Assembly: GCA_902776975.1 (NCBI GenBank)
Contig: CACYSI010000003.1
Location: 28,915 to 92,914 of the forward strand
Source: an uncultured Ruminococcus sp.
GTDB taxonomy: Bacteria; Bacillota; Clostridia; Oscillospirales; Acutalibacteraceae
DNA length: 64,000 nt
Direction of reading: 5' to 3'
Each line of letters starts with the position of its first letter. Position 1 is the stretch's first letter. Shown here piece after piece: positions 1-64,000 of this stretch. Both the position numbers and the translations under genes were made by a program. The notes under the pieces were generated by a model, which was given only the letters and a program-made list of their open reading frames with translations, ran no database searches and had not been told where the DNA came from.

Positions 1-1802
1 CAGTCGAGCTGTATGATATACGCCATGATCTGCGGAGCGCGCATGAGCTGACCGTACCACGGCGAGCTTATACTGTCGGGATCCTCTATGACAGCGTTTA
101 TGCCTTCTTCGGACAACAGCGAGTTTATCCTGCGGCTCTTGTCGGACAGTATCTCGCGTACCTTTTGGGTACACAGCCTCATATATACGGGATTATGGGT
201 CTTGGGATAAGGACTCTTTTTGCGATAGACGATATCTCTCGGCAGTATATCCTCAAACGCCTTGCGTATTATTCCCTTCTCTCTGCCGCCGTACGCCTTT
301 AGCTCCCACGGCATATTGTAGGCATAGTCTACGAGCCTGTAGTCACAGAACGGTACTCTGACCTCCAGACCCGAGTACATCGAGCATCTGTCCTTGCGCT
401 CCAGCAGACACTGCATGAACCAGTAGTAGTTCATCACAAACATCTCGCGCATCCGCTTGTCGATCTTGCTGTCATCGGGCAGACAGTCGGCTGAGCTTAT
501 CGTGTCGAGATACCTCTGCCGCACATATTCTTCACCCTTAGGCAGCGCTCCCTTTTTCAGTACCTGCCTGCGTATATCCTGACTCCGCGACCACGGGAAG
601 CAGTCTTCAAAGAGGATCTCGTGATTATGATACCATGGATAGCCTCCGTACAGCTCGTCGGCGCACTCTCCCGACAGCGCGACGGTAAAGTCCTTCTTTA
701 TCTCTCTGCAAAACAGCAGCAGAGATGAGTCTATGTCGACATAGCCCGGCAGATCTCTCGCCTTCACGGACGGATACAGCGCGTACATCAGCTCTTCGTT
801 GTCGATGATCACCTCACGGTGATTTGAGCCTGTGCTGTCGGTCATCAGCTTGATGTACTCATAGTCAGCGTTAGGCTGAAAGAGACTCTTTGTAAAGTAC
901 CGCTTGTTGTCGGCGTATTCAACGGAGTAGGTATCTATCGGCGGCAGGTTATTTCTTTTTCGGAAATTTGACGCCGTCTGACATATGATGCTCGAGTCCA
1001 GTCCGCCCGATAGAAAAAAGCACATCGGCACATCCGATACAAGCTGCCTTTCTACCGCGTCGGTCAGAAGATACCGCATCCGCTCTATGGTCTCTTCAAC
1101 GCTGTCTGTGTGAGGATGAGCTTTGAGCCTGTAGTATCGGGTCTTGTTGAGCCTGCCGTCCTCATATACCGCGTATTCACCCGGCAAAAGCTCGTTTACG
1201 CCCGAGAAGATGCCGCTGCCCACAGTCCTCGCGGGGCCTAAAAAGAACAGCTCATACAGCCCTTCTTCTGATATCTCGGGCTTTAGCATACCGCTCTTGA
1301 GTATGGCTTTGATCTCAGAGCCGAATATCAGACCGCCTTTATAGATGTGATAGAAGAGCGGCTTTACACCTACTCTGTCCCTGCACATGAAGAGTCTGCC
1401 GGCGTTCTCTTCATATACGGCAAAGGCGAAGATACCGTTGAGCTTTTCGGCACAAGCCTCTTTGTAGCGGCAGTACGCCTTGAGCAGCACTTCGGTATCG
1501 CTGTTTGTGCCGAAGCCGAAGCCCTCGTCTTTCAGCTCGGCTCTCAGCTCATCGGTGTTGTACAGCTCGCCGTTATATACTATAGTATACTTTTCGCCCT
1601 CAAACATGGTGCTCATAGGCTGGTGACCGTTCTCGGGGTCGATAACGCTCAGTCTCCTGTGCAGCAGCGCCGCGCCCTGTCTGATGTACTCGCCGTGCTC
1701 GTCGGGACCTCGGTGTCTGATACACTCTGACATATCCGACAGCACCTCCGTCATGCCGAAAAAGTCCCTGTCTTTATCCAGCCATCCTGCTATTCCGCAC
1801 AT
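1..1802 (-). CDS. asnB: Asparagine synthase (glutamine-hydrolysing), 3' end cut by window edge
   Basis: Cytoplasmic enzyme making asparagine from aspartate, ATP and glutamine. The start is an ATG at 1802 just after a GGAGG site. The protein opens MCGIAGW, so Cys2 is the nucleophile of the N-terminal class II glutaminase domain; RHRGPDEHG and NGELYN follow within about 80 residues. The synthetase half has the ATP-binding PP-loop SGGLDSS near residue 264 and then SGECADELYGGYPW. About 600 codons are visible with no in-frame stop, so only the far C-terminus lies outside the window. It begins 4 nt after the stop of ylbJ, so the two are probably co-transcribed. The family is clear; whether it serves amino acid supply or cell-wall amidation cannot be told from this sequence. 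Confidence 0.95.
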   Translation of the reverse strand, partial: MCGIAGWLDKDRDFFGMTEVLSDMSECIRHRGPDEHGEYIRQGAALLHRRLSVIDPENGHQPMSTMFEGEKYTIVYNGELYNTDELRAELKDEGFGFGTNSDTEVLLKAYCRYKEACAEKLNGIFAFAVYEENAGRLFMCRDRVGVKPLFYHIYKGGLIFGSEIKAILKSGMLKPEISEEGLYELFFLGPARTVGSGIFSGVNELLPGEYAVYEDGRLNKTRYYRLKAHPHTDSVEETIERMRYLLTDAVERQLVSDVPMCFFLSGGLDSSIICQTASNFRKRNNLPPIDTYSVEYADNKRYFTKSLFQPNADYEYIKLMTDSTGSNHREVIIDNEELMYALYPSVKARDLPGYVDIDSSLLLFCREIKKDFTVALSGECADELYGGYPWYHNHEILFEDCFPWSRSQDIRRQVLKKGALPKGEEYVRQRYLDTISSADCLPDDSKIDKRMREMFVMNYYWFMQCLLERKDRCSMYSGLEVRVPFCDYRLVDYAYNMPWELKAYGGREKGIIRKAFEDILPRDIVYRKKSPYPKTHNPVYMRLCTQKVREILSDKSRRINSLLSEEGINAVIEDPDSISSPWYGQLMRAPQIMAYIIQLD

Positions 1803-1805
1803 ATT

Positions 1806-2864
1806 TTACCTCCGTACAGTTAGTTTGTTTATCGTTGCCATGAAGATCAGCGAGCACAGTATCAGCGCTGCCGAGCCTGCTAAGGTAGCTGATTTGGCGG
1901 CTGTAAGAGCCGAGTCCGTCGAGTTGAACACGCTGACCTCCAAAGGAAAAACCATAAGTAATATATATGTAGCCGCCGATGTTATTATGCCCTGTATAAT
2001 TCTGAATAAGAAAAATAATTTTTTGTTTATTGTCAGCTTGCCCAGCGAGGCGTATATCTGCAGGTGTACCGATATACCGCCGAAGCCGATGAAAAAGGCG
2101 ATCAGCGCGAGTGGATATCTGCCGCACAGCATACCGCAGCCCGTTGTGATCTCTGTCAGCGCGGCGCAGATATCGGTCACGGTCTTATCGGGCGATACCG
2201 CGGCGATCACCTCTATCGCCGACGAGCAGACTATCACCATAGCGCACATCGCGAAGGTGGCTTTGGATGCGTCATTCACCGATGATATCAGCAGATTAGG
2301 GCTGTTACACGAGCTTGAGCCGCGTTTTGCGTCAACGTCACATTTAATCACCTTACCGATTATTATTCCCGTTACCGTCAGGCTGACGAGCTGCGCCGTC
2401 AAAAGAAGTATTCCCGCGTCCTTAGAGCCGAGCAGAGCCGTTCCGACAAAATTCAGCAAGAAGCCCGGACCGGCGCATACCGCTGTATATACTGTCTTTC
2501 GCGCCTGCTCAGCGCTCAGATGACCGTCCTCGTACATCATAGCCGCGGCTCTCGCTCCTACCGGATAGCCGCCGATGACCGACAGCAGTATCACAGCCAT
2601 CGAGGGATAGGGCAGACCGAAGAGCGCTCTCGTGACCTTGCCCAAGGGACGGGACACGATCAGCGCCGCGCCGCTCTTGACAGCGAACGCCGATACTGCC
2701 ATGAAGAAGAACAGTGACGGCACCAGCGCCTGTACGCAGAACATGATGCCGCTCAGTATACCTCTCGAGCATTCCTTTGAGAATACTACCGCGATCATTA
2801 TACCCGCGACAGCCGCCGATAAAGAAGCTATTTTTCTGAAATCGAATAATTCTTTGACTTTCAT
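1806..2864 (-). CDS. ylbJ: YlbJ-like sporulation integral membrane protein
   Basis: Multi-pass membrane protein of the nucleoside-recognition/gate family that includes sporulation protein YlbJ. The protein is 352 residues and mostly hydrophobic, with conserved-looking stretches ALVPSLFFFM, GLPYPSMAVILLS and GGYPVGARAA typical of the family, and CAGPGFLLNF in the middle. I chose the start at 2864 (MKVKELF) because GGTGAT lies 8 nt upstream; a start 29 codons earlier has no ribosome site and overlaps the divergent yqfC promoter region. Being beside yqfC and yqfD supports a sporulation role. In Bacillus ylbJ is needed for spore cortex formation; that role here is inferred. Confidence 0.8.
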   Translation of the reverse strand: MKVKELFDFRKIASLSAAVAGIMIAVVFSKECSRGILSGIMFCVQALVPSLFFFMAVSAFAVKSGAALIVSRPLGKVTRALFGLPYPSMAVILLSVIGGYPVGARAAAMMYEDGHLSAEQARKTVYTAVCAGPGFLLNFVGTALLGSKDAGILLLTAQLVSLTVTGIIIGKVIKCDVDAKRGSSSCNSPNLLISSVNDASKATFAMCAMVIVCSSAIEVIAAVSPDKTVTDICAALTEITTGCGMLCGRYPLALIAFFIGFGGISVHLQIYASLGKLTINKKLFFLFRIIQGIITSAATYILLMVFPLEVSVFNSTDSALTAAKSATLAGSAALILCSLIFMATINKLTVRR

Positions 2865-2920
2865 ACATATCACCGTTAATATATATGCCTCATCGCTCAT
2901 AAAAATAAATAGGTGATAGT

Positions 2921-3190
2921 GTGAAAAAAGATAAAAAAGAAAAATCCGCAAAACGCCGTCATACGGCTCTTCCGCCGGCGCTGAGCGCTCCGTTTATCGA
3001 GCTCAACGGCAATCGCGAGCTGCTGATAGAGGGCAGCAGGGGAGTGCTCGAGTATACGCCCTCGGTGATACGGGTCAACACCGCCGATATGATAGTTACC
3101 GTCTCCGGGCGTGAGCTCGATCTCAGGTGCATCTCGGCTTCGGCTTTGATCATCGACGGCTTCATCACTGATATCGGGTTTACGATGTGA
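2921..3190 (+). CDS. yqfC: YqfC/YabP-family sporulation protein
   Basis: Small protein (89 aa) of the YabP/YqfC family, associated with sporulation sigma-factor regulons in Firmicutes. It has a basic N-terminus (MKKDKKEKSAKRR) and then the family's beta-rich core: FIELNGNRELLIEG, VLEYTPSVIRV and GRELDLRCISASALIIDG. The start is a GTG at 2921 with AGGTGAT upstream. It is followed after 6 nt by yqfD, the normal partner gene, so the two form an operon. Its molecular function is unknown. Confidence 0.88.
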   Translation: MKKDKKEKSAKRRHTALPPALSAPFIELNGNRELLIEGSRGVLEYTPSVIRVNTADMIVTVSGRELDLRCISASALIIDGFITDIGFTM

Positions 3191-3196
3191 GGTACT

Positions 3197-4420
3197 ATGC
3201 TGATTCTTTTGCTCAGATCCATCAGGGGCTTCGTCTGCTTTGAGATAAGCGGCAAGTACCCCGAGAGATTCATCAACATAACCGCGCGCAACTCAGTTCG
3301 CTTATGGGATGTAAAGCGCGGGTCACAGAGCTTCACAGCCTGTATGTATATGTCCGATTACATCCGTATCAGACCGCTCGCGAGACGCGCCGGAGTCAGG
3401 CTGAGGATAAAGTCCAAGAAGGGCGCGCCGTCATTTATATCGAGATATCGCGGCAGAGTAGGCGTAGCTGTCGGAGCCTGCGCCTTCGTCATCACCGTGT
3501 TTGTTATGTCCATGTTCATATGGAGCGTTGATATAACGGGGCTCGACACTCTCAGCGTCAGCGATATGCAGGCTCTGCTCAGGGATGAGGGCTTGTATGT
3601 CGGCGCGTTCAAGCCCTCCCTCGACTATCAGGGCATAGCGAGGGATATCATGCTCAGCAGGCACGAGGTGGGCTGGATGGCGGTGAACGTCACCGGCTCC
3701 TACGCCTCGGTAGAGATCAAGGAAGAGAGCCCCGCTCCCGAGGTGACCGATATCGACTCTCCGTGCAACGTCAAGGCTCGCTGTGACGGCAGGATACTCA
3801 GCATAGATACCGAGCAGGGCGCGGCGGAGGTCCCCGAGGGCTCGGGGGTAATAGAGGGTCAGGTGCTTGTCAGCGGAGTGATGACCGACGCTTTGGGCGG
3901 CGTGCGTCTGGTACACGCCGACGCGCGTATCATGGCTCAGACTACTCATGAGGCACAGTTCGTCATAGATTCCGACACAGGATTTTTTAGACCCGACGGA
4001 GATATGGCTGTACGCAGGAGTGTAGGTATCTTGGGACTGTCTCTGCCGTATTTCTTTGAATCTGTAGATTCGCCGTACTCGTTCACTGACAGCTACAGCG
4101 AGAGTCCGTCTCCTCTCGGAGTCAGACTGCCGCTCAGGGTCGATACGGAGCTTGTACATTCTTTGGAGGAGGTGTCTCGTGAGCTCGATAATAATTCTGC
4201 TATGGAATTATTAAAGACTCAGTCGCGCTTATATGAGTCATTCTCTCTCGCAGACTGTAGGGTCACTAACCGCGGCTATAAGCTGACCGAAGCTGACGGA
4301 AAGTATACTTTATCTGTGACGTATACCTGCGTTGAGGATATAGCGGTATCATCACCGATAGGTACCGATGAAAATACTCAGCTTCTCTCCGAAGACCCCT
4401 TAAAAGAAAAGGAAGAATGA
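3197..4420 (+). CDS. yqfD: Sporulation protein YqfD
   Basis: Membrane protein of the YqfD family (407 aa), named as a putative stage IV sporulation protein in Bacillus. The cytoplasmic N-terminal ~95 residues contain the family pattern GxVxFEISGKYPERFIN. A single transmembrane segment follows (VGVAVGACAFVITVFVMSMF, about residues 90-110), then a long extracytoplasmic part beginning with WSVDITGLDTLS. The C-terminus is acidic and lysine-rich. It lies directly after yqfC. In many Firmicutes phoH follows; here it is ymdB instead. Confidence 0.88.
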   Translation: MLILLLRSIRGFVCFEISGKYPERFINITARNSVRLWDVKRGSQSFTACMYMSDYIRIRPLARRAGVRLRIKSKKGAPSFISRYRGRVGVAVGACAFVITVFVMSMFIWSVDITGLDTLSVSDMQALLRDEGLYVGAFKPSLDYQGIARDIMLSRHEVGWMAVNVTGSYASVEIKEESPAPEVTDIDSPCNVKARCDGRILSIDTEQGAAEVPEGSGVIEGQVLVSGVMTDALGGVRLVHADARIMAQTTHEAQFVIDSDTGFFRPDGDMAVRRSVGILGLSLPYFFESVDSPYSFTDSYSESPSPLGVRLPLRVDTELVHSLEEVSRELDNNSAMELLKTQSRLYESFSLADCRVTNRGYKLTEADGKYTLSVTYTCVEDIAVSSPIGTDENTQLLSEDPLKEKEE

Positions 4421-4448
4421 TCTGTCTGATCGAGATAAGCCGATGTTC

Positions 4449-4477
4449 TTGTAAAACTGTTCGATTTATGCTATAAT
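4449..4477 (+). promoter_or_regulatory. Sigma-A promoter upstream of ymdB
   Basis: TTGTAA (4449-4454) and TATAAT (4472-4477) are separated by 17 bp, ending 30 bp before the ymdB start. This separates ymdB from the sporulation operon before it. Confidence 0.75.
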
Positions 4478-4507
4478 CATCTTATTATGTATACAGGAAG
4501 ATGATAT

Positions 4508-5281
4508 ATGCGAATCATGTGTATAGGCGATGTGGTCGGTTCATCCGGCTGCGCGTTTCTCAGACAGCATCTGCATTCATTCAAAAAACAGCAGCAGATA
4601 GACCTCGTTATCTGCAACGGAGAGAACTCCGCCGACGGCAACGGTATCACCGTACGCTCCGCCGAGCATATCCTCGCGTCGGGAGCGGACGTCATAACTC
4701 TCGGCAACCACAGCTTCAGGCGCAAAGAGGTTTTTCCTTTTCTCGATGAGTTTCCCTACATAGTCAGACCGTATAACTACCCTTCCCGAAATATCCCCGG
4801 CAAGGGTTATTGCGTCATAGACTTAGGCTACACCACCGTAGGCGTCATCAACCTCATGGGTCAGCAGTTCATGGACGCTAATATGGATAATCCCTTTATC
4901 GCCGCCGATAAGATTCTATCCGAGATCGTCGCTAAGGTAAAGATTGTGGATTTTCACGCTGAGGCTACATCCGAGAAAAAGGCTATGGGCTTTTATCTTG
5001 ACGGGCGCGTATCGGCTGTTTTCGGCACTCATACCCACGTTATGACAGCCGACGCCGAGGTGCTGCCGGCAGGCACGGGCTATATCACCGATGTAGGTAT
5101 GACAGGGGTCGTCGACAGCTGTATCGGTGTTAAAAAGGATATCATCATCCGCAGATTCACCACCATGATGCCCGAGCGCTTTGACTACGCCACGGGCGAT
5201 TGTAAGCTCAACTGCGTTGTTTTTGATATAGACCGTAAGACCGGGCTGTGTACAGCCGCTCAGTCATATGAACTAAGATAA
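4508..5281 (+). CDS. ymdB: YmdB-family metallophosphoesterase (TIGR00282)
   Basis: Cytoplasmic binuclear-metal phosphoesterase (257 aa) of the YmdB family, which in Bacillus hydrolyses 2',3'-cyclic nucleotides and affects motility and biofilm decisions. Metal-binding motifs are present in order: GDVVGSSG (about residues 7-14), NGENSADGNGI, TLGNHSF, DFHAEATSEKKA and GTHTHVMTAD. Length matches the family. It has its own promoter and is followed by the promoter of fakA. In Bacillus ymdB sits near rny and spoVS; that context is missing here. Confidence 0.9.
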   Translation: MRIMCIGDVVGSSGCAFLRQHLHSFKKQQQIDLVICNGENSADGNGITVRSAEHILASGADVITLGNHSFRRKEVFPFLDEFPYIVRPYNYPSRNIPGKGYCVIDLGYTTVGVINLMGQQFMDANMDNPFIAADKILSEIVAKVKIVDFHAEATSEKKAMGFYLDGRVSAVFGTHTHVMTADAEVLPAGTGYITDVGMTGVVDSCIGVKKDIIIRRFTTMMPERFDYATGDCKLNCVVFDIDRKTGLCTAAQSYELR

Positions 5282-5318
5282 TTCGGGTTTTGTAATTCTT
5301 TTTTGTATAACAAAGTGC

Positions 5319-5347
5319 TTGCCTATTTTAATAAATTGGTGTATAAT
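5319..5347 (+). promoter_or_regulatory. Sigma-A promoter upstream of fakA
   Basis: TTGCCT (5319-5324) and TATAAT (5342-5347) have a 17-bp spacer in an AT-rich stretch, about 60 bp before the fakA start. Confidence 0.75.
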
Positions 5348-5410
5348 ATTAAAAGTTTGTAACAATTAGTATTTCAAATACTCTTATTGAGAATAAAGGA
5401 AGTGTTTACG

Positions 5411-7081
5411 TTGATCAACGGTGAAACTCTCAAACAAGCTATTATTTCAGGCGCAAATAATATTTCTTCGATAAAGGCTCGTATAAACGACCTCAACATC
5501 TTCCCAGTCCCCGACGGTGATACGGGTACTAATATGTCCATGACTATCACGGCGGCTGCCGAGGCTCTCAAGAACGCTGAGCCCGCGGATGTATCCGAGA
5601 CCGCTCATATCACCGCCTCCGCTATGCTCAGAGGCGCGCGCGGTAACTCCGGCGTTATCACATCCCTGCTGTTCAGAGGTATCTCCAAGGGACTCGAGGG
5701 CAAGGCCGAGGCGTCCGGCGCCGATCTCATCAGCGCTTTGGGCTTAGGCGTAGAGGCGGCTTATAACGCTGTCACCAAGCCTACCGAGGGCACCATCCTC
5801 ACTGTAGCGCGTATGGCTTATGAGGCAGGTAACGAGGCTCTCGAGAACGAGCAGGATCCCGCTGCTCTGTGGGAGATCGTGTGCGAGGCCGCCGCAGACG
5901 CTCTGGAGCTGACGCCCACCATGCTCCCCGTGCTTAAGAAGGCAGGCGTCGTTGACGCCGGCGGTAAGGGCATCCTCACCATCTTTGAGGGTATGCTCTC
6001 AGTCATCCGCGACGGTATCGTCGTAGAGTATGAAGAAGAGGCGTACGAGAGCGAGGCAGCGGACGACGACTGGTTCCGTTCTGCCGCCGCTGAGTTCGAT
6101 CAGGTCATCAACTTTACATATTGCACAGAGTTCATCGTAGGCCGCGATCCCGAGGTCGAGACCGATCCCAACGAGCTCAGACTTTATCTCGAGACTATCG
6201 GCGACAGCATCGTTATGGTAGCCGATGACGAGATCATCAAGGTACATGTACACACCGAGCAGCCCGGCAACGCCATGCAGCACGGTCTTGAGTACGGTCA
6301 GCTCCTCACCGTCAAGGTCGAGAACATGAAGGAGCAGCACAAGAAAGCTAAAGAGGACAACGATAAGGCTAAAGCCAAGGCTGAGGCTAAGACTGAGCCG
6401 GTATTTGCCGAGCCTACCGAGGATTACGGCTTTGTGACCGTAGCGGCAGGCGAGGGTCTGAGCAACCTGTTCTATGAGCTCGGCTGCGCTAACGTAGTAT
6501 CGGGCGGACAGAGCATGAACCCCTCTACAGAGGATATTCTCGCCGCTGTTATGGCGACTCCCGCCAAAAAGGTATTTGTCCTCCCCAATAACAAGAACAT
6601 CATCATGGCCGCTAAGCAGACCGTGGATATGGCAGAGGATCGTGAGGTCATCATCGTGCCCACACGCACCATCCCTCAGGGTATGTCAGCTCTGCTCGTC
6701 TTTGATCCCGACAGCGACGCCGAGACCAATGTCGAGAACATGATGCAGGCTGCCAAGAACGTATCTACAGGTCAGGTCACCTTTGCGGCGCGCGACTCCG
6801 AGTTCGGCTCCAAAAAGATCAAAGAGGGCGACATCATCGGTCTTGACAACGGTAAGCTCACCGTCACCGAGAAGACCCCCAACAAGGCGCTGTACAGGCT
6901 CGCTAAGTCCATGATAGACAAGGAGATGTCCTTTGTGACTCTCATCTCCGGCGAGGATGTATCCGATGAGGACGCTCAGGCGGCTGTAGAGATGCTTGAG
7001 AACAGATTCTCCGATCAGGTCGATATCACCTACATCAAGGGCGATCAGCCTATCTACTATTACATCTTCAGTGTAGAATAA
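5411..7081 (+). CDS. fakA: Fatty acid kinase FakA / DAK-phosphatase family (YloV)
   Basis: Protein of 556 aa matching FakA, which phosphorylates fatty acids bound to FakB (DegV) carriers for phospholipid synthesis. The N-terminal DhaL-type kinase domain carries LNIFPVPDGDTGTNM near residues 30-44 and GARGNSGVITS, the nucleotide and metal site. A lysine/glutamate/alanine-rich linker (about residues 300-330) leads to a C-terminal domain with PNNKNIIMAAKQ and VPTRTIPQG. I chose TTG at 5411 because AAAGGA lies 10 nt upstream and the protein then opens INGETLKQAIISGANN like its homologues; an upstream TTG at 5387 has no ribosome site. No fakB/degV gene is in the window. Confidence 0.88.
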   Translation: MINGETLKQAIISGANNISSIKARINDLNIFPVPDGDTGTNMSMTITAAAEALKNAEPADVSETAHITASAMLRGARGNSGVITSLLFRGISKGLEGKAEASGADLISALGLGVEAAYNAVTKPTEGTILTVARMAYEAGNEALENEQDPAALWEIVCEAAADALELTPTMLPVLKKAGVVDAGGKGILTIFEGMLSVIRDGIVVEYEEEAYESEAADDDWFRSAAAEFDQVINFTYCTEFIVGRDPEVETDPNELRLYLETIGDSIVMVADDEIIKVHVHTEQPGNAMQHGLEYGQLLTVKVENMKEQHKKAKEDNDKAKAKAEAKTEPVFAEPTEDYGFVTVAAGEGLSNLFYELGCANVVSGGQSMNPSTEDILAAVMATPAKKVFVLPNNKNIIMAAKQTVDMAEDREVIIVPTRTIPQGMSALLVFDPDSDAETNVENMMQAAKNVSTGQVTFAARDSEFGSKKIKEGDIIGLDNGKLTVTEKTPNKALYRLAKSMIDKEMSFVTLISGEDVSDEDAQAAVEMLENRFSDQVDITYIKGDQPIYYYIFSVE

Positions 7082-7098
7082 TCAATATAGCATAACGC

Positions 7099-7127
7099 AA
7101 GGCTGTTCCGTACGGAGCAGCCTTTTG
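7099..7127 (+). terminator. Rho-independent terminator after fakA
   Basis: A 12-bp stem (AAGGCTGTTCCG with one wobble pair) closed by a short loop is followed by TTTTGTGTTT. Confidence 0.8.
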
Positions 7128-7191
7128 TGTTTCGTTTATGCCAATCAAATTAGGTAATCTTTTCTGACTTGTTATGCAGCAGAGCGTTTAC

Positions 7192-7250
7192 GAGCCTTCC
7201 CCTAGGGGGGAAGGTGTCGCCGCCTACTGAGGCGGTGACGGATGAGGGGA
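7192..7250 (+). repeat. Solo arm of inverted-repeat element B
   Basis: Single copy of the ~58-bp arm seen doubled at 28403-28620 and 37011-37236. It has an outer palindrome (CCTTCCCC/GGGGAAGG type), then a hairpin of GTCGCCGCC with GGCGGTGAC, then GGATGAGGGG. It lies in the 338-bp gap between fakA and recG, which otherwise holds only the fakA terminator and the recG promoter. Confidence 0.75.
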
Positions 7251-7359
7251 CTGCTTTTTGGTTATATCAATGTTTCAAAGAGCGCGATACCATAACAATA
7301 AGATGATAAAGCTCCGCTTAATAACTGAACAGGATTGACGTATTGTGCTTTTGATGCTG

Positions 7360-7388
7360 TTGACATATATGTTCGAATAATATATAAT
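7360..7388 (+). promoter_or_regulatory. Sigma-A promoter upstream of recG
   Basis: A consensus TTGACA (7360-7365) and TATAAT (7383-7388) with a 17-bp spacer, about 32 bp before the recG start. Confidence 0.85.
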
Positions 7389-7419
7389 TAAAGATAGATA
7401 ATATAGGGGAGGGACGGCT

Positions 7420-9456
7420 GTGTCTTTATACGAGATACCGATCACTAAGCTGAGCGGAATAGGCGAGAAGCGCGCCGCTCTTTTCAAAAAACTCGGTATA
7501 AATACGGTAGGCGATATGATCACCTACTATCCGCGCGACTATGAGAACTGGGCTGACGTTACCCCTATATCGGGTCTTGAGCCGGGAGAGCGGGCGGTAG
7601 TGCGCGCAAAGGTGGCTACACCCGTCAGCAACGTTCGTATCTCCGGCGGCAGGACTATGGCTAAGCTCAGCGTCTGCGATGACAGCGGTTATCTCAATCT
7701 TGTTTTTTTCAACAACAAGTACATATCGACCATGCTCAGATTCGGTGAGGAGTACTGCTTTATGGGCAGGGTAGCGTATGATAAGTACGGCTATCAGATG
7801 GTGTCTCCCGAGTTCTCGAAGGCTGATACCTCTCAGGCGATAACTCCGATATACAACCTTACCGCGGGGTTGAGCAACCGCGTGCTGGTCAAGGCGGCTC
7901 GAGAGGCTCTTGCGATGCTGCCCGAGGTCGTCCGCGACCCCATTCCTTATGATATTCTAAGGGGATACGACCTCTGTCCTCTGTCGTATGCCCTGATAAA
8001 TATACATTTTCCGTCAGATCTTGCGGCTATGGAGAAGGCGCGCCGCAGACTTGTCTTTGAAGAGCTGCTCACCCTGAACCTCGGTATGAGGATAATGAAG
8101 AATAAGTCGCGCGAGAATACCGCGATACATATGCCGGTCGATTATTCGGCAGAGTTCATCGGCACTCTTCCTTACGAGATGACCGGCGCTCAGCGCCGCG
8201 CGGTAGCCGACTGTGTGTCGGATATGAGCGATAAGCCATCTCCGATGAACCGTCTTATACAGGGCGACGTCGGCTCGGGCAAGACCGCCGTATGCGCCGC
8301 CGTGTGCTATAATACCGTCAAAAACGGCTATCAGGCAGCGTTTATGGCTCCTACCGAGATACTCGCTCAGCAGCATTTTGAGACCTTTTCAAAGATGTTT
8401 GAGGGTATGGAGATACATTTGGAGCTGCTCACAGGCTCTATGACAGCCTCTGAAAAGAAAAAGGCTCGCGCCCGCATTGAGAGCGGCGAGAGCGATATCG
8501 TCATCGGCACACACGCCCTGCTCTCCGACAGCACGGTGTTCAAGAGCCTCGGCTGCGCTATCACCGATGAGCAGCACCGCTTCGGCGTAGCCCAGAGGGC
8601 GCGGCTCGCGTCCAAGGGTGAGCATCCACATGTACTGGTGCTGTCCGCTACCCCGATACCGCGCACCTTGGGGCTTATCATCTACGGTGATCTGGATATC
8701 ACCGTTATAGATGAGATGCCCCCGGGACGTACCGAGGTCGATACCTACTTCATCGGCACCGATAAGCGCGACAGGGCTCTCGCTTTTATCAAAAAACAGG
8801 TAGACGAGGGTCGCCAGTGTTACATAGTCTGTCCGCTGGTAGAAGAGGGTGACGGTGAGCTTGAGTCCGCTAACGACTATGCCGCCGAGCTGATGTTAGG
8901 GCCTTTCCGCGACTATCCCGTCGGGATACTTCACGGTAAGATGAAGGCTAAGGACAAAGAGGCTGTCATGGCTCAGTTTGCCAAAAACGAGATATCCATA
9001 CTCGTCTCGACCACGGTAGTCGAGGTCGGCGTGGACGTCCGCAACGCCACTGTTATGATGATAGAGAACGCTGAGCGCTTCGGACTTTCTACCCTGCATC
9101 AGCTCAGAGGCAGAGTCGGCAGAGGCAGCTATAAGAGCTACTGCATACTTGTCTCCGATAACGGCGGCGAGAGCACAAGTCAACGGCTGGGCGTTATGTG
9201 TCGCACCAACAACGGCTTTGAGATAGCGGATACGGACCTTAAGCTCAGAGGCCCCGGCGACTTCTTCGGCAGTCGCCAGCACGGTCTGCCCGAGCTTGCT
9301 ATAGCCGACTTCTCTGATACCGAGACTCTCGCTCAGAGTCAGGAGGCGGCTGAGTATCTTTTAAGGCTTTCTCCCGATCTCAGCGATGACGCGGTAAGAG
9401 CGCTGCGCGCAAAGATACGCAAGCTCTTCAGCGAAACTGAAAATACCATGAATTAG
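7420..9456 (+). CDS. recG: ATP-dependent DNA helicase RecG
   Basis: Branched-DNA helicase (678 aa) that remodels stalled replication forks and Holliday junctions. The N-terminal wedge/OB region begins PITKLSGIGEKRAALFKKLGI. Helicase motifs follow: Walker A GDVGSGKTAV near residue 281, the DEQH box (DEQHRFG) near 382, SATPIPRTLGL, and motif VI QLRGRVGRG near 565. The C-terminal RecG signature is present as DLKLRGPGDFFGSRQHG. The GTG start follows GGGGAGGG. Length is normal. A bidirectional terminator separates it from the converging gene. Confidence 0.97.
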   Translation: MSLYEIPITKLSGIGEKRAALFKKLGINTVGDMITYYPRDYENWADVTPISGLEPGERAVVRAKVATPVSNVRISGGRTMAKLSVCDDSGYLNLVFFNNKYISTMLRFGEEYCFMGRVAYDKYGYQMVSPEFSKADTSQAITPIYNLTAGLSNRVLVKAAREALAMLPEVVRDPIPYDILRGYDLCPLSYALINIHFPSDLAAMEKARRRLVFEELLTLNLGMRIMKNKSRENTAIHMPVDYSAEFIGTLPYEMTGAQRRAVADCVSDMSDKPSPMNRLIQGDVGSGKTAVCAAVCYNTVKNGYQAAFMAPTEILAQQHFETFSKMFEGMEIHLELLTGSMTASEKKKARARIESGESDIVIGTHALLSDSTVFKSLGCAITDEQHRFGVAQRARLASKGEHPHVLVLSATPIPRTLGLIIYGDLDITVIDEMPPGRTEVDTYFIGTDKRDRALAFIKKQVDEGRQCYIVCPLVEEGDGELESANDYAAELMLGPFRDYPVGILHGKMKAKDKEAVMAQFAKNEISILVSTTVVEVGVDVRNATVMMIENAERFGLSTLHQLRGRVGRGSYKSYCILVSDNGGESTSQRLGVMCRTNNGFEIADTDLKLRGPGDFFGSRQHGLPELAIADFSDTETLAQSQEAAEYLLRLSPDLSDDAVRALRAKIRKLFSETENTMN

Positions 9457-9465
9457 ACAAAAATA

Positions 9466-9487
9466 ATCCCCCTCCGGCGAGGGGGAT
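9466..9487. terminator. Bidirectional terminator between recG and the phosphoesterase gene
   Basis: ATCCCCCTC and GAGGGGGAT pair perfectly around a CGGC loop, with GTTTTA on the right and an AT-rich ATTATTTTTG on the other strand. Confidence 0.8.
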
Positions 9488-9490
9488 GTT

Positions 9491-10135
9491 TTATGCCTTA
9501 TAAACCTCTTCAAATACGCATATCAGCCTGTCGCTCACGGCTCTGTCCTGATGCAGACTGCCGAAGTACCACTTGCCGAAGACTGTGTTGTGCAGTACGG
9601 TATCGAGAAAGATGTTGAGATCATTTATCGTCGCTCCGCGGTCTATCAGCCTCTTTACCGAAGCGGGCGCCTCATGTGTGATGATGATATCTACCCTGCG
9701 GCGCAGCTTTTGGATATTCGCTACGGCATACTCCAGCTCTTCGTCTGTCGGCAGAGAGCCCATATCGTCGTCTTCATCGGCATAAGGCGGCATACCTCCG
9801 CCGAGAGCCAGCACGGTCTTGCCGTCTATGGTATATACCTCGCCGCGCTTCAGACAATAGATGTTGGAGGCTATCTTGCGCGCCTTGCCGCCGTAGAGGT
9901 CTGTTTCTTCGTATCGGCTCAAAAGCTCATAGTTCTCATGTGCTCCTTCGACAAAGAGAATATTAAACTTCTTTTTTGAGAGCTTTTTCAGCGTTTTTAT
10001 TTCTTCATTAGAATTATCCCAAATGAATCCGAAATCACCCGTAATGATCAGATCATCGCCTTTTTTGAGCTGCCCGAGCCTTCTCTCGTTAAATATCTCA
10101 TGATCTCCGTGGGTATCACCTGTTATATACAGCAA
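9491..10135 (-). CDS. Calcineurin-like metallophosphoesterase
   Basis: Cytoplasmic protein of 214 aa with the phosphoesterase motifs YITGDTHGDH (residues 3-12), ITGDFGF, VEGAHENYELL (GNHE box variant), ALGGGMPP, and ITHEAPAS near the C-terminus. The start is a TTG at 10135 with GGAGG 7 nt upstream. Similar proteins are common in Firmicutes and usually unassigned; substrate is unknown. It is transcribed alone and convergent with recG. Confidence 0.8.
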   Translation of the reverse strand: MLYITGDTHGDHEIFNERRLGQLKKGDDLIITGDFGFIWDNSNEEIKTLKKLSKKKFNILFVEGAHENYELLSRYEETDLYGGKARKIASNIYCLKRGEVYTIDGKTVLALGGGMPPYADEDDDMGSLPTDEELEYAVANIQKLRRRVDIIITHEAPASVKRLIDRGATINDLNIFLDTVLHNTVFGKWYFGSLHQDRAVSDRLICVFEEVYKA

Positions 10136-10175
10136 AGCCTACCTCCAAATTTTTTGTAAAAAAATAATATTTTCA

Positions 10176-10204
10176 TTGATAAAATCTGTAGAATGGTGTA
10201 AGAT
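10176..10204 (+). promoter_or_regulatory. Probable sigma-A promoter for the tandem S11-like genes
   Basis: TTGATA (10176-10181) and TAAGAT (10199-10204) have a 17-bp spacer. The region 10140-10273 is strongly AT-rich. Further TATAAT-like sites downstream leave the exact promoter open. Confidence 0.5.
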
Positions 10205-10273
10205 AGTACCGTATGTAAATATAATAACATCTATCAGTGAAAGATATAATAACATATTTTTAAGGAAAATGCT

Positions 10274-11530
10274 ATGAAAAATGTGTCAAAAATCGTCATT
10301 TCTTTTCTTCTGGTTCTGACAGTCGTGCTGAGCGCGGTGTACGTCCCGGTCTCTTCGTATGAGAACGACGTCGAAACATCCACAGCGGACATGCTGCTGG
10401 TAAACCTCGATACCGATACTGTCGTCTATTCAAAAAAGCCTAACAACAAGTGGTACTCGGGCAGCCTTGCCGTGCTGATGACATATCTTCTGGCTTATGA
10501 GAACATCAAGGACCCCGATACCGTGACGTTTGAGGTCGAAAAGGCGTTTATCGACGAGCTGCCCGACTCAGACGGATGTCTTGATGATTTTGAAGGCGAG
10601 ACCCTTACAGCAAAGGATCTCATGGCGATCACCCTGCTCACCTCCGGCAGCGACTCCGCTTACGCGCTCGCGTATCTCGTCAACGGTTCGGATCTGGACG
10701 GGTTTGTCGATATGATGAACACAAGAGCCGATGAGCTCGGCTGTAAGGATACCCATTATGTCTCGCCCGGCTTCAGCGAGGAGAGCGATCAGAACACCAC
10801 CTGCCGCGATGTATACAGACTATACTCTGCCGTTAGGGACACCGGGCTTTTCGGCAAGGTCGCTCAAAAGCACTATCGTATATCTTTAGGCGGAGATGAT
10901 GACAGGGTCGTTGCCTCCGATGCTTCTATACTCAACTCTCAGAGCCCATATTATTTTAAGTACGCTAACGACGCCAAGTTCTCGTATTCCGAAAAGACGT
11001 ATGCAAACCTTGTTGTGACTACTACCTATCACAACATGACTTATATGTTTGTAGCTCTTCTCGGTCTTAATGAAAGTGAGAAGAACGTTTACGCCGACGC
11101 CCGCAAGCTCACCACCTGGGCTTATCTTAACCTCTCGGACAGAAAGATACTTAATGACAACGAGCCTTTGGCTAAGGTCAGGGTCGAGAGCGGTTGGGGC
11201 GATTATAACTTGGAGCTCTATACCGACGACGTTGCCTATAAGACTCTGCCAAACGATTTTGACGATAAGTTCCTCGATTATAAAAAAGATGCTCCGGATA
11301 AAGTTACTCTCCCGATCAAAAAAGGAAAGAAGATCGGCGAGTTGGCTATAAACTATGATGGCGCCAAGGTGGATCAGGTCAACCTTATCGTCAACTCCGA
11401 TGAGGGTCTCGATATGCTCGGTGACAGCGCGAGATTCGGCAACTATGTCATCGACGGTCTGCTCGGCGACAACGCGGCCGGCGCCGATAAGTCCAAAAAG
11501 TCTGACAAAGGATCAGACAGCTTAGAATAA
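10274..11530 (+). CDS. Secreted S11 D-Ala-D-Ala carboxypeptidase-like protein, catalytic motifs degenerate
   Basis: Exported protein of 418 aa with the peptidase S11 (DacF/PBP5-like) layout: a signal peptide (hydrophobic residues 8-27), the lead-in MLLVNLDTDTVVYSKKPNNKW, and an S11-type C-terminal beta domain. The active site is damaged. The SxxK box reads S64-L-A-V67, so the essential lysine is valine. The SxN box reads S124-G-S126, so Asn is Ser. The KTG box position reads K235-F-S. A functional enzyme of this family needs the lysine, so this is probably not an active carboxypeptidase. The C-terminus is Lys/Asp-rich (DKSKKSDKGSD), with no membrane anchor. It is followed by a second S11-like gene after 115 bp. 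Reading frame and codon use look intact, so it is a pseudoenzyme rather than a pseudogene. Confidence 0.8.
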   Translation: MKNVSKIVISFLLVLTVVLSAVYVPVSSYENDVETSTADMLLVNLDTDTVVYSKKPNNKWYSGSLAVLMTYLLAYENIKDPDTVTFEVEKAFIDELPDSDGCLDDFEGETLTAKDLMAITLLTSGSDSAYALAYLVNGSDLDGFVDMMNTRADELGCKDTHYVSPGFSEESDQNTTCRDVYRLYSAVRDTGLFGKVAQKHYRISLGGDDDRVVASDASILNSQSPYYFKYANDAKFSYSEKTYANLVVTTTYHNMTYMFVALLGLNESEKNVYADARKLTTWAYLNLSDRKILNDNEPLAKVRVESGWGDYNLELYTDDVAYKTLPNDFDDKFLDYKKDAPDKVTLPIKKGKKIGELAINYDGAKVDQVNLIVNSDEGLDMLGDSARFGNYVIDGLLGDNAAGADKSKKSDKGSDSLE

Positions 11531-11645
11531 CCCCGCGCATATCGCCTGTCGGCGATCTGCGATCTTGATACCGATGATCGAAGAGCGGACTGATAACGGC
11601 GGCTTTTGTGAGATCGGTATTGCTTTTGAAAGGTTGTAACAATAT

Positions 11646-12974
11646 ATGAAAAACGTTATGCGTTTTCTCGGGATATTGCTCACCGCGGCGATCCTCATAG
11701 GGTGTCTTGCCTGTGTCCCGGCGTCGGCGCTCAGCTTTGAGTGTGATGTCGAGCAGTATTCAGACTCTCTGTATATGGTCAATCTCGATACGGGTATGGA
11801 GGTCTTCTCAAAAGAGCCCGACGCCAAGAGATATCCCGCGGCTCTCACTAAGATCATGACCTATATAGTCGCGGTCGAGCATTTTGACGATCTTAACACT
11901 AAGATAAGTATAAAGCAGAGCTGTATCGACTATGTGCTCGATCACGGTATGTCCACCTCGGGAGTAGACTGGTATGTGGGCGAAAGCCTGACCGTGACCG
12001 ATCTGCTGTACGCTATGATGCTGCCTATAGGTAACGACGCCGCTATGGTGCTCGCCGATAATATCACCGAGGGCGATCTGTCCGCGTTCGTCAAGCTGAT
12101 GAACGACAAGGCTGCTGAGCTCGGATGTACGGGCACTAATTTTACCAACCCCTTCGGCATCCACAGCGTCGATCACTATACCACAGCCAGAGATATGTAT
12201 ATCATGACCAAGTACGCTATGGGTCTGCCGCTGTTCTCAAAGATCTGCGGCACTACTACATATTATGTCAATGATGACGACGACTATCCCTTCATAACCA
12301 CCAACTGGCTCATAGACGGCAGCCGCGGCGGCGAGTACTACTATGTATACGCTACCGGCGTCAAGAACGCTACTACTCAGGAGGCGGGCAGGTGCCTGGT
12401 GGCTACTGCGGTATGCGAGGGCTACTCGTATATCTGCGTGTGTATGCACGCTCCCTATGACGAGAGCAAAGAAGAGAACGAGCAGTACTGCATGATCGAA
12501 GCGGCTAATATGTTCAGATGGGCTTTTCTCAATCTCTCTTTTCTGACTCCCGTCACTAAGGATACTCCCGTTTGTGAACAAAAGGTAGATCACTCGTGGG
12601 ATACCAAGAGCATACTTCTGCTGCCGGAGAAGGATCTTAACATCATCCTGCCGTATGATTATTCGAAAGGCGATGTGCGTATCACTCCCGACAACACCGA
12701 TCCTGTCAGCGCTCCGATAAAAAAGGGCGATATCATAACCACCGCTACCGTATATTATAAGGGGCAGGAGTTCAGTAAGATCAATCTCATAGCGGATCAG
12801 GATGTAGGAGTCAGCCCGATACTTTATGTCACAGACACGGTCAAGGGCGTACTGACTTCGCCGTGGTTCCTGCTCGCCGTAGCGGTCGTGGTGATACTGT
12901 TCATAGTCTATGTCTCGGTATCATCGTCTTACTCAAAGAAGAAAAAGCGTGAAAAAAATAACCATTCTAAATAA
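11646..12974 (+). CDS. Membrane-anchored S11 carboxypeptidase-like protein lacking the catalytic serine
   Basis: Protein of 442 aa, similar throughout to the gene before it. It has an N-terminal signal segment (LGILLTAAILIGCLACVPASA), the S11 domain and a C-terminal transmembrane anchor (PWFLLAVAVVVILFIVYV) followed by lysines, the standard DacF layout. The SxxK box reads A66-L-T-K69: the nucleophilic serine is alanine. The SxN box reads I128-G-N130: Ser is Ile. The KTG box reads K240-N-A242. Each box thus keeps at most part of its catalytic residues, and the losses complement those in the neighbour. Binding peptidoglycan without cutting it, or supporting a partner, is an inference. A strong terminator follows. 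Confidence 0.82.
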   Translation: MKNVMRFLGILLTAAILIGCLACVPASALSFECDVEQYSDSLYMVNLDTGMEVFSKEPDAKRYPAALTKIMTYIVAVEHFDDLNTKISIKQSCIDYVLDHGMSTSGVDWYVGESLTVTDLLYAMMLPIGNDAAMVLADNITEGDLSAFVKLMNDKAAELGCTGTNFTNPFGIHSVDHYTTARDMYIMTKYAMGLPLFSKICGTTTYYVNDDDDYPFITTNWLIDGSRGGEYYYVYATGVKNATTQEAGRCLVATAVCEGYSYICVCMHAPYDESKEENEQYCMIEAANMFRWAFLNLSFLTPVTKDTPVCEQKVDHSWDTKSILLLPEKDLNIILPYDYSKGDVRITPDNTDPVSAPIKKGDIITTATVYYKGQEFSKINLIADQDVGVSPILYVTDTVKGVLTSPWFLLAVAVVVILFIVYVSVSSSYSKKKKREKNNHSK

Positions 12975-12985
12975 TCTGATGATTG

Positions 12986-13014
12986 AGGGCAGTGTGATGT
13001 ATGCGCACTGCCCT
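12986..13014 (+). terminator. Terminator after the S11-like pair
   Basis: AGGGCAGTG and CACTGCCCT form a 9-bp stem extended by two more pairs, followed by TATTCTATAA. The T tract is weak but the stem is strong. Confidence 0.65.
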
Positions 13015-13098
13015 TATTCTATAATTATATTTACGGATCGTTGATAACGAAAGTCGCTTTCTGTAATATTCCGCCGCAGTTGTTTACAAAACCTTAAC

Positions 13099-13127
13099 TT
13101 GACACGAGAGCTGAGCAAAGATAGAAT
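13099..13127 (+). promoter_or_regulatory. Sigma-A promoter for the 8-TM protein gene
   Basis: TTGACA (13099-13104) and TAGAAT (13122-13127) have a 17-bp spacer. The start codon of the gene is about 130 bp further on, so the transcript has a long leader. Confidence 0.8.
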
Positions 13128-13134
13128 ATATAGT

Positions 13135-13260
13135 AGTTATATACATTTGTATCTAAGGATCGGGCGGAGCATAGCTTCGCCGGACAAACAGTCTGCTGTA
13201 TGTCCGCGGCAGAGCGTCTTTTGTATTTTATCGCGGACGGAAAGGTTTACGGAATCATAT
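13135..13260 (+). promoter_or_regulatory. Structured 5' leader with mutually exclusive hairpins
   Basis: The leader contains a hairpin GGCGGAGC/GCTTCGCC (13163-13181, loop ATA), then GGACA..CAG..CTG..TGTCC (13182-13205). GTCCGCG (13202-13208) can instead pair with CGCGGAC (13232-13238), which overlaps the second hairpin and precedes GGAAAGG. I do not recognise a known riboswitch class. The open frame running through this leader starts inside the -35 box and looks non-coding. Confidence 0.4.
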
Positions 13261-14367
13261 ATGAGATCAAAACTGTCATGGGCGGCTTTTATCCCCCTTA
13301 CATTGGTCGCTTTTTTCTTTAAGATAGCGAGATATATCATGCCGGAGGGCAGTGTTTTCGGGCTGAGTTATCTGTCTATGGATTATATCTTCCTCGGAGC
13401 GATAGCGCTTATACTGCTGTTTTCACTGCTGTTCTGCGCTATAGACAAGAAGATATCTGCCTACTATCTGCCCAGACGCAACTTTGCCGCCGGTGTTATC
13501 GGCTTAGCTCTGGCGCTGATATTTGCCGGAGAGGGAGCTAACGGCGTATATCGTATCATAGCTACCGGAGATGTGGTCGTGCTCAAGCTGATAGATTCGA
13601 TCTTACTGCTTGTATCGGCTGTAGTCTTCGTGGTGCTGGGACTTACACATTCGCTCAGAGAGAGAGACAACAAGCAGTTTATATTATTCAGCATCGTACC
13701 CGCTATCCTTTTTGCGGAGAGGATGATAGCTTGCTTTGTGGATTTCACTACTATATCCCTCAAGCTTGCCGATGTGCCTAAGATAGCTTGCTATATCTTC
13801 GCTACGCTGTTCTTCTTCAATTACGCGGTCTTGCTGTCACTGACCAAGACCAAAAACGCTGTCAAATCCTGCTTTATCTTCGGCTTTCCCGCAACGGCGT
13901 CGATGCTTATCTACGGCATCTCTAAGCTGGTATTTGAGTCCGATACTCAGGTGATCGTCAATAACGCCGAGGCGCTCGAGATGATACTTATCGCCGCTTA
14001 TATACTCGCCTTCCTCATAGAGCTGACCATGTATGTCCGCGACAAGGACAGTGTGAAGATAATCGAAGACGATGAAGAGCTGCCTGCACAAGAGGATATC
14101 GGAGACGGTATCACTACTGAGCGTACCGCGGATAAAGATCGTCAGACCGGGGATGATAGCTCGTATTTTGCCGCCACAGACACTACGGATTACCTCTATC
14201 GTGCCGCCCCTGACCGCGACGTGATGATCGGTACAGACGATGACAGCGAAGACTATCTGACTAAGGCTGCCGATGAGAGCGTGCCCGATGACAGACCGGC
14301 GGACTATGTATCCAAGATAGATAAGATCGACAAGCTGATCCTTGAGATAACCGAGAAGACCGATTGA
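13261..14367 (+). CDS. Unknown membrane protein with eight predicted TM helices and an acidic tail
   Basis: I do not recognise this protein (368 aa). About residues 1-255 hold eight hydrophobic segments, for example DYIFLGAIALILLFSLLFC, FAAGVIGLALALIFAG, LIDSILLLVSAVVFVVLGL and EMILIAAYILAFLIELTMYV. The last ~105 residues are hydrophilic and acidic with many Asp, Thr and Tyr (DDSSYFAATDTTDYLYRAAPD) and end in a charged helix (SKIDKIDKLILEITEKTD), likely cytoplasmic. I place the start at ATG 13261 because the longer frame upstream runs through the promoter. It lies between cell-surface genes. Confidence 0.65.
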   Translation: MRSKLSWAAFIPLTLVAFFFKIARYIMPEGSVFGLSYLSMDYIFLGAIALILLFSLLFCAIDKKISAYYLPRRNFAAGVIGLALALIFAGEGANGVYRIIATGDVVVLKLIDSILLLVSAVVFVVLGLTHSLRERDNKQFILFSIVPAILFAERMIACFVDFTTISLKLADVPKIACYIFATLFFFNYAVLLSLTKTKNAVKSCFIFGFPATASMLIYGISKLVFESDTQVIVNNAEALEMILIAAYILAFLIELTMYVRDKDSVKIIEDDEELPAQEDIGDGITTERTADKDRQTGDDSSYFAATDTTDYLYRAAPDRDVMIGTDDDSEDYLTKAADESVPDDRPADYVSKIDKIDKLILEITEKTD

Positions 14368-14409
14368 TAACAACAACCTTTTGACTTGACCCCGAAAGGA
14401 GCGCTGACT

Positions 14410-15807
14410 ATGAAAAGAATAATATCTCTGATACTGATCTGCCTCATACTGTCGGCATCCATAGCGGTATTTTCGGTATCAGCCGCAGACAGCGGCTTTG
14501 ATATCCGGGACGGAGTACTCGTCTCTTACAGCGGAAACAGCGCCGAGGTGACTATACCGTCATCCGTCAAGGCTGTGGGAGCGCGCGCCTTTGAGGGCAA
14601 CAAAGATATCACATCCCTGACCGTACCTTCATCCGTGGATTCGATAGGGGACAAGGCTTTTTACGGATGTTCTAAGCTCAAAACAGTCAAGGGCGGCGCC
14701 AATATAACCGACTCGGGCGTTTTTGCCTTTAACGGCACTCCGTATTTTGAAGAGTCAACGGACGAGTTTTTGATGCTCGGCAAGACTCTGCTTTGGTATA
14801 ACGGCGACTCGATCTACATCACTCTGCCGTCATCCTGCCTCAGCATTGCGCCGTATGCCTTTTACAGATATTCTGACTTGAAGATGATCAGATGTAGCTC
14901 TGAGCTCGTCAGCGTAGGCGCGGGCGCGTTCTATGACTGCGGCGGGCTTGTCAGCGTTGATCTGCCGTCATCGGTGTCATATATAGGAGCCTATGCCTTC
15001 GACGGCACTCCGTTCATCTCGTCTATGGGTGATTTCGCTGTGCTCGGCGACGGTATTCTGGTCAGATATATGGGCGCCGAGACTCAAGTGCAGGTACCCG
15101 AAGGAGTACGCAGGATAGCGCCGTTTGCTTTCCGTTCATCCAAGCTCGCTTCGGTAAGCATACCCTCGTCTGTGTATTCGATCGACCCGTACGCCTTTGC
15201 CGATTGTGTAGGACTTAAGGCTGTTGACTTCTCCGACGGTCAGGTGATCATAGGCGACTGCGCCTTCAGAGGCTGCAAGAAGCTGTCTTCGCTCACTACG
15301 CCGACCACACTCGGCTATATAGGTCAGTACGCCTTCAGCGGCGCGGGACTTTCCGACGTCAGACTGCTCGGTGCTGATCTTACGGTCTCCGACAACGCTT
15401 TCAAAGATTGTAAGTCTATGCGCTACGCTCTGCTCTCAAACGGCGTGACCGCTCTGTATGACGGCGCGTTCGCCGGATGCAGCTCTATAGAGGGCATATC
15501 AATCCCCTCGACTGCGTCTCAGGTAAGCACGGACGCTCTGGACGGCTGTGATAAGGTCGTAGTGACCTGTCCTGTCGGTTCGGCGGCGTTCAGCTCTCTG
15601 CTATCAAATGAGATGAACCATATCATAGGCGACGCTGACAGCGACGGCGAGCTCAGCGTGCTCGACGCTACCGCCATTCAGTGTTACGCTGCCGGTATCA
15701 TCGCGTATAACGGAGCGCAGGCGGCGGCGTCCGATTTCGACTTCAACGGAGCTATAGATATCATCGACGCGGCTGACGTGCAGCTCAGTATCGCAGAGAT
15801 AAATTAA
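14410..15807 (+). CDS. Secreted leucine-rich-repeat (BspA-type) protein with C-terminal dockerin
   Basis: Exported protein of 465 aa. A signal peptide (MKRIISLILICLILSASIAVF) ends near residue 30. Residues ~35-395 are BspA-like LRR_5 repeats with the recurring pattern 'IPSSVxxIGxxAFxGCxxLxxV', including VTIPSSVKAVGARAFEG and VPSSVDSIGDKAFYGC. The last ~60 residues form a dockerin: GDADSDGELSVLDAT and, about 34 residues on, DFDFNGAIDIIDAADVQ, two F-hand calcium loops. Dockerins attach proteins to cohesins on a scaffold or the cell surface. The LRR part has no catalytic motif, so a binding or adhesion role is inferred. The start at 14410 follows AAAGGAG; a start 8 codons earlier lacks a ribosome site. 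Confidence 0.88.
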   Translation: MKRIISLILICLILSASIAVFSVSAADSGFDIRDGVLVSYSGNSAEVTIPSSVKAVGARAFEGNKDITSLTVPSSVDSIGDKAFYGCSKLKTVKGGANITDSGVFAFNGTPYFEESTDEFLMLGKTLLWYNGDSIYITLPSSCLSIAPYAFYRYSDLKMIRCSSELVSVGAGAFYDCGGLVSVDLPSSVSYIGAYAFDGTPFISSMGDFAVLGDGILVRYMGAETQVQVPEGVRRIAPFAFRSSKLASVSIPSSVYSIDPYAFADCVGLKAVDFSDGQVIIGDCAFRGCKKLSSLTTPTTLGYIGQYAFSGAGLSDVRLLGADLTVSDNAFKDCKSMRYALLSNGVTALYDGAFAGCSSIEGISIPSTASQVSTDALDGCDKVVVTCPVGSAAFSSLLSNEMNHIIGDADSDGELSVLDATAIQCYAAGIIAYNGAQAAASDFDFNGAIDIIDAADVQLSIAEIN

Positions 15808-15809
15808 TC

Positions 15810-15838
15810 TTGACATTAGTAAATTCAAGTGTTATATT
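15810..15838 (+). promoter_or_regulatory. Sigma-A promoter for the thrS T-box transcript
   Basis: TTGACA (15810-15815) and TATATT (15833-15838) with a 17-bp spacer, placed so that transcription would begin just ahead of the T-box leader. Confidence 0.8.
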
Positions 15839-15929
15839 AGATAAGTAGCCACTGATTAATTCACGCCTGACGGCTGAGCACGCGATTTACGCACTCAATT
15901 AATCATTGTCTGCTTAAAGAATCTGATAT

Positions 15930-16166
15930 CGAACAGGGGACAATGTCCGTTGTCCGCGCGTTCAAGAGAGCCGTCGGTCGGTGTGAGACGGCACGCGCTC
16001 ATCGGGATACCGCCCCTCATACCCTTAGGTATGTCTCGCTCAGGAAATGGAGCGACGTGCGCCGCGTTAAGGCTGATGAGGTTACGGCTCAGGCTGTAAC
16101 GAAGCAGGTGGAACCGCGTTTATAACGCCCTGATTTTTCCTTTTCGGAATTATCAGGGCTTTTATT
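15930..16166 (+). ncRNA. T-box riboswitch leader of thrS
   Basis: The conserved T-box sequence GAAGCAGGTGGAACCGCG lies at 16101-16118, followed by a terminator hairpin GCCCTGAT/ATCAGGGC with a T run (16127-16164). Upstream, GGGG (about 15937) can pair with CCCC (about 16013) to close Stem I, and GCGCGT/ACGCGC form its upper part. An ACC triplet at 16009-16011 lies on the 3' side of Stem I where the specifier is expected and would match tRNA-Thr; this assignment is inferred. Uncharged tRNA-Thr would favour the antiterminator and thrS expression. With its promoter this leader fills the 440-bp gap before thrS. Confidence 0.9.
16127..16164 (+). terminator. T-box terminator/antiterminator switch hairpin
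   Basis: GCCCTGAT pairs with ATCAGGGC across a 17-nt loop, followed by TTTTATTTATT. It is the regulated terminator of the thrS leader. Confidence 0.85.
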
Positions 16167-16248
16167 TATTAGTTGTCGGAATTCAGCGGGAGGAGCAAGC
16201 CCCTCCCATACAGTATAACGGTCAACTACAATCAAAGGAGAGATATTT

Positions 16249-18192
16249 ATGATCAATGTAGAGTTAAAGGGCGGAGTCGTTCAGCAGTTTGAAGAGAACA
16301 TCACTCCCGCCGAGATCGCTAAGTCAATTTCAATGGGACTGTACAAGAACGTTTGCGCCGCCATGATCGACGGCAAGGTATGCGACCTTCGTACTGAGCT
16401 TACATCCGACTGCAAGGTCGAGCTGCTCACCTTCGACGATGACGAGGGCAAGCAGGCGTTCTGGCACACCACCTCACATATACTCGCTCAGGCTGTCAAG
16501 CGTCTTTATCCCGAGGCTAAGCTGGCTATAGGTCCGTCTATCGATCAGGGTTTCTATTATGACTTTGACGTCGAAAAGGCTTTTGACGCCGATGATATCG
16601 CTAAGATCGAAGCCGAGATGAAGAAGATCGTCAAGTCGGGCATCGAGATCAGCCGCTTTGAAAAGGCTCCGCAGGACGCTCTCGACTATCTTGAGGAGCT
16701 CGGCGAGCCGTACAAGGTAGAGCTTGCGCGCGAGCATGCCGACAAGGGCGAGCCCATCAGCTTTTATAAGCAGGCTGAGTTCACAGACCTCTGCGCGGGT
16801 CCTCACCTCATGAGCGTAGCCCCCGTAAAGGCGTTTAAGCTCACTAACTGCACCGGCGCTTACTGGCGCGGCGACTCCAAGAATCACCAGCTCTGCCGCG
16901 TATACGGTATATCCTTCCCCAAGGCGTCTATGCTTGAAGAGTATATCACAAACCGTGAAGAGGCGTTAAAGCGCGACCACAACAAGCTCGGCAGAGAGCT
17001 CGAGCTGTTCACCACGGTCGATTATATCGGTCAGGGCCTGCCGATCCTGCTGCCTAAGGGCGCTCGTGTTATCCAGCTTTTACAGCGCTTTGTTGAGGAT
17101 CTGGAGCAGAAGAACGGCTGGCAGCTCACCAAGACCCCCTTTATGGCTAAGTCCGATCTGTACAAGATCAGCGGACACTGGGATCATTATCAGGACGGTA
17201 TGTTCATCCTCGGCGATCCCGATAACGACGACGAGGTCTACGCTCTGCGTCCCATGACCTGTCCGTTCCAGTATCAGGTATTCCTCAACCGCGGCAGAAG
17301 CTACCGCGACCTGCCTATGCGCCTTAACGAGACCTCTACTCTGTTCCGTAACGAGGCGTCGGGCGAGATGCACGGACTCATCCGTGTGCGTCAGTTCACT
17401 ATATCCGAGGGACATCTGATGTGTACTCCCGAGCAGCTCGAGGGCGAGTTCGCTCACTGTCTCAACCTCGCTATCTATTGCCTCAAGACCTTGGGTCTGT
17501 ATGAGGATGTAAGCTACCGCTTCTCTCAGTGGGACCCCAATGACCGCGAAAAGTATATCGGCACAGAGGAAGAGTGGGACAACGTTCAGGGCATGATGGG
17601 CAAGATCCTCGATGACCTCGGCATAAACTACAAGATCGGTATCGGCGAGGCCGCGTTCTACGGCCCCAAACTCGATATCCAGATCAAAAACGTATTCGGT
17701 AAGGAGGATACCCTCATTACCATCCAGATAGACCCGATGATCGCCGAGAAGTTCGGCATGGAGTATGTCGACCGTGACGGCGTCAAGAAGCACCCCTTCA
17801 TCATCCACCGCACATCTATCGGCTGCTACGAGCGTACTCTTGCTCTGCTTATAGAGAAGTACGCAGGCGCGTTCCCGCTGTGGCTCGCTCCCGTACAGGT
17901 CAAGCTGCTGCCGATCGCCGACCGCCATCTTGACCGCATCTATGAGATCAAGAAGGCTCTTGACGAGATGGGTATGCGCGTAGAGGTAGACGACAGAAGC
18001 GAGAAGATCGGCTACAAGATCCGTGAGGCTCAGCTGCAGAAGATACCTTACATGGTAGTCATCGGCGACAAGGATATCGAGAACAACACCGTATCTATCC
18101 GCCACCGCAAGGACGGCGACCTCGGCTCGATGTCGCTTGAGGACTTCATGGCTATGATGAAAGAAGAGATAGATACTAAGGCTATTAAGTAG
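16249..18192 (+). CDS. thrS: Threonyl-tRNA synthetase
   Basis: Class II aminoacyl-tRNA synthetase (647 aa) charging tRNA-Thr. Domains in order are an N-terminal TGS-like domain (1-60), the editing domain beginning QAFWHTTSHILAQAVKRLYP with later CAGPHL, the catalytic core with MTCPFQYQVF, FRNEASGEMHGLIRVRQFT and HRTSIGCYERTLALLIE, and the C-terminal anticodon-binding domain (LAPVQVKLLPIAD to MVVIGDKDIENNTVSIR). The ATG follows AAAGGAGAG. Expression is under a T-box. Confidence 0.97.
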   Translation: MINVELKGGVVQQFEENITPAEIAKSISMGLYKNVCAAMIDGKVCDLRTELTSDCKVELLTFDDDEGKQAFWHTTSHILAQAVKRLYPEAKLAIGPSIDQGFYYDFDVEKAFDADDIAKIEAEMKKIVKSGIEISRFEKAPQDALDYLEELGEPYKVELAREHADKGEPISFYKQAEFTDLCAGPHLMSVAPVKAFKLTNCTGAYWRGDSKNHQLCRVYGISFPKASMLEEYITNREEALKRDHNKLGRELELFTTVDYIGQGLPILLPKGARVIQLLQRFVEDLEQKNGWQLTKTPFMAKSDLYKISGHWDHYQDGMFILGDPDNDDEVYALRPMTCPFQYQVFLNRGRSYRDLPMRLNETSTLFRNEASGEMHGLIRVRQFTISEGHLMCTPEQLEGEFAHCLNLAIYCLKTLGLYEDVSYRFSQWDPNDREKYIGTEEEWDNVQGMMGKILDDLGINYKIGIGEAAFYGPKLDIQIKNVFGKEDTLITIQIDPMIAEKFGMEYVDRDGVKKHPFIIHRTSIGCYERTLALLIEKYAGAFPLWLAPVQVKLLPIADRHLDRIYEIKKALDEMGMRVEVDDRSEKIGYKIREAQLQKIPYMVVIGDKDIENNTVSIRHRKDGDLGSMSLEDFMAMMKEEIDTKAIK

Positions 18193-18444
18193 TTGGTAGT
18201 TAGTAGTTTGAGGTGCTGTCCAAATCTTCGATTTGGCATACAGCACCCATGCAAGGCTCTCCCGAGAAGCGGATCGCCTATAATGCGAACGCTGATCGGC
18301 TGAGAGCTACTGCGGGTAGTTAGTAGTTGGTGGTTTGAGGTGCTGTCCAAATCTTCGATTTGGCAAACAGCACCCATGCAAGGCTCTCCCGAGAAGCGGA
18401 GCATCTATAGTGCGAACGCTGATCGGCTGAGAGCTACTGCGGGT
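18191..18444 (+). repeat. Tandem 127-bp repeat (family C), two copies
   Basis: Two near-identical units with a period of exactly 127 bp (the string AGGTGCTGTCC starts at 18211 and 18338). Each unit starts with heptad-like DNA (TAGTTGGTAGTTAG) and contains a long hairpin: GGTGCTGT..CCAAATC, loop TTC, GATTTGG..ACAGCACC. GCTCTC and GAGAGC close a second structured part. A diverged relative lies at 26405-26510. It fills the gap between thrS and the VanY-like gene. Confidence 0.85.
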
Positions 18445-18461
18445 AATTGGTGGTTGTATAA

Positions 18462-19259
18462 TTGAGCAGAAATCTCAGAAACCTTAAACCTAAGAAAATC
18501 GAGCGAGGCGCTTTTGAAGAGCAAAAGAAGCGTGAGGAGAACAAGGCGGAGACTCAGCGAGCTCTGCTGTTCATCCTCCCGCTTATCATGCTCGCGGTTT
18601 TGGTTGTAGGTATCTTCTTCGGCTACAAGTTTTATCAGAGCACCGTCAGCGACCACGATCCCATAGCTCCCGGAGAGATCCGCGACTCTGCCGACTACGC
18701 TCAGAATCCGCTTTTTTACAGGGCGGTCAACTCCGCTCTGCCGCTTAAAGAGGATGTAAAGCCCGAGACAGTCGAGTCATGCGGCATAGAGATCGCGCCC
18801 GAGGCTGCGAAGCCGCTCGAAAAGCTCGTATCTGACGGCGCTGAGCATGGCTATGAGTTCTTGGTACAAGAGGGCTATATTTCTTTTGAAGAACAAAAAG
18901 AAAAATACGCTAAAGCGGTTAAGGACTATCGCAAGAAGAACGAATCGAGCCTCGTCATGGCTGAGGCTAAGATCAAGCGCACTCTGCCTCCGGCGGGGGA
19001 GAGCGAGCAGCAGACGGGGCTTCTGGTGTATCTCACCGTCAGGACTGACGGCACCTTCGCCGAGACCCCCGCTTACTCGTGGCTCGTGCGCAACTGTGTG
19101 GACTACGGCTTCATCCTGCGATATCCCGAAAAGGAGAATGTCGGCGGCTACGCGTATTCTTCCCACTTGTTCCGCTTTGTCGGAGTCGAAAACGCCTACA
19201 AGATGCGCGCGCTCGACATGAACTTTGACGAGTATCTGGCTTATCTCGCGGCTCAGTAG
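18462..19259 (+). CDS. VanY-like (M15B) membrane protein lacking catalytic and zinc residues
   Basis: Protein of 265 aa with a charged cytoplasmic N-terminus, one transmembrane helix (about residues 34-55) and an extracytoplasmic domain related to D,D-carboxypeptidase VanY. Family landmarks are visible: EGYISFEEQ (usual SGYRSxxxQ), SEQQTGLLVY (usual SEHQTGLAxD), SWLVRNCVDYGFILRYP, and GYAYSSHLFRFVG (usual GxxYEPWHYRYVG). Zinc/catalytic positions are changed: H183Q, D190Y, E233S and H236L relative to the family pattern. It is therefore unlikely to be an active zinc peptidase. The only plausible start is TTG 18462, just beyond the family C repeat; GGTGG there may serve as a weak ribosome site. 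Confidence 0.75.
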   Translation: MSRNLRNLKPKKIERGAFEEQKKREENKAETQRALLFILPLIMLAVLVVGIFFGYKFYQSTVSDHDPIAPGEIRDSADYAQNPLFYRAVNSALPLKEDVKPETVESCGIEIAPEAAKPLEKLVSDGAEHGYEFLVQEGYISFEEQKEKYAKAVKDYRKKNESSLVMAEAKIKRTLPPAGESEQQTGLLVYLTVRTDGTFAETPAYSWLVRNCVDYGFILRYPEKENVGGYAYSSHLFRFVGVENAYKMRALDMNFDEYLAYLAAQ

Positions 19260-19327
19260 CGCATTAATAAACAGTCATTACAGAGGCTCCGACGTGAGCC
19301 TCATCATATATACAGAGAGTGAAAACT

Positions 19328-21445
19328 ATGGTAAAAGCTAAAGCTGATAACCTGAAAAAACGCGGCGAGTTCTTTTCGGACGAATACCGCCGTCAGCATA
19401 TCCTGTTTGCCGCGCTTATGCTCGGCGGTATGATATTCGCGATATGGAAGACCTTTTACGGCAGTCCCAGTCTTGACGAGTCGTTCTATCTGACGATACC
19501 TCACCGTTACTCTATGGGCGACGTGCCCTTTGCCGACGAGTGGCATCTTTCGGCTATGACGGGCTTTCTACAGCTGCCTTTCGTATGGATATATACACAT
19601 ATCTTCGGCACTGAGGGCATCATCCTCGCGTCGAGGATATTCTACGTTTTCATCCACGCCGCGACCACGGTGGTCATCTATACCCGCGTATATAAAAAGG
19701 GTATACTGAGCATAGCCGCGTGTTTGCTACTGTTCATCTTCGCGCCCTATAACATCATGCAGCTGTGCTACAACTCGATGGGCATCGACCTTATCGTTTT
19801 ATCGGGCATACTGCTCGCTACGGCGAACTACCGCAGCTCAAAGGCTCAGCTGATTATCTCAGGCGTCTGCCTCGCGGGAGCAGTGCTGTGCTGTCCGTAT
19901 TTTGCCTCGGCATACGCGATCTATGCCGTCTGTGTGCTTGCCCGTGCGCTTATCAAGAAGTTCTCTAAGCGCGAGCATGATTGGATAGTGATGAGCGAGA
20001 TGTTCTCCGGCAGGAGCTTTTTGTTCCTGACTATTGGCGTATTTGCGCTGTCGTTAGTTTTCATCATCTTCCTGTTCACACGCATGAGCTTGTCTAAGCT
20101 CTTTGAGAGCATACCGTATATGCTCAGCGATCCCGAGCATCAGAGCGTGAGCCTGTGGAACAAGCTGATGTCATACAATAATAATTTCGCGAATTTTGAC
20201 GCCTTTCTCAAGGCTTCGCCAAAGGGTCTGCCCCCGATGCGGATACCCTTCATCGTTTATCTCGTGTGCTTTGTCGCCGTGCTCATAGAGCGCAGCCTAA
20301 AGAACGGCAAGCGCAGAGTCGTCGAGCTCATCTTTGTTGTACTCACGGCTGTCACCGCTATGTACTCGGCTATACTCGTCGTCTTGCTGCTGACAGAGCC
20401 GCAGATGTACGGCGGTATCGGTACTAAGGTGCTCATAGCTCCGCTCATACCCATAGCCTTGGCGGCGTACGCGTTGAGCGAGAACAGACCTAAGGGGATG
20501 TTCGCGGCGATATTCATCCCGGCTTTGACCATACACGACGGATTCATTTATATAGCCTATGCTTATTATGTCATGCTGTTCGTGCTTATCCTCGACAAAA
20601 AGAGGATGCAGCACCGTCAGTTCTATCTCGCTGTTACTGCGGCTGTATCAATAGCCACCCTCATCCTGCTTGTACCCGACCTCGGCAATATGCTGATGTT
20701 CCCGCTGTTCTTTATCGGTCTGACCTCTTATATCCTGTGTGAAAAGAAGGATCGGGAGCTGTACGCGGCGGTATTTCTGCCCGGCATCCTGTATACCTTC
20801 TGCATACATATGGGTTCTAATCAGGTGTTCAATGTTATCTCAATGGCGTTCACGGTGGTCAACGTCGCGAGCTGTCTGTTCCTCGCTCAGCTCATATCCG
20901 AGCTCAGCGCAGGCGCGGATAAGCAGAGCTTCGCTGTTTGGACCAGACGCACAGCCGCCGTACTCGCTGTATTGGCAGTAGTATTCCAGCTCGGACTCGA
21001 GGTGTATTCTAAGGCTACCGAGGTCTTTCTCGACAGCAAGCCGCCTGAGCTGACCGCTCAGATACCGAGCGGTCCCGCTAAGGGCATCAAGGCGTCACCC
21101 GGCAGCGCCTCGTATCAGACATGGCTGCTCAAAAGCGTAGAGCCTTACAGTACAGAGGAGCCGGGCAATATCCTGTTCATGACCACGAGCACCGTTCAGT
21201 ATCTCGCGGTCGGCAACGGTAAGTTCCCCTACGGCACTTACTCGGCGTGGCTTTCGGGCGAGAACAATACTTCATTCGACAGGCTTAAGAGCTACTTTAA
21301 ACTCAATCCCGAAAAGACGCCGAAATATATTTACCTGCCCAAGAGCTCCGGCTGGGACAAGAACTATATCCTGCCGCAGCTCAGGGGTATGGGCTACAGC
21401 GTAGAGGAGACCGACTCGGCTTATATGCTGAAAAAGCTCGGATGA
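19328..21445 (+). CDS. Large multi-TM protein, possible membrane glycosyltransferase
   Basis: Membrane protein of 705 aa with about a dozen hydrophobic helices, a short cytoplasmic lead and a C-terminal extracytoplasmic domain of ~170 residues. The loop after the first helix reads SLDESFYLTIPHRYSMGDVPFADEWH, resembling the acidic first-loop motif of PMT/ArnT-type (GT-C) glycosyltransferases, which use lipid-linked sugar donors. That is a resemblance only; I do not recognise a named family. A GTG at 19319 is an alternative start. An imperfect terminator-like stem GAGGCTC/GAGCCTC (19283-19302) precedes it. Confidence 0.6.
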   Translation: MVKAKADNLKKRGEFFSDEYRRQHILFAALMLGGMIFAIWKTFYGSPSLDESFYLTIPHRYSMGDVPFADEWHLSAMTGFLQLPFVWIYTHIFGTEGIILASRIFYVFIHAATTVVIYTRVYKKGILSIAACLLLFIFAPYNIMQLCYNSMGIDLIVLSGILLATANYRSSKAQLIISGVCLAGAVLCCPYFASAYAIYAVCVLARALIKKFSKREHDWIVMSEMFSGRSFLFLTIGVFALSLVFIIFLFTRMSLSKLFESIPYMLSDPEHQSVSLWNKLMSYNNNFANFDAFLKASPKGLPPMRIPFIVYLVCFVAVLIERSLKNGKRRVVELIFVVLTAVTAMYSAILVVLLLTEPQMYGGIGTKVLIAPLIPIALAAYALSENRPKGMFAAIFIPALTIHDGFIYIAYAYYVMLFVLILDKKRMQHRQFYLAVTAAVSIATLILLVPDLGNMLMFPLFFIGLTSYILCEKKDRELYAAVFLPGILYTFCIHMGSNQVFNVISMAFTVVNVASCLFLAQLISELSAGADKQSFAVWTRRTAAVLAVLAVVFQLGLEVYSKATEVFLDSKPPELTAQIPSGPAKGIKASPGSASYQTWLLKSVEPYSTEEPGNILFMTTSTVQYLAVGNGKFPYGTYSAWLSGENNTSFDRLKSYFKLNPEKTPKYIYLPKSSGWDKNYILPQLRGMGYSVEETDSAYMLKKLG

Positions 21446-21500
21446 TCTCTGTGTTTCGGCAGAATATCGGCGTATTGTTTGAAAAAAATATAAAAAAGGC

Positions 21501-21529
21501 TTGCAATTTGCAAATTGATATAGTATAAT
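21501..21529 (+). promoter_or_regulatory. Sigma-A promoter of rpmE
   Basis: TTGCAA (21501-21506) and TATAAT (21524-21529) with a 17-bp spacer, 43 bp before the rpmE start. Confidence 0.8.
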
Positions 21530-21572
21530 AAATTCTGTTATTCCACGGCTATGTATGAAAGAGGTGAACGAA

Positions 21573-21776
21573 ATGCAGGAAAAGATCCATCCTAACTACG
21601 GTCCTACTACTATTACCTGCGCTTGCGGCAACGTTATAGAGACAGGTTCCACAAAGAAGGATATCCGTGTTGAAATTTGCTCCAAGTGCCATCCTTTCTT
21701 TACCGGTAAGCAGAAGCTTGTTGATACAGGCGGCCGTGTAGACCGTTTCAAAAAGCGCTTTGGTATGGAGAAATAA
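21573..21776 (+). CDS. rpmE: Ribosomal protein L31 (zinc-binding type)
   Basis: Large-subunit ribosomal protein of 67 aa. It begins [20 protein letters not shown] and keeps the cysteines of the zinc-binding (C+) form: CAC near residue 16 and [13 protein letters not shown]. The ATG at 21573 follows AGAGGTGA; an in-frame ATG 6 codons earlier has no ribosome site. It is transcribed alone between its own promoter and a strong terminator. Confidence 0.96.
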
Positions 21777-21786
21777 TGACGAACTT

Positions 21787-21814
21787 AAGGCGGTACATCG
21801 GTACCGCCTTATTA
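21787..21814 (+). terminator. Terminator after rpmE
   Basis: A perfect 10-bp stem AAGGCGGTAC/GTACCGCCTT with an ATCG loop, followed by ATTAATT. Confidence 0.8.
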
Positions 21815-21839
21815 ATTGCTTAGGGTGATCATACAGACT

Positions 21840-22478
21840 ATGGACACTTATAAAACCGTAAGAGGATTTGCCTTTGACGAGCTTACAGAAAAGCGTTCGC
21901 GCTTCATCGGCTACTGTAAGCCCGTATCTACTCAGGATGAGGCGATAGCATTTATCAATGAAATAAAAAGCAAGCACTGGGACGCGAGACATAACGTGTA
22001 CGCCTATGTCATCCGCGGCGAGGGCGTGTCGCGCTACAGCGATGACAACGAGCCTCAGGGCACCGCGGGCATACCTGTGCTGGACGCTATCCGCAAGCGC
22101 GGTATCACCGACTGCGTAGTGGTGGTCACGCGTTACTTCGGCGGGGTGCTGCTCGGCGCGGGCGGCTTGGTGCGCGCGTATTCGGCGGCGGCTAAGCTCG
22201 CTGTCGACGCGGCGCGGGAGCGCGAGATGGTCATGTGCTCGGTGTGTACGCTCAGATGCTCGTATACCATGTACGGTAAGATACCCTCGCTTGTAGCGGG
22301 CTTTGACGGCAGTATCGACGACTCTGATTTCGCCGACGATGTAAATATCACCTTCCATCTGCCTGAGGACAACCTCGAGGCGTTCAACAAGGCTCTCAGC
22401 GAAGAGTCCTCGGGAAAATACGCCGCTTTGGAGACAGATAAAAAATTTTTTGATAAAAATATGAAAAATAAAGGGTAA
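21840..22478 (+). CDS. yigZ: YigZ/IMPACT family protein (UPF0029)
   Basis: Cytoplasmic protein of 212 aa in the YigZ/IMPACT family. The N-terminal domain has KRSRFIGYCKPV, ARHNVYAYVIRG, YSDDNEPQGTAGIPVLDAI and VVVTRYFGGVLLGAGGLVRAY, the family hallmark. The C-terminal ~75 residues match the DUF1949-type ferredoxin-like domain. Start ATG 21840 follows AGGGTGAT. Bacterial YigZ has no settled biochemical role; the eukaryotic relative affects translation control. Confidence 0.92.
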   Translation: MDTYKTVRGFAFDELTEKRSRFIGYCKPVSTQDEAIAFINEIKSKHWDARHNVYAYVIRGEGVSRYSDDNEPQGTAGIPVLDAIRKRGITDCVVVVTRYFGGVLLGAGGLVRAYSAAAKLAVDAAREREMVMCSVCTLRCSYTMYGKIPSLVAGFDGSIDDSDFADDVNITFHLPEDNLEAFNKALSEESSGKYAALETDKKFFDKNMKNKG

Positions 22479-22589
22479 ATTTGAGATTTGGCGTAAATAA
22501 TAATTGTAAGGCTTGTGAATAAATCATCTTATACTCTTTTTAGCTTTTATTCGGCTTAAAGAGTATGAGCGGATCGAAAGAGAGAAGAT

Positions 22590-24359
22590 ATGGCAAGATT
22601 ATCGAATGATTTTTTGAGTGAAATCAAATACCGCAACGACCTCGTCGAGCTTGCGTCATCCTATATGCAGCTCAAGCGCAGAGGCAGAAACCTCGTCGGG
22701 CTTTGTCCGTTCCACGGCGAGAAGACACCTTCCTTCAACATTTATACCGAGAACGGCTCTTTTTATTGCTTCGGCTGCGGAGTCGGCGGAGATATCATCA
22801 CCTTTGTGATGAAGATCGAGAACCTCGACTACATGGAAGCGGTCAAGTTCCTCGCTCAGAGGGCGGGTATGTCTATGCCCGAGGATGATTATGACGATTC
22901 GCTGGGCAGGCTGAGGACACGCATTTATGAGGCTAACCGTGAGGCTGCGCGCTTCTTTTACTCTAAGCTCATGTCCAAGGAGGGCGCCGACGGCTTAGGG
23001 TATCTGCGGGGCAGAGGGCTTGCCGACAGTACCATCAGGCATTTCGGGCTGGGATTTGCTCCCGATGAGCGCTTTGCCTTAGGCGATCATCTGCGCTCAA
23101 AGGGCTTTACCGAGGCTGAGATGACAGCCGCTAATCTGGTGTTCAAGTCCAAGTCAGGCAGGGGAGTGCTCGACAGGTTTTATAACCGCGTGATGTTCCC
23201 GATCATCGACGTACGGGGCAACGTGATAGCCTTCGGCGGACGTATCATGACCGATCAAAAGCCAAAGTACCTCAACACCTCGGATACTCTTGTATTCAAC
23301 AAGAGCCAAAACCTGTTTTCGCTCAACAACGCTAAGAACTCCAAGTCCGATCAGCTCATACTGTGCGAGGGCTATATGGACGTCATCTCGCTCAACCAGG
23401 CGGGCTTTACCAACGCGGTAGCTACCTTGGGTACGGCTTTGACTGCCGAGCAGGCGTCTCTGATGAAGCGGTACTGCAAGGAGGTCATCCTTTGCTACGA
23501 CGCCGACGAGGCGGGGCAGAAGGCGACCGCGAGAGCCATAGATATCCTGCGCAGGGTCGGGCTGACCGTCAAGGTCATCGCCATACCCGACGGCAAGGAT
23601 CCCGATGAGTTCATACGCCGCCACGGAGACAAGGGACACGCGGCATTTCAGAATGTTCTGGATAACAGCGGCAACGATATGGATTTCAGACTGTTCAAGC
23701 TCAGGGCGCTGTACGACTTCAACACCCCACAGGGCAAGCTCGATTATCTTAACGACGCCGTAAAGCTGATCTGTGAGCTGGACAACCCCATGGAGCGCGA
23801 TATATATGCGTCGCGACTCTCGGATGATACCGACGTAGCCAAGCCTACTATCATGGAGCAGATCTCGCGCGGTATACGCCGCAATAACTATAAACGCCGC
23901 AAGACCGAGTTCTCTCAGATACAAAAGAACATCTCGGCGCGCGACGACAGGGTCAATCCCCAGCACGCGGATAATCTGCGTGCCGCTTCGGCTGAGGAGA
24001 ATCTGCTCGCTTATCTCATCAACAACCCCGATAAGCTCACATATATCCACGAGCGGCTCAGTCCCGACGATTTTCTGACGGACTTCAACCGTAAGCTGTA
24101 CATATATTTTTCGGATAAAATACTCAACAACACCGATCCTCTGATCTCTGTATCGGCGGATTTCAGCGAGGACGAGAGGTCTAAGATATTCAGGCTTGCC
24201 AACTCATATCCCGATATGCCGCATACCGTCCAGGCTCTGGACGAGTTCATCGGTATAATAAAGGAAGAGAAGTCCAAGCCCACAGACAGCGAGATACGCA
24301 ACAGCACTCAGGACGAGTTTGCCTCGCTGTTCTCAAAGCTGAAGGACTCAAGACAGTAG
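22590..24359 (+). CDS. dnaG: DNA primase
   Basis: Replicative primase (589 aa) making RNA primers and interacting with DnaB helicase. The N-terminal zinc domain has CPFHGEKTPSF near residue 39 and CFGCGVGGD. The RNA-polymerase core has FAPDERF and FYNRVMFPI, and the Toprim motif is LILCEGYMDVISL near residue 258 with later CYDADEAGQKA. The C-terminal ~140 residues form the helicase-binding part (SAEENLLAYLINNPD). It is followed by rpoD, the usual dnaG-rpoD macromolecular-synthesis order. A 9-bp inverted repeat (ATACTCTTT/AAAGAGTAT, 22531-22566) lies in the leader. Confidence 0.97.
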   Translation: MARLSNDFLSEIKYRNDLVELASSYMQLKRRGRNLVGLCPFHGEKTPSFNIYTENGSFYCFGCGVGGDIITFVMKIENLDYMEAVKFLAQRAGMSMPEDDYDDSLGRLRTRIYEANREAARFFYSKLMSKEGADGLGYLRGRGLADSTIRHFGLGFAPDERFALGDHLRSKGFTEAEMTAANLVFKSKSGRGVLDRFYNRVMFPIIDVRGNVIAFGGRIMTDQKPKYLNTSDTLVFNKSQNLFSLNNAKNSKSDQLILCEGYMDVISLNQAGFTNAVATLGTALTAEQASLMKRYCKEVILCYDADEAGQKATARAIDILRRVGLTVKVIAIPDGKDPDEFIRRHGDKGHAAFQNVLDNSGNDMDFRLFKLRALYDFNTPQGKLDYLNDAVKLICELDNPMERDIYASRLSDDTDVAKPTIMEQISRGIRRNNYKRRKTEFSQIQKNISARDDRVNPQHADNLRAASAEENLLAYLINNPDKLTYIHERLSPDDFLTDFNRKLYIYFSDKILNNTDPLISVSADFSEDERSKIFRLANSYPDMPHTVQALDEFIGIIKEEKSKPTDSEIRNSTQDEFASLFSKLKDSRQ

Positions 24360-24433
24360 CCGTCGGCGGCATTAAGCCGATATAACTATAGTTTACAATA
24401 ATCACATATATACGATTGAAAGGAATGATGCTT

Positions 24434-25543
24434 ATGTCAGCAGCAACCGATAAGAAGAGCCTACTCAAGGAGTTGACCGATCTCGCTAAGGCTAAGGGCA
24501 ATATCACCAACAAGGATATCCTCGACGCTATAGGCGAGATGGACATCGACCCCGAACAGCTCGAAAAGCTCTATGACTCGCTTGAGTCCTCGGGTATCGA
24601 GATCGTGGAGACAGACGTAGAGGAAGATCTCTCGCTGGAGGGTCTCAACATCGACGAGACCGTAAAGAGCGAGGACGGCACCGAGCATACATCGGTAGAG
24701 AGCACCGATAATATCTCTATCGACGATCCCGTCAAGGTGTATCTTAAAGAGATCGGACGCGTGCCGCTGCTCACTCCCGAGGAGGAGGTCGAGCTTGCCA
24801 TACGCATCAACGAGGGTGACAAGAGCGCCAAAAAGCGCCTTTCCGAGGCCAACCTGAGACTGGTCGTAAGTATCGCTAAGCGCTATCTCGGCAGAGGTAT
24901 GCACTTTCTCGACCTTATCCAGGAGGGCAACCTCGGTCTTATCAAGGCGGTCGAAAAGTTTGATTACACCAAGGGCTTCAAGTTCTCTACCTACGCTACA
25001 TGGTGGATCAGACAGGCTATAACGCGAGCTATAGCCGATCAGGCTCGTACCATACGCATCCCCGTGCATATGGTAGAGACTATCAACAAGGTCAAGAAGG
25101 TTTCTTCTCAGCTGCTGCATCAAAACGGCAGAGAGCCCTCGGCTGACGAGATCGCCGAAGAGCTCAATATGCCCGTAGACAAGGTGCGCGAGATCATGCG
25201 CGTAGCCCAGGAGCCCGTATCACTCGAGACTCCTATCGGCGAGGAGGAGGACAGCCACCTCGGTGACTTCATCCCCGACGACGACGCCCCCGCTCCTGCG
25301 GACGCCGCCTCACACACCATGCTCCGCGAGCAGCTCATGGAGGTGCTCGATACCCTGACCCCCAGAGAAGAGAAGGTACTGCGCCTGCGCTTCGGTCTGG
25401 AGGACGGACGCAGCCGTACCCTTGAGGAGGTAGGCAAGGAGTTCAACGTCACCCGTGAGCGTATCCGTCAGATAGAGGCTAAGGCGCTTCGAAAGCTCCG
25501 TCATCCCTCCCGCTCAAAGAAGCTCAAGGATTTTCTGGATTAA
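24434..25543 (+). CDS. rpoD: Primary sigma factor (sigma-A / RpoD)
   Basis: Housekeeping sigma factor of 369 aa, size typical of Gram-positive SigA. The N-terminal region 1.1 (about residues 1-85) is followed by region 1.2 ([20 protein letters not shown]), region 2.3/2.4 ([19 protein letters not shown]), region 3 ([13 protein letters not shown]) and the region 4.2 helix-turn-helix ([20 protein letters not shown]). The start at 24434 was chosen for AAAGGA with 9-nt spacing; ATGs just before overlap or abut that site. It lies 74 bp after dnaG. Confidence 0.97.
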
Positions 25544-25546
25544 GCC

Positions 25547-25924
25547 ATGACGTATGAAGAGTGCGGCGCTATTCTTGACGAGATAGCCGACTCGCTGCCG
25601 ACAGAGCTGTACAGAGAGCTCAACGGCGGTATAGTGCTCGAGGACGGCTATCGCTACCACTGGTACGCGCAGAACAACGACCTTTACATACTCGGCGTGT
25701 ATATCCGCGATAATCTCGGCAGGTCTATCAAGATCTACTACGGCAGTATCGTCCGCGTATACCGCAACAAGACTCTCGATCAGTACCGAGAGATACTGCG
25801 CAGGATACTCGTGCATGAGGTCAGACACCACAACGAGTACCTCGCCGGCGCCGATGATCTCGAGTACTATGACGATGAGCAGATCAGCCGGTACCTCGAG
25901 TCAAAGGGCTATACAATAAAGTGA
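25547..25924 (+). CDS. Zincin-like putative metallopeptidase
   Basis: Small protein of 125 aa starting 4 nt after rpoD, so co-transcribed and probably translationally coupled. It carries HEVRHHNEYLAG (about residues 90-101), an HExxH zinc motif, followed by an acidic stretch (DDLEYYDDEQ), the pattern of the Zincin_1 family of short putative metallopeptidases. Substrate is unknown. The HExxH motif is clear, but protease activity has rarely been shown for such proteins. Confidence 0.7.
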   Translation: MTYEECGAILDEIADSLPTELYRELNGGIVLEDGYRYHWYAQNNDLYILGVYIRDNLGRSIKIYYGSIVRVYRNKTLDQYREILRRILVHEVRHHNEYLAGADDLEYYDDEQISRYLESKGYTIK

Positions 25925-25931
25925 TATACAT

Positions 25932-25957
25932 AACGCTCCCTTGCGGGGGCGTTTTTG
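25932..25957 (+). terminator. Terminator after the dnaG-rpoD operon
   Basis: AACGC(T)CCC pairs with GGG(G)GCGTT around TTGC, followed by TTTTTGG. Confidence 0.75.
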
Positions 25958-26107
25958 GTTTAGCAAGCGATAAAAAACAAATAATCCCAAAAATAAAAAA
26001 AGTAAAGCGGCGCGCCGCCAAAGTCCCGTTTATGGTCAATATAATGTTATATACTGAGATCACAGCAAAGATATACAATATTTAAGAAAGGCTTTGAGGT
26101 GATCATT

Positions 26108-26269
26108 ATGTTTGACGACGCACGTTTTTACAGCAAGCTCGCGGAGGATTCGCGAAGCTACGGTTATGTGAGCAGCTCCGATTGCTCTACGCGCTATACG
26201 TTCAAGCCGCAGGACAGCGACGACGACCTGCTCAGCGCTATGGATAGGGCAGATGAGTATCTCGTTTGA
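26108..26269 (+). CDS. Small hypothetical protein, 53 aa
   Basis: Open frame MFDDARFYSKLAEDSRS to ADEYLV with GAGGTGAT upstream at good spacing. The protein is acidic and Ser/Asp/Tyr-rich, with no signal peptide or TM helix. Codon use resembles the neighbours. I do not recognise it. It stands alone on this strand between a terminator and the argS downstream region. Confidence 0.5.
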   Translation: MFDDARFYSKLAEDSRSYGYVSSSDCSTRYTFKPQDSDDDLLSAMDRADEYLV

Positions 26270-26295
26270 TTCTGTATCGGAATAATAATACATAT

Positions 26296-26325
26296 AAAAA
26301 GCCGCCTCGGATATCCGAAGCGGCT
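26296..26325. terminator. Hairpin terminator, likely for argS readthrough on the minus strand
   Basis: GCCGCCTCGG and CCGAAGCGGC pair with one wobble around ATAT. The T run (TTTTTATATG) lies on the minus-strand side, so it best fits termination of leftward transcription. Confidence 0.6.
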
Positions 26326-26394
26326 TGAACTCTTTACAGCGAGTTTGGAAGAAGGACCGGCAGATGACGAGCTTTTCGGCATTCGTATTTATAA

Positions 26395-26540
26395 AAGACC
26401 GGGTGCGGGCTGAGGAATTGTCCAAATCTTTGATTTGGCTTACAATTCCCATGCAACAGCGCTCCGAGAATAAAGTGATCGGCTAAGCGCCACTGCTAAG
26501 CCCGCCGATAATTCCTCATTCCTAATTCCTCATTACTGAT
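26395..26540 (+). repeat. Composite of repeat families A and C
   Basis: A diverged family C core (GTCCAAATC, TTT, GATTTGGC hairpin; later CCATGCAA and GATCGGCT) is bounded by GTGCGGGC on the left and GCCCGCCGATAATTCC with heptad repeats (TCATTCC, TAATTCC) on the right, the right end of family A. It lies just downstream of the argS stop codon. Confidence 0.7.
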
Positions 26541-26544
26541 TGAT

Positions 26545-28281
26545 CTACATTCTCTCGGGACAGGTGATGTTGAACATATCAAGGGTGTTTTTGATCACTG
26601 TCTTGGTGGCTTTGCAGAGTGTCAGTCGCGCCTGCATCAGAGCCTCGTCGTCGCATTTTACGCGGCAGGCGTTGTAGAAGCGATGGAAGTATGTAGCGAC
26701 GTTGGCGACATACTTGGTCACCTTGGTGGGGTCGTAGTCGCGGGCGGCGGCGATGATCTCGCTGTCATATGAAGAGAGCAGATGTATCAGCTCGGTCTCT
26801 TCGGGAGCTGAGAGCATAGCCAGCTCCTCATCCGTGCATGAGCGTGCCTTGACGCCCTCAGCCTCGAGATTGCGCAGGATAGAGCATATCCTCGCGTGGG
26901 CGTACTGCACATAGTATACGGGATTCTGGTTGTCCTGCTGTATGGCGAGATCGAGGTCAAAGTCCATCTGGGTGTTGGCCTCTCTGGTGTTGAAGATGAA
27001 GCGCGCGCTGTCTACGGGCACCTCGTCGAGCAGGTCGCGGAGCTGTATCGCCTTGCCGGTACGCTTGCTCATGGTCACAACCTTGCCGTCGCGAACGAGC
27101 TTGACCAGCTGCATGAGCAGGATGTCGAGACTGTCGCCGTCATATCCGACAGCGTTCATAGCGCCCTTGAGACGCATCACATGGCCGTGGTGGTCGGCTC
27201 CCCATACGTTTATCAGCTTTTCAAAGCCGCGGTCAAATTTGTTCTTATGATACGCGATGTCAGCCGCGAAGTAGGTCGGGTTGCCGTTGTTGCGGATCAG
27301 AACATCGTCTTTTAATTCTAATTTGTCAATATAATCCTGAGTCTTGCCCTGAGCGAGCAGGATCTCGGTGCATACGTCCTTGTTCTTGTACCAGACTGCG
27401 CCGTCCTTCTCGTATGTCAGACCCTTAGCGGTCAGCAGGTCGACCACAGCCTTTACCTCGCCGCTCTCGTGCAGGGTGCTCTCCATGAACCAGTTGTCGA
27501 AGTTGATCCTGTACTTAGCCATGTCGTCCTGCATGCGGCGGATGTTGAGCGGCAGGGCGTAGTCTACCAGAGCCTTTTTGCGCTCAACGCTGTCGGCGGC
27601 TACATACTTATCGCCGTTGATATCGGCAAACTGCCGCGCGCGCTCGGTGATATCGGCGCCTTGATATCCGTCCTCGGGGAAAACGAAGCTTTCATCAAAT
27701 ATCTGCATATAACGGGCCTCGAGAGAGTTCGCGAACTTCTCGATCTGATTGCCCGCGTCGTTGACATAGAACTCGCGGTACACCCGGTAGCCCGCCTTTT
27801 GCATTACAGCGGCGAGACAGTCGCCCAGCGCGCCGCCTCTGGCGTTGCCGAGGTGCATGGGGCCCGTGGGGTTTGCCGATACAAACTCGACCATGACTTT
27901 CTTTCCCTGACCGTAGTCGCTGCAGCCGTAGCTGTCGCCGTCGCGCTCGATCTCGCGCAGCACCTCAGAGAAGTACTTTTTGTCGAGGAAGAAGTTGATG
28001 AAGCCCGGACCGGCTATCTCACATTTTTCTATGAGAGAATTATCGAGGTCGATGTGATCCACTATGATCTGAGCTGCCTTGACCGGCGCCATGCGGAACA
28101 CCCTCGCGCCCGCCATAGCCGCGTTGGTTGCGATATCGCCGTGACTGCGGTCGGCAGGCTCTTCGATGACGAAGCTCGGGATATCACCCTCGGGCAGCTC
28201 GCCCTTGTCCATAGCGGCTTTGATCGCCGCCTCGATCTTTTTTCTCAGGTTTTCGGTTACTTTTGTGTTAGTCTTTGACAT
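26545..28281 (-). CDS. argS: Arginyl-tRNA synthetase
   Basis: Class I synthetase (578 aa) charging tRNA-Arg. The N-terminal Add-1 domain is followed by FVSANPTGPMHLGNARGGAL (the HIGH site reads HLGN), a catalytic core with VNDAGNQI and WGADHHGHVMRLKGA, and MSKRTGKAIQLRDL as the KMSKS-like loop. The C-terminal DALR domain reads YVQYAHARICSIL and ends in MFNITCPERM. In many Firmicutes argS is next to a DUF1934 (ywiB) gene; here a DUF559 gene and a repeat element lie between them. Confidence 0.97.
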   Translation of the reverse strand: MSKTNTKVTENLRKKIEAAIKAAMDKGELPEGDIPSFVIEEPADRSHGDIATNAAMAGARVFRMAPVKAAQIIVDHIDLDNSLIEKCEIAGPGFINFFLDKKYFSEVLREIERDGDSYGCSDYGQGKKVMVEFVSANPTGPMHLGNARGGALGDCLAAVMQKAGYRVYREFYVNDAGNQIEKFANSLEARYMQIFDESFVFPEDGYQGADITERARQFADINGDKYVAADSVERKKALVDYALPLNIRRMQDDMAKYRINFDNWFMESTLHESGEVKAVVDLLTAKGLTYEKDGAVWYKNKDVCTEILLAQGKTQDYIDKLELKDDVLIRNNGNPTYFAADIAYHKNKFDRGFEKLINVWGADHHGHVMRLKGAMNAVGYDGDSLDILLMQLVKLVRDGKVVTMSKRTGKAIQLRDLLDEVPVDSARFIFNTREANTQMDFDLDLAIQQDNQNPVYYVQYAHARICSILRNLEAEGVKARSCTDEELAMLSAPEETELIHLLSSYDSEIIAAARDYDPTKVTKYVANVATYFHRFYNACRVKCDDEALMQARLTLCKATKTVIKNTLDMFNITCPERM

Positions 28282-28344
28282 ATTTATTATTCCTTTTCAA
28301 GTGTATTTTTTACTTTAATTTACCCCTACGGAAGAGCCCTCCCC

Positions 28345-28416
28345 TTAATAAGAGGCTTCGCCTTAATAAGAGGCTTCGCCTTAATAAGAGCCTTCCCCTT
28401 AATAAGAGCCTTCCCC
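28345..28416 (+). repeat. 18-bp tandem repeat, four units
   Basis: TTAATAAGAG recurs at 28345, 28363, 28381 and 28399, a period of exactly 18 bp. The last unit runs into the left end of element B, and the units look like slipped copies of that terminal sequence (TTAATAAGAGCCTTCCCC, with GGCTTCGCC variants). Confidence 0.85.
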
Positions 28417-28620
28417 TCGGGGGGAAGGTGGCTCGGCTTTGCCGAGTCGGATGAGGGGACAACCTATCTGCTAAATCGACAACTCAGTGAGGCTCACACC
28501 TTAAATATATAGTTGGTAACGTTTGTTTGTCTCCGAGTTCGGATGCTGACCGAAGCGTAAGCCCCTCATCCGTCACCGTCTAAGTCGGCGGCGACACCTT
28601 CCCCCCGAGGGGAAGGCTCA
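28403..28620. mobile_element. MITE-like inverted-repeat element B, copy with inverted core
   Basis: Two ~58-bp arms in inverted orientation (TAAGAGCCTTCCCC.. and ..GGGGAAGGCTCA) enclose a ~110-bp core. Each arm holds an outer palindrome and an inner hairpin (GGCTCGGC/GCCGAGTC on the left, GTCGCCGCC-type on the right). The core is the reverse complement of the core at 37011-37236, agreeing at roughly four in five bases by eye. There is no open reading frame. With the 18-bp array it occupies the 436-bp gap upstream of argS. Confidence 0.75.
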
Positions 28621-28717
28621 TCTGCGCTCTCTCCGGCGTTAGCGTAAGTCAGAGGGAATAGTCTTTGACTTGCCGCTGACGGGAGATAACACGAGGCAAC
28701 GCTGTTCGGTCGCGAAA

Positions 28718-29062
28718 TCATGAGCTTTTGTCAACGGCGCTGAGAATCTCTGTGCATACGCCGCTGAAGTTTTCGTGTATCTGTCGATTGGAAAACCGAA
28801 GCACTTTAACACCGATACTGCGAAAATAATCATCGCGTTCGGCGTCGTCTTTTTCTCCTTTTTCCGTGTAATGCTGAGATCCGTCTAATTCTATGATTAT
28901 TTTTGCCGATGATATGTAAAAATCCGCTATGTAATTACCGATGACTTTCTGTCTGTTGACTGTAATCGGCAGATTCTTCAGAAAATCATACCAAAGATGC
29001 TTTTCTTCTTTTGTCATGCCTTTTCTCAGATTTTGTGAAAAGGATGTCAGTCTGTTCTTCAT
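28718..29062 (-). CDS. DUF559 (Vsr-like fold) protein
   Basis: Protein of 114 aa with the DUF559 pattern: LRKGMTKEEKHLWYDFLK, RQKVIGNYIADFYISSAKIIIELDGSQHY and RDDYFRSIGVKVLRFSNRQI. The family shares the fold of Vsr/restriction-type endonucleases, with Asp and Glu of DFYxxxxKIIIELDG in the expected place. Cellular function is unknown. It lies between the DUF1934 gene (14 nt) and an element B copy, separating the usual ywiB-argS pair. A downstream ATG (29017) with better ribosome spacing is an alternative start. Confidence 0.8.
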   Translation of the reverse strand: MKNRLTSFSQNLRKGMTKEEKHLWYDFLKNLPITVNRQKVIGNYIADFYISSAKIIIELDGSQHYTEKGEKDDAERDDYFRSIGVKVLRFSNRQIHENFSGVCTEILSAVDKSS

Positions 29063-29076
29063 TATATGAAACTGAA

Positions 29077-29499
29077 TTATTTTTTCTTTATAGAAATATA
29101 GAACTCGTTATAGCTGACTGCGGTGCGGTTGAAGTCGAGCTGATACGCCGCGCTTATCTCGCCGCCGCTCTCGTTTACATCGGCTTTGATGATGTCGGTG
29201 AAGATGCCGATGAACATCTGACCCATCGGGGTAGAGTACAGGCACTCGTGTCTGACTCCCTGCTCGAGGATCAGGTGCGAGGCTGTCTCGCCCTTGCGGT
29301 CTATACTCAGTATCCTGCCGTCGTAGGTGACGGTGGTGTCGGTCTTTTGAGCGGGATTCTCACGGCTGTACTCGGGGTAGCGGATAGTTATCAGCCCGTC
29401 CTCTACGGTCACATCGCCCGCTGTTATGACCTCTATGGTATCTCTCTCGCCGTCTACGGTCTGAGCGCCCGTGACGGTTATCATGTATCTGTCGTCCAT
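29077..29499 (-). CDS. DUF1934 (YwiB-like) beta-barrel protein
   Basis: Cytoplasmic-looking protein of 140 aa with a lipocalin-like beta-rich pattern (ITVTGAQTVDGERDTIEVIT, TTVTYDGRILSIDRKGE, QGVRHECLYSTPMGQMFIGIFT). This matches DUF1934/YwiB, whose function is unknown. Its start overlaps the murI stop as TGATG, so translation is coupled. The neighbourhood with argS is conserved in Firmicutes. Confidence 0.82.
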   Translation of the reverse strand: MDDRYMITVTGAQTVDGERDTIEVITAGDVTVEDGLITIRYPEYSRENPAQKTDTTVTYDGRILSIDRKGETASHLILEQGVRHECLYSTPMGQMFIGIFTDIIKADVNESGGEISAAYQLDFNRTAVSYNEFYISIKKK

Positions 29500-30311
29500 C
29501 AGTATTCCTCTATGTTGATATGCTCTACATGGTTGCTGGGGCTGTCTTTGAGGAAGAGTCCCGCGTATCTCTCAAAGTCCGCGGGGGTATCGCTGACATA
29601 AAATCTCGCCTCGCCCTTGTCGGAGCTGTCGTTGAGCAGACCCTGCCGGGTGAGTATCTTCTTGGTGTAGATGGCCGTCTCCTTGCCCGAGTCGATCAGC
29701 TTCACGCCCGGACCCATCTCTCTGCCGATAGCCTCTGCGAGCAGGGGAAAGTGCGTGCAGCCCAGTATCAGCGTGTCTACGCCGCTCTCTTTCAGGGGCG
29801 CCATGTATCGCTGAACCATCAGGCGCACCAGCTCGTCGTCGGGGTCTACAAGACCGTTCTCGACAAATGACACAAAGAGCTGGCAGTGGTGCTCATATAC
29901 CTCAAACTCGGGATGCTTCTCCTGTATCCTGCGCTTGTAGCTGTGCGAGTTTATGGTGGCGGCGGTGCCTATCACTCCGATTTTGCCGTTTTTGGTGGTG
30001 TTCATGGCGGTGAAGCAGGTGGGGTAGACCACGCCCGTGTAGGGCAGACCAAGCTCATCGCTGAGATCGGGAGCTACCGAGCTGACCGTGCCGCAGGCGG
30101 CTACTATCAGCTTTACGCCCATCTTCTTAAGAAATCTCGCGTCCTGTCCGGCATACTTGCTGATGGTCTCGCGGCTCTTGCTGCCGTAGGGCACCCTGCC
30201 CGTATCGCCGAAGTATACTATATTTTCGTGCGGCATTATCTCTACGATCTCGCGCACGGCGGTGAGTCCGCCGAGTCCCGAGTCAAAGACGCCGATAGCG
30301 CTGTTGTTCAT
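29499..30311 (-). CDS. murI: Glutamate racemase
   Basis: Makes D-glutamate for peptidoglycan. The protein is 270 aa. It begins NNSAIGVFDSGLGGLTAV and has FGDTGRVPYGSKS, the first catalytic cysteine in VAACGTVSS (about residue 74) and the second in ILGCTHFPLL (about residue 187). Start 30311 was chosen for AAGAGGT upstream; a start 12 codons earlier lacks one. It is first in an operon with the DUF1934 and DUF559 genes. Confidence 0.95.
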   Translation of the reverse strand: MNNSAIGVFDSGLGGLTAVREIVEIMPHENIVYFGDTGRVPYGSKSRETISKYAGQDARFLKKMGVKLIVAACGTVSSVAPDLSDELGLPYTGVVYPTCFTAMNTTKNGKIGVIGTAATINSHSYKRRIQEKHPEFEVYEHHCQLFVSFVENGLVDPDDELVRLMVQRYMAPLKESGVDTLILGCTHFPLLAEAIGREMGPGVKLIDSGKETAIYTKKILTRQGLLNDSSDKGEARFYVSDTPADFERYAGLFLKDSPSNHVEHINIEEY

Positions 30312-30362
30312 AACTATACCTCTTTGTTGAGTTATATCATTGTGCATACATATACATTATAT

Positions 30363-30391
30363 ATATTACCACAAACCGTCATTCCTTGCAA
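30363..30391 (-). promoter_or_regulatory. Sigma-A promoter of murI
   Basis: On the minus strand TTGCAA (30391-30386) and TAATAT (30368-30363) have a 17-bp spacer. It is back to back with the promoter at 30415-30443. Confidence 0.6.
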
Positions 30392-30414
30392 TAGCTAAAA
30401 AATCAACTTTACGC

Positions 30415-30443
30415 TTGCATTATCCGCCTTTATAATGTATAAT
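30415..30443 (+). promoter_or_regulatory. Sigma-A promoter of the 263-aa hypothetical gene
   Basis: TTGCAT (30415-30420) and TATAAT (30438-30443) with a 17-bp spacer, 34 bp before the start codon. Confidence 0.78.
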
Positions 30444-30477
30444 AGCTGTGATTACGAATTCGCAAAGGAATGATAAT

Positions 30478-31269
30478 ATGCTTAACGAGGCTTTTAATCT
30501 GATATCAGACAAGGTAGAAGAGGCGGTAAAGCCCCAGGGCTTTGCTAAGGTCAAGATCCAGTCTACCGATGATAACGAGCTTGTATCTCTGTTCACATCC
30601 GAGACTATGGCGTACTCGGTCATCTACTATAAGGACAAGCAGCACACGCTGCTGCGTGAGTGCGGCATGACCGACGACGGCCCCGATAACGACTGGAAGA
30701 CTCTCGCCACATGGCTCTTCGATCCCGATCACGACACTCTCAAGGAGGCTTCTTCGATAGCCAACGACTTCTGCGACGCTATCTCGGCTCCTTCCGCGGT
30801 CAAAAAGATAAAGCAGGCTAAAAAGACCAAGAAGAGTGAAGACGGCAACGCCGACCCGCTGTTTTTGGCCAAGCGCTTCATCACTCTCTTTCCCGATATC
30901 AAGGACGAGATCCGCGAGGAGCAGGACTGCTACTATCCGTTCAGAGGCGTTACCTTCGCCAGAGCGAGCATAGTGCCCAGAGTCAACGAGCTCATACACA
31001 ACGGCAAGGCGGGCGAGCTGAAGAAGCTCGGCAACATCCTCAGCGCCCAGTATACCAACGGCGATGTGGATACGCGCTCGATCATCACTATAGTCATACT
31101 CAACTCCGTACCCGAAGCCGACGAGGCTAAGATTGAGGAGCACCTCAGCGATAACCTCAAAAAGGCTTTCTCTTACGCTAAGAAGTATCGCGGCAAGACC
31201 GTAAAGCCCGAAAAAGAGAAGAAGAAAAAGCAGACCATCGCTCAGCGCCTTGAGGGAATGCAGAAGTGA
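30478..31269 (+). CDS. Hypothetical cytoplasmic protein, 263 aa
   Basis: I do not recognise this protein. It has no signal peptide or TM helix. The N-terminal half (MLNEAFNLISDKVEEAVKPQ, then beta-like SETMAYSVIYYKDKQHTLL) is joined by a lysine-rich linker (KKIKQAKKTKKSEDG, about residues 117-131) to a helical C-terminal half, and the tail is again basic (KPEKEKKKKQTIAQRLEG). The start 30478 follows AAAGGAATG. It is monocistronic, with its own promoter and a family A repeat after it. Confidence 0.7.
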   Translation: MLNEAFNLISDKVEEAVKPQGFAKVKIQSTDDNELVSLFTSETMAYSVIYYKDKQHTLLRECGMTDDGPDNDWKTLATWLFDPDHDTLKEASSIANDFCDAISAPSAVKKIKQAKKTKKSEDGNADPLFLAKRFITLFPDIKDEIREEQDCYYPFRGVTFARASIVPRVNELIHNGKAGELKKLGNILSAQYTNGDVDTRSIITIVILNSVPEADEAKIEEHLSDNLKKAFSYAKKYRGKTVKPEKEKKKKQTIAQRLEGMQK

Positions 31270-31276
31270 TCAAGTC

Positions 31277-31413
31277 AGGAATTAGAAATGAGGAATGAGG
31301 AATGAGGAATTATGGGAAACGCTGACGCGTTTTATATTAAATAGGTGCGGGCAAAGCCCGCCGATAATTCCTAATTCCTAACTCCTAACTCCTAACTCCT
31401 AATTAGAATTAGC
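31277..31413 (+). repeat. Hairpin repeat family A, complete copy
   Basis: The left arm is an array of GGAATGA/GGAATTA heptads. Then come GGGAAACGCTGACGCGTTTT (AAACGC/GCGTTT hairpin), an AT-rich spacer, and GCGGGC-AAA-GCCCGC. The right arm is the inverse array (ATTCCTA, ACTCCTA). The whole unit is an imperfect dyad of about 137 bp. It lies in the 350-bp gap before rpmG. Confidence 0.85.
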
Positions 31414-31448
31414 TGTATATATAAATATAAATTTTTCTGAGCAAGCCC

Positions 31449-31477
31449 TTGACTAGTTGACGGTATTGTGATATACT
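31449..31477 (+). promoter_or_regulatory. Sigma-A promoter of the rpmG-secE-nusG operon
   Basis: TTGACT (31449-31454) and TATACT (31472-31477) with a 17-bp spacer; an overlapping TTGACG lies 8 bp further on. A ~140-nt leader without a recognised motif follows. Confidence 0.75.
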
Positions 31478-31618
31478 GTTAATTACCTCGTAAAGGGGCT
31501 TGTTTTTTGTGCCTAAAATTCAAGTTCCCTTTGGGTCGCTGCGATTTTTCATTGGATCGCCGCGGCTGTCCTTTTGAGGGAGGCTAAATTATTCCGAAAA
31601 ACACGGGAGGTGCCGATA

Positions 31619-31768
31619 ATGAGAGTAAAAATCACAATGGCCTGCACTGAATGCAAACAGCGCAATTACAACACAATGAAAAACAAGAAGAACAGTCCCG
31701 ACAGGTTAGAGATGAACAAGTATTGCAGATTCTGCAAGAAGCACACTCTCCACAGGGAAACAAAGTAA
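31619..31768 (+). CDS. rpmG: Ribosomal protein L33
   Basis: Ribosomal protein of 49 aa with two zinc CxxC motifs ([10 protein letters not shown] and [13 protein letters not shown]). The start ATG 31619 follows GGGAGGTG; an upstream in-frame start lacks a site. The order rpmG-secE-nusG is standard in Firmicutes. Confidence 0.96.
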
Positions 31769-31783
31769 GCGGAGGAAAGAACA

Positions 31784-32008
31784 ATGGCTGAAGTCAAAAA
31801 ACAACCCGGCTTTTTCAGCAGGATGAAATCGTTTTTCCGCTCCTGCGTAGGCGAGATCAAGAAGATCACATGGCCTACACCCGCCAACACTACCAAGAAC
31901 TTCTTTATAGTTATGGCAGTTATAATTCTTGCGGGTCTGTTTATCTACGGTCTCGACAGAGCTCTGTACGCCCTGTTGAATCTCGTAATGAGCACAGGTA
32001 CTTACTAA
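31784..32008 (+). CDS. secE: Preprotein translocase subunit SecE
   Basis: Single-spanning SecYEG subunit, 74 aa. The amphipathic stretch VGEIKKITWPTPANTTKN is the family signature. One transmembrane helix (FIVMAVIILAGLFIYGLDRAL) follows. The start has GGAGGAAAG upstream. Translated between rpmG and nusG. Confidence 0.95.
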   Translation: MAEVKKQPGFFSRMKSFFRSCVGEIKKITWPTPANTTKNFFIVMAVIILAGLFIYGLDRALYALLNLVMSTGTY

Positions 32009-32027
32009 TCTGGTCAGGAGAACGCTG

Positions 32028-32555
32028 ATGGCTGAAGAAGCAAAGTGGTATGTCATCCATACCTACTCAGGCTATGAGAATAAGGTAGCGTCCACCCTGC
32101 AGACTACGGTAGAGAACCGCGGACTCGAGGATATGATCCCCGACGTCAAGGTGCCTACCGAGATAGTCACCGAGATCAGGGACGACGGCACTACCAAAGA
32201 GGTAGAGCGCAAGATCTTCCCCGGATATGTATTTGTCAAGATGGTGTATACCGACGAGACATGGTACATCGTACGAAACATAAGGGGCTGCACGGGCTTT
32301 GTCGGACCTTCGTCCAAGCCGGTACCGCTCACCGAGTCTGAGGTTTATAAGATGGGCGTTGAGAGCCGCGTTGTCGAGGTTAGCTACGACGTAGGCGATC
32401 AGGTTCGTATCATCGACGGTCCTCTGGAGGACTTCATCGGTATAGTAGACGAGCTTGATACCGAAAACAACTATGTCAAGGTCACGATCTCTATGTTCGG
32501 ACGAGAGACGCCTGTAGAGCTTGAACTCAATCAGGCTGAAAAATTAGAGGATTAA
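32028..32555 (+). CDS. nusG: Transcription antitermination factor NusG
   Basis: RNA polymerase-associated elongation factor (175 aa). The NGN domain starts KWYVIHTYSGYENKVASTL and includes KIFPGYVFVKM and GCTGFVGPSSKPVPLTE. The C-terminal KOW domain is VGDQVRIIDGPLEDFIGIV. Normal length and position before rplK. Confidence 0.96.
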   Translation: MAEEAKWYVIHTYSGYENKVASTLQTTVENRGLEDMIPDVKVPTEIVTEIRDDGTTKEVERKIFPGYVFVKMVYTDETWYIVRNIRGCTGFVGPSSKPVPLTESEVYKMGVESRVVEVSYDVGDQVRIIDGPLEDFIGIVDELDTENNYVKVTISMFGRETPVELELNQAEKLED

Positions 32556-32569
32556 GATCCTTTCCCTCA

Positions 32570-32680
32570 ACGGGAAAACTAAAAACAGGTAATAACAGCA
32601 TCGCTGTTATATATGAGGGACTCCGGTCCCTTGTGGGAGGAGCCTGATAAACAGGGCTCCGCCATCTACCACGAAATTCA
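32570..32680 (+). promoter_or_regulatory. Hairpin-rich leader of rplK
   Basis: Three stems lie between nusG and rplK: ATAACAGC/GCTGTTAT (loop ATC, 32592-32610), AGGGAC/GTCCCT (loop TCCG, 32616-32631) and a longer one closed by GTGGG..GGAGCC with GGCTCC..CCAC (32633-32672). Leaders of the L11 operon are known sites of ribosomal-protein autoregulation; assigning L1 or L11 binding here is inference. Confidence 0.45.
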
Positions 32681-32693
32681 GGAGGAATAAAAA

Positions 32694-33119
32694 ATGGCTC
32701 AGAAAGTAACAGGATTAATCAAGTTACAGATCCCTGCCGGTAAAGCTACTCCGGCTCCGCCTGTAGGCCCCGCGCTGGGTCAGCACGGCGTAAACATCGT
32801 TGCATTCACTAAAGAGTTCAACGAGCGCACAAAGAACGACATCGGACTCATCATCCCCGTCGTGATCACAGTATACGCAGACCGTTCTTTCACATTTATC
32901 ACCAAGACTCCGCCTGCGCCTGTCCTGATCAAGAAGGCTTGCAACATCGACAAAGCCTCCGGCGAGCCCAATAAGAAGAAGGTCGCCAAGATCACTAAGG
33001 AACAGTGTCAGCAGATCGCTGAGACAAAGATGAAAGACCTCAACGCTGCCAATATCGAGACCGCTACATCCATGATCATGGGTACAGCCCGCTCGATGGG
33101 TATCGAAGTCACAGACTGA
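32694..33119 (+). CDS. rplK: Ribosomal protein L11
   Basis: Large-subunit stalk-base protein (141 aa), normal length. It has [20 protein letters not shown] near the N-terminus, [15 protein letters not shown] and the C-terminal 23S rRNA-binding domain ending [14 protein letters not shown] strong GGAGGAAT site precedes the ATG. Confidence 0.97.
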
Positions 33120-33187
33120 TAAATATAACATCCGGGTGGGAGGATAACATCGTTTTCCGCTGACCACCTAACTATGGAGGATCAAAT

Positions 33188-33869
33188 ATGAAACACGGTA
33201 AGAAATATGTCGACGCTGCAAAGCTCGTTGACAGAAGCAAATTATATGATACAACCGAGGCTCTCGATACCGTCGTAAAGACAGCTACAGCTAAGTTTGA
33301 CGAGACAGTAGAGCTTCATGTAAAGTTAGGCGTTGACTCCCGTCACGCTGACCAGCAGGTCCGCGGCGCCGTTGTTCTGCCTAACGGTACAGGTAAGAAT
33401 GTTCGCGTACTCGCTATCTGCAAGGGCGAGAACGAGAAGCTCGCTCAGGAGGCAGGCGCCGACTATGTAGGCGCTGAGGACATGACTCAGAAGATCCAGC
33501 AGGAGAACTGGATGGACTTCGACGTACTCATCACCACACCCGACTGCATGGGTCTGGTATATCCTCGGTCCCCGCGGCTTGATGCCTAACCCCAAGGCAG
33601 GTACCGTAACACCCGATATCGCCCGTGCCGTAAAAGAGGCTAAGGCAGGTAAGATCGAGTACCGTCTTGACAAGACCAACATCATCCACTGCCCGATCGG
33701 CAAGGTATCCTTCGGTACAGAGAAGCTCCAGGAGAACCTCGATACTCTCATGGGCGCTATCGTAAAGGCTAAGCCTGCCGCCGCTAAGGGTCAGTATATC
33801 AAGAGCTGCGCGGTCACAGCTACCATGGGACCGTCAGTCCGCATCAATCCGACTAAGTTCGGAGTATAA
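33188..33869 (+). pseudogene. rplA: Ribosomal protein L1 gene with an internal frame-shifting deletion
   Basis: The first 124 codons encode a normal L1 N-terminus ([20 protein letters not shown] to TPDCMGLV). After GTA at 33557-33559 the frame is lost and stops at 33589. The conserved continuation [19 protein letters not shown] resumes from 33561 in another frame and runs to the normal end at 33869. L1 proteins normally have about five residues here (GKLGR or similar) between GLV and ILGPRG; a net loss of 14 nt explains the gap and the frame change. Both halves are otherwise well conserved. It could be an assembly error or a real recent mutation. L1 binds 23S rRNA at the L1 stalk and represses its own operon. 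Confidence 0.85.
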
Positions 33870-33873
33870 TGGT

Positions 33874-34027
33874 ACAGCCTTCCCCTTGAGGGGAAGGTGC
33901 TGAACGAAGTGAAGCGGATGAGGTGGATGCGTTTCTGCCTTATGCCGTTAATAGATGAAGCGGAGCATTTCCGCCTAATCCGTCACCGCCTCAGTCGGCG
34001 GGACTCCTTCCTCACAAGGGAAGGCAC
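33874..34027. repeat. Diverged element B copy between rplA and rplJ
   Basis: Left arm CAGCCTTCCCCTTGAGGGGA with GGTGCTGAACGAAGTGAAGC, and an inverted right arm TCCGTCACCGCCTCAGTCGG ending AGGGAAGGCA. The core is shorter and unlike the other two copies. It sits inside the ribosomal-protein operon, immediately after the rplA stop codon. Confidence 0.7.
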
Positions 34028-34067
34028 AAGAAGTTATCACGCTCATCTGAGCTGATATAAATATCGC

Positions 34068-34200
34068 TGTTCTAAAGACAACAGGTTCCGTTAGGTATAA
34101 TGACAAATGTCGCCTGTCGAGGAGTAAGCGTTACAGTGTGCCCAAGGGCACTGATGTGTAATGTCCGCCTCTCCTCGCAAGGGAGAGGCTTTTGCTTACA
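34068..34200 (+). ncRNA. Ribosomal protein L10 leader
   Basis: The sequence CTAAAGACAACAGGTTC followed by CGCCTGTCGAGGAGTAAGC matches the L10-leader core (AAAGACAGCAGG..CCUGC..GAGGA in relatives), in which L10(L12)4 binds. A strong terminator-type hairpin follows at 34168-34194. It regulates rplJ-rplL by feedback. Confidence 0.8.
34168..34194 (+). terminator. Attenuator hairpin in the L10 leader
   Basis: GCCTCTCC pairs with GGAGAGGC, followed by TTTTGCTT. It is placed for leader-controlled attenuation. Confidence 0.75.
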
Positions 34201-34329
34201 GGAAATGATTCGTTCAGATCCCGCCGTCAGTAGTTTCGGTTTATCAAACCGATTGCAAAAGGCGGAGATGCAACGACTCGTTGCTTTTGAACCGCGTAAA
34301 TCATATTTTTATTTACGGAGGTGAATAAT

Positions 34330-34902
34330 TTGCCAAGCGCTAAGGTTTTAGAGCAGAAGAAGGCTGTTGTTGCCGAGCTCGCCGACCGTCTCAAGAACTC
34401 TGTTACAGGTGTTCTCGTAAGCTACGAGGGTATCAACGTTGCTGATGATACAGCTATGCGTAAGGAGCTTCGTGAGGCAGGCGTCAAGTACAGCGTTGTC
34501 AAGAACACACTGCTGTCACGCGCCTGTGAGGAGGCTGAGCTGACAGGTCTGCAGACTACCCTCGAGGGTACTACCGCTGTCGCTACCAGCGATGAGGATT
34601 ATGCTGCGGCTGCCCGTATTCTGGCTGACTACGCAAAGAAGATCAAGACATTTGAGATCAAGGCAGGTTATCTCGACGGTGAGGTCGTAGACTTAGCTAC
34701 TATTGATAAGCTCGCTAAGCTCCCCTCAAGAGATATGCTGCTTGCCAACGTTCTCGGCGCGTTCCAGGCTCCCATCGCTTCGTTCGCGCGCGCTATGCAG
34801 GCTATCGTCGATAAGGGCGGTGTTGAGGCTTGCTTAGCAGAGGCTGCTCCCGCGGCTGAAGAGGCTCCTGCAGAGGCTCCCGCTGAAACACCTGCTGAAT
34901 AA
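34330..34902 (+). CDS. rplJ: Ribosomal protein L10
   Basis: L10 anchors L7/L12 dimers to the ribosome. The protein is 190 aa. It begins PSAKVLEQKKAVVAELADRL and has YSVVKNTLLSRACEE. The C-terminal L12-binding helix is followed by an Ala/Glu/Pro tail (APAAEEAPAEAPAETPAE). I chose the TTG at 34330, 5 nt after GGAGGTGA; the GTG at 34321 lies inside that site. Confidence 0.95.
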   Translation: MPSAKVLEQKKAVVAELADRLKNSVTGVLVSYEGINVADDTAMRKELREAGVKYSVVKNTLLSRACEEAELTGLQTTLEGTTAVATSDEDYAAAARILADYAKKIKTFEIKAGYLDGEVVDLATIDKLAKLPSRDMLLANVLGAFQAPIASFARAMQAIVDKGGVEACLAEAAPAAEEAPAEAPAETPAE

Positions 34903-34910
34903 TTTTATCG

Positions 34911-35075
34911 GCAGACTTTGATGTGTGCGAAAAAAGACGCACGCGTCCCCGCCGAGTAATTATCGGCGAACTTCGATGTGTGCGAGTTAAGACGCACGCG
35001 TCCCAGCTGAGTAATTATCGGCATACTTTTATGTGCGCGGATAAAGACGCACGCGTCCGACGTCCGTGACGGAGG
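34911..35075 (+). repeat. 55-bp tandem triplicate between rplJ and rplL
   Basis: TCGGC starts at 34911, 34966 and 35021, exactly 55 bp apart. Each unit contains GTGTGCG (GTGCGCG in the third), a 6-9 nt spacer and GACGCACGCGTCC, giving a hairpin of five to seven pairs. The units differ at several loop and flank positions but keep the pairing parts. They lie in the rplJ-rplL transcript, where L10 and L12 need very different output levels. Confidence 0.85.
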
Positions 35076-35143
35076 GTTGCCCTTCGGCAGCACTCTGTAA
35101 TCATTACAAAATCTACTACTTTTATAATTGGAGGTAAATTAAA

Positions 35144-35521
35144 ATGGCATCTGAGAAGATTACTGCTATTATTGAAGAATTAAAGACACTCACAGTGCTC
35201 GAGCTCTCCGACCTCGTACACGCTGTTGAGGAAGAGTTCGGCGTTTCCGCCGCTGCTGCTGTAGCTGTTGCAGGTCCTGTTGACGCAGGCGCAGGCGCTG
35301 CTGCCGCTCAGACTGAGTTTGACGTTATCCTTAAGAGCCCGGGCGCCGGCAAGATCGCTGTTATCAAGGTTGTTCGTGAGATCACCGGTCTGGGTCTGAA
35401 AGAGGCTAAGGCTCTGGTTGACGGCGCTCCCAAGCCCATCAAGGAGCAGGTATCCGAGGATGAGGCTAACTCTATCAAGGCTAAGCTCGAAGAGGCAGGC
35501 GCTGAGGTCGAGGTTAAATAA
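35144..35521 (+). CDS. rplL: Ribosomal protein L7/L12
   Basis: Ribosomal stalk protein (125 aa). It has the N-terminal dimerisation helix ([19 protein letters not shown]), an alanine-rich hinge ([20 protein letters not shown]) and the globular C-terminus ([38 protein letters not shown]). GGAGGTAA precedes the start. A strong terminator follows directly; rpoB does not. Confidence 0.97.
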
Positions 35522-35542
35522 TCATTTTAACTCGTTTACAAG

Positions 35543-35572
35543 AGGAGTGGACATCTGTCCGCTCCTTTTTTT
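35543..35572 (+). terminator. Strong terminator after rplL
   Basis: AGGAGTGGAC pairs with GTCCGCTCCT around ATCT, followed by a run of T residues. Confidence 0.88.
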
Positions 35573-35641
35573 GCGTCTATCCGCGCGATGGGGGAGTATG
35601 GCTCTCAGGAGGTGACCCTGCATGGCGTATCCGACAGTGAC

Positions 35642-36394
35642 TCATTCGCCCTTGAACGCCTGAGCCAGATATTTATCGAAGCAAGCGCCGAACATATTGC
35701 AGGGGATATTGTGTCTGCCGAAGCCCATCTCAAGCAGTTTGCAGTACTTTCTTTCTATAACTAATTTCATCTCATAATTATTGTGTCCCTCTCTGAGTCT
35801 GTCTATGATAAGCTGCTTAGCAGAAAAGTTCTCTGTTTTATAATCAGTCCCGGCGAACAGATTAAGATACGCTACAACGTCGTTAAGCTGATACAGCTCG
35901 TTTTCTGTGAGGTCTGCTGAGTCCGAAGCATTATATGAAATGACTGAAATGACGTCATCCGAGCTTGCTCGGCTTTGATCCGCGCTGAGCGCGTCTTCAT
36001 CGTACTCTTTTTCATATTCATATTCATTTTCATATTCTTGGTCTTCTTCGTATTCTTCATCATCTTCTTTTTGGCATCTTGCGCATCCGTTTTGTGCGTT
36101 TGTATGCGTTTCGCATTTGTCCTTATTCTTATGCCACCTTGCCTGAGCCGCTGTCTTAGCCGCCTTGCTGCGCGTCTCGCAGGTCTGAGCGTACTTCTCA
36201 AAGTCACGGTCTATCTGCTCGGACATCATCCCGAACAGTACATCCAAAGTCATGTTCTCGCTGAAATCCGGCAGAGAGCCGTCCTCGGCATAGTCCATCA
36301 GAGCTATCATCAGCCGCCCGATATCCTCTGCAGACATCTTTTTCAGATGCTTGAAGTTGTCAAGATACAGATACACAGCCTTAGGCTTTTTCAT
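35642..36394 (-). CDS. Phage-replication-like protein (DUF6291 N-terminus, phage-type C-terminal domain)
   Basis: Protein of 250 aa. The N-terminal part (AVYLYLDNFKHLKKMSAEDIG, LPDFSENMTLDVLFGMM, FEKYAQTCETRSKAAKTAAQ) resembles the DUF6291 family of prophage regions. A low-complexity acidic linker (about residues 115-150, Glu/Asp/Tyr) leads to a C-terminal domain (DVVAYLNLFAGTDYKT, LIIDRLREGHNNYEMKLVIE, MFGACFDKYLAQ) that looks like the conserved C-terminus of phage replisome organisers. No other phage gene lies nearby, so it is an orphan. The start at 36394 has GGAGG at good spacing; ATGs 2 and 8 codons upstream are alternatives. Confidence 0.65.
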   Translation of the reverse strand: MKKPKAVYLYLDNFKHLKKMSAEDIGRLMIALMDYAEDGSLPDFSENMTLDVLFGMMSEQIDRDFEKYAQTCETRSKAAKTAAQARWHKNKDKCETHTNAQNGCARCQKEDDEEYEEDQEYENEYEYEKEYDEDALSADQSRASSDDVISVISYNASDSADLTENELYQLNDVVAYLNLFAGTDYKTENFSAKQLIIDRLREGHNNYEMKLVIERKYCKLLEMGFGRHNIPCNMFGACFDKYLAQAFKGE

Positions 36395-36508
36395 GTACAT
36401 TCCTCCTTTTCTTTTCAAAAATGAGGGTATAAAAGAAAAAGTTGCATACTTTTATGCAACCGAATAAAAATAATTTTTGGGGAGATAATATCTTCGGGAG
36501 ATGATGAT

Positions 36509-36847
36509 ATGAACGATGATCGCAAAAGATCGGATAATAACACAGCAAAGGAGCTGCCGGGAGCTAACATAGCAGGCGTGCCGATAGATGAGCCTGACGC
36601 GGGAGTATCGGCGCCGTCTGAGGACGGGGGAGAGCCCTATATCCCGAGACACCTTGCCGGTGACGGCGAGAGACGCGATGAGGGCGTCGGCGTGCCGGGA
36701 GGCGGCGCCTATATCCCTCAGCCCGACGGTACTAATATCGCACCCAACGGAGCCGTGATACGCAACCCGTGGTCACAGCAGCCCGAGATAAAGCCCGACT
36801 ATGAGTACACCGACGAGCAGCAGGATTATGATTTGTTGATTATGTGA
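36509..36847 (+). CDS. Hypothetical disordered protein, 112 aa
   Basis: Hydrophilic protein rich in Pro, Gly, Asp and Glu with no predicted fold: repeated short motifs PYIPRHLAGDG and AYIPQPDGTN, then IRNPWSQQPEIKPDYEYTDE. GGGAGATGATGAT precedes the ATG. I do not recognise it. It is divergent from the phage-like gene and followed at once by a repeat block. Composition matches the neighbours, supporting a real gene. Confidence 0.5.
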   Translation: MNDDRKRSDNNTAKELPGANIAGVPIDEPDAGVSAPSEDGGEPYIPRHLAGDGERRDEGVGVPGGGAYIPQPDGTNIAPNGAVIRNPWSQQPEIKPDYEYTDEQQDYDLLIM

Positions 36848-37424
36848 GTAGTTGGCGGTTGGTGGTTGGCAATTGGTAGTTAGGAGTTAGGAGTTAGGAA
36901 TTAGGAATTATGGGAAACGCGTGTCCGCGTTTTGATTTATAATATATAAAAAAGAACGGGCGCATAAGAGCCTTCCCCTCGGGGTTGCGCTAAAGTTGAA
37001 ACAGAACGTCTAAGAGCCTTCCCCTCGGGGGGAAGGTGGCTCGGCTGTGCCGAGTCGGATGAGGGGCTTACGTTTCGGTCAGTATCCGAACTCGGAGGCA
37101 GACAAGCGTTACCGATTATAAATTTGATGCGTGAGCCTCACTGAGTTATTGATATAGCGGAAGGGCTGTCCCCTCATCCGCTTCACGCGACACTTCGTGT
37201 CCGTTCAGCACCTTCCCCCCGAGGGGAAGGCTCTTAATTTCGCTCCGACGCTTGAACAAACCCGAGGGGAAGGCTCTTAATTTCGCTCCGACGCTTGAAC
37301 AAACCCGAGGGGAAGGCTTTTTTCGATTCTGCTCTACGTTCTCTGTTCTCTGACTAACCGCTAACCACTAACTACCAACTACCAACTCCTCATTCCTAAC
37401 TCCTAATTCCTAACTAACAAAAGG
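36846..37424. repeat. Composite repeat: family A/heptad arms enclosing an element B copy
   Basis: The left end is a long run of heptads (GGTTGGC, GGTAGTT, GGAGTTA, GGAATTA) and then AAACGCGTGTCCGCGTTT. The right end is the inverse run (CTAACCA, CTACCAA, CTCATTC, CTAATTC). Between them lies element B plus partial duplications of its ends, including a 43-bp unit repeated from 37236 and 37279. The structure suggests element B sits within, or shares a target with, family A. It fills the 618-bp gap before the hydrogenase operon. Confidence 0.75.
37011..37236. mobile_element. MITE-like inverted-repeat element B
   Basis: The ends TAAGAGCCTTCCCC and GGGGAAGGCTCTTA are inverted. Each arm of ~55-65 bp has an outer palindrome plus an inner hairpin with a different sequence (GGCTCGGC/GCCGAGTC left; CGACACTTCGTGTCCG right). 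The ~110-bp core is the reverse complement of the core at 28403-28620. No coding capacity, so it would depend on a transposase elsewhere. Confidence 0.75.
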
Positions 37425-37448
37425 CGTGCCGTAAAAAGCACGCCTTTT
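37419..37448 (-). terminator. Terminator of the hnd hydrogenase operon
   Basis: AAAAGGCGTGC and GCACGCCTTTT pair perfectly over 11 bp; on the minus strand the stem is followed by TTTTGTTAG. Confidence 0.8.
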
Positions 37449-37465
37449 ATTATATCGACTTTATA

Positions 37466-39205
37466 TCAATATTTCTTTCTCTTTACATAAGAGGTGTGGA
37501 GCAGCTCGTGAGCGATGTGTGAACCGGGCTCGCCGAGGTACTCGTCGTAGATAGCCTTGATCTCGGGGTTGTCATGGCTCTTTCTGTAGGGCAGATCGAG
37601 ATCGTCCTGATACAGAGCCTTTGCTCTGAGAGCCTTGAGGTCTACGAAGTTGCGTACATGACCGGGCTGGATGGGCTGACCGCCGCCGTTTACACAGCCG
37701 CCGGGGCAGCACATGATCTCTACGAACTGATAGTCAGCTTTGCCTGCTCTGATCTTGTCGAGGATGACAGCCGCGTTCTTAAGACCGCTGGCTACAGCTA
37801 CCTTAACGTTCATGCCGGCTACGTCATAGGTAGCCTCCTTGATGCCGTCGGTGCCTCTTACCTCGTTGTAGTCGATCTGCTTGAGGTCCTCGCCTGTCAG
37901 CACATCGGCTACCGTACGCAGAGCAGCCTCCATAACGCCGCCTGTAGCGCCGAAGATGGTGCCGGCGCCGGTACCGATGCCCATGATCGGATCAAAGTTG
38001 TCGTCGGGCAGATCGGTGAACTGTATACCTGCTGTCTTGATCATCTTGGCAAGCTCACGGGTGCTGATGGAGATATCGTTGTCCTGCATACCGTCGCGAC
38101 CCTGATCGTCACGCTTGATCTCAAACTTCTTGGCTACGCAGGGCATTACCGATACGACCACGATATCGTGAGGATCGATGCCTGCCTTCTCGGCGTAGTA
38201 GCTCTTGATCATAGCGCCCTGCATCTGCTGCGGAGATTTACAGGTGGAGAGATGGGGGATGAGGTCGGGATAATAATGCTCACAGAACTTGACCCAGCCG
38301 GGTGAGCAGGAGGTGATCATCGGCAGTACGCCGCCGTTCTTGACTCTCTGGATGAACTCGGTGCCCTCCTCCATGATGGTGAGGTCAGCGCCGAAGTTGG
38401 TATCGAATACCTTATCGAAGCCCAGCATCTTGAGCGCGGATACCATCTTGCCGGTGACTACGGTGCCGATAGGCATACCGAAGCACTCGCCTAAGGTAGC
38501 GCGGATAGAAGGAGCTGTGTGTACTACAACGTGCTTGGTCGGATCGGCAAGAGCCTTGAAGACCTCGGCGGTGTTGTCCTTCTCTACCAGAGCGCCGGTG
38601 GGGCAGACTACGGTACACTGACCGCAGCTCACGCAGCTTACGTCGGCGAGATCCTTGTTGAAGGCGCAGGCGATAGCTGTGTCAAATCCTCTGTTTACAG
38701 CGCCGATGACGCCTACATACTGCTCTTTGCAGGCTGCTACGCAGCGGCGGCAGAGGATACACTTGTTGTTGTTGCGTACGAGGTGCAGTGTGGAGACATC
38801 CTCGTCATAGTGGGTCTCAGCGCCCGCGAACTTCTGCTCGTCTACGCCGTACTCGAGGCAGAGAGTCTGCAGCTCGCAGTTGTCGGAGCGGGGGCAGGAG
38901 AGGCACTTTTTGTCGTGATTCGAGAGCAGAAGCTCAAGAGTAGTCTTGCGGTTCTGTCTGATCTCGGGAGTATTGGTGAAGATCTCGGTGCCGTCTCTGT
39001 CGATGGGATATACGCAGGCGGCTACGAGTGAGCGAGCGCCCTTGACCTCGCACAGACACATACGGCAGGCGCCGATCTCGTTGATGTCCTTCAGGTAGCA
39101 CAGGGTCGGGATCTTGATACCGAACTTGTGGCACGCTTCAAGAATAGTAGTATTCTTTTCAACGGTATAGTCTTTGCCGTTGATTTTGATATTAAGCATT
39201 TCCAT
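37466..39205 (-). CDS. hndD: [FeFe]-hydrogenase catalytic subunit, NAD(P)-linked/bifurcating type
   Basis: Hydrogenase large subunit (579 aa) that reduces protons to H2, using electrons passed through its partner subunits. The N-terminus has a [2Fe-2S] ferredoxin domain (PTLCYLKDINEIGACRMCLC), a His-Cys3 cluster region (SCPRSDNCELQ) and two [4Fe-4S] motifs (CILCRRCVAACKE, CVSCGQCTVVCPTGA). The H-cluster motifs are TSCSPGW, MPCVAKK and EIMCCPGGCVNGGGQP. The start follows AAAGGAG with 8-nt spacing. It is the last gene of hndA-HATPase-hndB-hndC-hndD. Subunit composition matches trimeric/tetrameric bifurcating hydrogenases; bifurcation itself is inferred. Confidence 0.95.
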   Translation of the reverse strand: MEMLNIKINGKDYTVEKNTTILEACHKFGIKIPTLCYLKDINEIGACRMCLCEVKGARSLVAACVYPIDRDGTEIFTNTPEIRQNRKTTLELLLSNHDKKCLSCPRSDNCELQTLCLEYGVDEQKFAGAETHYDEDVSTLHLVRNNNKCILCRRCVAACKEQYVGVIGAVNRGFDTAIACAFNKDLADVSCVSCGQCTVVCPTGALVEKDNTAEVFKALADPTKHVVVHTAPSIRATLGECFGMPIGTVVTGKMVSALKMLGFDKVFDTNFGADLTIMEEGTEFIQRVKNGGVLPMITSCSPGWVKFCEHYYPDLIPHLSTCKSPQQMQGAMIKSYYAEKAGIDPHDIVVVSVMPCVAKKFEIKRDDQGRDGMQDNDISISTRELAKMIKTAGIQFTDLPDDNFDPIMGIGTGAGTIFGATGGVMEAALRTVADVLTGEDLKQIDYNEVRGTDGIKEATYDVAGMNVKVAVASGLKNAAVILDKIRAGKADYQFVEIMCCPGGCVNGGGQPIQPGHVRNFVDLKALRAKALYQDDLDLPYRKSHDNPEIKAIYDEYLGEPGSHIAHELLHTSYVKRKKY

Positions 39206-39223
39206 GTTTCGTACTCCTTTCCC

Positions 39224-41032
39224 TTATTCCTTGATGATAGCCTTGAACTTACAGCTATCCATGCAGGCGCCGCACTTGATACACTTGGAAGAGTCGATCT
39301 TGAACGCGGGTCTCTTCTTGCCCTCGGGGATGTAATCCGTTACGGAGATAGCGCCTACGGGGCACTTGCGCGAGCACAGTGAGCAGCCCATGCAGCTGTC
39401 CTTAACGATCTTGTACTCGAGCAGATCCTTACATACGCCGGCGGGACACTTCTTGTCGATAACGTGAGCCATATACTCGTCACGGAAGAAGTGCAGGGTA
39501 GAGAGTACGGGGTTGGGAGCGGTCTGACCGAGACCGCAGAGTGAGTTGTTCTTGATGTAGTGGCACAGGGACTCCATCTCGTCGAGCAGTTCGGGAGTGC
39601 CTTGACCCTTGGTGATCTTCTCGAGCATCTCGAGAAGTCTCTTGGTACCGATACGGCAGGGAGTACACTTACCGCAGCTCTCATCGACGGTGAACTCGAG
39701 GAAGAACTTGGCTATGTCTACCATACAGTCGGTCTCGTCCATTACGATAAGTCCGCCTGAGCCCATCATGGAGCCGATAGCGAGCAGGTTATCGTAGTCT
39801 ATCTCTATATCGAGGTGCTCAGCGGGGATACAGCCGCCGGAGGGGCCGCCTGTCTGAGCTGCCTTGAACTTCTTGCCGCCGGGGATGCCGCCGCCGATCT
39901 CTTCGATGATGGTGCGCAGGGTGGTGCCCATGGGTACCTCGACCAGACCTGTGTGGTTGATCTTGCCGCCTAAGGCGAATACCTTGGTGCCCTTAGACTT
40001 CTCTGTGCCCATAGAGGCAAACCAGTCGGCGCCCTTTAAGATGATCTGGGGGATGTTGGCGTAGGTCTCAACGTTGTTGAGTGTAGTGGGCTTCCTGTAC
40101 AGACCCTTGACAGCGGGGAACGGGGGACGGGGACGAGGCTCGCCGCGCTTGCCCTCGATAGACGTCATCAGAGCTGTCTCCTCACCGCAGACGAAAGCGC
40201 CCGCGCCGAGACGGATCTTGATGTCAAAGTCAAAGCCTGTGCCGAAGATATCCTTACCGAGCAGGCCGTACTCATGAGCCTGGTCGATAGCGATCTGCAG
40301 ACGCTTAACGGCGATAGGATACTCAGCTCTTACATATATGTAGCCCTGGCTCGCGCCGATAGCGTAGCCCGCGATAGCCATAGCCTCGAGTACAACGTGG
40401 GGGTCGCCCTCGAGTACCGAACGGTCCATGAACGCGCCGGGGTCGCCCTCGTCGGCGTTACAGCAAACATACTTCTGGTCGGCGTCGTTGCCGCGGGCGA
40501 ATTTCCACTTAAGACCAGTGGGGAAGCCCGCGCCGCCTCTGCCTCTCAGACCTGAGTCGAGCATGGTCTGGATGACCTCGTCGGGGGTCATCTCTGTCAG
40601 AGCCTTACCGAGAGCGGCATAGCCGTCCTGAGCGATGTAGTCGTCGATCTTCTCGGGGTCGATGACGCCGCAGTTGCGCAGAGCTACACGCTTCTGCTTC
40701 TCATAGAAGGCGGTCTTGTTAAGGGACTTGATGGTGTCGTCCTGTACTGTCTCCTGATATAAGAGACGGGTAACGATACGACCCTTGTTGAGATGCTCCT
40801 CAACGATCTCGGGCACGTCCTCGATCTTGACCATCGAGTAGAAGGAGCCCTCGGGGTATACTACCATGATCGGGCCTAAGGCGCACAGACCGAAGCAGCC
40901 AGTGGTGATGACGTTGACTTCCTTATCAAGACCCTTAAGGGCAAGCTCTTCTTTGAGCTTTTCAGCTATCTTTAAGCTGTTTGAGGAGGTACAGCCGGTA
41001 CCGCCGCAAACAAGCACGTTAGAACGATACAT
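39224..41032 (-). CDS. hndC: NuoF-like flavoprotein subunit of the hydrogenase
   Basis: Protein of 602 aa that exchanges electrons with NAD(P)H. The N-terminal ~100 residues are a thioredoxin-like [2Fe-2S] domain (CGGTGCTSS and GCFGLCALGP). The NuoF core binds FMN and NADH (GRGGAGFPTGLKW, CNADEGDPGAFMDRS) and a [4Fe-4S] cluster (ESCGKCTPCRIGTKR). A C-terminal two-cluster ferredoxin domain (CMGCSLCSRKCPVGA, CIKCGACMDSCKFKA) follows. Domain order equals HydB/HndC of clostridial hydrogenases. Translated 18 nt before hndD. Confidence 0.94.
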   Translation of the reverse strand: MYRSNVLVCGGTGCTSSNSLKIAEKLKEELALKGLDKEVNVITTGCFGLCALGPIMVVYPEGSFYSMVKIEDVPEIVEEHLNKGRIVTRLLYQETVQDDTIKSLNKTAFYEKQKRVALRNCGVIDPEKIDDYIAQDGYAALGKALTEMTPDEVIQTMLDSGLRGRGGAGFPTGLKWKFARGNDADQKYVCCNADEGDPGAFMDRSVLEGDPHVVLEAMAIAGYAIGASQGYIYVRAEYPIAVKRLQIAIDQAHEYGLLGKDIFGTGFDFDIKIRLGAGAFVCGEETALMTSIEGKRGEPRPRPPFPAVKGLYRKPTTLNNVETYANIPQIILKGADWFASMGTEKSKGTKVFALGGKINHTGLVEVPMGTTLRTIIEEIGGGIPGGKKFKAAQTGGPSGGCIPAEHLDIEIDYDNLLAIGSMMGSGGLIVMDETDCMVDIAKFFLEFTVDESCGKCTPCRIGTKRLLEMLEKITKGQGTPELLDEMESLCHYIKNNSLCGLGQTAPNPVLSTLHFFRDEYMAHVIDKKCPAGVCKDLLEYKIVKDSCMGCSLCSRKCPVGAISVTDYIPEGKKRPAFKIDSSKCIKCGACMDSCKFKAIIKE

Positions 41033-41042
41033 ATAGTCCTCC

Positions 41043-41414
41043 TTATCTTGTGGCTGTTCCGATAGTATACTCGGAAACTACGTTATGATTTACGAGGTGG
41101 TCGTTTACAACCTTGACCGCCTTTTCGGGAGTCATCTTGACGTAAGTGACCTTGTCCTCGCCGGGGATCTCGATCTCTACTACAGGCTCATACTGGCAAA
41201 TGCCGATGCAGCCTGTCTGTGTGACTGTGACGTCCTTGAGACCGCGCTTAGCGATCTCTTCTACAAAGGCGTTGAGAACGGGACGCGCGCCCGCCGCGAT
41301 ACCGCAGGTAGCCATACCGACGAGCACTCTCGCGGCATTGGGGTTCTCTTTTCTCATGTTGATCTCAGCCTGCGCTCTGTCTCTGATCGCCTTTAACTCA
41401 GCTAAAGATTTCAA
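41043..41414 (-). CDS. hndB: Thioredoxin-like [2Fe-2S] subunit (HndB type)
   Basis: Small electron-transfer protein (123 aa) with a [2Fe-2S] thioredoxin-like fold: VGMATCGIAAGARPVL and TQTGCIGICQYEPVVEI supply four cysteines. The C-terminal KVTYVKMTPEKAVKVVNDHL is typical of the family. Its start overlaps the HATPase gene by 4 nt (ATGA). It belongs to the NAD(P)-linked hydrogenase operon. Confidence 0.9.
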   Translation of the reverse strand: MKSLAELKAIRDRAQAEINMRKENPNAARVLVGMATCGIAAGARPVLNAFVEEIAKRGLKDVTVTQTGCIGICQYEPVVEIEIPGEDKVTYVKMTPEKAVKVVNDHLVNHNVVSEYTIGTATR

Positions 41415-41965
41415 TTTTCTGCACCTCCATATATGTTTTGGGTATTTTCTTCAAGATATTGTCCGATCCATTCGAGCACGTCCGGGTTGTCGAGGCTCAC
41501 GTCGCCGAGCACCTCTCTGAGCTCTCTCGTATCGAGGGTGAAGCTCCCCTTGTCGGCGCTGTGCGTAAAGATAAAGTCTATCTGCGGGTTGCACTGTATC
41601 AGTATCTTTACGGTGGAGTTGATGTCCCCTAAGGGTGTCATATCCACATGGCTCTTGACATACGAGGCTGTGGTGGTAGTACCTTCGCCTACCTTGCTCT
41701 GTATATCAAAGCTGCCTCCCGTCTGCTCAGCGCTGAGCTTGAACAGCGGTACTCCCAGCCCGACCTTGCGCGTGGTGCGCGTGGTGAAGAACGGATCTAT
41801 GACCTGCCTGACCTGATCCTCGGTCATGCCGCAGCCGTTATCGGCTATCACAATGGTCAGACGGTCTTCTTTGTCGCTTTCCTCAACGGTTATGCGTACA
41901 AGATCAGCCTCGGCTCTCACCGAGTTCTGAGCTACGTCCATAACGTTGAGACTCAGCTCCCTCAT
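41411..41965 (-). CDS. Stand-alone histidine-kinase-like ATPase in the hydrogenase operon
   Basis: Protein of 184 aa made of a GHKL (Bergerat) ATPase domain without a histidine phosphotransfer or sensor domain. The N box is LNVMDVAQNSVRAEA, the G1 box IADNGCGM and the G2 box RKVGLGVPLFK. The C-terminal ~70 residues add a separate small domain (LGDINSTVKILIQCNPQIDF). Overlapping starts couple it to hndA and hndB. Such genes occur in clostridial hydrogenase operons; the phosphorylated target, if any, is unknown. Confidence 0.82.
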   Translation of the reverse strand: MRELSLNVMDVAQNSVRAEADLVRITVEESDKEDRLTIVIADNGCGMTEDQVRQVIDPFFTTRTTRKVGLGVPLFKLSAEQTGGSFDIQSKVGEGTTTTASYVKSHVDMTPLGDINSTVKILIQCNPQIDFIFTHSADKGSFTLDTRELREVLGDVSLDNPDVLEWIGQYLEENTQNIYGGAEN

Positions 41966-42465
41966 TATGCTTCCTTATACTTAGCGAGGATAGAGGGTAC
42001 GTCGTCAGCTACCAGTCTGCCGTAAACGTCGTCGTTGACGGTGATGACGGGAGCCAGACCGCAGGCGCCGATGCAGCGGCAGGCAGTCAGAGAGAACTCG
42101 CCGTCGGCGGTGCACTCCTCAGCCTCGATGCCGAGCTCACTCGACAGACGGTTGAGTACGTCGCCCGAGCCCTTTACATAGCAGGCTGTACCTAAACAAA
42201 CGCTGATGTTGTACTTGCCCTTGGGTGACAGGGCAAACTGGCTGTAGAAGGTGGCTACTCCGTATACCTCGTCTACGGGCACATCCAGACCCTCCGCGAT
42301 CATAGTCTGAACCTCGATCGGCAGATATCCGTAGATATCCTGCGCCTCCTGCAGTACGGGCATTACCGCGCCGGGATCATCCCTGTGCTTGGCGATAACT
42401 TCCTTGAGCTGAGCTTCCTGCTCGGGAGTTCCGTTAAAAGGCAGACTGCTGATTTTCTTAAGCAT
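41965..42465 (-). CDS. hndA: NuoE-like [2Fe-2S] subunit of the hydrogenase
   Basis: Protein of 166 aa with the NuoE/HndA pattern: MPVLQEAQDIYGYLP, VYGVATFYSQFALSPKGKY, then the [2Fe-2S] cysteines in CLGTACYVKG and CRCIGACGLAPVITVN. It links the NuoF-like subunit to the cluster chain. First gene of the operon, with AAGGAGG upstream and a promoter about 100 bp before it. Confidence 0.93.
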   Translation of the reverse strand: MLKKISSLPFNGTPEQEAQLKEVIAKHRDDPGAVMPVLQEAQDIYGYLPIEVQTMIAEGLDVPVDEVYGVATFYSQFALSPKGKYNISVCLGTACYVKGSGDVLNRLSSELGIEAEECTADGEFSLTACRCIGACGLAPVITVNDDVYGRLVADDVPSILAKYKEA

Positions 42466-42568
42466 TTTAATTCCTCCTTAATAGAAAAATTATGTAAGTT
42501 GAATTTCAGCGATAATTCACTCGCGTGATTTGCCGTCCTGCAAATTCACACTCTATACATACACATAT

Positions 42569-42597
42569 AATATAACACAAAGAGGTTGAATTGTCTA
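42569..42597 (-). promoter_or_regulatory. Probable sigma-A promoter of the hnd operon
   Basis: On the minus strand TAGACA (42597-42592) and TATATT (42574-42569) have a 17-bp spacer. The rest of 42600-42790 is AT-rich and I see no further clear signal in it. Confidence 0.6.
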
Positions 42598-42796
42598 TAA
42601 ATTAACGCAAATTTTTCGTGCAAAAAGCGGTAAAAAACATAGATTTTTACAGGCTTTTTGGTTAGTTGTGGCTAACTGTTTGCCCAATTTTGACCCCTTG
42701 ACCGAATTAGTTTAAGACAATAGTCTTTTAATTCTGTATCAGAATAATATCCTGCAAAAAACTTCACCTTTTGCAAGTTTTAAAGCGTTAAAGCGT

Positions 42797-43006
42797 ATAC
42801 AATTAGGAATTAGGAAATAGGAATGAGGAATTATGGGAAACGCTAAGCATCCCTTTCCTAAGGGAGGTGCCCGACAGGGCGGAGGGTTGACGCATTTTAT
42901 TCAACAACCCCCAGTCACCGGTAATCGGTAACCGTTCTCCGTACAATCGGGTGCGGGTGTCCCGCCAACAATTCCTAAGTCCTAATTCCTAATTCCTAAT
43001 TAAATA
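42797..43006 (+). repeat. Hairpin repeat family A with an insert
   Basis: Left array of GGAATTA/GGAATGA heptads, then GGGAAACGCTAAGC. Next comes CCCTTTCCTAAGGGAGGTGC, resembling the stem after putP (50749-50776), then CGGTAATCGGTAACCG and GTGCGGGTGTCCCGCC, and the inverse heptad array. It lies between the PHP gene terminator and the hnd promoter region. Confidence 0.8.
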
Positions 43007-43032
43007 AGACCGCCTGCATCTGCAAAGCGGTC
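43004..43032 (-). terminator. Terminator after the PHP gene
   Basis: GACCGC/GCGGTC with an inner TGCA/TGCA pairing; on the minus strand TTATTTAATT follows. The stem overlaps the PHP stop codon. Confidence 0.65.
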
Positions 43033-43750
43033 ATATCTCGGTGTCTAAATATTCTATTACTGCCTCTCTTGTCAGCTCGGGCAGGGGCAGGGTATTTGCC
43101 GCGTCGCGCATATTCTCGAGATAATGCGCGTCGGAGCAGGTGATGATGTTCATGCAGTCGAGGATGGGGTGCTGCTTGCGCAGCTCGGGCAGCTTAGTGA
43201 TATCCGCGAGCTCCGCTGTGCGAAAGCCGCAGTACGGGTCTATCTCGCCGAGCACAGAGAGTATCGAGAGCGAGTCGCGGTCGATGTGCGCGGGGTAGCA
43301 GATACCGCCGAACTCCCTCGCCTTACGGTACGCCTCGCTTATTCCGATGAAGCTCGCGGGCAGCAGCAGATGTTCGATCTCTCCGATCTCTTCGTCGTTC
43401 TCGTTCATTATCACCTGTCTGCCGTATATCTCAGCCTTGTTGCGCACCTTTATGCGGTGCTCGTCAACATAGCTCGAAAAAGCAAGCGCCTTATCGAGAT
43501 CGGGGAAGAGGCAGACCGCGTGGATATCCTCTGCTGTGGTCAGCTCCATGCCCGGTATCACGAGCAGACCGACCTGCTCGCCGACCTTGATCGCCGCCTC
43601 ACAGTTGAGCGAGGTGTTGTGGTCGGTGAGGGCTATCACGTCAAGTCCGAGCAGCTTAGCCATATTGACGAGGTTATTAGGCGTCATGTCCATATCGCCG
43701 CAGGGCGAGAGGCATGAGTGCATATGCAGATCGTAGTAGAATTCAGGCAT
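43031..43750 (-). CDS. PHP-domain putative phosphoesterase
   Basis: Protein of 239 aa with PHP metal-binding motifs: DLHMHSCLSPCGDMD (residues 7-21), ALTDHNTS, IPGMELTTAEDIHAVCLF, YPAHIDRDS and TCSDAHYLENM. PHP domains hydrolyse phosphoesters such as nucleotides or histidinol phosphate; the substrate here is unknown. It starts 1 nt after the DRTGG gene stop, so the two are coupled. It is last in the leftward cluster with the H-cluster-type protein. Confidence 0.85.
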   Translation of the reverse strand: MPEFYYDLHMHSCLSPCGDMDMTPNNLVNMAKLLGLDVIALTDHNTSLNCEAAIKVGEQVGLLVIPGMELTTAEDIHAVCLFPDLDKALAFSSYVDEHRIKVRNKAEIYGRQVIMNENDEEIGEIEHLLLPASFIGISEAYRKAREFGGICYPAHIDRDSLSILSVLGEIDPYCGFRTAELADITKLPELRKQHPILDCMNIITCSDAHYLENMRDAANTLPLPELTREAVIEYLDTEI

Positions 43751-43751
43751 A

Positions 43752-44078
43752 TCAGATCAGTTCGCTGATACCTACGGCGAGCTTGTAGCTGTTGTCTTCG
43801 GTGGTCAGGATGTTCACGCCGTGCATCTCGGCTTTCTGACGCGCGTTGTCATCCAGAGCGGCGTTCTCTACCAGGATGATGCAGCTTACGTCGGCTAATG
43901 TCGCCACGGCTATGCTGTTGATGTTGCCCATGACTGTCAGCCACGCGCTGTCGGCGGGCGCTCTGCCCATGACCCAGCTCAGCAGATCGCCGATATAGCA
44001 GTCCTTCACCTCTCTGTCGAGATCGTCCTCAACAAGAATTTTAAGATCCAGTTTTTCGATAAGTTCTTTTACGGTCAT
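43752..44078 (-). CDS. DRTGG-domain protein
   Basis: Protein of 108 aa resembling the DRTGG domain found with CBS or phosphotransacetylase domains: LIEKLDLKILVEDDLDREV, then CYIGDLLSWVMGRA and a beta-alpha repeat with CIILVENAALDDNAR. The protein at 46525-46872 has the same plan. It is free-standing and coupled to the PHP gene. A ligand-binding regulatory role is inferred. Confidence 0.75.
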   Translation of the reverse strand: MTVKELIEKLDLKILVEDDLDREVKDCYIGDLLSWVMGRAPADSAWLTVMGNINSIAVATLADVSCIILVENAALDDNARQKAEMHGVNILTTEDNSYKLAVGISELI

Positions 44079-44093
44079 TTTGTCCTCCGAAGT

Positions 44094-44233
<140 letters not shown>

Positions 44234-44236
44234 TCC

Positions 44237-44608
44237 TCACTTATTGCCGTGCTTCTTCATGTATTCCTCATACAGCTTCTTGGTATACTCGTCGGCATCG
44301 TAGGTGTCCTCGGCGAGGATGAAGTCGTTTTTGTTCAGCTTAGCTAAGATATTGGCGTCATTTTTGGCAGGATTGCCGTCGCGCTTGCGCAATACCGCTT
44401 TTTTGTATTTGGTATACCTTATCTCGCGAACGGTGCGCATCAGTCCGCGGTCGGCTTTTCCGTAAGAGTTGCCCGGCATGAAAGCCGACTGCAGTATCGA
44501 GGCAAAAACGCCCATTCCGACTCTTGCCGCTGCCTTGCCTGTGCTGAGCATAGGCGTCTCGCAGTCGAGATACTCCTGCTCGCGGTCAGTCAGTTTTACA
44601 TCGCTCAT
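44237..44608 (-). CDS. Hypothetical protein, 123 aa, in the hydrogenase-associated cluster
   Basis: I do not recognise this protein. It is hydrophilic and basic, with one moderately hydrophobic stretch (RVGMGVFASILQSAF) and a Lys-rich C-terminus (KKLYEEYMKKHGNK). Its ATG overlaps the stop of the upstream H-cluster-type gene (ATGA), so translation is coupled and the gene is probably real and related in function. Confidence 0.65.
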   Translation of the reverse strand: MSDVKLTDREQEYLDCETPMLSTGKAAARVGMGVFASILQSAFMPGNSYGKADRGLMRTVREIRYTKYKKAVLRKRDGNPAKNDANILAKLNKNDFILAEDTYDADEYTKKLYEEYMKKHGNK

Positions 44609-45876
44609 AGTGTGCCTAACTGGTCATAGACCGATTGTATCTTAGCCTTCAGCTTATGGATGCAGTCCGTCTCCTTGGCGTTGCCCTTGACGATATCCTC
44701 GGCGAGGGCGCGGCAGGTGGGAGCGCCGCAGGAGCCGCAGTCCAGCCCCGGCAGTGTCTTGCAGATCTCTTCCATCTTCTCCATCATATCCATCGCCTCG
44801 ATGATGTCCTCAGACAGTCTGAAGCTCTCGGCGTTGAACTCAAGCTCGTTCTCCCACATCATCCGCTCGACGTCGCCGTCCTTGAGATGATTGAGCGATA
44901 CGGGCATATATTTACGCAGATTCTGTATGCGCGCCTGAGCCACATAGGGGTTCTCGATAGCCAGCACGCCGCCTACACAGCCGCCCGAGCAGGCGTTCAG
45001 CTCGATGAAGTCCACGTCGCGGATATGGTCGTCCTCAAGCTCCTCAAGCACGCGGATCACGTTCTCTATGCCGTCGGCTGCGAGATATTTTTCGCCAAGC
45101 ATCGCGGCGGACTCGCCGCCCGATGTCGCCCAGCCAACGCCTAAAAGACCCGACTTAGCTATAGGCTCGATGACCTTGAGCTTATCCATCTTGGAGGTGA
45201 GAGCGGGGTAGATCTGCGATATCGCGATCGCGCCCGATACGGCGCTCTTTTCGGTAGAGTTGGGAGCGTTGATCTCGGTCACCTTGGCGGGACACGGGGT
45301 GATGAAGAACACACCTATCTCGCTGTCGTCTACGCCGGTCATGTCTATGACCTCCCTGCGAGCCATACGCGCCGCTACCTCCATGGGAGCGAGCAGAGGC
45401 ATGACGTTGCCGCAAAGCTCCGGAAAGCGTATCTTTATCAGCCTTACCACGGCGGGACACGCCGAGCTGATTATCGGCTTGTTCAGCTTGCCCTCGGCTA
45501 TCATCCTGCGGGTAGCCTCGCTCACCAGCTCGGCGCCGCGGCTGACCTCGTATACTACGTCAAAGCCCAGGGCTCTCAGCCCCGTCAGGACTATGTCGAT
45601 GTCGTTGAGGTTGTTGAACTGACCGAACAGAGCCGGGGCGGGGATAGCTATTTTTATTTTGTAATTGTTTATCTCTTCGAGCTGATTTGATCGGGCGTGC
45701 TTAGCGTGATGAGGGCAGATGCGTATGCACTCGCCGCAGTCTATGCACCTCTCCGAGAGGATGTGCGCCTTGCCGCCTCGTATGCGGATCGCCTCTGTAG
45801 GGCATCGCTTGAGGCAGTTGGTACAGCCGCAGCACAGATCGGCATTCAGCTCAACTGAGTGGAAGTATTTGTTCAT
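44605..45876 (-). CDS. Putative sensory-type [FeFe]-hydrogenase-like iron-sulfur protein (HsfB-like)
   Basis: Protein of 423 aa. Two N-terminal [4Fe-4S] motifs (CCGCTNCLKRCP, CIDCGECIRICP) precede a hydrogenase large-subunit-like domain in which the H-cluster motifs are changed but keep cysteines: SSACPAVV (for TSCSPGW), FITPCPAKVTEI (for MPCxxKK) and LNACSGGCVGGVLA (for MxCPGGCxxGGG). A C-terminal domain has LDCGSCGAPTCRALAEDIV, a four-cysteine cluster site. This architecture matches group C/HsfB-type proteins regarded as redox or H2 sensors. Catalysis is uncertain. It is coupled to the 123-aa gene. Confidence 0.8.
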   Translation of the reverse strand: MNKYFHSVELNADLCCGCTNCLKRCPTEAIRIRGGKAHILSERCIDCGECIRICPHHAKHARSNQLEEINNYKIKIAIPAPALFGQFNNLNDIDIVLTGLRALGFDVVYEVSRGAELVSEATRRMIAEGKLNKPIISSACPAVVRLIKIRFPELCGNVMPLLAPMEVAARMARREVIDMTGVDDSEIGVFFITPCPAKVTEINAPNSTEKSAVSGAIAISQIYPALTSKMDKLKVIEPIAKSGLLGVGWATSGGESAAMLGEKYLAADGIENVIRVLEELEDDHIRDVDFIELNACSGGCVGGVLAIENPYVAQARIQNLRKYMPVSLNHLKDGDVERMMWENELEFNAESFRLSEDIIEAMDMMEKMEEICKTLPGLDCGSCGAPTCRALAEDIVKGNAKETDCIHKLKAKIQSVYDQLGTL

Positions 45877-45913
45877 AAGTATTACCTTTTGGTGTAAAGC
45901 AAATGTAGTTGTT

Positions 45914-46092
45914 GTAATTAGGAATTAGGAGTTAGGAATTAGTAATTAATGGAACGCTGCGCGTTTTTGATTTATAAATGAAATAATTGAAATGAAAGCG
46001 GCTTACCCGGAATATTTTACTCTTAATCAATGACATATAATTCGGGTGCGGGTGTCCCGCCGTCAATTCCTCATTCCAAATTCCTAATTCAA
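45914..46092 (+). repeat. Hairpin repeat family A, complete copy
   Basis: Left array GGAATTA/GGAGTTA, GGAACGCTGCGCGTTT, an AT-rich core, GTGCGGGTGTCCCGCC, and the inverse array (ATTCCTC, ATTCCAA, ATTCCTA). It splits the leftward cluster between the HATPase and the H-cluster-type gene. Confidence 0.8.
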
Positions 46093-46099
46093 AAAGCGT

Positions 46100-46528
46100 T
46101 TACGCTTCGTTTACCTTTACCGTCAGATACAGGTCTGTGCCCTTGCCGATGACTGTCTCGATGCGCATATCGTCGGTGTACTTTTTGATGTTGGGCAGAC
46201 CCATGCCCGCGCCGAAGCCGAGATTGCGCACGTTGTCGGGAGCGGTAGAAAAGCCCGCCTGCATAGCCTTTTCGACATCGGGGATGCCGGGGCCGTGGTC
46301 CGAGAGCAGTACGTCCACATGGTCGGGGTAGATGTTTACGTCTACAAAGCCGCCGTCGGCGTGGATGACCATGTTTATCTCAGCCTCGTACATAGCTATG
46401 GCTACGCGCCTAATGGCGTCGGAGTTGTAGCCCAGCGCCTTGAGACGCTTTTTGACCGAGCCCGAAGCCTCGCCCGCGCGGGTGAAGTCCTCGCCCGATA
46501 CGTCGTAGTGAAGATGTATATTGCTCAT
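46100..46528 (-). CDS. Stand-alone anti-sigma/RsbW-like ATPase
   Basis: GHKL ATPase domain protein of 142 aa. N box: AIAMYEAEINMVIHADGG (residues about 43-60); G1: LSDHGPGIPD; G2: GFGAGMGLPNIKKYTD. There is no sensor or phosphotransfer domain. Its form recalls RsbW/SpoIIAB-type Ser/Thr kinases, but no anti-anti-sigma partner is nearby. It overlaps the preceding DRTGG gene by 4 nt. Confidence 0.85.
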   Translation of the reverse strand: MSNIHLHYDVSGEDFTRAGEASGSVKKRLKALGYNSDAIRRVAIAMYEAEINMVIHADGGFVDVNIYPDHVDVLLSDHGPGIPDVEKAMQAGFSTAPDNVRNLGFGAGMGLPNIKKYTDDMRIETVIGKGTDLYLTVKVNEA

Positions 46529-46872
46529 ACGGCGGTACCTCCCGACAGACCGTTAGAGTACAGCTTGCCGCAGGCGGTGAACATCCTGTAGCGTGTCTTG
46601 ATGAGGGTTATATCACGGCTCTCGGCGAGGTCGATGATACCCTGATCGGGCATTTTGCCGCGCACGAATACTATGCACGCCATGTCCATCATCTCGGCTG
46701 TACGAACCACCTGAGGATTGACGAGACCTGTCAGCAGAACGCTCTGATCCTTTACAAAGGCAAGTACATCGCTCATCATATCCGAGCCGCAGGCTGTCTT
46801 GATCTCGGTGTTGAGGTCGCCCTCACAGATTATCTCACCGTCTAAAATGTCTATAATGTCTTTTACTATCAT
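46525..46872 (-). CDS. DRTGG-domain protein
   Basis: Protein of 115 aa, paralogous in layout to the one at 43752-44078 (DIIDILDGEIICEGDLNTEI, then SDMMSDVLAFVKDQSVLLTG, CIVFVRGKMPDQGIIDLAES). First gene of the leftward cluster, with AAAGGATG before the ATG and a sigma-A promoter upstream. Coupled to the RsbW-like ATPase gene. Confidence 0.75.
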   Translation of the reverse strand: MIVKDIIDILDGEIICEGDLNTEIKTACGSDMMSDVLAFVKDQSVLLTGLVNPQVVRTAEMMDMACIVFVRGKMPDQGIIDLAESRDITLIKTRYRMFTACGKLYSNGLSGGTAV

Positions 46873-46918
46873 GCTGATACATCCTTTCGCGTATCTTCTG
46901 TATTATACAGTTATAATC

Positions 46919-46947
46919 ATAATACCACAAACCGCGCCTTTTTACAA
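46919..46947 (-). promoter_or_regulatory. Sigma-A promoter of the DRTGG/HATPase/HsfB-like cluster
   Basis: On the minus strand TTGTAA (46947-46942) and TATTAT (46924-46919) with a 17-bp spacer. Confidence 0.7.
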
Positions 46948-47016
46948 CATGACAAATATGGCAAAAGTTAGCCTCGTTTGTTGTATAAAACGCTGAAAGA
47001 AGTTGGCTTAAGTGAA

Positions 47017-47252
47017 TCAGGAATGAGAAATTAGGAATTAGGAATTGTGGGAAACGCGTGTTCGCGTTTTGATTTATAGAAGTGACAACTAACGATAATG
47101 CTGCATACTCTGAAAATGCACAGATTTTGTATTTATTAATTAATCACCTGTTATTTAGAGTATATAGCGTTACGTTAATCTGTAGTTAATAAAAATCAAA
47201 AATGCGGAGCATTTACCATATTTCCTAATTCCTATTTCCTAATTCCTAATTA
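47017..47252 (+). repeat. Hairpin repeat family A with a long AT-rich core
   Basis: Left array (GGAATGA, GAAATTA, GGAATTA), AAACGCGTGTTCGCGTTT, about 140 bp of AT-rich sequence, then AAATGCGGAGCATTT and the inverse array (TTTCCTA, ATTCCTA). With the promoter at 46919 it accounts for the 400-bp gap between the DRTGG gene and nrdG. Confidence 0.75.
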
Positions 47253-47276
47253 AAAAGCGCCCTTTACAGGCGCTTT
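47252..47276 (-). terminator. Terminator of nrdDG
   Basis: On the minus strand AAAGCGCC and GGCGCTTT flank TGTAAAG, followed by a T run. Confidence 0.78.
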
Positions 47277-47279
47277 CAC

Positions 47280-47801
47280 TCAGTTTATATCCGACAGTAC
47301 CGCCTTGCCCTGCTTAAGGGACTCGGGTACGTCCAGTATCCTTTGGTTTCGGCTGCCTCGAAAGTGCAGCATCAGGCTCATCTCTTCTTCGACGAATCTG
47401 CCGTCTACCAGCCAGTCGCATTGTTCGAGCAGCTCTTTGTACTCGGGATGCTCAGGGAACTGCTCATACAGCTGCTCAAAGGTGTAGCCTGTGTAGCAAA
47501 AGATGTTCAGTCCCATGGCTCTCGCTCTTTTCGAGAGCACGGTCAAAGCCTCAGCCTGGGTGAACGGCTCGCCGCCCGAGATGGTTATGCCCATCAGCAG
47601 CTTATCCTTAGCCGCCTCCTCAAGCACGCGCTCCACAGAGCTCTCGTAGCCGCCCTCAAAGCTCCATGTGTGCTGATTGTGACAGCCCTTGCAGTGATGC
47701 GGACATCCCTGCACGAACACCGCCATGCGTATGCCCGGACCGTCTACTATGCTCTCGCGTACGACTCCCGCGAGACGAAGCGGGGTTTTGTTTTCAGACA
47801 T
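47280..47801 (-). CDS. nrdG: Anaerobic ribonucleotide reductase activating protein
   Basis: Radical-SAM enzyme (173 aa) that generates the glycyl radical on NrdD. The cluster motif CPHHCKGCHNQHTW lies near residues 33-46, after VDGPGIRMAVFVQG, and TISGGEPFTQAEAL follows. Length is normal. It is encoded 66 bp after nrdD and ends at a terminator. Confidence 0.96.
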   Translation of the reverse strand: MSENKTPLRLAGVVRESIVDGPGIRMAVFVQGCPHHCKGCHNQHTWSFEGGYESSVERVLEEAAKDKLLMGITISGGEPFTQAEALTVLSKRARAMGLNIFCYTGYTFEQLYEQFPEHPEYKELLEQCDWLVDGRFVEEEMSLMLHFRGSRNQRILDVPESLKQGKAVLSDIN

Positions 47802-47867
47802 GATCTATTCTCCTTGGGTGAAACATAGGGGCGGTCATCAGCCGCCCCTTATGTATATGATTCAGTA

Positions 47868-50222
47868 TCAGATAGCTTCCAGCTCACAGCCGCAGTCGTC
47901 GGCGTTGCCGAGGCTGTGCTTGACTCTGTCCTTGACCTCAGCCTTCTTGGCGTTGTTGAAGCGGTCGAGAGTGCCTACCAGATAGCCGGTAATGCGGCGG
48001 ATGCGCTCTACCTGCATACCGTTCTTGACTATCTTGCGTCCGCACTTGGGGCAGTAGTCGCCGATGATGCCTGTGTAGCCGCATACGGGGTCGCGGTCTA
48101 CGGGATGGTTGATAGAGCCGTAGCCGATGCCCTCTTCCTTCATGCAGCGTACTACCTGCTCAAAAGCCTCGAGGTTCTCGGTGGGATCGCCGTCGAGCTC
48201 GATGTACGAGATGTGACCCGCGTTAGTCAGAGCGTGGTAGGGAGCCTCTAAGTGTATCTTGTCAAAGGCGTTGATCGGATAGTATACCGGCACATGGAAG
48301 GAGTTTGTATAGTATTCGCGGTCGGTAACACCCTTGATGATACCGAAGCGCTCTTTGTCGATGCGTACGAAGCGTCCCGACAGACCCTCCGCGGGGGTAG
48401 CGAGACAGGTGAAGTTGAGATTGGTCTCTTCGCTCTTCTTATCGAGCTTCTTGCGCATGAAGGATACTATCTCGAGACCCAGTCTCTGAGCCTCTTCGCT
48501 CTCGCCGTGATGCTTGCCGATGAGGGCTACAAGAGCCTCGGCAAGACCGATGAAGCCGATAGAGAGCGTACCGTGCTTGAGCACCTCTCTGACCTCGTCG
48601 TCGATAGAGAGCTTATCGGAGTCGATCCATACGCCCTGACCCATGAGGAAGGGATAGTTGCGGACGTGCTTCTGGCACTGTATCTCAAAGCGCTCGAGTA
48701 TCTGGTCAATACACAGATCAAGCATACGGTCGAGCTGCTCAAAGAAGAAGTCGATGTTTTTGTTGGCGAGTATAGCCAGACGGGGGAGGTTGATGGATGT
48801 AAAGCTCAGGTTGCCTCTGCCGAAGGTGATCTCGCGGCTCGGATCGTGTCTGTTGCCGATGACGCGGGTACGGCAGCCCATGTAGGCTATCTCTGTCTCG
48901 GGACGACCCTCTTTATAGTAAGAGAGGTTGAAGGGAGCGTCGATGAACGCGTAGTTGGGGAAGAGGCGCTTAGCCGATACGCGGAAGCTGAGCTTGAACA
49001 GGTCGTAGTTGGGATCCTCGGGGTTGTAGTTGATGCCCTCCTTGACCTTGAAGATGTGTACGGGGAAGATAGGAGTCTCGCCGTTGCCGAGGCCCCTTTC
49101 GGTAGCGAGCAGGATATTCTTGATGACCATTCTGCCCTCGGGCGTGGTGTCTGTACCGTAGTTGATGGATGAGAAGGGTACCTGCGCGCCTGCTCTGCTG
49201 TGCATGGTGTTGAGGTTATGTACCACAGCCTCCATAGCCTGGAAGGTGGCTCTGTCTGTCTCTGTCAGAGCGTGCTTCTTAGAGAAGCGCTGTATCTTAG
49301 AGGCGATCTTCTCGCCGTATTTCTCTGTCAGCAGCTCCAGCTCTTTAGCGTCGTACTCGGCGGTAGACTCGAGCTTGGCGATCTCGCCCGTAGCTGCTTC
49401 CGCCGCGGCGACGATGGCTTCGATATTCTCCTTGGCGTTCTCGTCGTCCGCGAGCAGCTCGGCGCCGCGCTCAAGATTGGCGCGATAGCGCTTGTTGTAT
49501 GTCTTTGCTACGCCGGGAGCCATGCTGTAGTCGAAGTTGGGCACCGACTGACCGCCGTGCTGGTCGTTCTGGTTAGACTGGATTGCTATGCAAGCCAGAG
49601 CACCGTAGGTAGAGATGTCGTTAGGCTCACGGATGAAGCCGTGACCTGTCGAAAAGCCGTCCTTGAAGAGCTTTAAGAGGTCTATCTGACAGCAGGTTGT
49701 GGTAAGCGTGAGAAAGTCGAGGTCGTGGATGTGGATGTCGCCTTCGCGGTGAGCCTTGGCGAATTTGGGGTTGAGGACATACATCTGATAAAATTCCTTA
49801 GCGCCCTCCGAGCCGTACTTGAGCATGGTGCCCATGGCTGTATCGCCGTCGATGTTGGCGTTCTCGCGCTTGACGTCGTTATCCTTAGCGGATTTGAAGG
49901 TCAGATCCTCATATACCTTCATCAGCTTGGTATTCATCTCGCGGACTCTGGTGCGCTCCGCGCGGTAGAGGATGAACTCCTTGGCTGTTCTCGCGTGGCC
50001 GTTCTCTATCAGGATCTTCTCGACGGTATCCTGTACATGCTCTACGGTGGGGCTTGAGTTGTCCTCTGCCTCGAGGTACTCGAGTACCTTAGCCGCCAGC
50101 TTCTCGGCGCTCTCATAGTCGTTGCCGCCTATGGCGTGAGCCGCCTTGTAGATAGCCTGTGTTATTTTTTCGATGTCAAATTCAACAGCGCGTCCGTCGC
50201 GCTTTACGATCTTATTGATCAT
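47868..50222 (-). CDS. nrdD: Anaerobic ribonucleoside-triphosphate reductase
   Basis: Oxygen-sensitive class III enzyme (784 aa) converting NTPs to dNTPs. The N-terminal ATP-cone reads INKIVKRDGRAVEFDIEKIT (residues 2-21). The barrel core contains DLDFLTLTTTCCQIDL and HGGQSVPNFDYSMAPGV. Near the C-terminus are zinc-site cysteines (DPVCGYTGIIGDYCPKCGRK) and the glycyl-radical motif RRITGYLVGTLDRF. Tandem NrdR boxes lie about 220-280 bp upstream. Confidence 0.97.
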   Translation of the reverse strand: MINKIVKRDGRAVEFDIEKITQAIYKAAHAIGGNDYESAEKLAAKVLEYLEAEDNSSPTVEHVQDTVEKILIENGHARTAKEFILYRAERTRVREMNTKLMKVYEDLTFKSAKDNDVKRENANIDGDTAMGTMLKYGSEGAKEFYQMYVLNPKFAKAHREGDIHIHDLDFLTLTTTCCQIDLLKLFKDGFSTGHGFIREPNDISTYGALACIAIQSNQNDQHGGQSVPNFDYSMAPGVAKTYNKRYRANLERGAELLADDENAKENIEAIVAAAEAATGEIAKLESTAEYDAKELELLTEKYGEKIASKIQRFSKKHALTETDRATFQAMEAVVHNLNTMHSRAGAQVPFSSINYGTDTTPEGRMVIKNILLATERGLGNGETPIFPVHIFKVKEGINYNPEDPNYDLFKLSFRVSAKRLFPNYAFIDAPFNLSYYKEGRPETEIAYMGCRTRVIGNRHDPSREITFGRGNLSFTSINLPRLAILANKNIDFFFEQLDRMLDLCIDQILERFEIQCQKHVRNYPFLMGQGVWIDSDKLSIDDEVREVLKHGTLSIGFIGLAEALVALIGKHHGESEEAQRLGLEIVSFMRKKLDKKSEETNLNFTCLATPAEGLSGRFVRIDKERFGIIKGVTDREYYTNSFHVPVYYPINAFDKIHLEAPYHALTNAGHISYIELDGDPTENLEAFEQVVRCMKEEGIGYGSINHPVDRDPVCGYTGIIGDYCPKCGRKIVKNGMQVERIRRITGYLVGTLDRFNNAKKAEVKDRVKHSLGNADDCGCELEAI

Positions 50223-50443
50223 GTTAATCCTCCCGTGTAGTTGTTCGATTTTGATTTTGGTTCTGCTGTAACTCTTTTGTTACCGTAAAGCCGCCTGACC
50301 CTATATCTTGTGTCGGGGGCGAAATCCTGTCCTAATATAACAGATTGTCGCCGCAAAATCAATCGTTAAAATATACGAGAAAAATATAATTCTTTGTCTA
50401 TTTTGATTAGAAATTGTAAAATGATATCATTAAAAGAATTATA

Positions 50444-50488
50444 ACAATTTATTGTGAGGCTACATACCCTTACCACAATATATTGTGG
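50444..50488 (-). promoter_or_regulatory. Tandem NrdR boxes upstream of nrdD
   Basis: CCACAATATATTGTGG (50473-50488) is a perfect 16-bp palindrome matching the NrdR consensus. ACAATTTATTGT (50444-50455) is a weaker second copy. Their centres are 31 bp apart, the spacing typical of NrdR sites. A minus-strand TATAAT (50443-50438) touches the weaker box, so repressor binding would block this promoter. NrdR senses ATP/dATP. Confidence 0.85.
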
Positions 50489-50565
50489 TTTGTTTCAAAG
50501 CTGTAACAATTGGTTAAACTTGTGTAAAGGTTAATTTTTTATTAGAAATTAGTTGGCTTAACAAA

Positions 50566-50632
50566 TCAGGAATGAGGAATGAGGAATTAGGAATTAAGGA
50601 AAACGCTGACACGCGTGTCCGCGTTTTGGATT
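50566..50632 (+). repeat. Family A, left half only
   Basis: Heptad array (GGAATGA, GGAATGA, GGAATTA) and the hairpin region AAAACGCTGACACGCGTGTCCG; no right arm follows. Together with the NrdR site and the putP terminator it accounts for the 556-bp gap between nrdD and putP. Confidence 0.7.
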
Positions 50633-50686
50633 TGATACCGGATAGTTAGCGTGGTTATTGTGGGGTAGGCGCGCGGCATACAAATA

Positions 50687-50712
50687 ATCCGCCCCCGATG
50701 TCGGGAGCGGAT
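50687..50712 (-). terminator. Terminator downstream of putP
   Basis: ATCCGCCCCCGA and TCGGGAGCGGAT form a 12-bp stem with one wobble; on the minus strand ATTATTTG follows. A second stem (CCTCCCTT/AAGGGAGG, 50749-50776) lies between it and the putP stop codon. Confidence 0.65.
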
Positions 50713-50778
50713 GTAGTTTGTAAGGATTATTAAGAATCCTCCGGCGCTTTGCGCCACCTCCCTTAGAAAAGGGAGGCT

Positions 50779-52323
50779 TTATATCTCTACTGTATTTACC
50801 TTCTCGAACTCGTCGGTGATCTCTTTTGACGGAGCCTTGGTGATCAGTGTTGCGATCACTGCTACGATCAGAGCCAGAGCGAAGCCCAGTACGAGGCTGT
50901 ACAGACCTGTAGTCTTGTACAGAGTCTGACCGCCGAAGGGGATGTAGTCCCACAGGATGACGGTGGCGAAGCCCGTTACCATACCGGCTATCGCGCCGGG
51001 CAGGTTAAAGCGCTTCCAGAACAGGCTCAGCAGGATGATCGGGCCGAACGCCGCGCCGAAGCCCGCCCACGCGTCTGATACCAGACCCATGACTGAGCTG
51101 TTGGGGTCGAGAGCGATGACGAAAGCTACGATCGCGACTACAATAACAGCGATCCTGCCTACGTTAAGCGCGCTCTTCTCGCTTGCGTCCTTCTTGATGA
51201 CGCCCTTATACATATCCTCGGATACGGCTGAGGCGGTTACCAGCAGCTGGCTGTCAGCCGTAGACATGATAGCCGCGAGGATGCCGCACAGGAAGATACC
51301 GCCGATGAATACGAGGAAGATATTGCTGCTGAATATCTGCTGGATGGTCTTGATGAATACTACCTCGGATTTGCCGCTCGCGACGAGATCCTCGCTGAGG
51401 AAGCCTCTCGCTACCAAGCCGAGGAAGGAAGCCGCGCCGAGGGACAGGATGACCCATACGATAGCGATGATGCGGCTCTTCTTGACCTCTTTGTCGCTCT
51501 TGATAGCCATGAAGCGGACAAGGATATGGGGCATACCGAAGTAACCGAGAGCCCAGCCGAGGTTTGAGATGATGGATATTGCGGTGATCGGCTTGCCCTC
51601 GCCGTCCTTCATCAGGCTCATAAAGCCCTGAGGATCGCTGATGCCCTTAGAGGCAAGAGCGCCGGGCAGGTCGCCGTTGATGCCGATGTAAGCGATGATC
51701 GGCACAGCCAGGATAGCTACCAGCATCAGCAGACCCTGGATGAAGTCTGTGTAGCATACAGCTTTAAAGCCGCCGAGCAGGGTGTATACGAGGATAACTA
51801 CCGCCGCGATGATCAGACCGATCATGTAGGCTGTGTGATCGTCCGCGCCTGTGCCGAATACGTTTGCGAAGAGCTTAGCGCCCGAAGCGAACGCCGAGGC
51901 GGTGTATACAGCGAAGAACACGATGACGATAAGCGAGGATACTATCTTGAGTACGCCCTTTTTATCGTGAAAACGGTTTTCAAAGAAGCTCGGTATAGTC
52001 AGCGAGTTGTTGGCGACTATAGTGTACTTGCGCAGTCTGCGGGCTACCAGGAACCAGTTGAGGATGGTACCTATCAAAAGACCGATGGCGATCCATACCT
52101 CGCCTGTACCGGCTACATAGATAGCGCCGGGCAGACCCATCAGCAGCCAGCCGCTCATATCGGACGCCTGAGCGCTGAGCGCGGCCGTCCACGAGCCGAG
52201 ACCTCTGCCGCCGAGGAAGTAGTCCTCGTTGTTGCTCTGCTTTGAGTTCAGCGCGCCGATGAGTATCATCATGCCCATGTAAACTACAAACGCAACAAGG
52301 ATGACGATCGTATTTGTTGACAT
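50779..52323 (-). CDS. putP: Sodium/proline symporter
   Basis: Solute:sodium symporter of 514 aa with about 13 transmembrane helices. Recognisable family stretches are EDYFLGGRGLGSWTAALSAQ, ASDMSGWLLMGLPGAIY (sodium-site helix), NSLTIPSFFENRF, LGGFKAVCYTDFIQGLLML and AAIMSTADSQLLVTASAV. The pattern fits PutP; other SSS transporters cannot be excluded for the substrate. The start 52323 follows GGAGGGAA; a start 7 codons earlier overlaps that site. Confidence 0.9.
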   Translation of the reverse strand: MSTNTIVILVAFVVYMGMMILIGALNSKQSNNEDYFLGGRGLGSWTAALSAQASDMSGWLLMGLPGAIYVAGTGEVWIAIGLLIGTILNWFLVARRLRKYTIVANNSLTIPSFFENRFHDKKGVLKIVSSLIVIVFFAVYTASAFASGAKLFANVFGTGADDHTAYMIGLIIAAVVILVYTLLGGFKAVCYTDFIQGLLMLVAILAVPIIAYIGINGDLPGALASKGISDPQGFMSLMKDGEGKPITAISIISNLGWALGYFGMPHILVRFMAIKSDKEVKKSRIIAIVWVILSLGAASFLGLVARGFLSEDLVASGKSEVVFIKTIQQIFSSNIFLVFIGGIFLCGILAAIMSTADSQLLVTASAVSEDMYKGVIKKDASEKSALNVGRIAVIVVAIVAFVIALDPNSSVMGLVSDAWAGFGAAFGPIILLSLFWKRFNLPGAIAGMVTGFATVILWDYIPFGGQTLYKTTGLYSLVLGFALALIVAVIATLITKAPSKEITDEFEKVNTVEI

Positions 52324-52344
52324 AAATTTCCCTCCAAAATACAT

Positions 52345-52373
52345 TATATATTGTTTTTTATTTGGATACGCAA
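52345..52373 (-). promoter_or_regulatory. Probable putP promoter and nearby dyad
   Basis: On the minus strand TTGCGT (52373-52368) and TATATA (52350-52345) have a 17-bp spacer. Just upstream, GCAC-TTTAAT-GTGC (52385-52398) is a small dyad that could be an operator. Confidence 0.5.
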
Positions 52374-52550
52374 GCTATATATTAGCACATTAAAGTGCAA
52401 AACGCAATACAGAACGAAGTATAGACTAAAATAAATACATTTGCATAAAAAACGACAAAAAAGTCTGTTATACAGTCAAAATTCCGATAGACCGAATAAC
52501 AGACTAATAAAAAAACTAAAAATAAAATACCTGCTGTGATGAAGACTGTT

Positions 52551-52680
52551 TTGAATTAGGAATCAGTAATGAGGAATGAGAAATTAAGGGAAACGCTGAC
52601 GCGTTTTTTGATTTTAAAAATCGGGTGCGGGCGAAGACCGCCATTAACTCCTAACTCCTAATTCCTAATTCCTCACTTAT
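52551..52680 (+). repeat. Hairpin repeat family A, complete copy
   Basis: Left array (GAATTAG, GGAATCA, GGAATGA), AAACGCTGACGCGTTT hairpin, GTGCGGGCGAAGACCGCC, and the inverse array (AACTCCT, AATTCCT). It ends at the tetR stop region. The remaining 52430-52550 is AT-rich with nothing I can name. Confidence 0.82.
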
Positions 52681-52688
52681 AAAAGTTC

Positions 52689-53273
52689 CTAATTGTTTCT
52701 GATCCCGCTCAAAAACAGCGGCATCACCGTGCCGGCGTACTCTGCCAGCGAGTACTCGCCGCCGTGCAGACACCAGTCGTACAGCATGGCTCTCTCGGCT
52801 ATCGCGTACAGCCGCACTATCTCGGCGGATGACTTTGTCTGTGTTATCTCGTGCCGCTCCTGTCCGAGCTTTACCAGCTTTTTGAGCAGGCGGTAGTATA
52901 CGCGGCTCTGGTCGAGCAGCTCTTTTTTGCCGCGTTTTGAGAGCTGTTGAGCGTACAGCCGCGAGAGCAGCTCTATGTCGATGTTGTTCTCTATCATCAT
53001 GAACAGCTCGCGCGAGAGAAAGATCATGTTGTCTATAGTGTTCAGACCGTAGTCTATCTTTTGTTCAAGCTCGCTGTACTTCTCGTCGAAGAGATAGGCG
53101 AGCGAGCCTATCAGACTGTCCTTGCTCTCGAAGTAGTGGTAAAACGAGCCTTTTGAAGTACCCGAAAGGCTGATTATCTCGTCTACCGTAGTGCTGTCAA
53201 AGCCCTGCTCATAGAACAGCTGCCACGCCGCCGATACTATCTTGCTCTTAGTCGGATTAGATGTTTTTTTCAT
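52689..53273 (-). CDS. TetR-family transcriptional regulator
   Basis: DNA-binding repressor of 194 aa. The N-terminal helix-turn-helix region reads KIVSAAWQLFYEQGFDSTTVDEI followed by SGTSKGSFYHYFESKDSL (about residues 35-52), a strong TetR signature. The C-terminal ligand-binding half is helical with no recognised ligand. Start 53273 has AAAGGA 10 nt upstream; an ATG 8 codons earlier has none. Its promoter overlaps an 11-mer also found upstream of putP, hinting at shared control. Confidence 0.9.
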   Translation of the reverse strand: MKKTSNPTKSKIVSAAWQLFYEQGFDSTTVDEIISLSGTSKGSFYHYFESKDSLIGSLAYLFDEKYSELEQKIDYGLNTIDNMIFLSRELFMMIENNIDIELLSRLYAQQLSKRGKKELLDQSRVYYRLLKKLVKLGQERHEITQTKSSAEIVRLYAIAERAMLYDWCLHGGEYSLAEYAGTVMPLFLSGIRNN

Positions 53274-53309
53274 TTTACGGACATCCTTTGCGGTCATATT
53301 CTGTACTTT

Positions 53310-53338
53310 ATTCTATACTTCGGTACATACGCTGTCAA
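53310..53338 (-). promoter_or_regulatory. Sigma-A promoter of the TetR gene
   Basis: On the minus strand TTGACA (53338-53333) and TAGAAT (53315-53310) with a 17-bp spacer. TCTATACTTCG (53312-53322, plus strand) overlaps the -10. Confidence 0.78.
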
Positions 53339-53367
53339 GATTATATTCTCAAAATTCCCCTGTAATA

Positions 53368-53396
53368 TTGTAAAAGGCGCTTTATTGTAGTATAAT
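53368..53396 (+). promoter_or_regulatory. Sigma-A promoter of alr
   Basis: TTGTAA (53368-53373) and TATAAT (53391-53396) with a 17-bp spacer, 32 bp before the chosen start. Confidence 0.78.
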
Positions 53397-53428
53397 AACT
53401 TTATATATGTAAATATGAGGTGGTCGAT

Positions 53429-54637
53429 TTGGAAAAAAACCTTATTTTCACCCGCCGACTGTGGGCGGAGATAAATATGGACTGTATTCGCTCTAATTTT
53501 GAAGCGGTACGCGGAGCTATAGGCGACGAAGTCAAGCTGTGCTGTGTAGTCAAGGCTGACGGCTACGGTCACGGAGCTGTAGAGATATGCAGGCTCTACC
53601 ATGAGCTCGGAGTGGATTTTTTAGCTGTTTCAAACCTCGATGAGGCTCTCGAGCTCAGGCGCGCCGATATCACCGAGCCTATACTGATACTCGGCTATAC
53701 TCCCGCCAACCGATGCCGGGATCTTTGCAGACAGAACATCAGTCAGGCGGTGTACAGCCTCGATTACGCTCGTGAGCTGTCGGCTCAGTGCGAGGCTCTG
53801 GGCGCCCGTGTCAAGGCTCACATCAAGGTCGATACCGGCATGAGCAGGATAGGCTTTATGTGTCAGGAGTTCCCGAGAGATAATAATTCTATTGAAGAAA
53901 TAAAAGAGGCGTGCAAGCTGCCTCATTTGATCCCCGAGGGCATATTCACTCACTTTGCCGTGGCGGATGACGGCGACAGCGGCGAGAGCTACACGCTCGG
54001 GCAGTACAGCTGCTTCATGCGCACGGTGGACGAGCTCGAGAGCGCGGGCATACACTTTGAGCTGCGCCACTGCTCTAACTCGGGCGCAGTGATGGACTAT
54101 CCGTCTATGAGGCTCGATATGGTTCGCGCAGGTATCATCCTCTACGGCTACGCGCCGTCCGATAAGATGCGCGGCGAGCTTGAGCTTGAGCCCGCCATGA
54201 GGCTCAAGACCCTCATATCCCATATCAAGACTGTCAAGGCGGGCACTACCGTAAGCTACGGCAGGACCTTCACCGCCGAGCGCGATATGCGCATAGCCAC
54301 CGTGCCTGCCGGATATGCCGACGGCTACATACGCGCGTACGCAAAGGACGGTTATATGTTCGTCTGGGACAAGACCAAGAAGTTCGGCAGAAACTGTAAG
54401 ATAATAGGTCGTATCTGCATGGATCAGACCATGCTGGATGTGACCGACTTTCCCGAGGCTGAGGTCGGCAACATTGTGGTAGTATTCGGCAACGGTAAGG
54501 ACGGCGAGCCTACCGCCGAGGATGTGGCGAGCTGGGGCGATACCATCAGCTACGAGGTTCTGTGCAACGTATCAAAGCGCGTACCCCGCCTCTACCGTAC
54601 CAATTGGATCACGGGCAACGTGGTATACAAAATATAG
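53429..54637 (+). CDS. alr: Alanine racemase
   Basis: PLP enzyme (402 aa) making D-alanine for the cell wall. The PLP lysine lies in CVVKADGYGHGAVEI (about residue 42). HIKVDTGMSRIGF, LDMVRAGIILYGYAP and the catalytic tyrosine in TVSYGRTFTA follow, with GRICMDQTMLDVTD near the C-terminus. The TTG start at 53429 follows GAGGTGG; the GTG at 53420 lies within that site. It may be co-transcribed with polA. Confidence 0.95.
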   Translation: MEKNLIFTRRLWAEINMDCIRSNFEAVRGAIGDEVKLCCVVKADGYGHGAVEICRLYHELGVDFLAVSNLDEALELRRADITEPILILGYTPANRCRDLCRQNISQAVYSLDYARELSAQCEALGARVKAHIKVDTGMSRIGFMCQEFPRDNNSIEEIKEACKLPHLIPEGIFTHFAVADDGDSGESYTLGQYSCFMRTVDELESAGIHFELRHCSNSGAVMDYPSMRLDMVRAGIILYGYAPSDKMRGELELEPAMRLKTLISHIKTVKAGTTVSYGRTFTAERDMRIATVPAGYADGYIRAYAKDGYMFVWDKTKKFGRNCKIIGRICMDQTMLDVTDFPEAEVGNIVVVFGNGKDGEPTAEDVASWGDTISYEVLCNVSKRVPRLYRTNWITGNVVYKI

Positions 54638-54668
54638 TTGATAGTTGGTAGTTGGTGGTTGGTAGTTA
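54638..54668 (+). repeat. Short heptad array between alr and polA
   Basis: ATAGTTGGTAGTTGGTGG then TTGGTAGTTA: four imperfect seven-base units of the GGTAGTT type. It lies in the 54-bp alr-polA gap just upstream of the polA ribosome site. Confidence 0.7.
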
Positions 54669-54691
54669 AATAATGCAGGGAAGGCTGAATT

Positions 54692-57244
54692 ATGAAACTT
54701 TTAGTAGTAGACGGAAACAGCATACTCAACCGGGCGTTCTACGGCGTCAAGCCGCTGACGACTAAGGACGGTATGTTTACAAACGCGATATACGGCTTTT
54801 TGACCATGTTCGAGCGCATGAAGGCTGATGTACAGCCCGACGCCGTGGCGATAGCCTTTGACCTTAAGACTAAGACCTTTCGCCATAAGGCTTACGATCA
54901 GTACAAGGCTAACCGCAAGGGTATGCCTGAAGAGCTGCATATGCAGATGGCGCCCTTAAAGGAGCTTTTAGGCTGTCTCGGCTACCGCATAGTCACCTGT
55001 GAGGGCTATGAGGCTGACGATATCCTCGGTACCCTGTCCAAGAAGTGCGCCGATACAGGCAACACCTGCGTCATAGCTACAGGTGACCGCGACAGCCTCC
55101 AGCTCGTCAACGACAGCGTGTCGGTACGCCTCGCCAAAAACCTCAACGGCACTATGATGTACACTCCCGAGATCGTAAAGGAGGAGTACGGCGTAGAGCC
55201 GAAGAAGCTCATCGAGGTCAAGGCGATACAGGGCGACAGCTCAGATAACATCCCCGGTGTAGCCGGCATAGGTCCAAAGGGAGCTACCGAGCTGATCTCC
55301 AAGTACGGCGATATCGACTATATCTATGAGCATTTAGACGAGCTTGACATCAAACCGGGTATGCGGGCTAAGCTCGAGAAGTCTAAGGACGACTGCTACA
55401 TGAGCCGCATGCTCGGCGAGATATGCCTCACGGCTCCCGTAGATACCGACCTCGACGGCTACAAGCCGACAGAAGGCGACAGAGCCGCCGCCGCGAGACT
55501 GATGGCTCGGCTCGAGCTGTTCTCTCTTATCAAGAAGTTCGGCCTTGAGATAGGGGAGGAGAAGACGGCAGAGCAGGACGCTCAGCGGAGCTTCAAGATA
55601 GCAGCCGCTTTCAGTGAAACGGTCGATAAAATTCTCTCAGAGAATAATAATATATATATAAAAATAGAATTCGATACACTTGTATCGGTGGCTTATATTT
55701 CCACAGAAGAAATATTATATATCGTTAGTTCTATAGAAGAAATAAAAAAGATATTGAGCAGCGGCAAAAAGCTCTACACCGACGACAGCAAGCCGATTTT
55801 CGCTTACTGTGACAAAGAGGGTATAGACGCGGATATCGCCTTCGACGCCTCGCTCGCCGCCTATCTGCTCAGCCCGTCATCGTCGAGCTATACTCTCGAC
55901 CGTCTGTGCGCCGAGTACAGCATACCCGTGGCGGTATGTGAGGACGGCTTTGAGGGCGATGGATACATCCACGCTCTGCCCGCTCTGTGCAGACGGCTTG
56001 CCGACGATATCCATGAGATCGCTAACGACAAGCTCCTGTATGAGATCGAGATACCCCTGTCGAGAGTCCTCGCGAGGATGGAAAATCTCGGATTTGCCGT
56101 CGATGTAGAGGGCATACGCGCATACGGCGAGCAGCTCGGCACAGAGGTCGCCCGGCTGCAGCAGTCTATCTATGACGATGTAGGCTATGAGTTCAACATC
56201 AATTCACCCAAGCAGCTCGCGGCAGCGCTGTTTGAAGAGCTCAATCTCCCTACCCGCAAAAAGACAAAGAGCGGTTATTCGACCAACGCCGAGGTGCTCG
56301 AGAGCCTTTTGCCTCTGCATCCGGTCATATCAAAGATACTTGAGTACCGCACCGTAGCTAAGCTCAAATCCACCTACTGTGACTCGCTGGTTGACAAGGT
56401 CGCGTCCGACGGACGTATACACTCGTCCTTCAACCAGACCGAGACCCGTACAGGGCGTATCAGCTCCACAGAGCCTAATTTGCAGAACATCCCCGTGCGT
56501 ACCGAGCGCGGCAGAGAGTTCAGACGCTTTTTCAAAGCTCGCGAGGGCTGTGTCCTCGTTGACGCCGACTACTCTCAGATCGAGCTCAGAGTTCTCGCGC
56601 ATATATCGGGCGACGCCGCTATGCGTCAGGCGTTCACGGATAATGTGGATATCCATACAGTCACCGCGTCCGAAGTGTTCGGAGTGCCCGTAGATATGGT
56701 CACGCCGCTCATGCGCTCACGCGCCAAGGCGGTCAACTTCGGCATAGTCTACGGCATCGGAGCTTTCTCACTGTCTAAGGACATAGGCGTCACCGTGCGC
56801 GAGGCTCAAAAGTATATAGACAACTATCTCGCTCACTTCTCGTCGGTTGACAGCTATATGAAAGAGGTCATCGAGCGGGCTAAGTCCGACGGATATGTCA
56901 GCACGCTCGAGGGCAGACGGCGTTATCTGCCGGAGCTGTCCGCCTCTAACCGCAACACAAGAGCTTTCGGCGAGAGGGTCGCCCGCAACGCTCCTATCCA
57001 GGGCACCGCCGCCGATATCATCAAGATAGCCATGGTCCGTGTGGATGAAAGGCTGAAGAGAGAAGGATTAGAGGCGCGCCTCATACTTCAGGTACACGAT
57101 GAGCTGATAGTCGAGGCTCCCGCCTTTGAGAGCATGCAGGTAGCTATGCTCCTGCAGGAAGAGATGGAGAACGCGGTCAAGCTCAGCGTACCGCTCATAG
57201 CCGAGGCGTCAATGGGCGAGACATGGTACGACGCGAAGGGTTGA
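54692..57244 (+). CDS. polA: DNA polymerase I
   Basis: Repair and Okazaki-processing polymerase of 850 aa. Residues 1-290 are the 5' nuclease domain (VVDGNSILNRAFYGVKPL, YEADDILGTL, ATGDRDSLQLV, IQGDSSDNIPGVAGIGPKGA). The middle 3'-5' exonuclease-like domain (about 300-450) lacks the DxE proofreading motif, as in many Gram-positives. The polymerase domain has motif A DADYSQIELRVLAHIS, motif B RSRAKAVNFGIVYGIGAFSL and motif C LQVHDELIVEAP. A ~130-bp AT-rich patch (about 55620-55760) encodes the start of the dead exonuclease domain. Confidence 0.97.
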   Translation: MKLLVVDGNSILNRAFYGVKPLTTKDGMFTNAIYGFLTMFERMKADVQPDAVAIAFDLKTKTFRHKAYDQYKANRKGMPEELHMQMAPLKELLGCLGYRIVTCEGYEADDILGTLSKKCADTGNTCVIATGDRDSLQLVNDSVSVRLAKNLNGTMMYTPEIVKEEYGVEPKKLIEVKAIQGDSSDNIPGVAGIGPKGATELISKYGDIDYIYEHLDELDIKPGMRAKLEKSKDDCYMSRMLGEICLTAPVDTDLDGYKPTEGDRAAAARLMARLELFSLIKKFGLEIGEEKTAEQDAQRSFKIAAAFSETVDKILSENNNIYIKIEFDTLVSVAYISTEEILYIVSSIEEIKKILSSGKKLYTDDSKPIFAYCDKEGIDADIAFDASLAAYLLSPSSSSYTLDRLCAEYSIPVAVCEDGFEGDGYIHALPALCRRLADDIHEIANDKLLYEIEIPLSRVLARMENLGFAVDVEGIRAYGEQLGTEVARLQQSIYDDVGYEFNINSPKQLAAALFEELNLPTRKKTKSGYSTNAEVLESLLPLHPVISKILEYRTVAKLKSTYCDSLVDKVASDGRIHSSFNQTETRTGRISSTEPNLQNIPVRTERGREFRRFFKAREGCVLVDADYSQIELRVLAHISGDAAMRQAFTDNVDIHTVTASEVFGVPVDMVTPLMRSRAKAVNFGIVYGIGAFSLSKDIGVTVREAQKYIDNYLAHFSSVDSYMKEVIERAKSDGYVSTLEGRRRYLPELSASNRNTRAFGERVARNAPIQGTAADIIKIAMVRVDERLKREGLEARLILQVHDELIVEAPAFESMQVAMLLQEEMENAVKLSVPLIAEASMGETWYDAKG

Positions 57245-57247
57245 TTC

Positions 57248-57320
57248 AGTCGGTAGTTGGTAGTTAGTGGTTAGTGGTTAGTGGCTAGTGGCTAGTGGTT
57301 AGTAGTTGGTAGTTAGCAGT
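57248..57320 (+). repeat. Heptad array (TTAGTGG type) between polA and the phosphatase gene
   Basis: About ten imperfect seven-base units: GGTAGTT, GGTTAGT, GGCTAGT and variants in direct order. The array forms most of the 90-bp gap and ends 14 nt before the AAGGAG site of the next gene. Confidence 0.85.
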
Positions 57321-57334
57321 AAGGAGTATATTGT

Positions 57335-57790
57335 ATGAAAAAAGTATTATTTGTTTGTACAGGCAACACCTGCCGCAGTCCCATGGCAGAGGTTATATTC
57401 AATTCATTGGCAGCCCAAAAGGGGCTCGAATGGCGCGCCGAGAGCGCCGGTGTGGCTGCTATAGGCGACAGACCCGCCTCACAAAACGCGATTCAGGCTG
57501 TAGCCGAGATAGGTCTCGACCTCAGTACGCACAGTACGCGCTTTTTACCGTATGTCGATCTTAATCAGTTCAGCCTGTTCGTTGGGCTCAGCGAGGAGCA
57601 CGCCGATATCCTGCGCTCTCTCGGTATACCCGATGAGCTTGTCAGAGTGCTGCGCAGAGCGCCTAACAAAGATGATAAGTACGATCTGCGTATGGATATA
57701 GTAGACCCTTACGGCGGCGATATCAACGCGTACCGCAAATGCCGTGATGATATAGCCGGCGCCGTTGAATCGCTGATCTCCACCCTATGA
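57335..57790 (+). CDS. Low-molecular-weight protein-tyrosine phosphatase family protein
   Basis: Protein of 151 aa. The N-terminal P-loop VLFVCTGNTCRSPMAE carries the nucleophilic Cys (residue 9) and Arg; the general acid lies in IVDPYGG near residue 128. It resembles YwlE-type phosphatases that act on phospho-arginine or phospho-tyrosine; Thr in CTGNTCRS is the YwlE feature, so arginine phosphatase is possible. Its stop overlaps the rimI start. Confidence 0.88.
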   Translation: MKKVLFVCTGNTCRSPMAEVIFNSLAAQKGLEWRAESAGVAAIGDRPASQNAIQAVAEIGLDLSTHSTRFLPYVDLNQFSLFVGLSEEHADILRSLGIPDELVRVLRRAPNKDDKYDLRMDIVDPYGGDINAYRKCRDDIAGAVESLISTL

Positions 57791-58233
57791 CGATACGCGG
57801 TATGCTCCCCGATGACGTCGGAGAGGTCAAGGCTCTGCTCGACGCTTGCTTCGGCTCGTCGGCGTGGTCCGAGCAGTCGATACTGTCTGAGCTTGAAAAG
57901 CCCGATTCATACTGTACAGTAGCCGTAAAAGACGGCGTTATCGTCGGTTATCTCGCCTTTGAGCAGATCGCCGACGAGGGCAGTATCATCGAGATCGCGG
58001 TACTCCCCGACTGCCGCAGACAGGGCATAGCAAAGAGACTTATAGAGAGCGCATCGGACTCCTCGGAAGGGCTCAGCGAGGTCTTTTTGGAGGTGCGGGA
58101 GAGCAACATGCCCGCCGTAGCTTTGTATGAAGGGCTCGGCTTTGAGCGGATAGCTCTCAGGCGCGATTACTATGACGCGCCCAAAGAAAACGCAATTATA
58201 ATGAGGAAAGTATATGAGAATTCTTGCGATTGA
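57787..58233 (+). CDS. rimI: Ribosomal-protein-alanine N-acetyltransferase-like GNAT
   Basis: GNAT acetyltransferase of 148 aa with the acetyl-CoA loop AVLPDCRRQGIAKRLIES and the RimI-like EVFLEVRESNMPAVALYEGLGFERIALRRDYY. Overlaps its upstream neighbour by 4 nt and tsaD by 20 nt. rimI next to tsaD is a widely conserved arrangement. Substrate not determined from sequence. Confidence 0.88.
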   Translation: MTIRGMLPDDVGEVKALLDACFGSSAWSEQSILSELEKPDSYCTVAVKDGVIVGYLAFEQIADEGSIIEIAVLPDCRRQGIAKRLIESASDSSEGLSEVFLEVRESNMPAVALYEGLGFERIALRRDYYDAPKENAIIMRKVYENSCD

Positions 58234-59236
58234 AAGCAGCTGTGACGAGACTGCCGCGGCTGTTGTAGAGGACGGCAGAAACGTCCTCTCAAATATAGTA
58301 GCCTCTCAGGTAGAGGAGCATAAGCTGTACGGAGGCGTGGTTCCCGAGATAGCCTCGCGCCGCCATGCCGAGGCGATAGTCGGCGTAGTGGATGAGGCGT
58401 TAAGCGCCGCCGACTGCACGCTCGACGATATAGACGCGGTAGCCGTGACCTACGCTCCCGGACTCATCGGAGCGCTGCTTGTCGGGGTGAACTTCGCCAA
58501 GGGTCTTTCGCTCGCGGCGGATAAGCCGCTGATACCGGTTCATCACCTGAGATCACATATAGCGTCTAATTATATTTCACATAAAAAATTAAAGCCACCG
58601 TTTCTGTGCCTCGTTGTATCGGGCGGACACAGTCATATCGTAGAGGTCAGGGACTACACCGATATGAAGGTCATCGGCAGGACCCGCGATGACGCGGCAG
58701 GAGAGGCGTTCGACAAGGCTGCCCGCGCCATGGGCATACCTTATCCCGGCGGCGTAGAGCTCGATAAGATTGCCGAGAGCGGCGACGACAGCGCTTTTTC
58801 GATGCCTAAGCCCCATGTGGACGGTTCTGAGTATGACTTCTCTTTCTCGGGGTTGAAGACCGCCGTGATCAATCTGATACATAGCCGCGAGCAAAAGGGC
58901 GAGGATATCCCCGTAGCTGATATCTGCGCCTCATACCGCAGGGCTGTGGTCGGATGTCTGACAGACAACTTTTTGAAAGCCGCGTTCGATCTCGGTTATA
59001 CTACTCTTGTGACCGCGGGCGGAGTATCCGCCAACTCTCTGCTCAGACGGGAGCTTGAAGAGAGGTGCAGGGGCAGGTTCGATCTCTATATGCCCGACAA
59101 GTACCTGTGCGGCGACAACGGCGCAATGGTAGGCGCTCAGGGCTACTATGAATATCTTGCGGGGCATACCGCGGGCAGTGATCTTAACGCCGCGGCGACC
59201 CTGCCTATCAGCGAAAACATCAACAGCGGCAAGTGA
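58214..59236 (+). CDS. tsaD: tRNA N6-adenosine threonylcarbamoyltransferase
   Basis: Catalytic subunit for t6A37 on ANN-decoding tRNAs, 340 aa. It begins ILAIESSCDETAAAVVEDG and has GGVVPEIASRRHAE, then HHLRSH (residues 110-115), where the two metal histidines match the family although the usual HxEGH reads HLRSH. VSGGHSHIVEV, DDAAGEAFDKAARAMG and VTAGGVSANSLLR follow. The start overlaps the rimI end. The tsaB and tsaE partners are not in the window. Confidence 0.96.
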   Translation: MRILAIESSCDETAAAVVEDGRNVLSNIVASQVEEHKLYGGVVPEIASRRHAEAIVGVVDEALSAADCTLDDIDAVAVTYAPGLIGALLVGVNFAKGLSLAADKPLIPVHHLRSHIASNYISHKKLKPPFLCLVVSGGHSHIVEVRDYTDMKVIGRTRDDAAGEAFDKAARAMGIPYPGGVELDKIAESGDDSAFSMPKPHVDGSEYDFSFSGLKTAVINLIHSREQKGEDIPVADICASYRRAVVGCLTDNFLKAAFDLGYTTLVTAGGVSANSLLRRELEERCRGRFDLYMPDKYLCGDNGAMVGAQGYYEYLAGHTAGSDLNAAATLPISENINSGK

Positions 59237-59294
59237 GCCGTTCGGTGACTGACATCGCAGACGCTCACATTCCGCCGCTTCAACGGAGGTTACG

Positions 59295-60608
59295 GTGAAA
59301 AAACGATTATCGGCTTTACTGCTCGCGGTCATTACCGCGTTTGTTTTCAGCTCGTGCGGAGCTTTTGAGGTATCCCATACCGATCCGACTCAGACTGCCG
59401 AGACTGTGAGACCGACCGAGTCTTTTCTGACGGTAGAGACAGACAGTACCGGGAGCGTATCGAGCTATGAGGCTGTCGAACAGCGGCACGGCTATCTCGC
59501 TCTGCCCGAGACCGGTCAGCGCACGCTCTATGATGAGCTGTATAAGGTATATCGAGACGTCTCTCCCGAAAAGGACGAGTCCGCGGGCTTTTATCCCATG
59601 CCTCAGGTCAAGATAGATGTACCGCTGAGCGAGGCGGAGGTACGCACGACCATCAAGGCGATCTACTCGGATAACCCCGAGCTGTTCTGGGCTGCGGGCA
59701 CTATCGGGTATTTAAGCGATTCGGACGGTACGATCGTGCGGATGTACTCGAGATACTCGCCGCAGGAGGTCGACACCATGCTCAACGCATCACTCGACGC
59801 CGTTAATAAGTTTTTGAAAGAGCTCCCGTCCGGTCTCTCGGAGTATGACAGAGAGCTTTTCACTCATGATTATCTGATAGCTCTATGCGAATACGACAAG
59901 GATGTCGATCCCGAGAACTCCGACAAGAACGATCCCAAGATATACACGGTCTACGGAGCATTGGTAGACAAGCTGGCTGTGTGCGAGGGCTACGCGAGAG
60001 CCTTCCAGCTGCTGCTCAACAAAGCGGGGGTAGACTGTATCGGTATATCGGGCAAGGGCGAAGATGAGCTGCATATGTGGAACGCCGTCAAGCTTGGCGG
60101 CAAGTGGTATAATGTTGATACCACCTGGGATGATCGTGAAGAGCTGTACTATAAGTATAATTATTTTAATCTGTCTGATGGGCAGATGAAAGAGGATCAC
60201 ACTCCGTCGCCTCTGTTCAGCGAGCTGACCGAAGATCAGATCAACGGACTCAGCGGCAGTGTAAACTGCGACATCATGAATCTGGTCATCCCCGAGTGCG
60301 GCGATACGACCATGAACCTGTATTATCGCTCCTGCCCTCATTTAGCTGATCTCGAAGGCGCGGACGTAACAGAGGGTCTGCTCGATACCGCTCTCAAAAA
60401 AGGCGATCTGTTCCTCTTTTATGTTGAAGACAGTATTGATTTTGAAAACGGTGTAGACGCGCTGTTCAAGACCCCTCCGCAGTATTTCTTTCAGTATATA
60501 GACAGGGTCAACGCTTCTCTTACGGATTACAGCATAGATACGTCAAACATCGGTTATTACAGCTTTGAAAAGACACGACTCATAGCAGTCGAGCTGCACT
60601 ATTTGTGA
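59295..60608 (+). CDS. Lipoprotein with transglutaminase-like domain
   Basis: Exported protein of 437 aa. The signal segment ends in a lipobox-like FSSC (Cys21), followed by a Thr/Glu-rich linker. A transglutaminase-like core occupies about residues 190-290: the catalytic Cys in LAVCEGYARAFQLLLN, the His in ELHMWNAVKLGGKWYNV and the Asp in DTTWDD. Such surface cysteine-peptidase-like domains may act on cell-wall or other proteins; the substrate is unknown. The GTG start has GGAGG upstream. 12 nt separate it from ruvX. Confidence 0.82.
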   Translation: MKKRLSALLLAVITAFVFSSCGAFEVSHTDPTQTAETVRPTESFLTVETDSTGSVSSYEAVEQRHGYLALPETGQRTLYDELYKVYRDVSPEKDESAGFYPMPQVKIDVPLSEAEVRTTIKAIYSDNPELFWAAGTIGYLSDSDGTIVRMYSRYSPQEVDTMLNASLDAVNKFLKELPSGLSEYDRELFTHDYLIALCEYDKDVDPENSDKNDPKIYTVYGALVDKLAVCEGYARAFQLLLNKAGVDCIGISGKGEDELHMWNAVKLGGKWYNVDTTWDDREELYYKYNYFNLSDGQMKEDHTPSPLFSELTEDQINGLSGSVNCDIMNLVIPECGDTTMNLYYRSCPHLADLEGADVTEGLLDTALKKGDLFLFYVEDSIDFENGVDALFKTPPQYFFQYIDRVNASLTDYSIDTSNIGYYSFEKTRLIAVELHYL

Positions 60609-60619
60609 GGTGAAGATTT

Positions 60620-61033
60620 ATGATAGCTCTCGGAGTGGATCTCGGTCATGCCCGCACTGGGCTGGCGGTATCGGACAGCTCGGGCTTTTTGGCGTCGTCG
60701 CTTTGCGTGATCACCGAGTATAACGATACTAAGCTGATAGACAAGATCTCCGTTAAGGCGACTGAGACCAAGGCTGAGATACTGGTTGTAGGCTTGCCGC
60801 GCAACATGGACGGTACCGAGGGCGAGAGCGCGATAAGAGCGCGTGAGATTGCCGCTAAGCTCGGCGAGAAGTGCTCTCTGCCTTTTGTGATGCAGGATGA
60901 GCGCGGCACTACACTTACAGCTCACGCGTATCTCAGCTCGGGCAACGTCTACGGCAAGAAGCGTAAAGAGAAGGTAGACGCTGTAGCGGCGTGTATCATA
61001 CTTCAGGATTATCTTGACAGTCGGAAAGGATGA
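60620..61033 (+). CDS. ruvX: Holliday junction resolvase-like YqgF/RuvX
   Basis: RNase H-fold nuclease (137 aa) involved in pre-16S rRNA processing or recombination. ALGVDLGHARTGLAVSDSSG holds the first catalytic Asp, VGLPRNMDGTEG and VMQDERGTTLTA follow, and DAVAACIILQDYL the last Asp. Ribosome site GAGGTGAAG. Confidence 0.94.
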   Translation: MIALGVDLGHARTGLAVSDSSGFLASSLCVITEYNDTKLIDKISVKATETKAEILVVGLPRNMDGTEGESAIRAREIAAKLGEKCSLPFVMQDERGTTLTAHAYLSSGNVYGKKRKEKVDAVAACIILQDYLDSRKG

Positions 61034-61037
61034 GTAT

Positions 61038-61253
61038 ATGGAAATGCAGGAGCTGCTGAGCGAGATAAACGCTCTGGCTAAAAAGAAGAGGGAAGAGGGG
61101 CTCACCGAAGCTGAGACTAAGCGTCAAAAGGAGCTGTACTCTATATATCTCAAGGGCTTTCGTAAGCAGGTAAAGGAGCGTCTGGATAACGTAGACGTCA
61201 CCTATCCCGACGGCACGGTGAAAAGCCTTAAGGACGCTATGAAAAAGAAGTGA
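61038..61253 (+). CDS. DUF896 (YnzC-like) protein
   Basis: Small helical protein of 71 aa: LLSEINALAKKKREEGLT, then KRQKELYSIYLKGFRKQVKE and VTYPDGTVKSLKDA, the DUF896 pattern. Start 61038 has AAAGGATGAG. It lies 4 nt after ruvX and ends the operon. Function is unknown; the Bacillus relative YnzC is linked to the SOS regulon region. Confidence 0.9.
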   Translation: MEMQELLSEINALAKKKREEGLTEAETKRQKELYSIYLKGFRKQVKERLDNVDVTYPDGTVKSLKDAMKKK

Positions 61254-61261
61254 TAAACAGT

Positions 61262-61303
61262 AAAACGCTTGTGGCTCAGTAGGTTGAGCCGCAAGCGTTT
61301 TTT
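61262..61303. terminator. Strong bidirectional terminator
   Basis: A 17-bp stem (AAAACGCTTGTGGCTCA with TGAGCCGCAAGCGTTTT, one wobble) around GTAGGT, with T runs on both sides. It serves the ruvX operon and the converging lipase-like gene. Confidence 0.88.
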
Positions 61304-61394
61304 GAAACGTTTTTTCATATTTGAAACAGTCATCGTGAGGATCAAAAGCTATTTTTACTGAGGGAGCTATCAACGGACATATGCTGAGAGGATA

Positions 61395-63812
61395 TCAGAG
61401 CGGCGATCTCATCCGCTTGCCGATGGGGTAGGGGACGGGTATGTTTATCGCCGCGCGCTGTATGAAGGTGGCGTCTACTATAGTGATATCGCCGTCAGAG
61501 TCTGCGTCGGCGGCGAGCTTATCAAACACCGCGCACGGCAGACGAAGCACGGTTCTGCTCACTGCGACAGCGTCCACGGTATCTACCTCGCCGTTTGAGT
61601 CGGCGTCTCCGAGTATAGTGTCGGTGCTCTCCTCGATGTAAGTGTTGTACTTAGCGCCCGACGGGACGGTGAAATCCCCGAACAGCCTCGGCAGCTTTAC
61701 CGTCACCGTATCTCTCGGGGTCGCCGAGACGGTCTTGTCCGATACGGTCACGCACTTTGCGTCATAACAGGTGTACTCGCCTATTCTGACGGATACGTCG
61801 CACGACCCGGAGCATTTGAGCTTTATGCGATAGCCGCTGTCGGCGGGGATGCGGAAGAAGCCGCCGTTATCCGAGGTCGTATAGCCTACACGGAGATCGG
61901 AAGAGCTTATCGGTATGCCGTCCTCGATGACAGCGACGGTATCGCCGCCGTCAGTGGTGATCTCGCCGTCGAGCTGAACACCCTCGGGAGCAGATATATA
62001 CACTCTGCGGTAGCCCGTGGCTTCTTCGGCGGACAGCTCATTATAGTCATCATAGCAGCTGTCGTCGGTCTTCATCCACGATACCAGTATCTCGTTGGCA
62101 TGATCCGATACGATGTTGATCGCGTTGCCTATCAGCGTGGCGGCGTTCTTGATCTGTTCGTTGTCGATGTTGACATAGTCGGTACGGCTGCTCTGCCAGA
62201 TGTTACCGAGGAGCATAAAGGATAAAAAGTGAGTAAGAGTCTTCAGCGAGCTTTTGCTCAGCAGGACGCTTCTCTCTTCGGTTGTTGCGCCCGTCGCGTC
62301 CATAGCCTTGCCCAGCACACTGCCGAGATAATCCGCCGCGGTGTCCTTGAGCGATTCGGGAGACCTCAGCATATACACGGCGAGTCTCAGCGTCAGCTTG
62401 GCTATCAGCCCCGCGTCGGCGGAGATCTCGGCGTTATCGCCTATGTCCGCCGCGGTAGACGCAAGCTCAGCGTCCGCTCCCTTGCGGAATGTCAGATTTC
62501 CGTACTTAGCCTTGCATCGCATGAAGTACGCGTACATAGCCAGCGCAGCGTACGGCGTGTCCTCGTTATTTGTGAGTGAATCGACAAAGGCTGACATCTG
62601 ATCGGTGTTCAGGGTGCCTAAGTATCCTATAAGGTACGACACGGGCTTCTCGAACTCAGCGTGATAGCCCTCTCTGCCGCCGGATACATAAGTAAGATAC
62701 GTCGCGAGCCCGTCTAAGTATGTCGAGACATCGTTCGGAATGTACGACTCGTCATCGTCGACTATGCTCACACTGTCGCCGTTTATGACCAGCTTCTTGG
62801 GCTTGAACAGGCGCGAGCTGTAGCTGTTTTTATACAGATCGTGGATATATTCGCTTCGGATGTTGAGCTTAGAGAGCATCGTGTCGTAGTCCTTGCCCTC
62901 TGCAAGTGAGATATCAGTGCCGTAGCGGTCAAAGCCCATGTTTGTCGGACACAGCTTGGAGGGCAGCTCGGTGTTTGCCGAAATATTGAAGATCGAGGCA
63001 TACTTACTGTTTCTCGGATCGTTGTCGGAGTCCGCGACCTTTGGCACGGCGAAGCAGTACGCGTACAGATCGCCGCTGTACAGCTCTACGCTCTCTCCGA
63101 GATGACCCGTAGGATCGTCTATGAGCTTTTTGGCTATCAGCTCGGCTACGCCTCCGCCTCTGCTGAAGCCTGCTGTCCACAGCTTTATATCGCCGCTTAT
63201 ACCTGTCCGGCGTATGTAATCTCTGACGTAGCTCAGACACTTGTCGGCTGATTTGTCAAAGCCCTCAGCGTCGCCGTCTGCGCCGAGAGTAAAGTTGCTT
63301 ATCCACTCTTTTTCGTAGTCGGCGCTGCGAGGTATCACGGCGATCAGGGTATAGTCGTTATCCGATACGGTAACGGTCTTATGAGCGCACAGGACTCCGA
63401 TAGTATCGTTTCCGGGCTTGCTTTTGTAATCATCGTTTGTGTCTATATCGGTAAAGCCGTTGTCCTCCAGCAGCGCGGCGGCGTTGCGGCTCTTGTTCTT
63501 GTAGCCCTCTGCGGTATCGGGTTCTCTGTTGCTGCCGACAGAGCACTCGGACGCTATCATGCTGAAGGTCGCGAGGTGTTCATTGTATATGCCCGAATCC
63601 CCGGTGAAGAAGCCGTCGCTGTAGACATACTGATCCTCATCGTCGGGGCTTGCGTCAAACTCACCCAGCACGGGTCGGTAGTAGTATACGCCCTTGTAGG
63701 GGAGAAATGAGCCGGCGGACGTCTGTTCAGCCGATATCGGCACGGCAAAAACGCACGACAGCAGCGTGATGACAAGAATCAGCGCGGTGAATCTCTTATA
63801 AGGTCTGTTCAT
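61395..63812 (-). CDS. Secreted lipase-like alpha/beta-hydrolase with C-terminal dockerin
   Basis: Exported protein of 805 aa with a signal peptide (RFTALILVITLLSCVFAVPISA). Residues ~60-330 resemble a class 3 lipase-like hydrolase, with the nucleophile elbow LWTAGFSRGGGVAE (GxSxG, Ser near residue 217) and later YAYCFAVPKVAD. The middle is helical and unrecognised, followed by a beta region (residues ~600-730). The C-terminus is a dockerin: ILGDADSNGEVDTVDAVAVS and DADSDGDITIVDATFIQRAA, ending VPYPIGKRM. It would dock to a cohesin-bearing scaffold or surface protein. The substrate is unknown. Confidence 0.82.
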   Translation of the reverse strand: MNRPYKRFTALILVITLLSCVFAVPISAEQTSAGSFLPYKGVYYYRPVLGEFDASPDDEDQYVYSDGFFTGDSGIYNEHLATFSMIASECSVGSNREPDTAEGYKNKSRNAAALLEDNGFTDIDTNDDYKSKPGNDTIGVLCAHKTVTVSDNDYTLIAVIPRSADYEKEWISNFTLGADGDAEGFDKSADKCLSYVRDYIRRTGISGDIKLWTAGFSRGGGVAELIAKKLIDDPTGHLGESVELYSGDLYAYCFAVPKVADSDNDPRNSKYASIFNISANTELPSKLCPTNMGFDRYGTDISLAEGKDYDTMLSKLNIRSEYIHDLYKNSYSSRLFKPKKLVINGDSVSIVDDDESYIPNDVSTYLDGLATYLTYVSGGREGYHAEFEKPVSYLIGYLGTLNTDQMSAFVDSLTNNEDTPYAALAMYAYFMRCKAKYGNLTFRKGADAELASTAADIGDNAEISADAGLIAKLTLRLAVYMLRSPESLKDTAADYLGSVLGKAMDATGATTEERSVLLSKSSLKTLTHFLSFMLLGNIWQSSRTDYVNIDNEQIKNAATLIGNAINIVSDHANEILVSWMKTDDSCYDDYNELSAEEATGYRRVYISAPEGVQLDGEITTDGGDTVAVIEDGIPISSSDLRVGYTTSDNGGFFRIPADSGYRIKLKCSGSCDVSVRIGEYTCYDAKCVTVSDKTVSATPRDTVTVKLPRLFGDFTVPSGAKYNTYIEESTDTILGDADSNGEVDTVDAVAVSRTVLRLPCAVFDKLAADADSDGDITIVDATFIQRAAINIPVPYPIGKRMRSPL

Positions 63813-63887
63813 CGGTGCTCCTCCTTATATCTGTTTGTGTATATTATATCACACGGATATCGAATAATAAAGTATTTTATAAACAAT

Positions 63888-63910
63888 AAACCCCCGAGTC
63901 ACCTCGGGGG
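63888..63910 (-). terminator. Terminator of rpmB
   Basis: CCCCCGAG and CTCGGGGG pair perfectly around TCAC; on the minus strand TTTATTG follows. Confidence 0.82.
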
Positions 63911-63924
63911 TCGTTTGCTGTTGA

Positions 63925-64000
63925 TTAAACCGCTCTTGTTACCTTACCTGAACGTAAGCAACGGGTGCAAGCGTGTACTCTTTTAGGAGTGCCGTCAACA
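63925..64000 (-). CDS. rpmB: Ribosomal protein L28, C-terminal end only
   Basis: The last 25 codons (76 bases) before the right edge encode VDGTPKRVHACTRCLRSGKV then TRAV and a stop, matching the C-terminus of L28. The rest lies outside the window. A terminator follows at once. Confidence 0.85.
   Translation of the reverse strand, partial: VDGTPKRVHACTRCLRSGKVTRAV

Follow-up and report, generated by a model that had tools for sequence, protein, structure and literature searches.

Two adjacent genes of an uncultured Ruminococcus sp., here called A and B, code for proteins that retain the domain layout and predicted fold of the S11 DD-carboxypeptidases and lack the set of catalytic motifs of this family. 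They lie in the window, by which we mean the whole stretch of 64,000 nucleotides that was analyzed. The explanation that we favor, with moderate confidence, is that A and B are S11 (low-molecular-mass PBP) pseudoenzymes retained under selection, that B arose from an active carboxypeptidase encoded beside recG, and that the two proteins have a binding role that does not involve catalysis. This explanation draws on what can be read from the sequences, namely the intact frames, the loss of motifs, the synteny, the single branch that each group forms in the main tree, the purifying selection, a membrane anchor that B has and A lacks, and the active paralogues elsewhere in the genome.

Domain architecture and predicted structure

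Both genes are uninterrupted reading frames, arranged head to tail on the forward strand (Table 1), with the coordinates given in a preliminary description of this DNA that had recognized them as intact S11 genes. The profile matches agree with that assignment: Peptidase_S11 (PF00768; cut-off 27.6 bits) is matched by A with 75.9 bits (4.4e-21) and by B with 135.7 bits (2.3e-39), and PBP5_C is matched above the Pfam cut-off in both, which places the two in peptidase family S11 by descent.

Table 1. Positions of the features discussed, numbered along the window
Feature	Position	Strand	Basis or remark
recG (as we take this gene to be), context gene anchoring the conserved order on the upstream side	7420..9456	+	
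Gene A, exported-looking S11/PBP5_C pseudo-carboxypeptidase, 418 aa	10274..11530	+	Pfam, hydropathy, model
A, degenerate SxxK, S64-L-A-V67	10463..10474	+	sequence, motif reading
A, degenerate SxN, S124-G-S126	10643..10651	+	sequence, motif reading
A, degenerate KTG, K235-F-S237	10976..10984	+	sequence, motif reading
Gene B, membrane-anchored S11/PBP5_C pseudo-carboxypeptidase, 442 aa	11646..12974	+	Pfam, hydropathy, model
B, degenerate SxxK, A66-L-T-K69	11841..11852	+	Lys kept in 44/44 B
B, degenerate SxN, I128-G-N130	12027..12035	+	Ser gone in 44/44 B
B, degenerate KTG, K240-N-A242	12363..12371	+	Asn241 in 43/44 B
Protein with several hydrophobic stretches, membrane-type by eye	13099..14367	+	downstream neighbor of B in most pair loci
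thrS (as we take this gene to be), context gene anchoring the conserved order on the downstream side	16249..18192	+	

The AlphaFold models (pLDDT 84 for A and 88 for B) show a PBP5-like fold with a C-terminal β domain in both proteins. Foldseek searches with the model of A recovered as best PDB matches the DacA chain of an integrative YxkC-DacA model (1.3e-23; our literature search found no paper treating YxkC together with DacA) and a second entry at 5.4e-23, and the best match of the B model was the PBP5 of P. aeruginosa (4.3e-29). The TM-scores of the two models to carboxypeptidases, taken by query length, are about 0.6-0.7. As active relatives made up 13 of the 42 rows in the input alignment for B, and other S11 proteins 5 of the 40 rows in that for A, the models may have been drawn toward the usual fold. 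In these predicted structures the SxxK site falls at the start of a helix beginning at residue 63 in A and 65 in B, the SxN site in the turn between two helices (113-122 and 126-137 in A, 117-124 and 130-141 in B), and the KTG site within a strand (231-239 in A, 236-244 in B). These are presumably the elements that would carry the three motifs in a PBP5-like fold, and the models support the register in which the motifs were read.

The two proteins differ at their termini. A has a hydrophobic N-terminus, no C-terminal membrane anchor and a tail that is modeled with low confidence; B ends in a hydrophobic helix followed by a basic tail. By a simple hydropathy cut the C-terminal helix is found in 44/44 B proteins, in 33/33 of their active relatives and in 49/50 sequences of the paralogue C (see below), and in none of 42 A proteins, while an N-terminal hydrophobic stretch is seen in 41/42 A and, with some starts called mechanically, in 36/44 B. 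The portrayal of the pair in the preliminary description, as retained, exported-looking and motif-deficient S11 proteins, is borne out, its PBP5-like fold being that of the predicted models.

Degeneration of the catalytic motifs

Neither protein of the window had been thought to possess a working active site, and the residues at the three motif positions are indeed as then reported (Table 1). No alternative set of SxxK, SxN and KTG in register is present in A or B: a string search of both proteins found SxxK solely at residue 288 of A and at residues 428 and 430 of B, and K[TS]G in neither. The three motifs of an active DD-carboxypeptidase occur together in none of 44 B and none of 42 A proteins; as the full set is present in all 33 active B-type relatives and in all 50 sequences of C, this loss exceeds what would be expected by chance.

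Across the B proteins the position of the nucleophile (66) is occupied by Ser in 24, Ala in 19, including the B of the window, and Asn in one, having changed at least five times on the tree, on which the lysine of SxxK (Lys69) stays unchanged. The first position of SxN varies among V, T, R, A, I, E and Q with at least 12 changes, and His is the commonest state at the position of its asparagine (130; 25/44). All B proteins share the SxxK lysine and the membrane anchor, and all have lost the SxN serine and the KTG threonine. Among the 42 rows of A, one of which is cut before the site, 21 have Tyr at position 64, eight have Ser and four have Thr; the SxxK lysine is retained at a single locus (L121), and KTG is found in none. 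A full SxxK is thus intact in 24/44 B and in only that one A, and a full SxN in 7/42 A, which means that weak or altered acyl-transfer may persist in some B proteins.

These distributions also bear on the proposal that A and B underwent reciprocal loss, one keeping the serine and the other the lysine of SxxK. The pattern holds for the two proteins of the window and breaks down across the clade, where over half of the B proteins have their own serine and A mostly has tyrosine, ruling out reciprocal loss as a rule. As the states at the nucleophile position vary across the 44 B and 42 A sequences, the complementarity in this genome appears to be incidental, one state of two drifting sites.

Phyletic distribution and gene order

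Among 161 genomes from the genus, the altered type of B occurs in 44, and its motifs were read in every one of these. These proteins are 58-79% identical to the B of the window, and the best match in each other genome reaches at most 50% among the matches listed. A lies directly upstream in 43 of the 44 genomes, being split across two contig ends in G298, so that the pair, which the preliminary description had proposed to seek in related genomes, proves to be fixed in a clade. The remaining genome, G205 (82% complete; L152:6335-7696), has a pseudo-B without an adjoining A and with the neighbors in place, and a search for A there gave other S11 genes only, among the matches listed; A is therefore not an invariable companion of B. 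The 17 matches that carry names all coincide with records already counted among these genomes. Their titles refer to Ruminococcus, Oscillospiraceae, Ruminococcaceae, Clostridia or Clostridiales, or in one case only to a 'bacterium'; goat or sheep gut is mentioned in several of them.

Beyond the genus, 200 genomes of the family were searched with B, and the motifs are intact in all of the best 27 outside-genus matches, which were made into loci. A profile of 26 A sequences, run against 398 family genomes including its own, found two carriers, members of the same genus, at 595 and 537 bits; no A was seen outside the genus in these genomes, any other match scoring at most 313 bits among the matches listed. 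The next-best 28 loci of this search, two of them from the same genus, have intact motifs, 26 by pattern and two by reading.

In all 42 loci with both genes, not counting the window, the two share a strand and A comes first. The distance between the genes is -8 to 38 bases in 33 of these, and the larger overlaps in the other nine are probably an artefact of mechanical start calls. The gap of 115 bases in the window exceeds that in the relatives, and a search of it found no promoter-like or terminator-like site on the + strand. A and B look like a single transcription unit.

Several observations concern the surrounding genes. The membrane-type protein downstream of B has no Pfam or NCBIfam match; its TTG start is doubtful, and an ATG at 13261 may be the true one. 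In three related loci (L117, L119 and L121) about 4.7-4.8 kb of extra sequence lies between B and this gene. It is followed in the window by a BspA-type leucine-rich-repeat protein (14386-15807) whose dockerin match is weak (21.0 bits, short of the Pfam cut-off of 22.9), and a gene of this type precedes thrS in many pair loci, though it was not seen there in L131-L134, L137 and L146. On the other side, divergent from A, is a small phosphoesterase-like gene (9491-10135, - strand; Pfam match weak and below the cut-off), which is seen in the pair loci whose contig extends that far and in L169.

Active relatives beside recG and the origin of B and A

A B-type S11 gene of the ordinary kind was read 33 times, in 32 genomes of the genus that lack the pair. 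Every one of these genes has SxxK, SxN and KTG, and 32 of them adjoin recG, the exception (L218) being a second copy in G301. At three of these loci (L169, L170 and L206) the order continues as in the window to the membrane gene, represented there by a distant homologue (82-88 bits) adjoining the active S11 gene, and to thrS. Two of the 85 remaining genomes were read as well, both with intact motifs (L246, L248). The shared position beside recG and the gene order common to the three loci make it most likely that B is the syntenic orthologue of the active recG-linked enzyme.

Phylogenetic trees are consistent with this origin. Each of the four groups in the main tree lies on one side of a branch (support of 100 for A, 100 for pseudo-B, 92 for active B and 98 for C), and pseudo-B is joined to active B with support of 96. 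When homologues from other genera are included, two family rows fall among the active B sequences and pseudo-B stays whole. A tree of RecG (65 rows), in which 34 of the 44 pseudo-B genomes are represented, unites all of these 34 (33 with the pair, and G205) in one clade with support of 100, so that the catalytic change in B would most simply be a single event at the root of one clade of the genus. G205 is nested inside the pair clade in both the RecG and the B tree (support 85 and 84), which suggests that A was lost there. As to the origin of A itself, the best small tree (56 rows) joins it to C with support of 94, but the AU test does not reject a grouping of A with pseudo-B (p 0.38) or with all B (p 0.22). 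A is fast-evolving, with a median distance of 1.04 where B has 0.52 and RecG 0.29. In a mirror-tree comparison of 29 loci with recG removed, the A-B pair shows no stronger correlation of distances than other neighbors do (partial r 0.56, versus 0.61-0.72 for the five other pairs), and co-evolution thus lends no support to binding between A and B.

Selection on the altered proteins

As reference we took the 60 columns in which active B and C share the same residue at a conservation of 94% or higher. Of these, 41 are retained by 90% or more of the B sequences and 16 by as large a share of A. Five columns have lost their residue in 90% or more of the B proteins: Ser102, Ser128 (of SxN), Leu172, Thr241 (of KTG) and Gly365. 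Mean retention in B is 0.47 at the seven motif columns versus 0.88 at the 53 others (rank test, p 0.002), and in A 0.29 versus 0.55 (p 0.05). The losses in B are concentrated on catalytic positions.

The dN/dS ratio, which the preliminary description had named as a check, lies between 0.07 and 0.17 for A and between 0.03 and 0.14 for B over 13 close genome pairs, and is 0.05-0.12 for C (10 pairs) and 0.03-0.09 for recG (11 pairs); these Nei-Gojobori values are rough, the pairs sharing genomes and hence being non-independent, with dS up to 1.7 in the widest, and none is near 1. The ratio of B is lower than that of C in six of ten pairs, equal in two and higher in two. Such values indicate that purifying selection is acting on A and B, in which no internal stops are reported among the matches listed. 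Motif loss throughout a clade, combined with purifying selection on the remainder of the protein, is the pattern expected of a pseudoenzyme. Sequencing error or an ordinary pseudogene is ruled out by the occurrence of the losses in 44 genomes, the low dN/dS and the lack of stops among those matches.

Paralogue C and other S11 genes

The host genome has five S11 genes, namely A, B and three with all motifs. One of the latter, C (P0003), has the full motif set in 50/50 sequences (40 from pseudo-B genomes and ten from others). C accompanies pseudo-B in 40 of 44 genomes, being missing or undetected in G210 (66% complete), G239, G243 and G262, and a match of at least 55% identity occurs in 22 of the remaining 117 genomes. 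C might have taken over trimming, freeing the recG-linked gene for another role.

The history of C has its own complications. The C genes of the ten genomes without pseudo-B (L188, L193-L200 and L220) form one branch among those of the pair genomes, adjacent to the C of G298 (L174) with support of 96, a placement that suggests horizontal transfer of C. In L239 (G323) C consists of two open frames, and the C match G277:C125:6682-7968 is reported to contain two in-frame TGA codons; these could be broken genes or assembly errors.

Functional implications

According to the explanation that we favor, an ordinary active carboxypeptidase beside recG would have become B, its catalytic center altered at the base of the clade, with A standing adjacent. 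Held at the membrane by its C-terminal helix, B might bind the stem peptides of peptidoglycan or a partner enzyme without cutting, and the retained cleft and PBP5_C domain would provide its binding surface. A might bind likewise from the outside face or the wall, and jointly or singly the two might act on the remaining active carboxypeptidases, such as C, by localizing them, by shielding substrate for them or by regulating them. We prefer non-catalytic binding, whether to stem peptides or to a partner enzyme, by analogy with the inactive LytM regulators (see below). The residues of KTG and SxN also help to hold the substrate, and consequently substrate binding by A and B may be weakened too. 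The host genome encodes a Spo0A-type domain, which makes it conceivable that the pair may have a role in sporulation.

We tentatively suggest a more specific version, possible though bolder, in which the recG-linked housekeeping DD-carboxypeptidase of these gut bacteria became a two-part non-catalytic peptidoglycan receptor, with B as a membrane-anchored reader whose altered pocket is fixed (Lys69, Asn241 and often His130), A as a secreted reader and trimming left to C.

Other explanations have lesser claims. That A is released into the wall as a decoy or shield, non-covalently binding D-Ala-D-Ala stem peptides or beta-lactams and so protecting them from C or C from drugs, seems rather unlikely: its export-type N-terminus without an anchor, its predicted PBP5-like structure (with the model confidence and PDB matches given above) and the active C encoded in most pseudo-B genomes would suit such a role, but with so few conserved columns kept in A the ancestral ligand may no longer fit, and the usual covalent capture needs the Ser and Lys of SxxK together, a pair that A and B of the window each lack.

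We also think it unlikely that B is an enzyme of changed chemistry or substrate, with a new center (SLTK, GH, KNG) performing another acyl-transfer or hydrolysis and A as an accessory. An enzyme of this kind would hardly tolerate the repeated changes at the first position of SxN, or a nucleophile that is free to vary and is Ala or Asn in 20 of the 44 proteins, the B of the window included, even though the replacements in B are stereotyped (Asn at the Thr of KTG in 43/44, His at the Asn of SxN in 25/44, Lys69 in 44/44) and SxxK is intact in 24.

The preliminary description had further raised a heterodimer. In its obligate form, with complementary residues building one composite active site or regulatory unit, this appears improbable: the tight tandem in constant order and orientation, the Ser/Lys pattern in the window and the precedent of a heterodimer with an incomplete partner in another family of wall peptidases, Csd1-Csd2 (PMC5053510), speak for it, and it is set back by a complementarity that is not conserved (Ser in 8/42 A, and own Ser in 24/44 B), by the negative mirror-tree and by G205, where B stands without A. 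Finally, relaxed, decaying duplicates on the way to pseudogenes, as the lost catalytic residues and the fast evolution of A might suggest, are very improbable given the low dN/dS, the frames free of reported stops, the presence of A in 43 and B in 44 genomes, and a constraint on B about as strong as that on active C.

Relationship to known systems

A search of literature titles and abstract openings, confined in part to the best matches and covering few subscription papers, found no description of a conserved pair of dead S11 carboxypeptidases. With the S11 DD-carboxypeptidases such as PBP5 and PBP6 of E. coli and DacA and DacB of B. subtilis, A and B share the two Pfam domains and the predicted fold, and B also resembles them in its C-terminal membrane helix; A differs in having no anchor, and both differ in that none of 42 A and 44 B combines SxxK, SxN and KTG. 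The active recG-linked homologues (e.g. L158, L169 and L170) share the position of B and 41-50% identity over most of its length, yet have all three motifs intact and no adjoining A gene. The genus thus offers a natural experiment, in which the gene adjoining recG is active in some species and fixed without motifs in others; with these species and the B-only G205, a non-catalytic role of the penicillin-binding fold becomes directly testable.

Among other peptidase families, two partial parallels stand out. The Csd1-Csd2 system of H. pylori likewise pairs paralogous wall peptidases, of which one has an incomplete active site (PMC5053510); it differs in belonging to M23, in having a sole incomplete partner and in being a heterodimer seen in a crystal structure, whereas A and B both lack the motif set and are known from sequence. 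The inactive LytM regulators EnvC, NlpD and DipM similarly keep a dead peptidoglycan-peptidase domain for another use. According to the abstract of PMC10336132, DipM binds several autolysins and stimulates two of them, and dead peptidoglycan peptidases that regulate live ones are hence already familiar in that family. These proteins are of the LytM/M23 family, and any regulation by A and B would be by analogy. If true, the receptor reading would make the pair the S11 counterpart of the inactive LytM regulators, and the conservation of sequences devoid of catalytic residues points to a new, probably non-enzymatic job in the cell wall.
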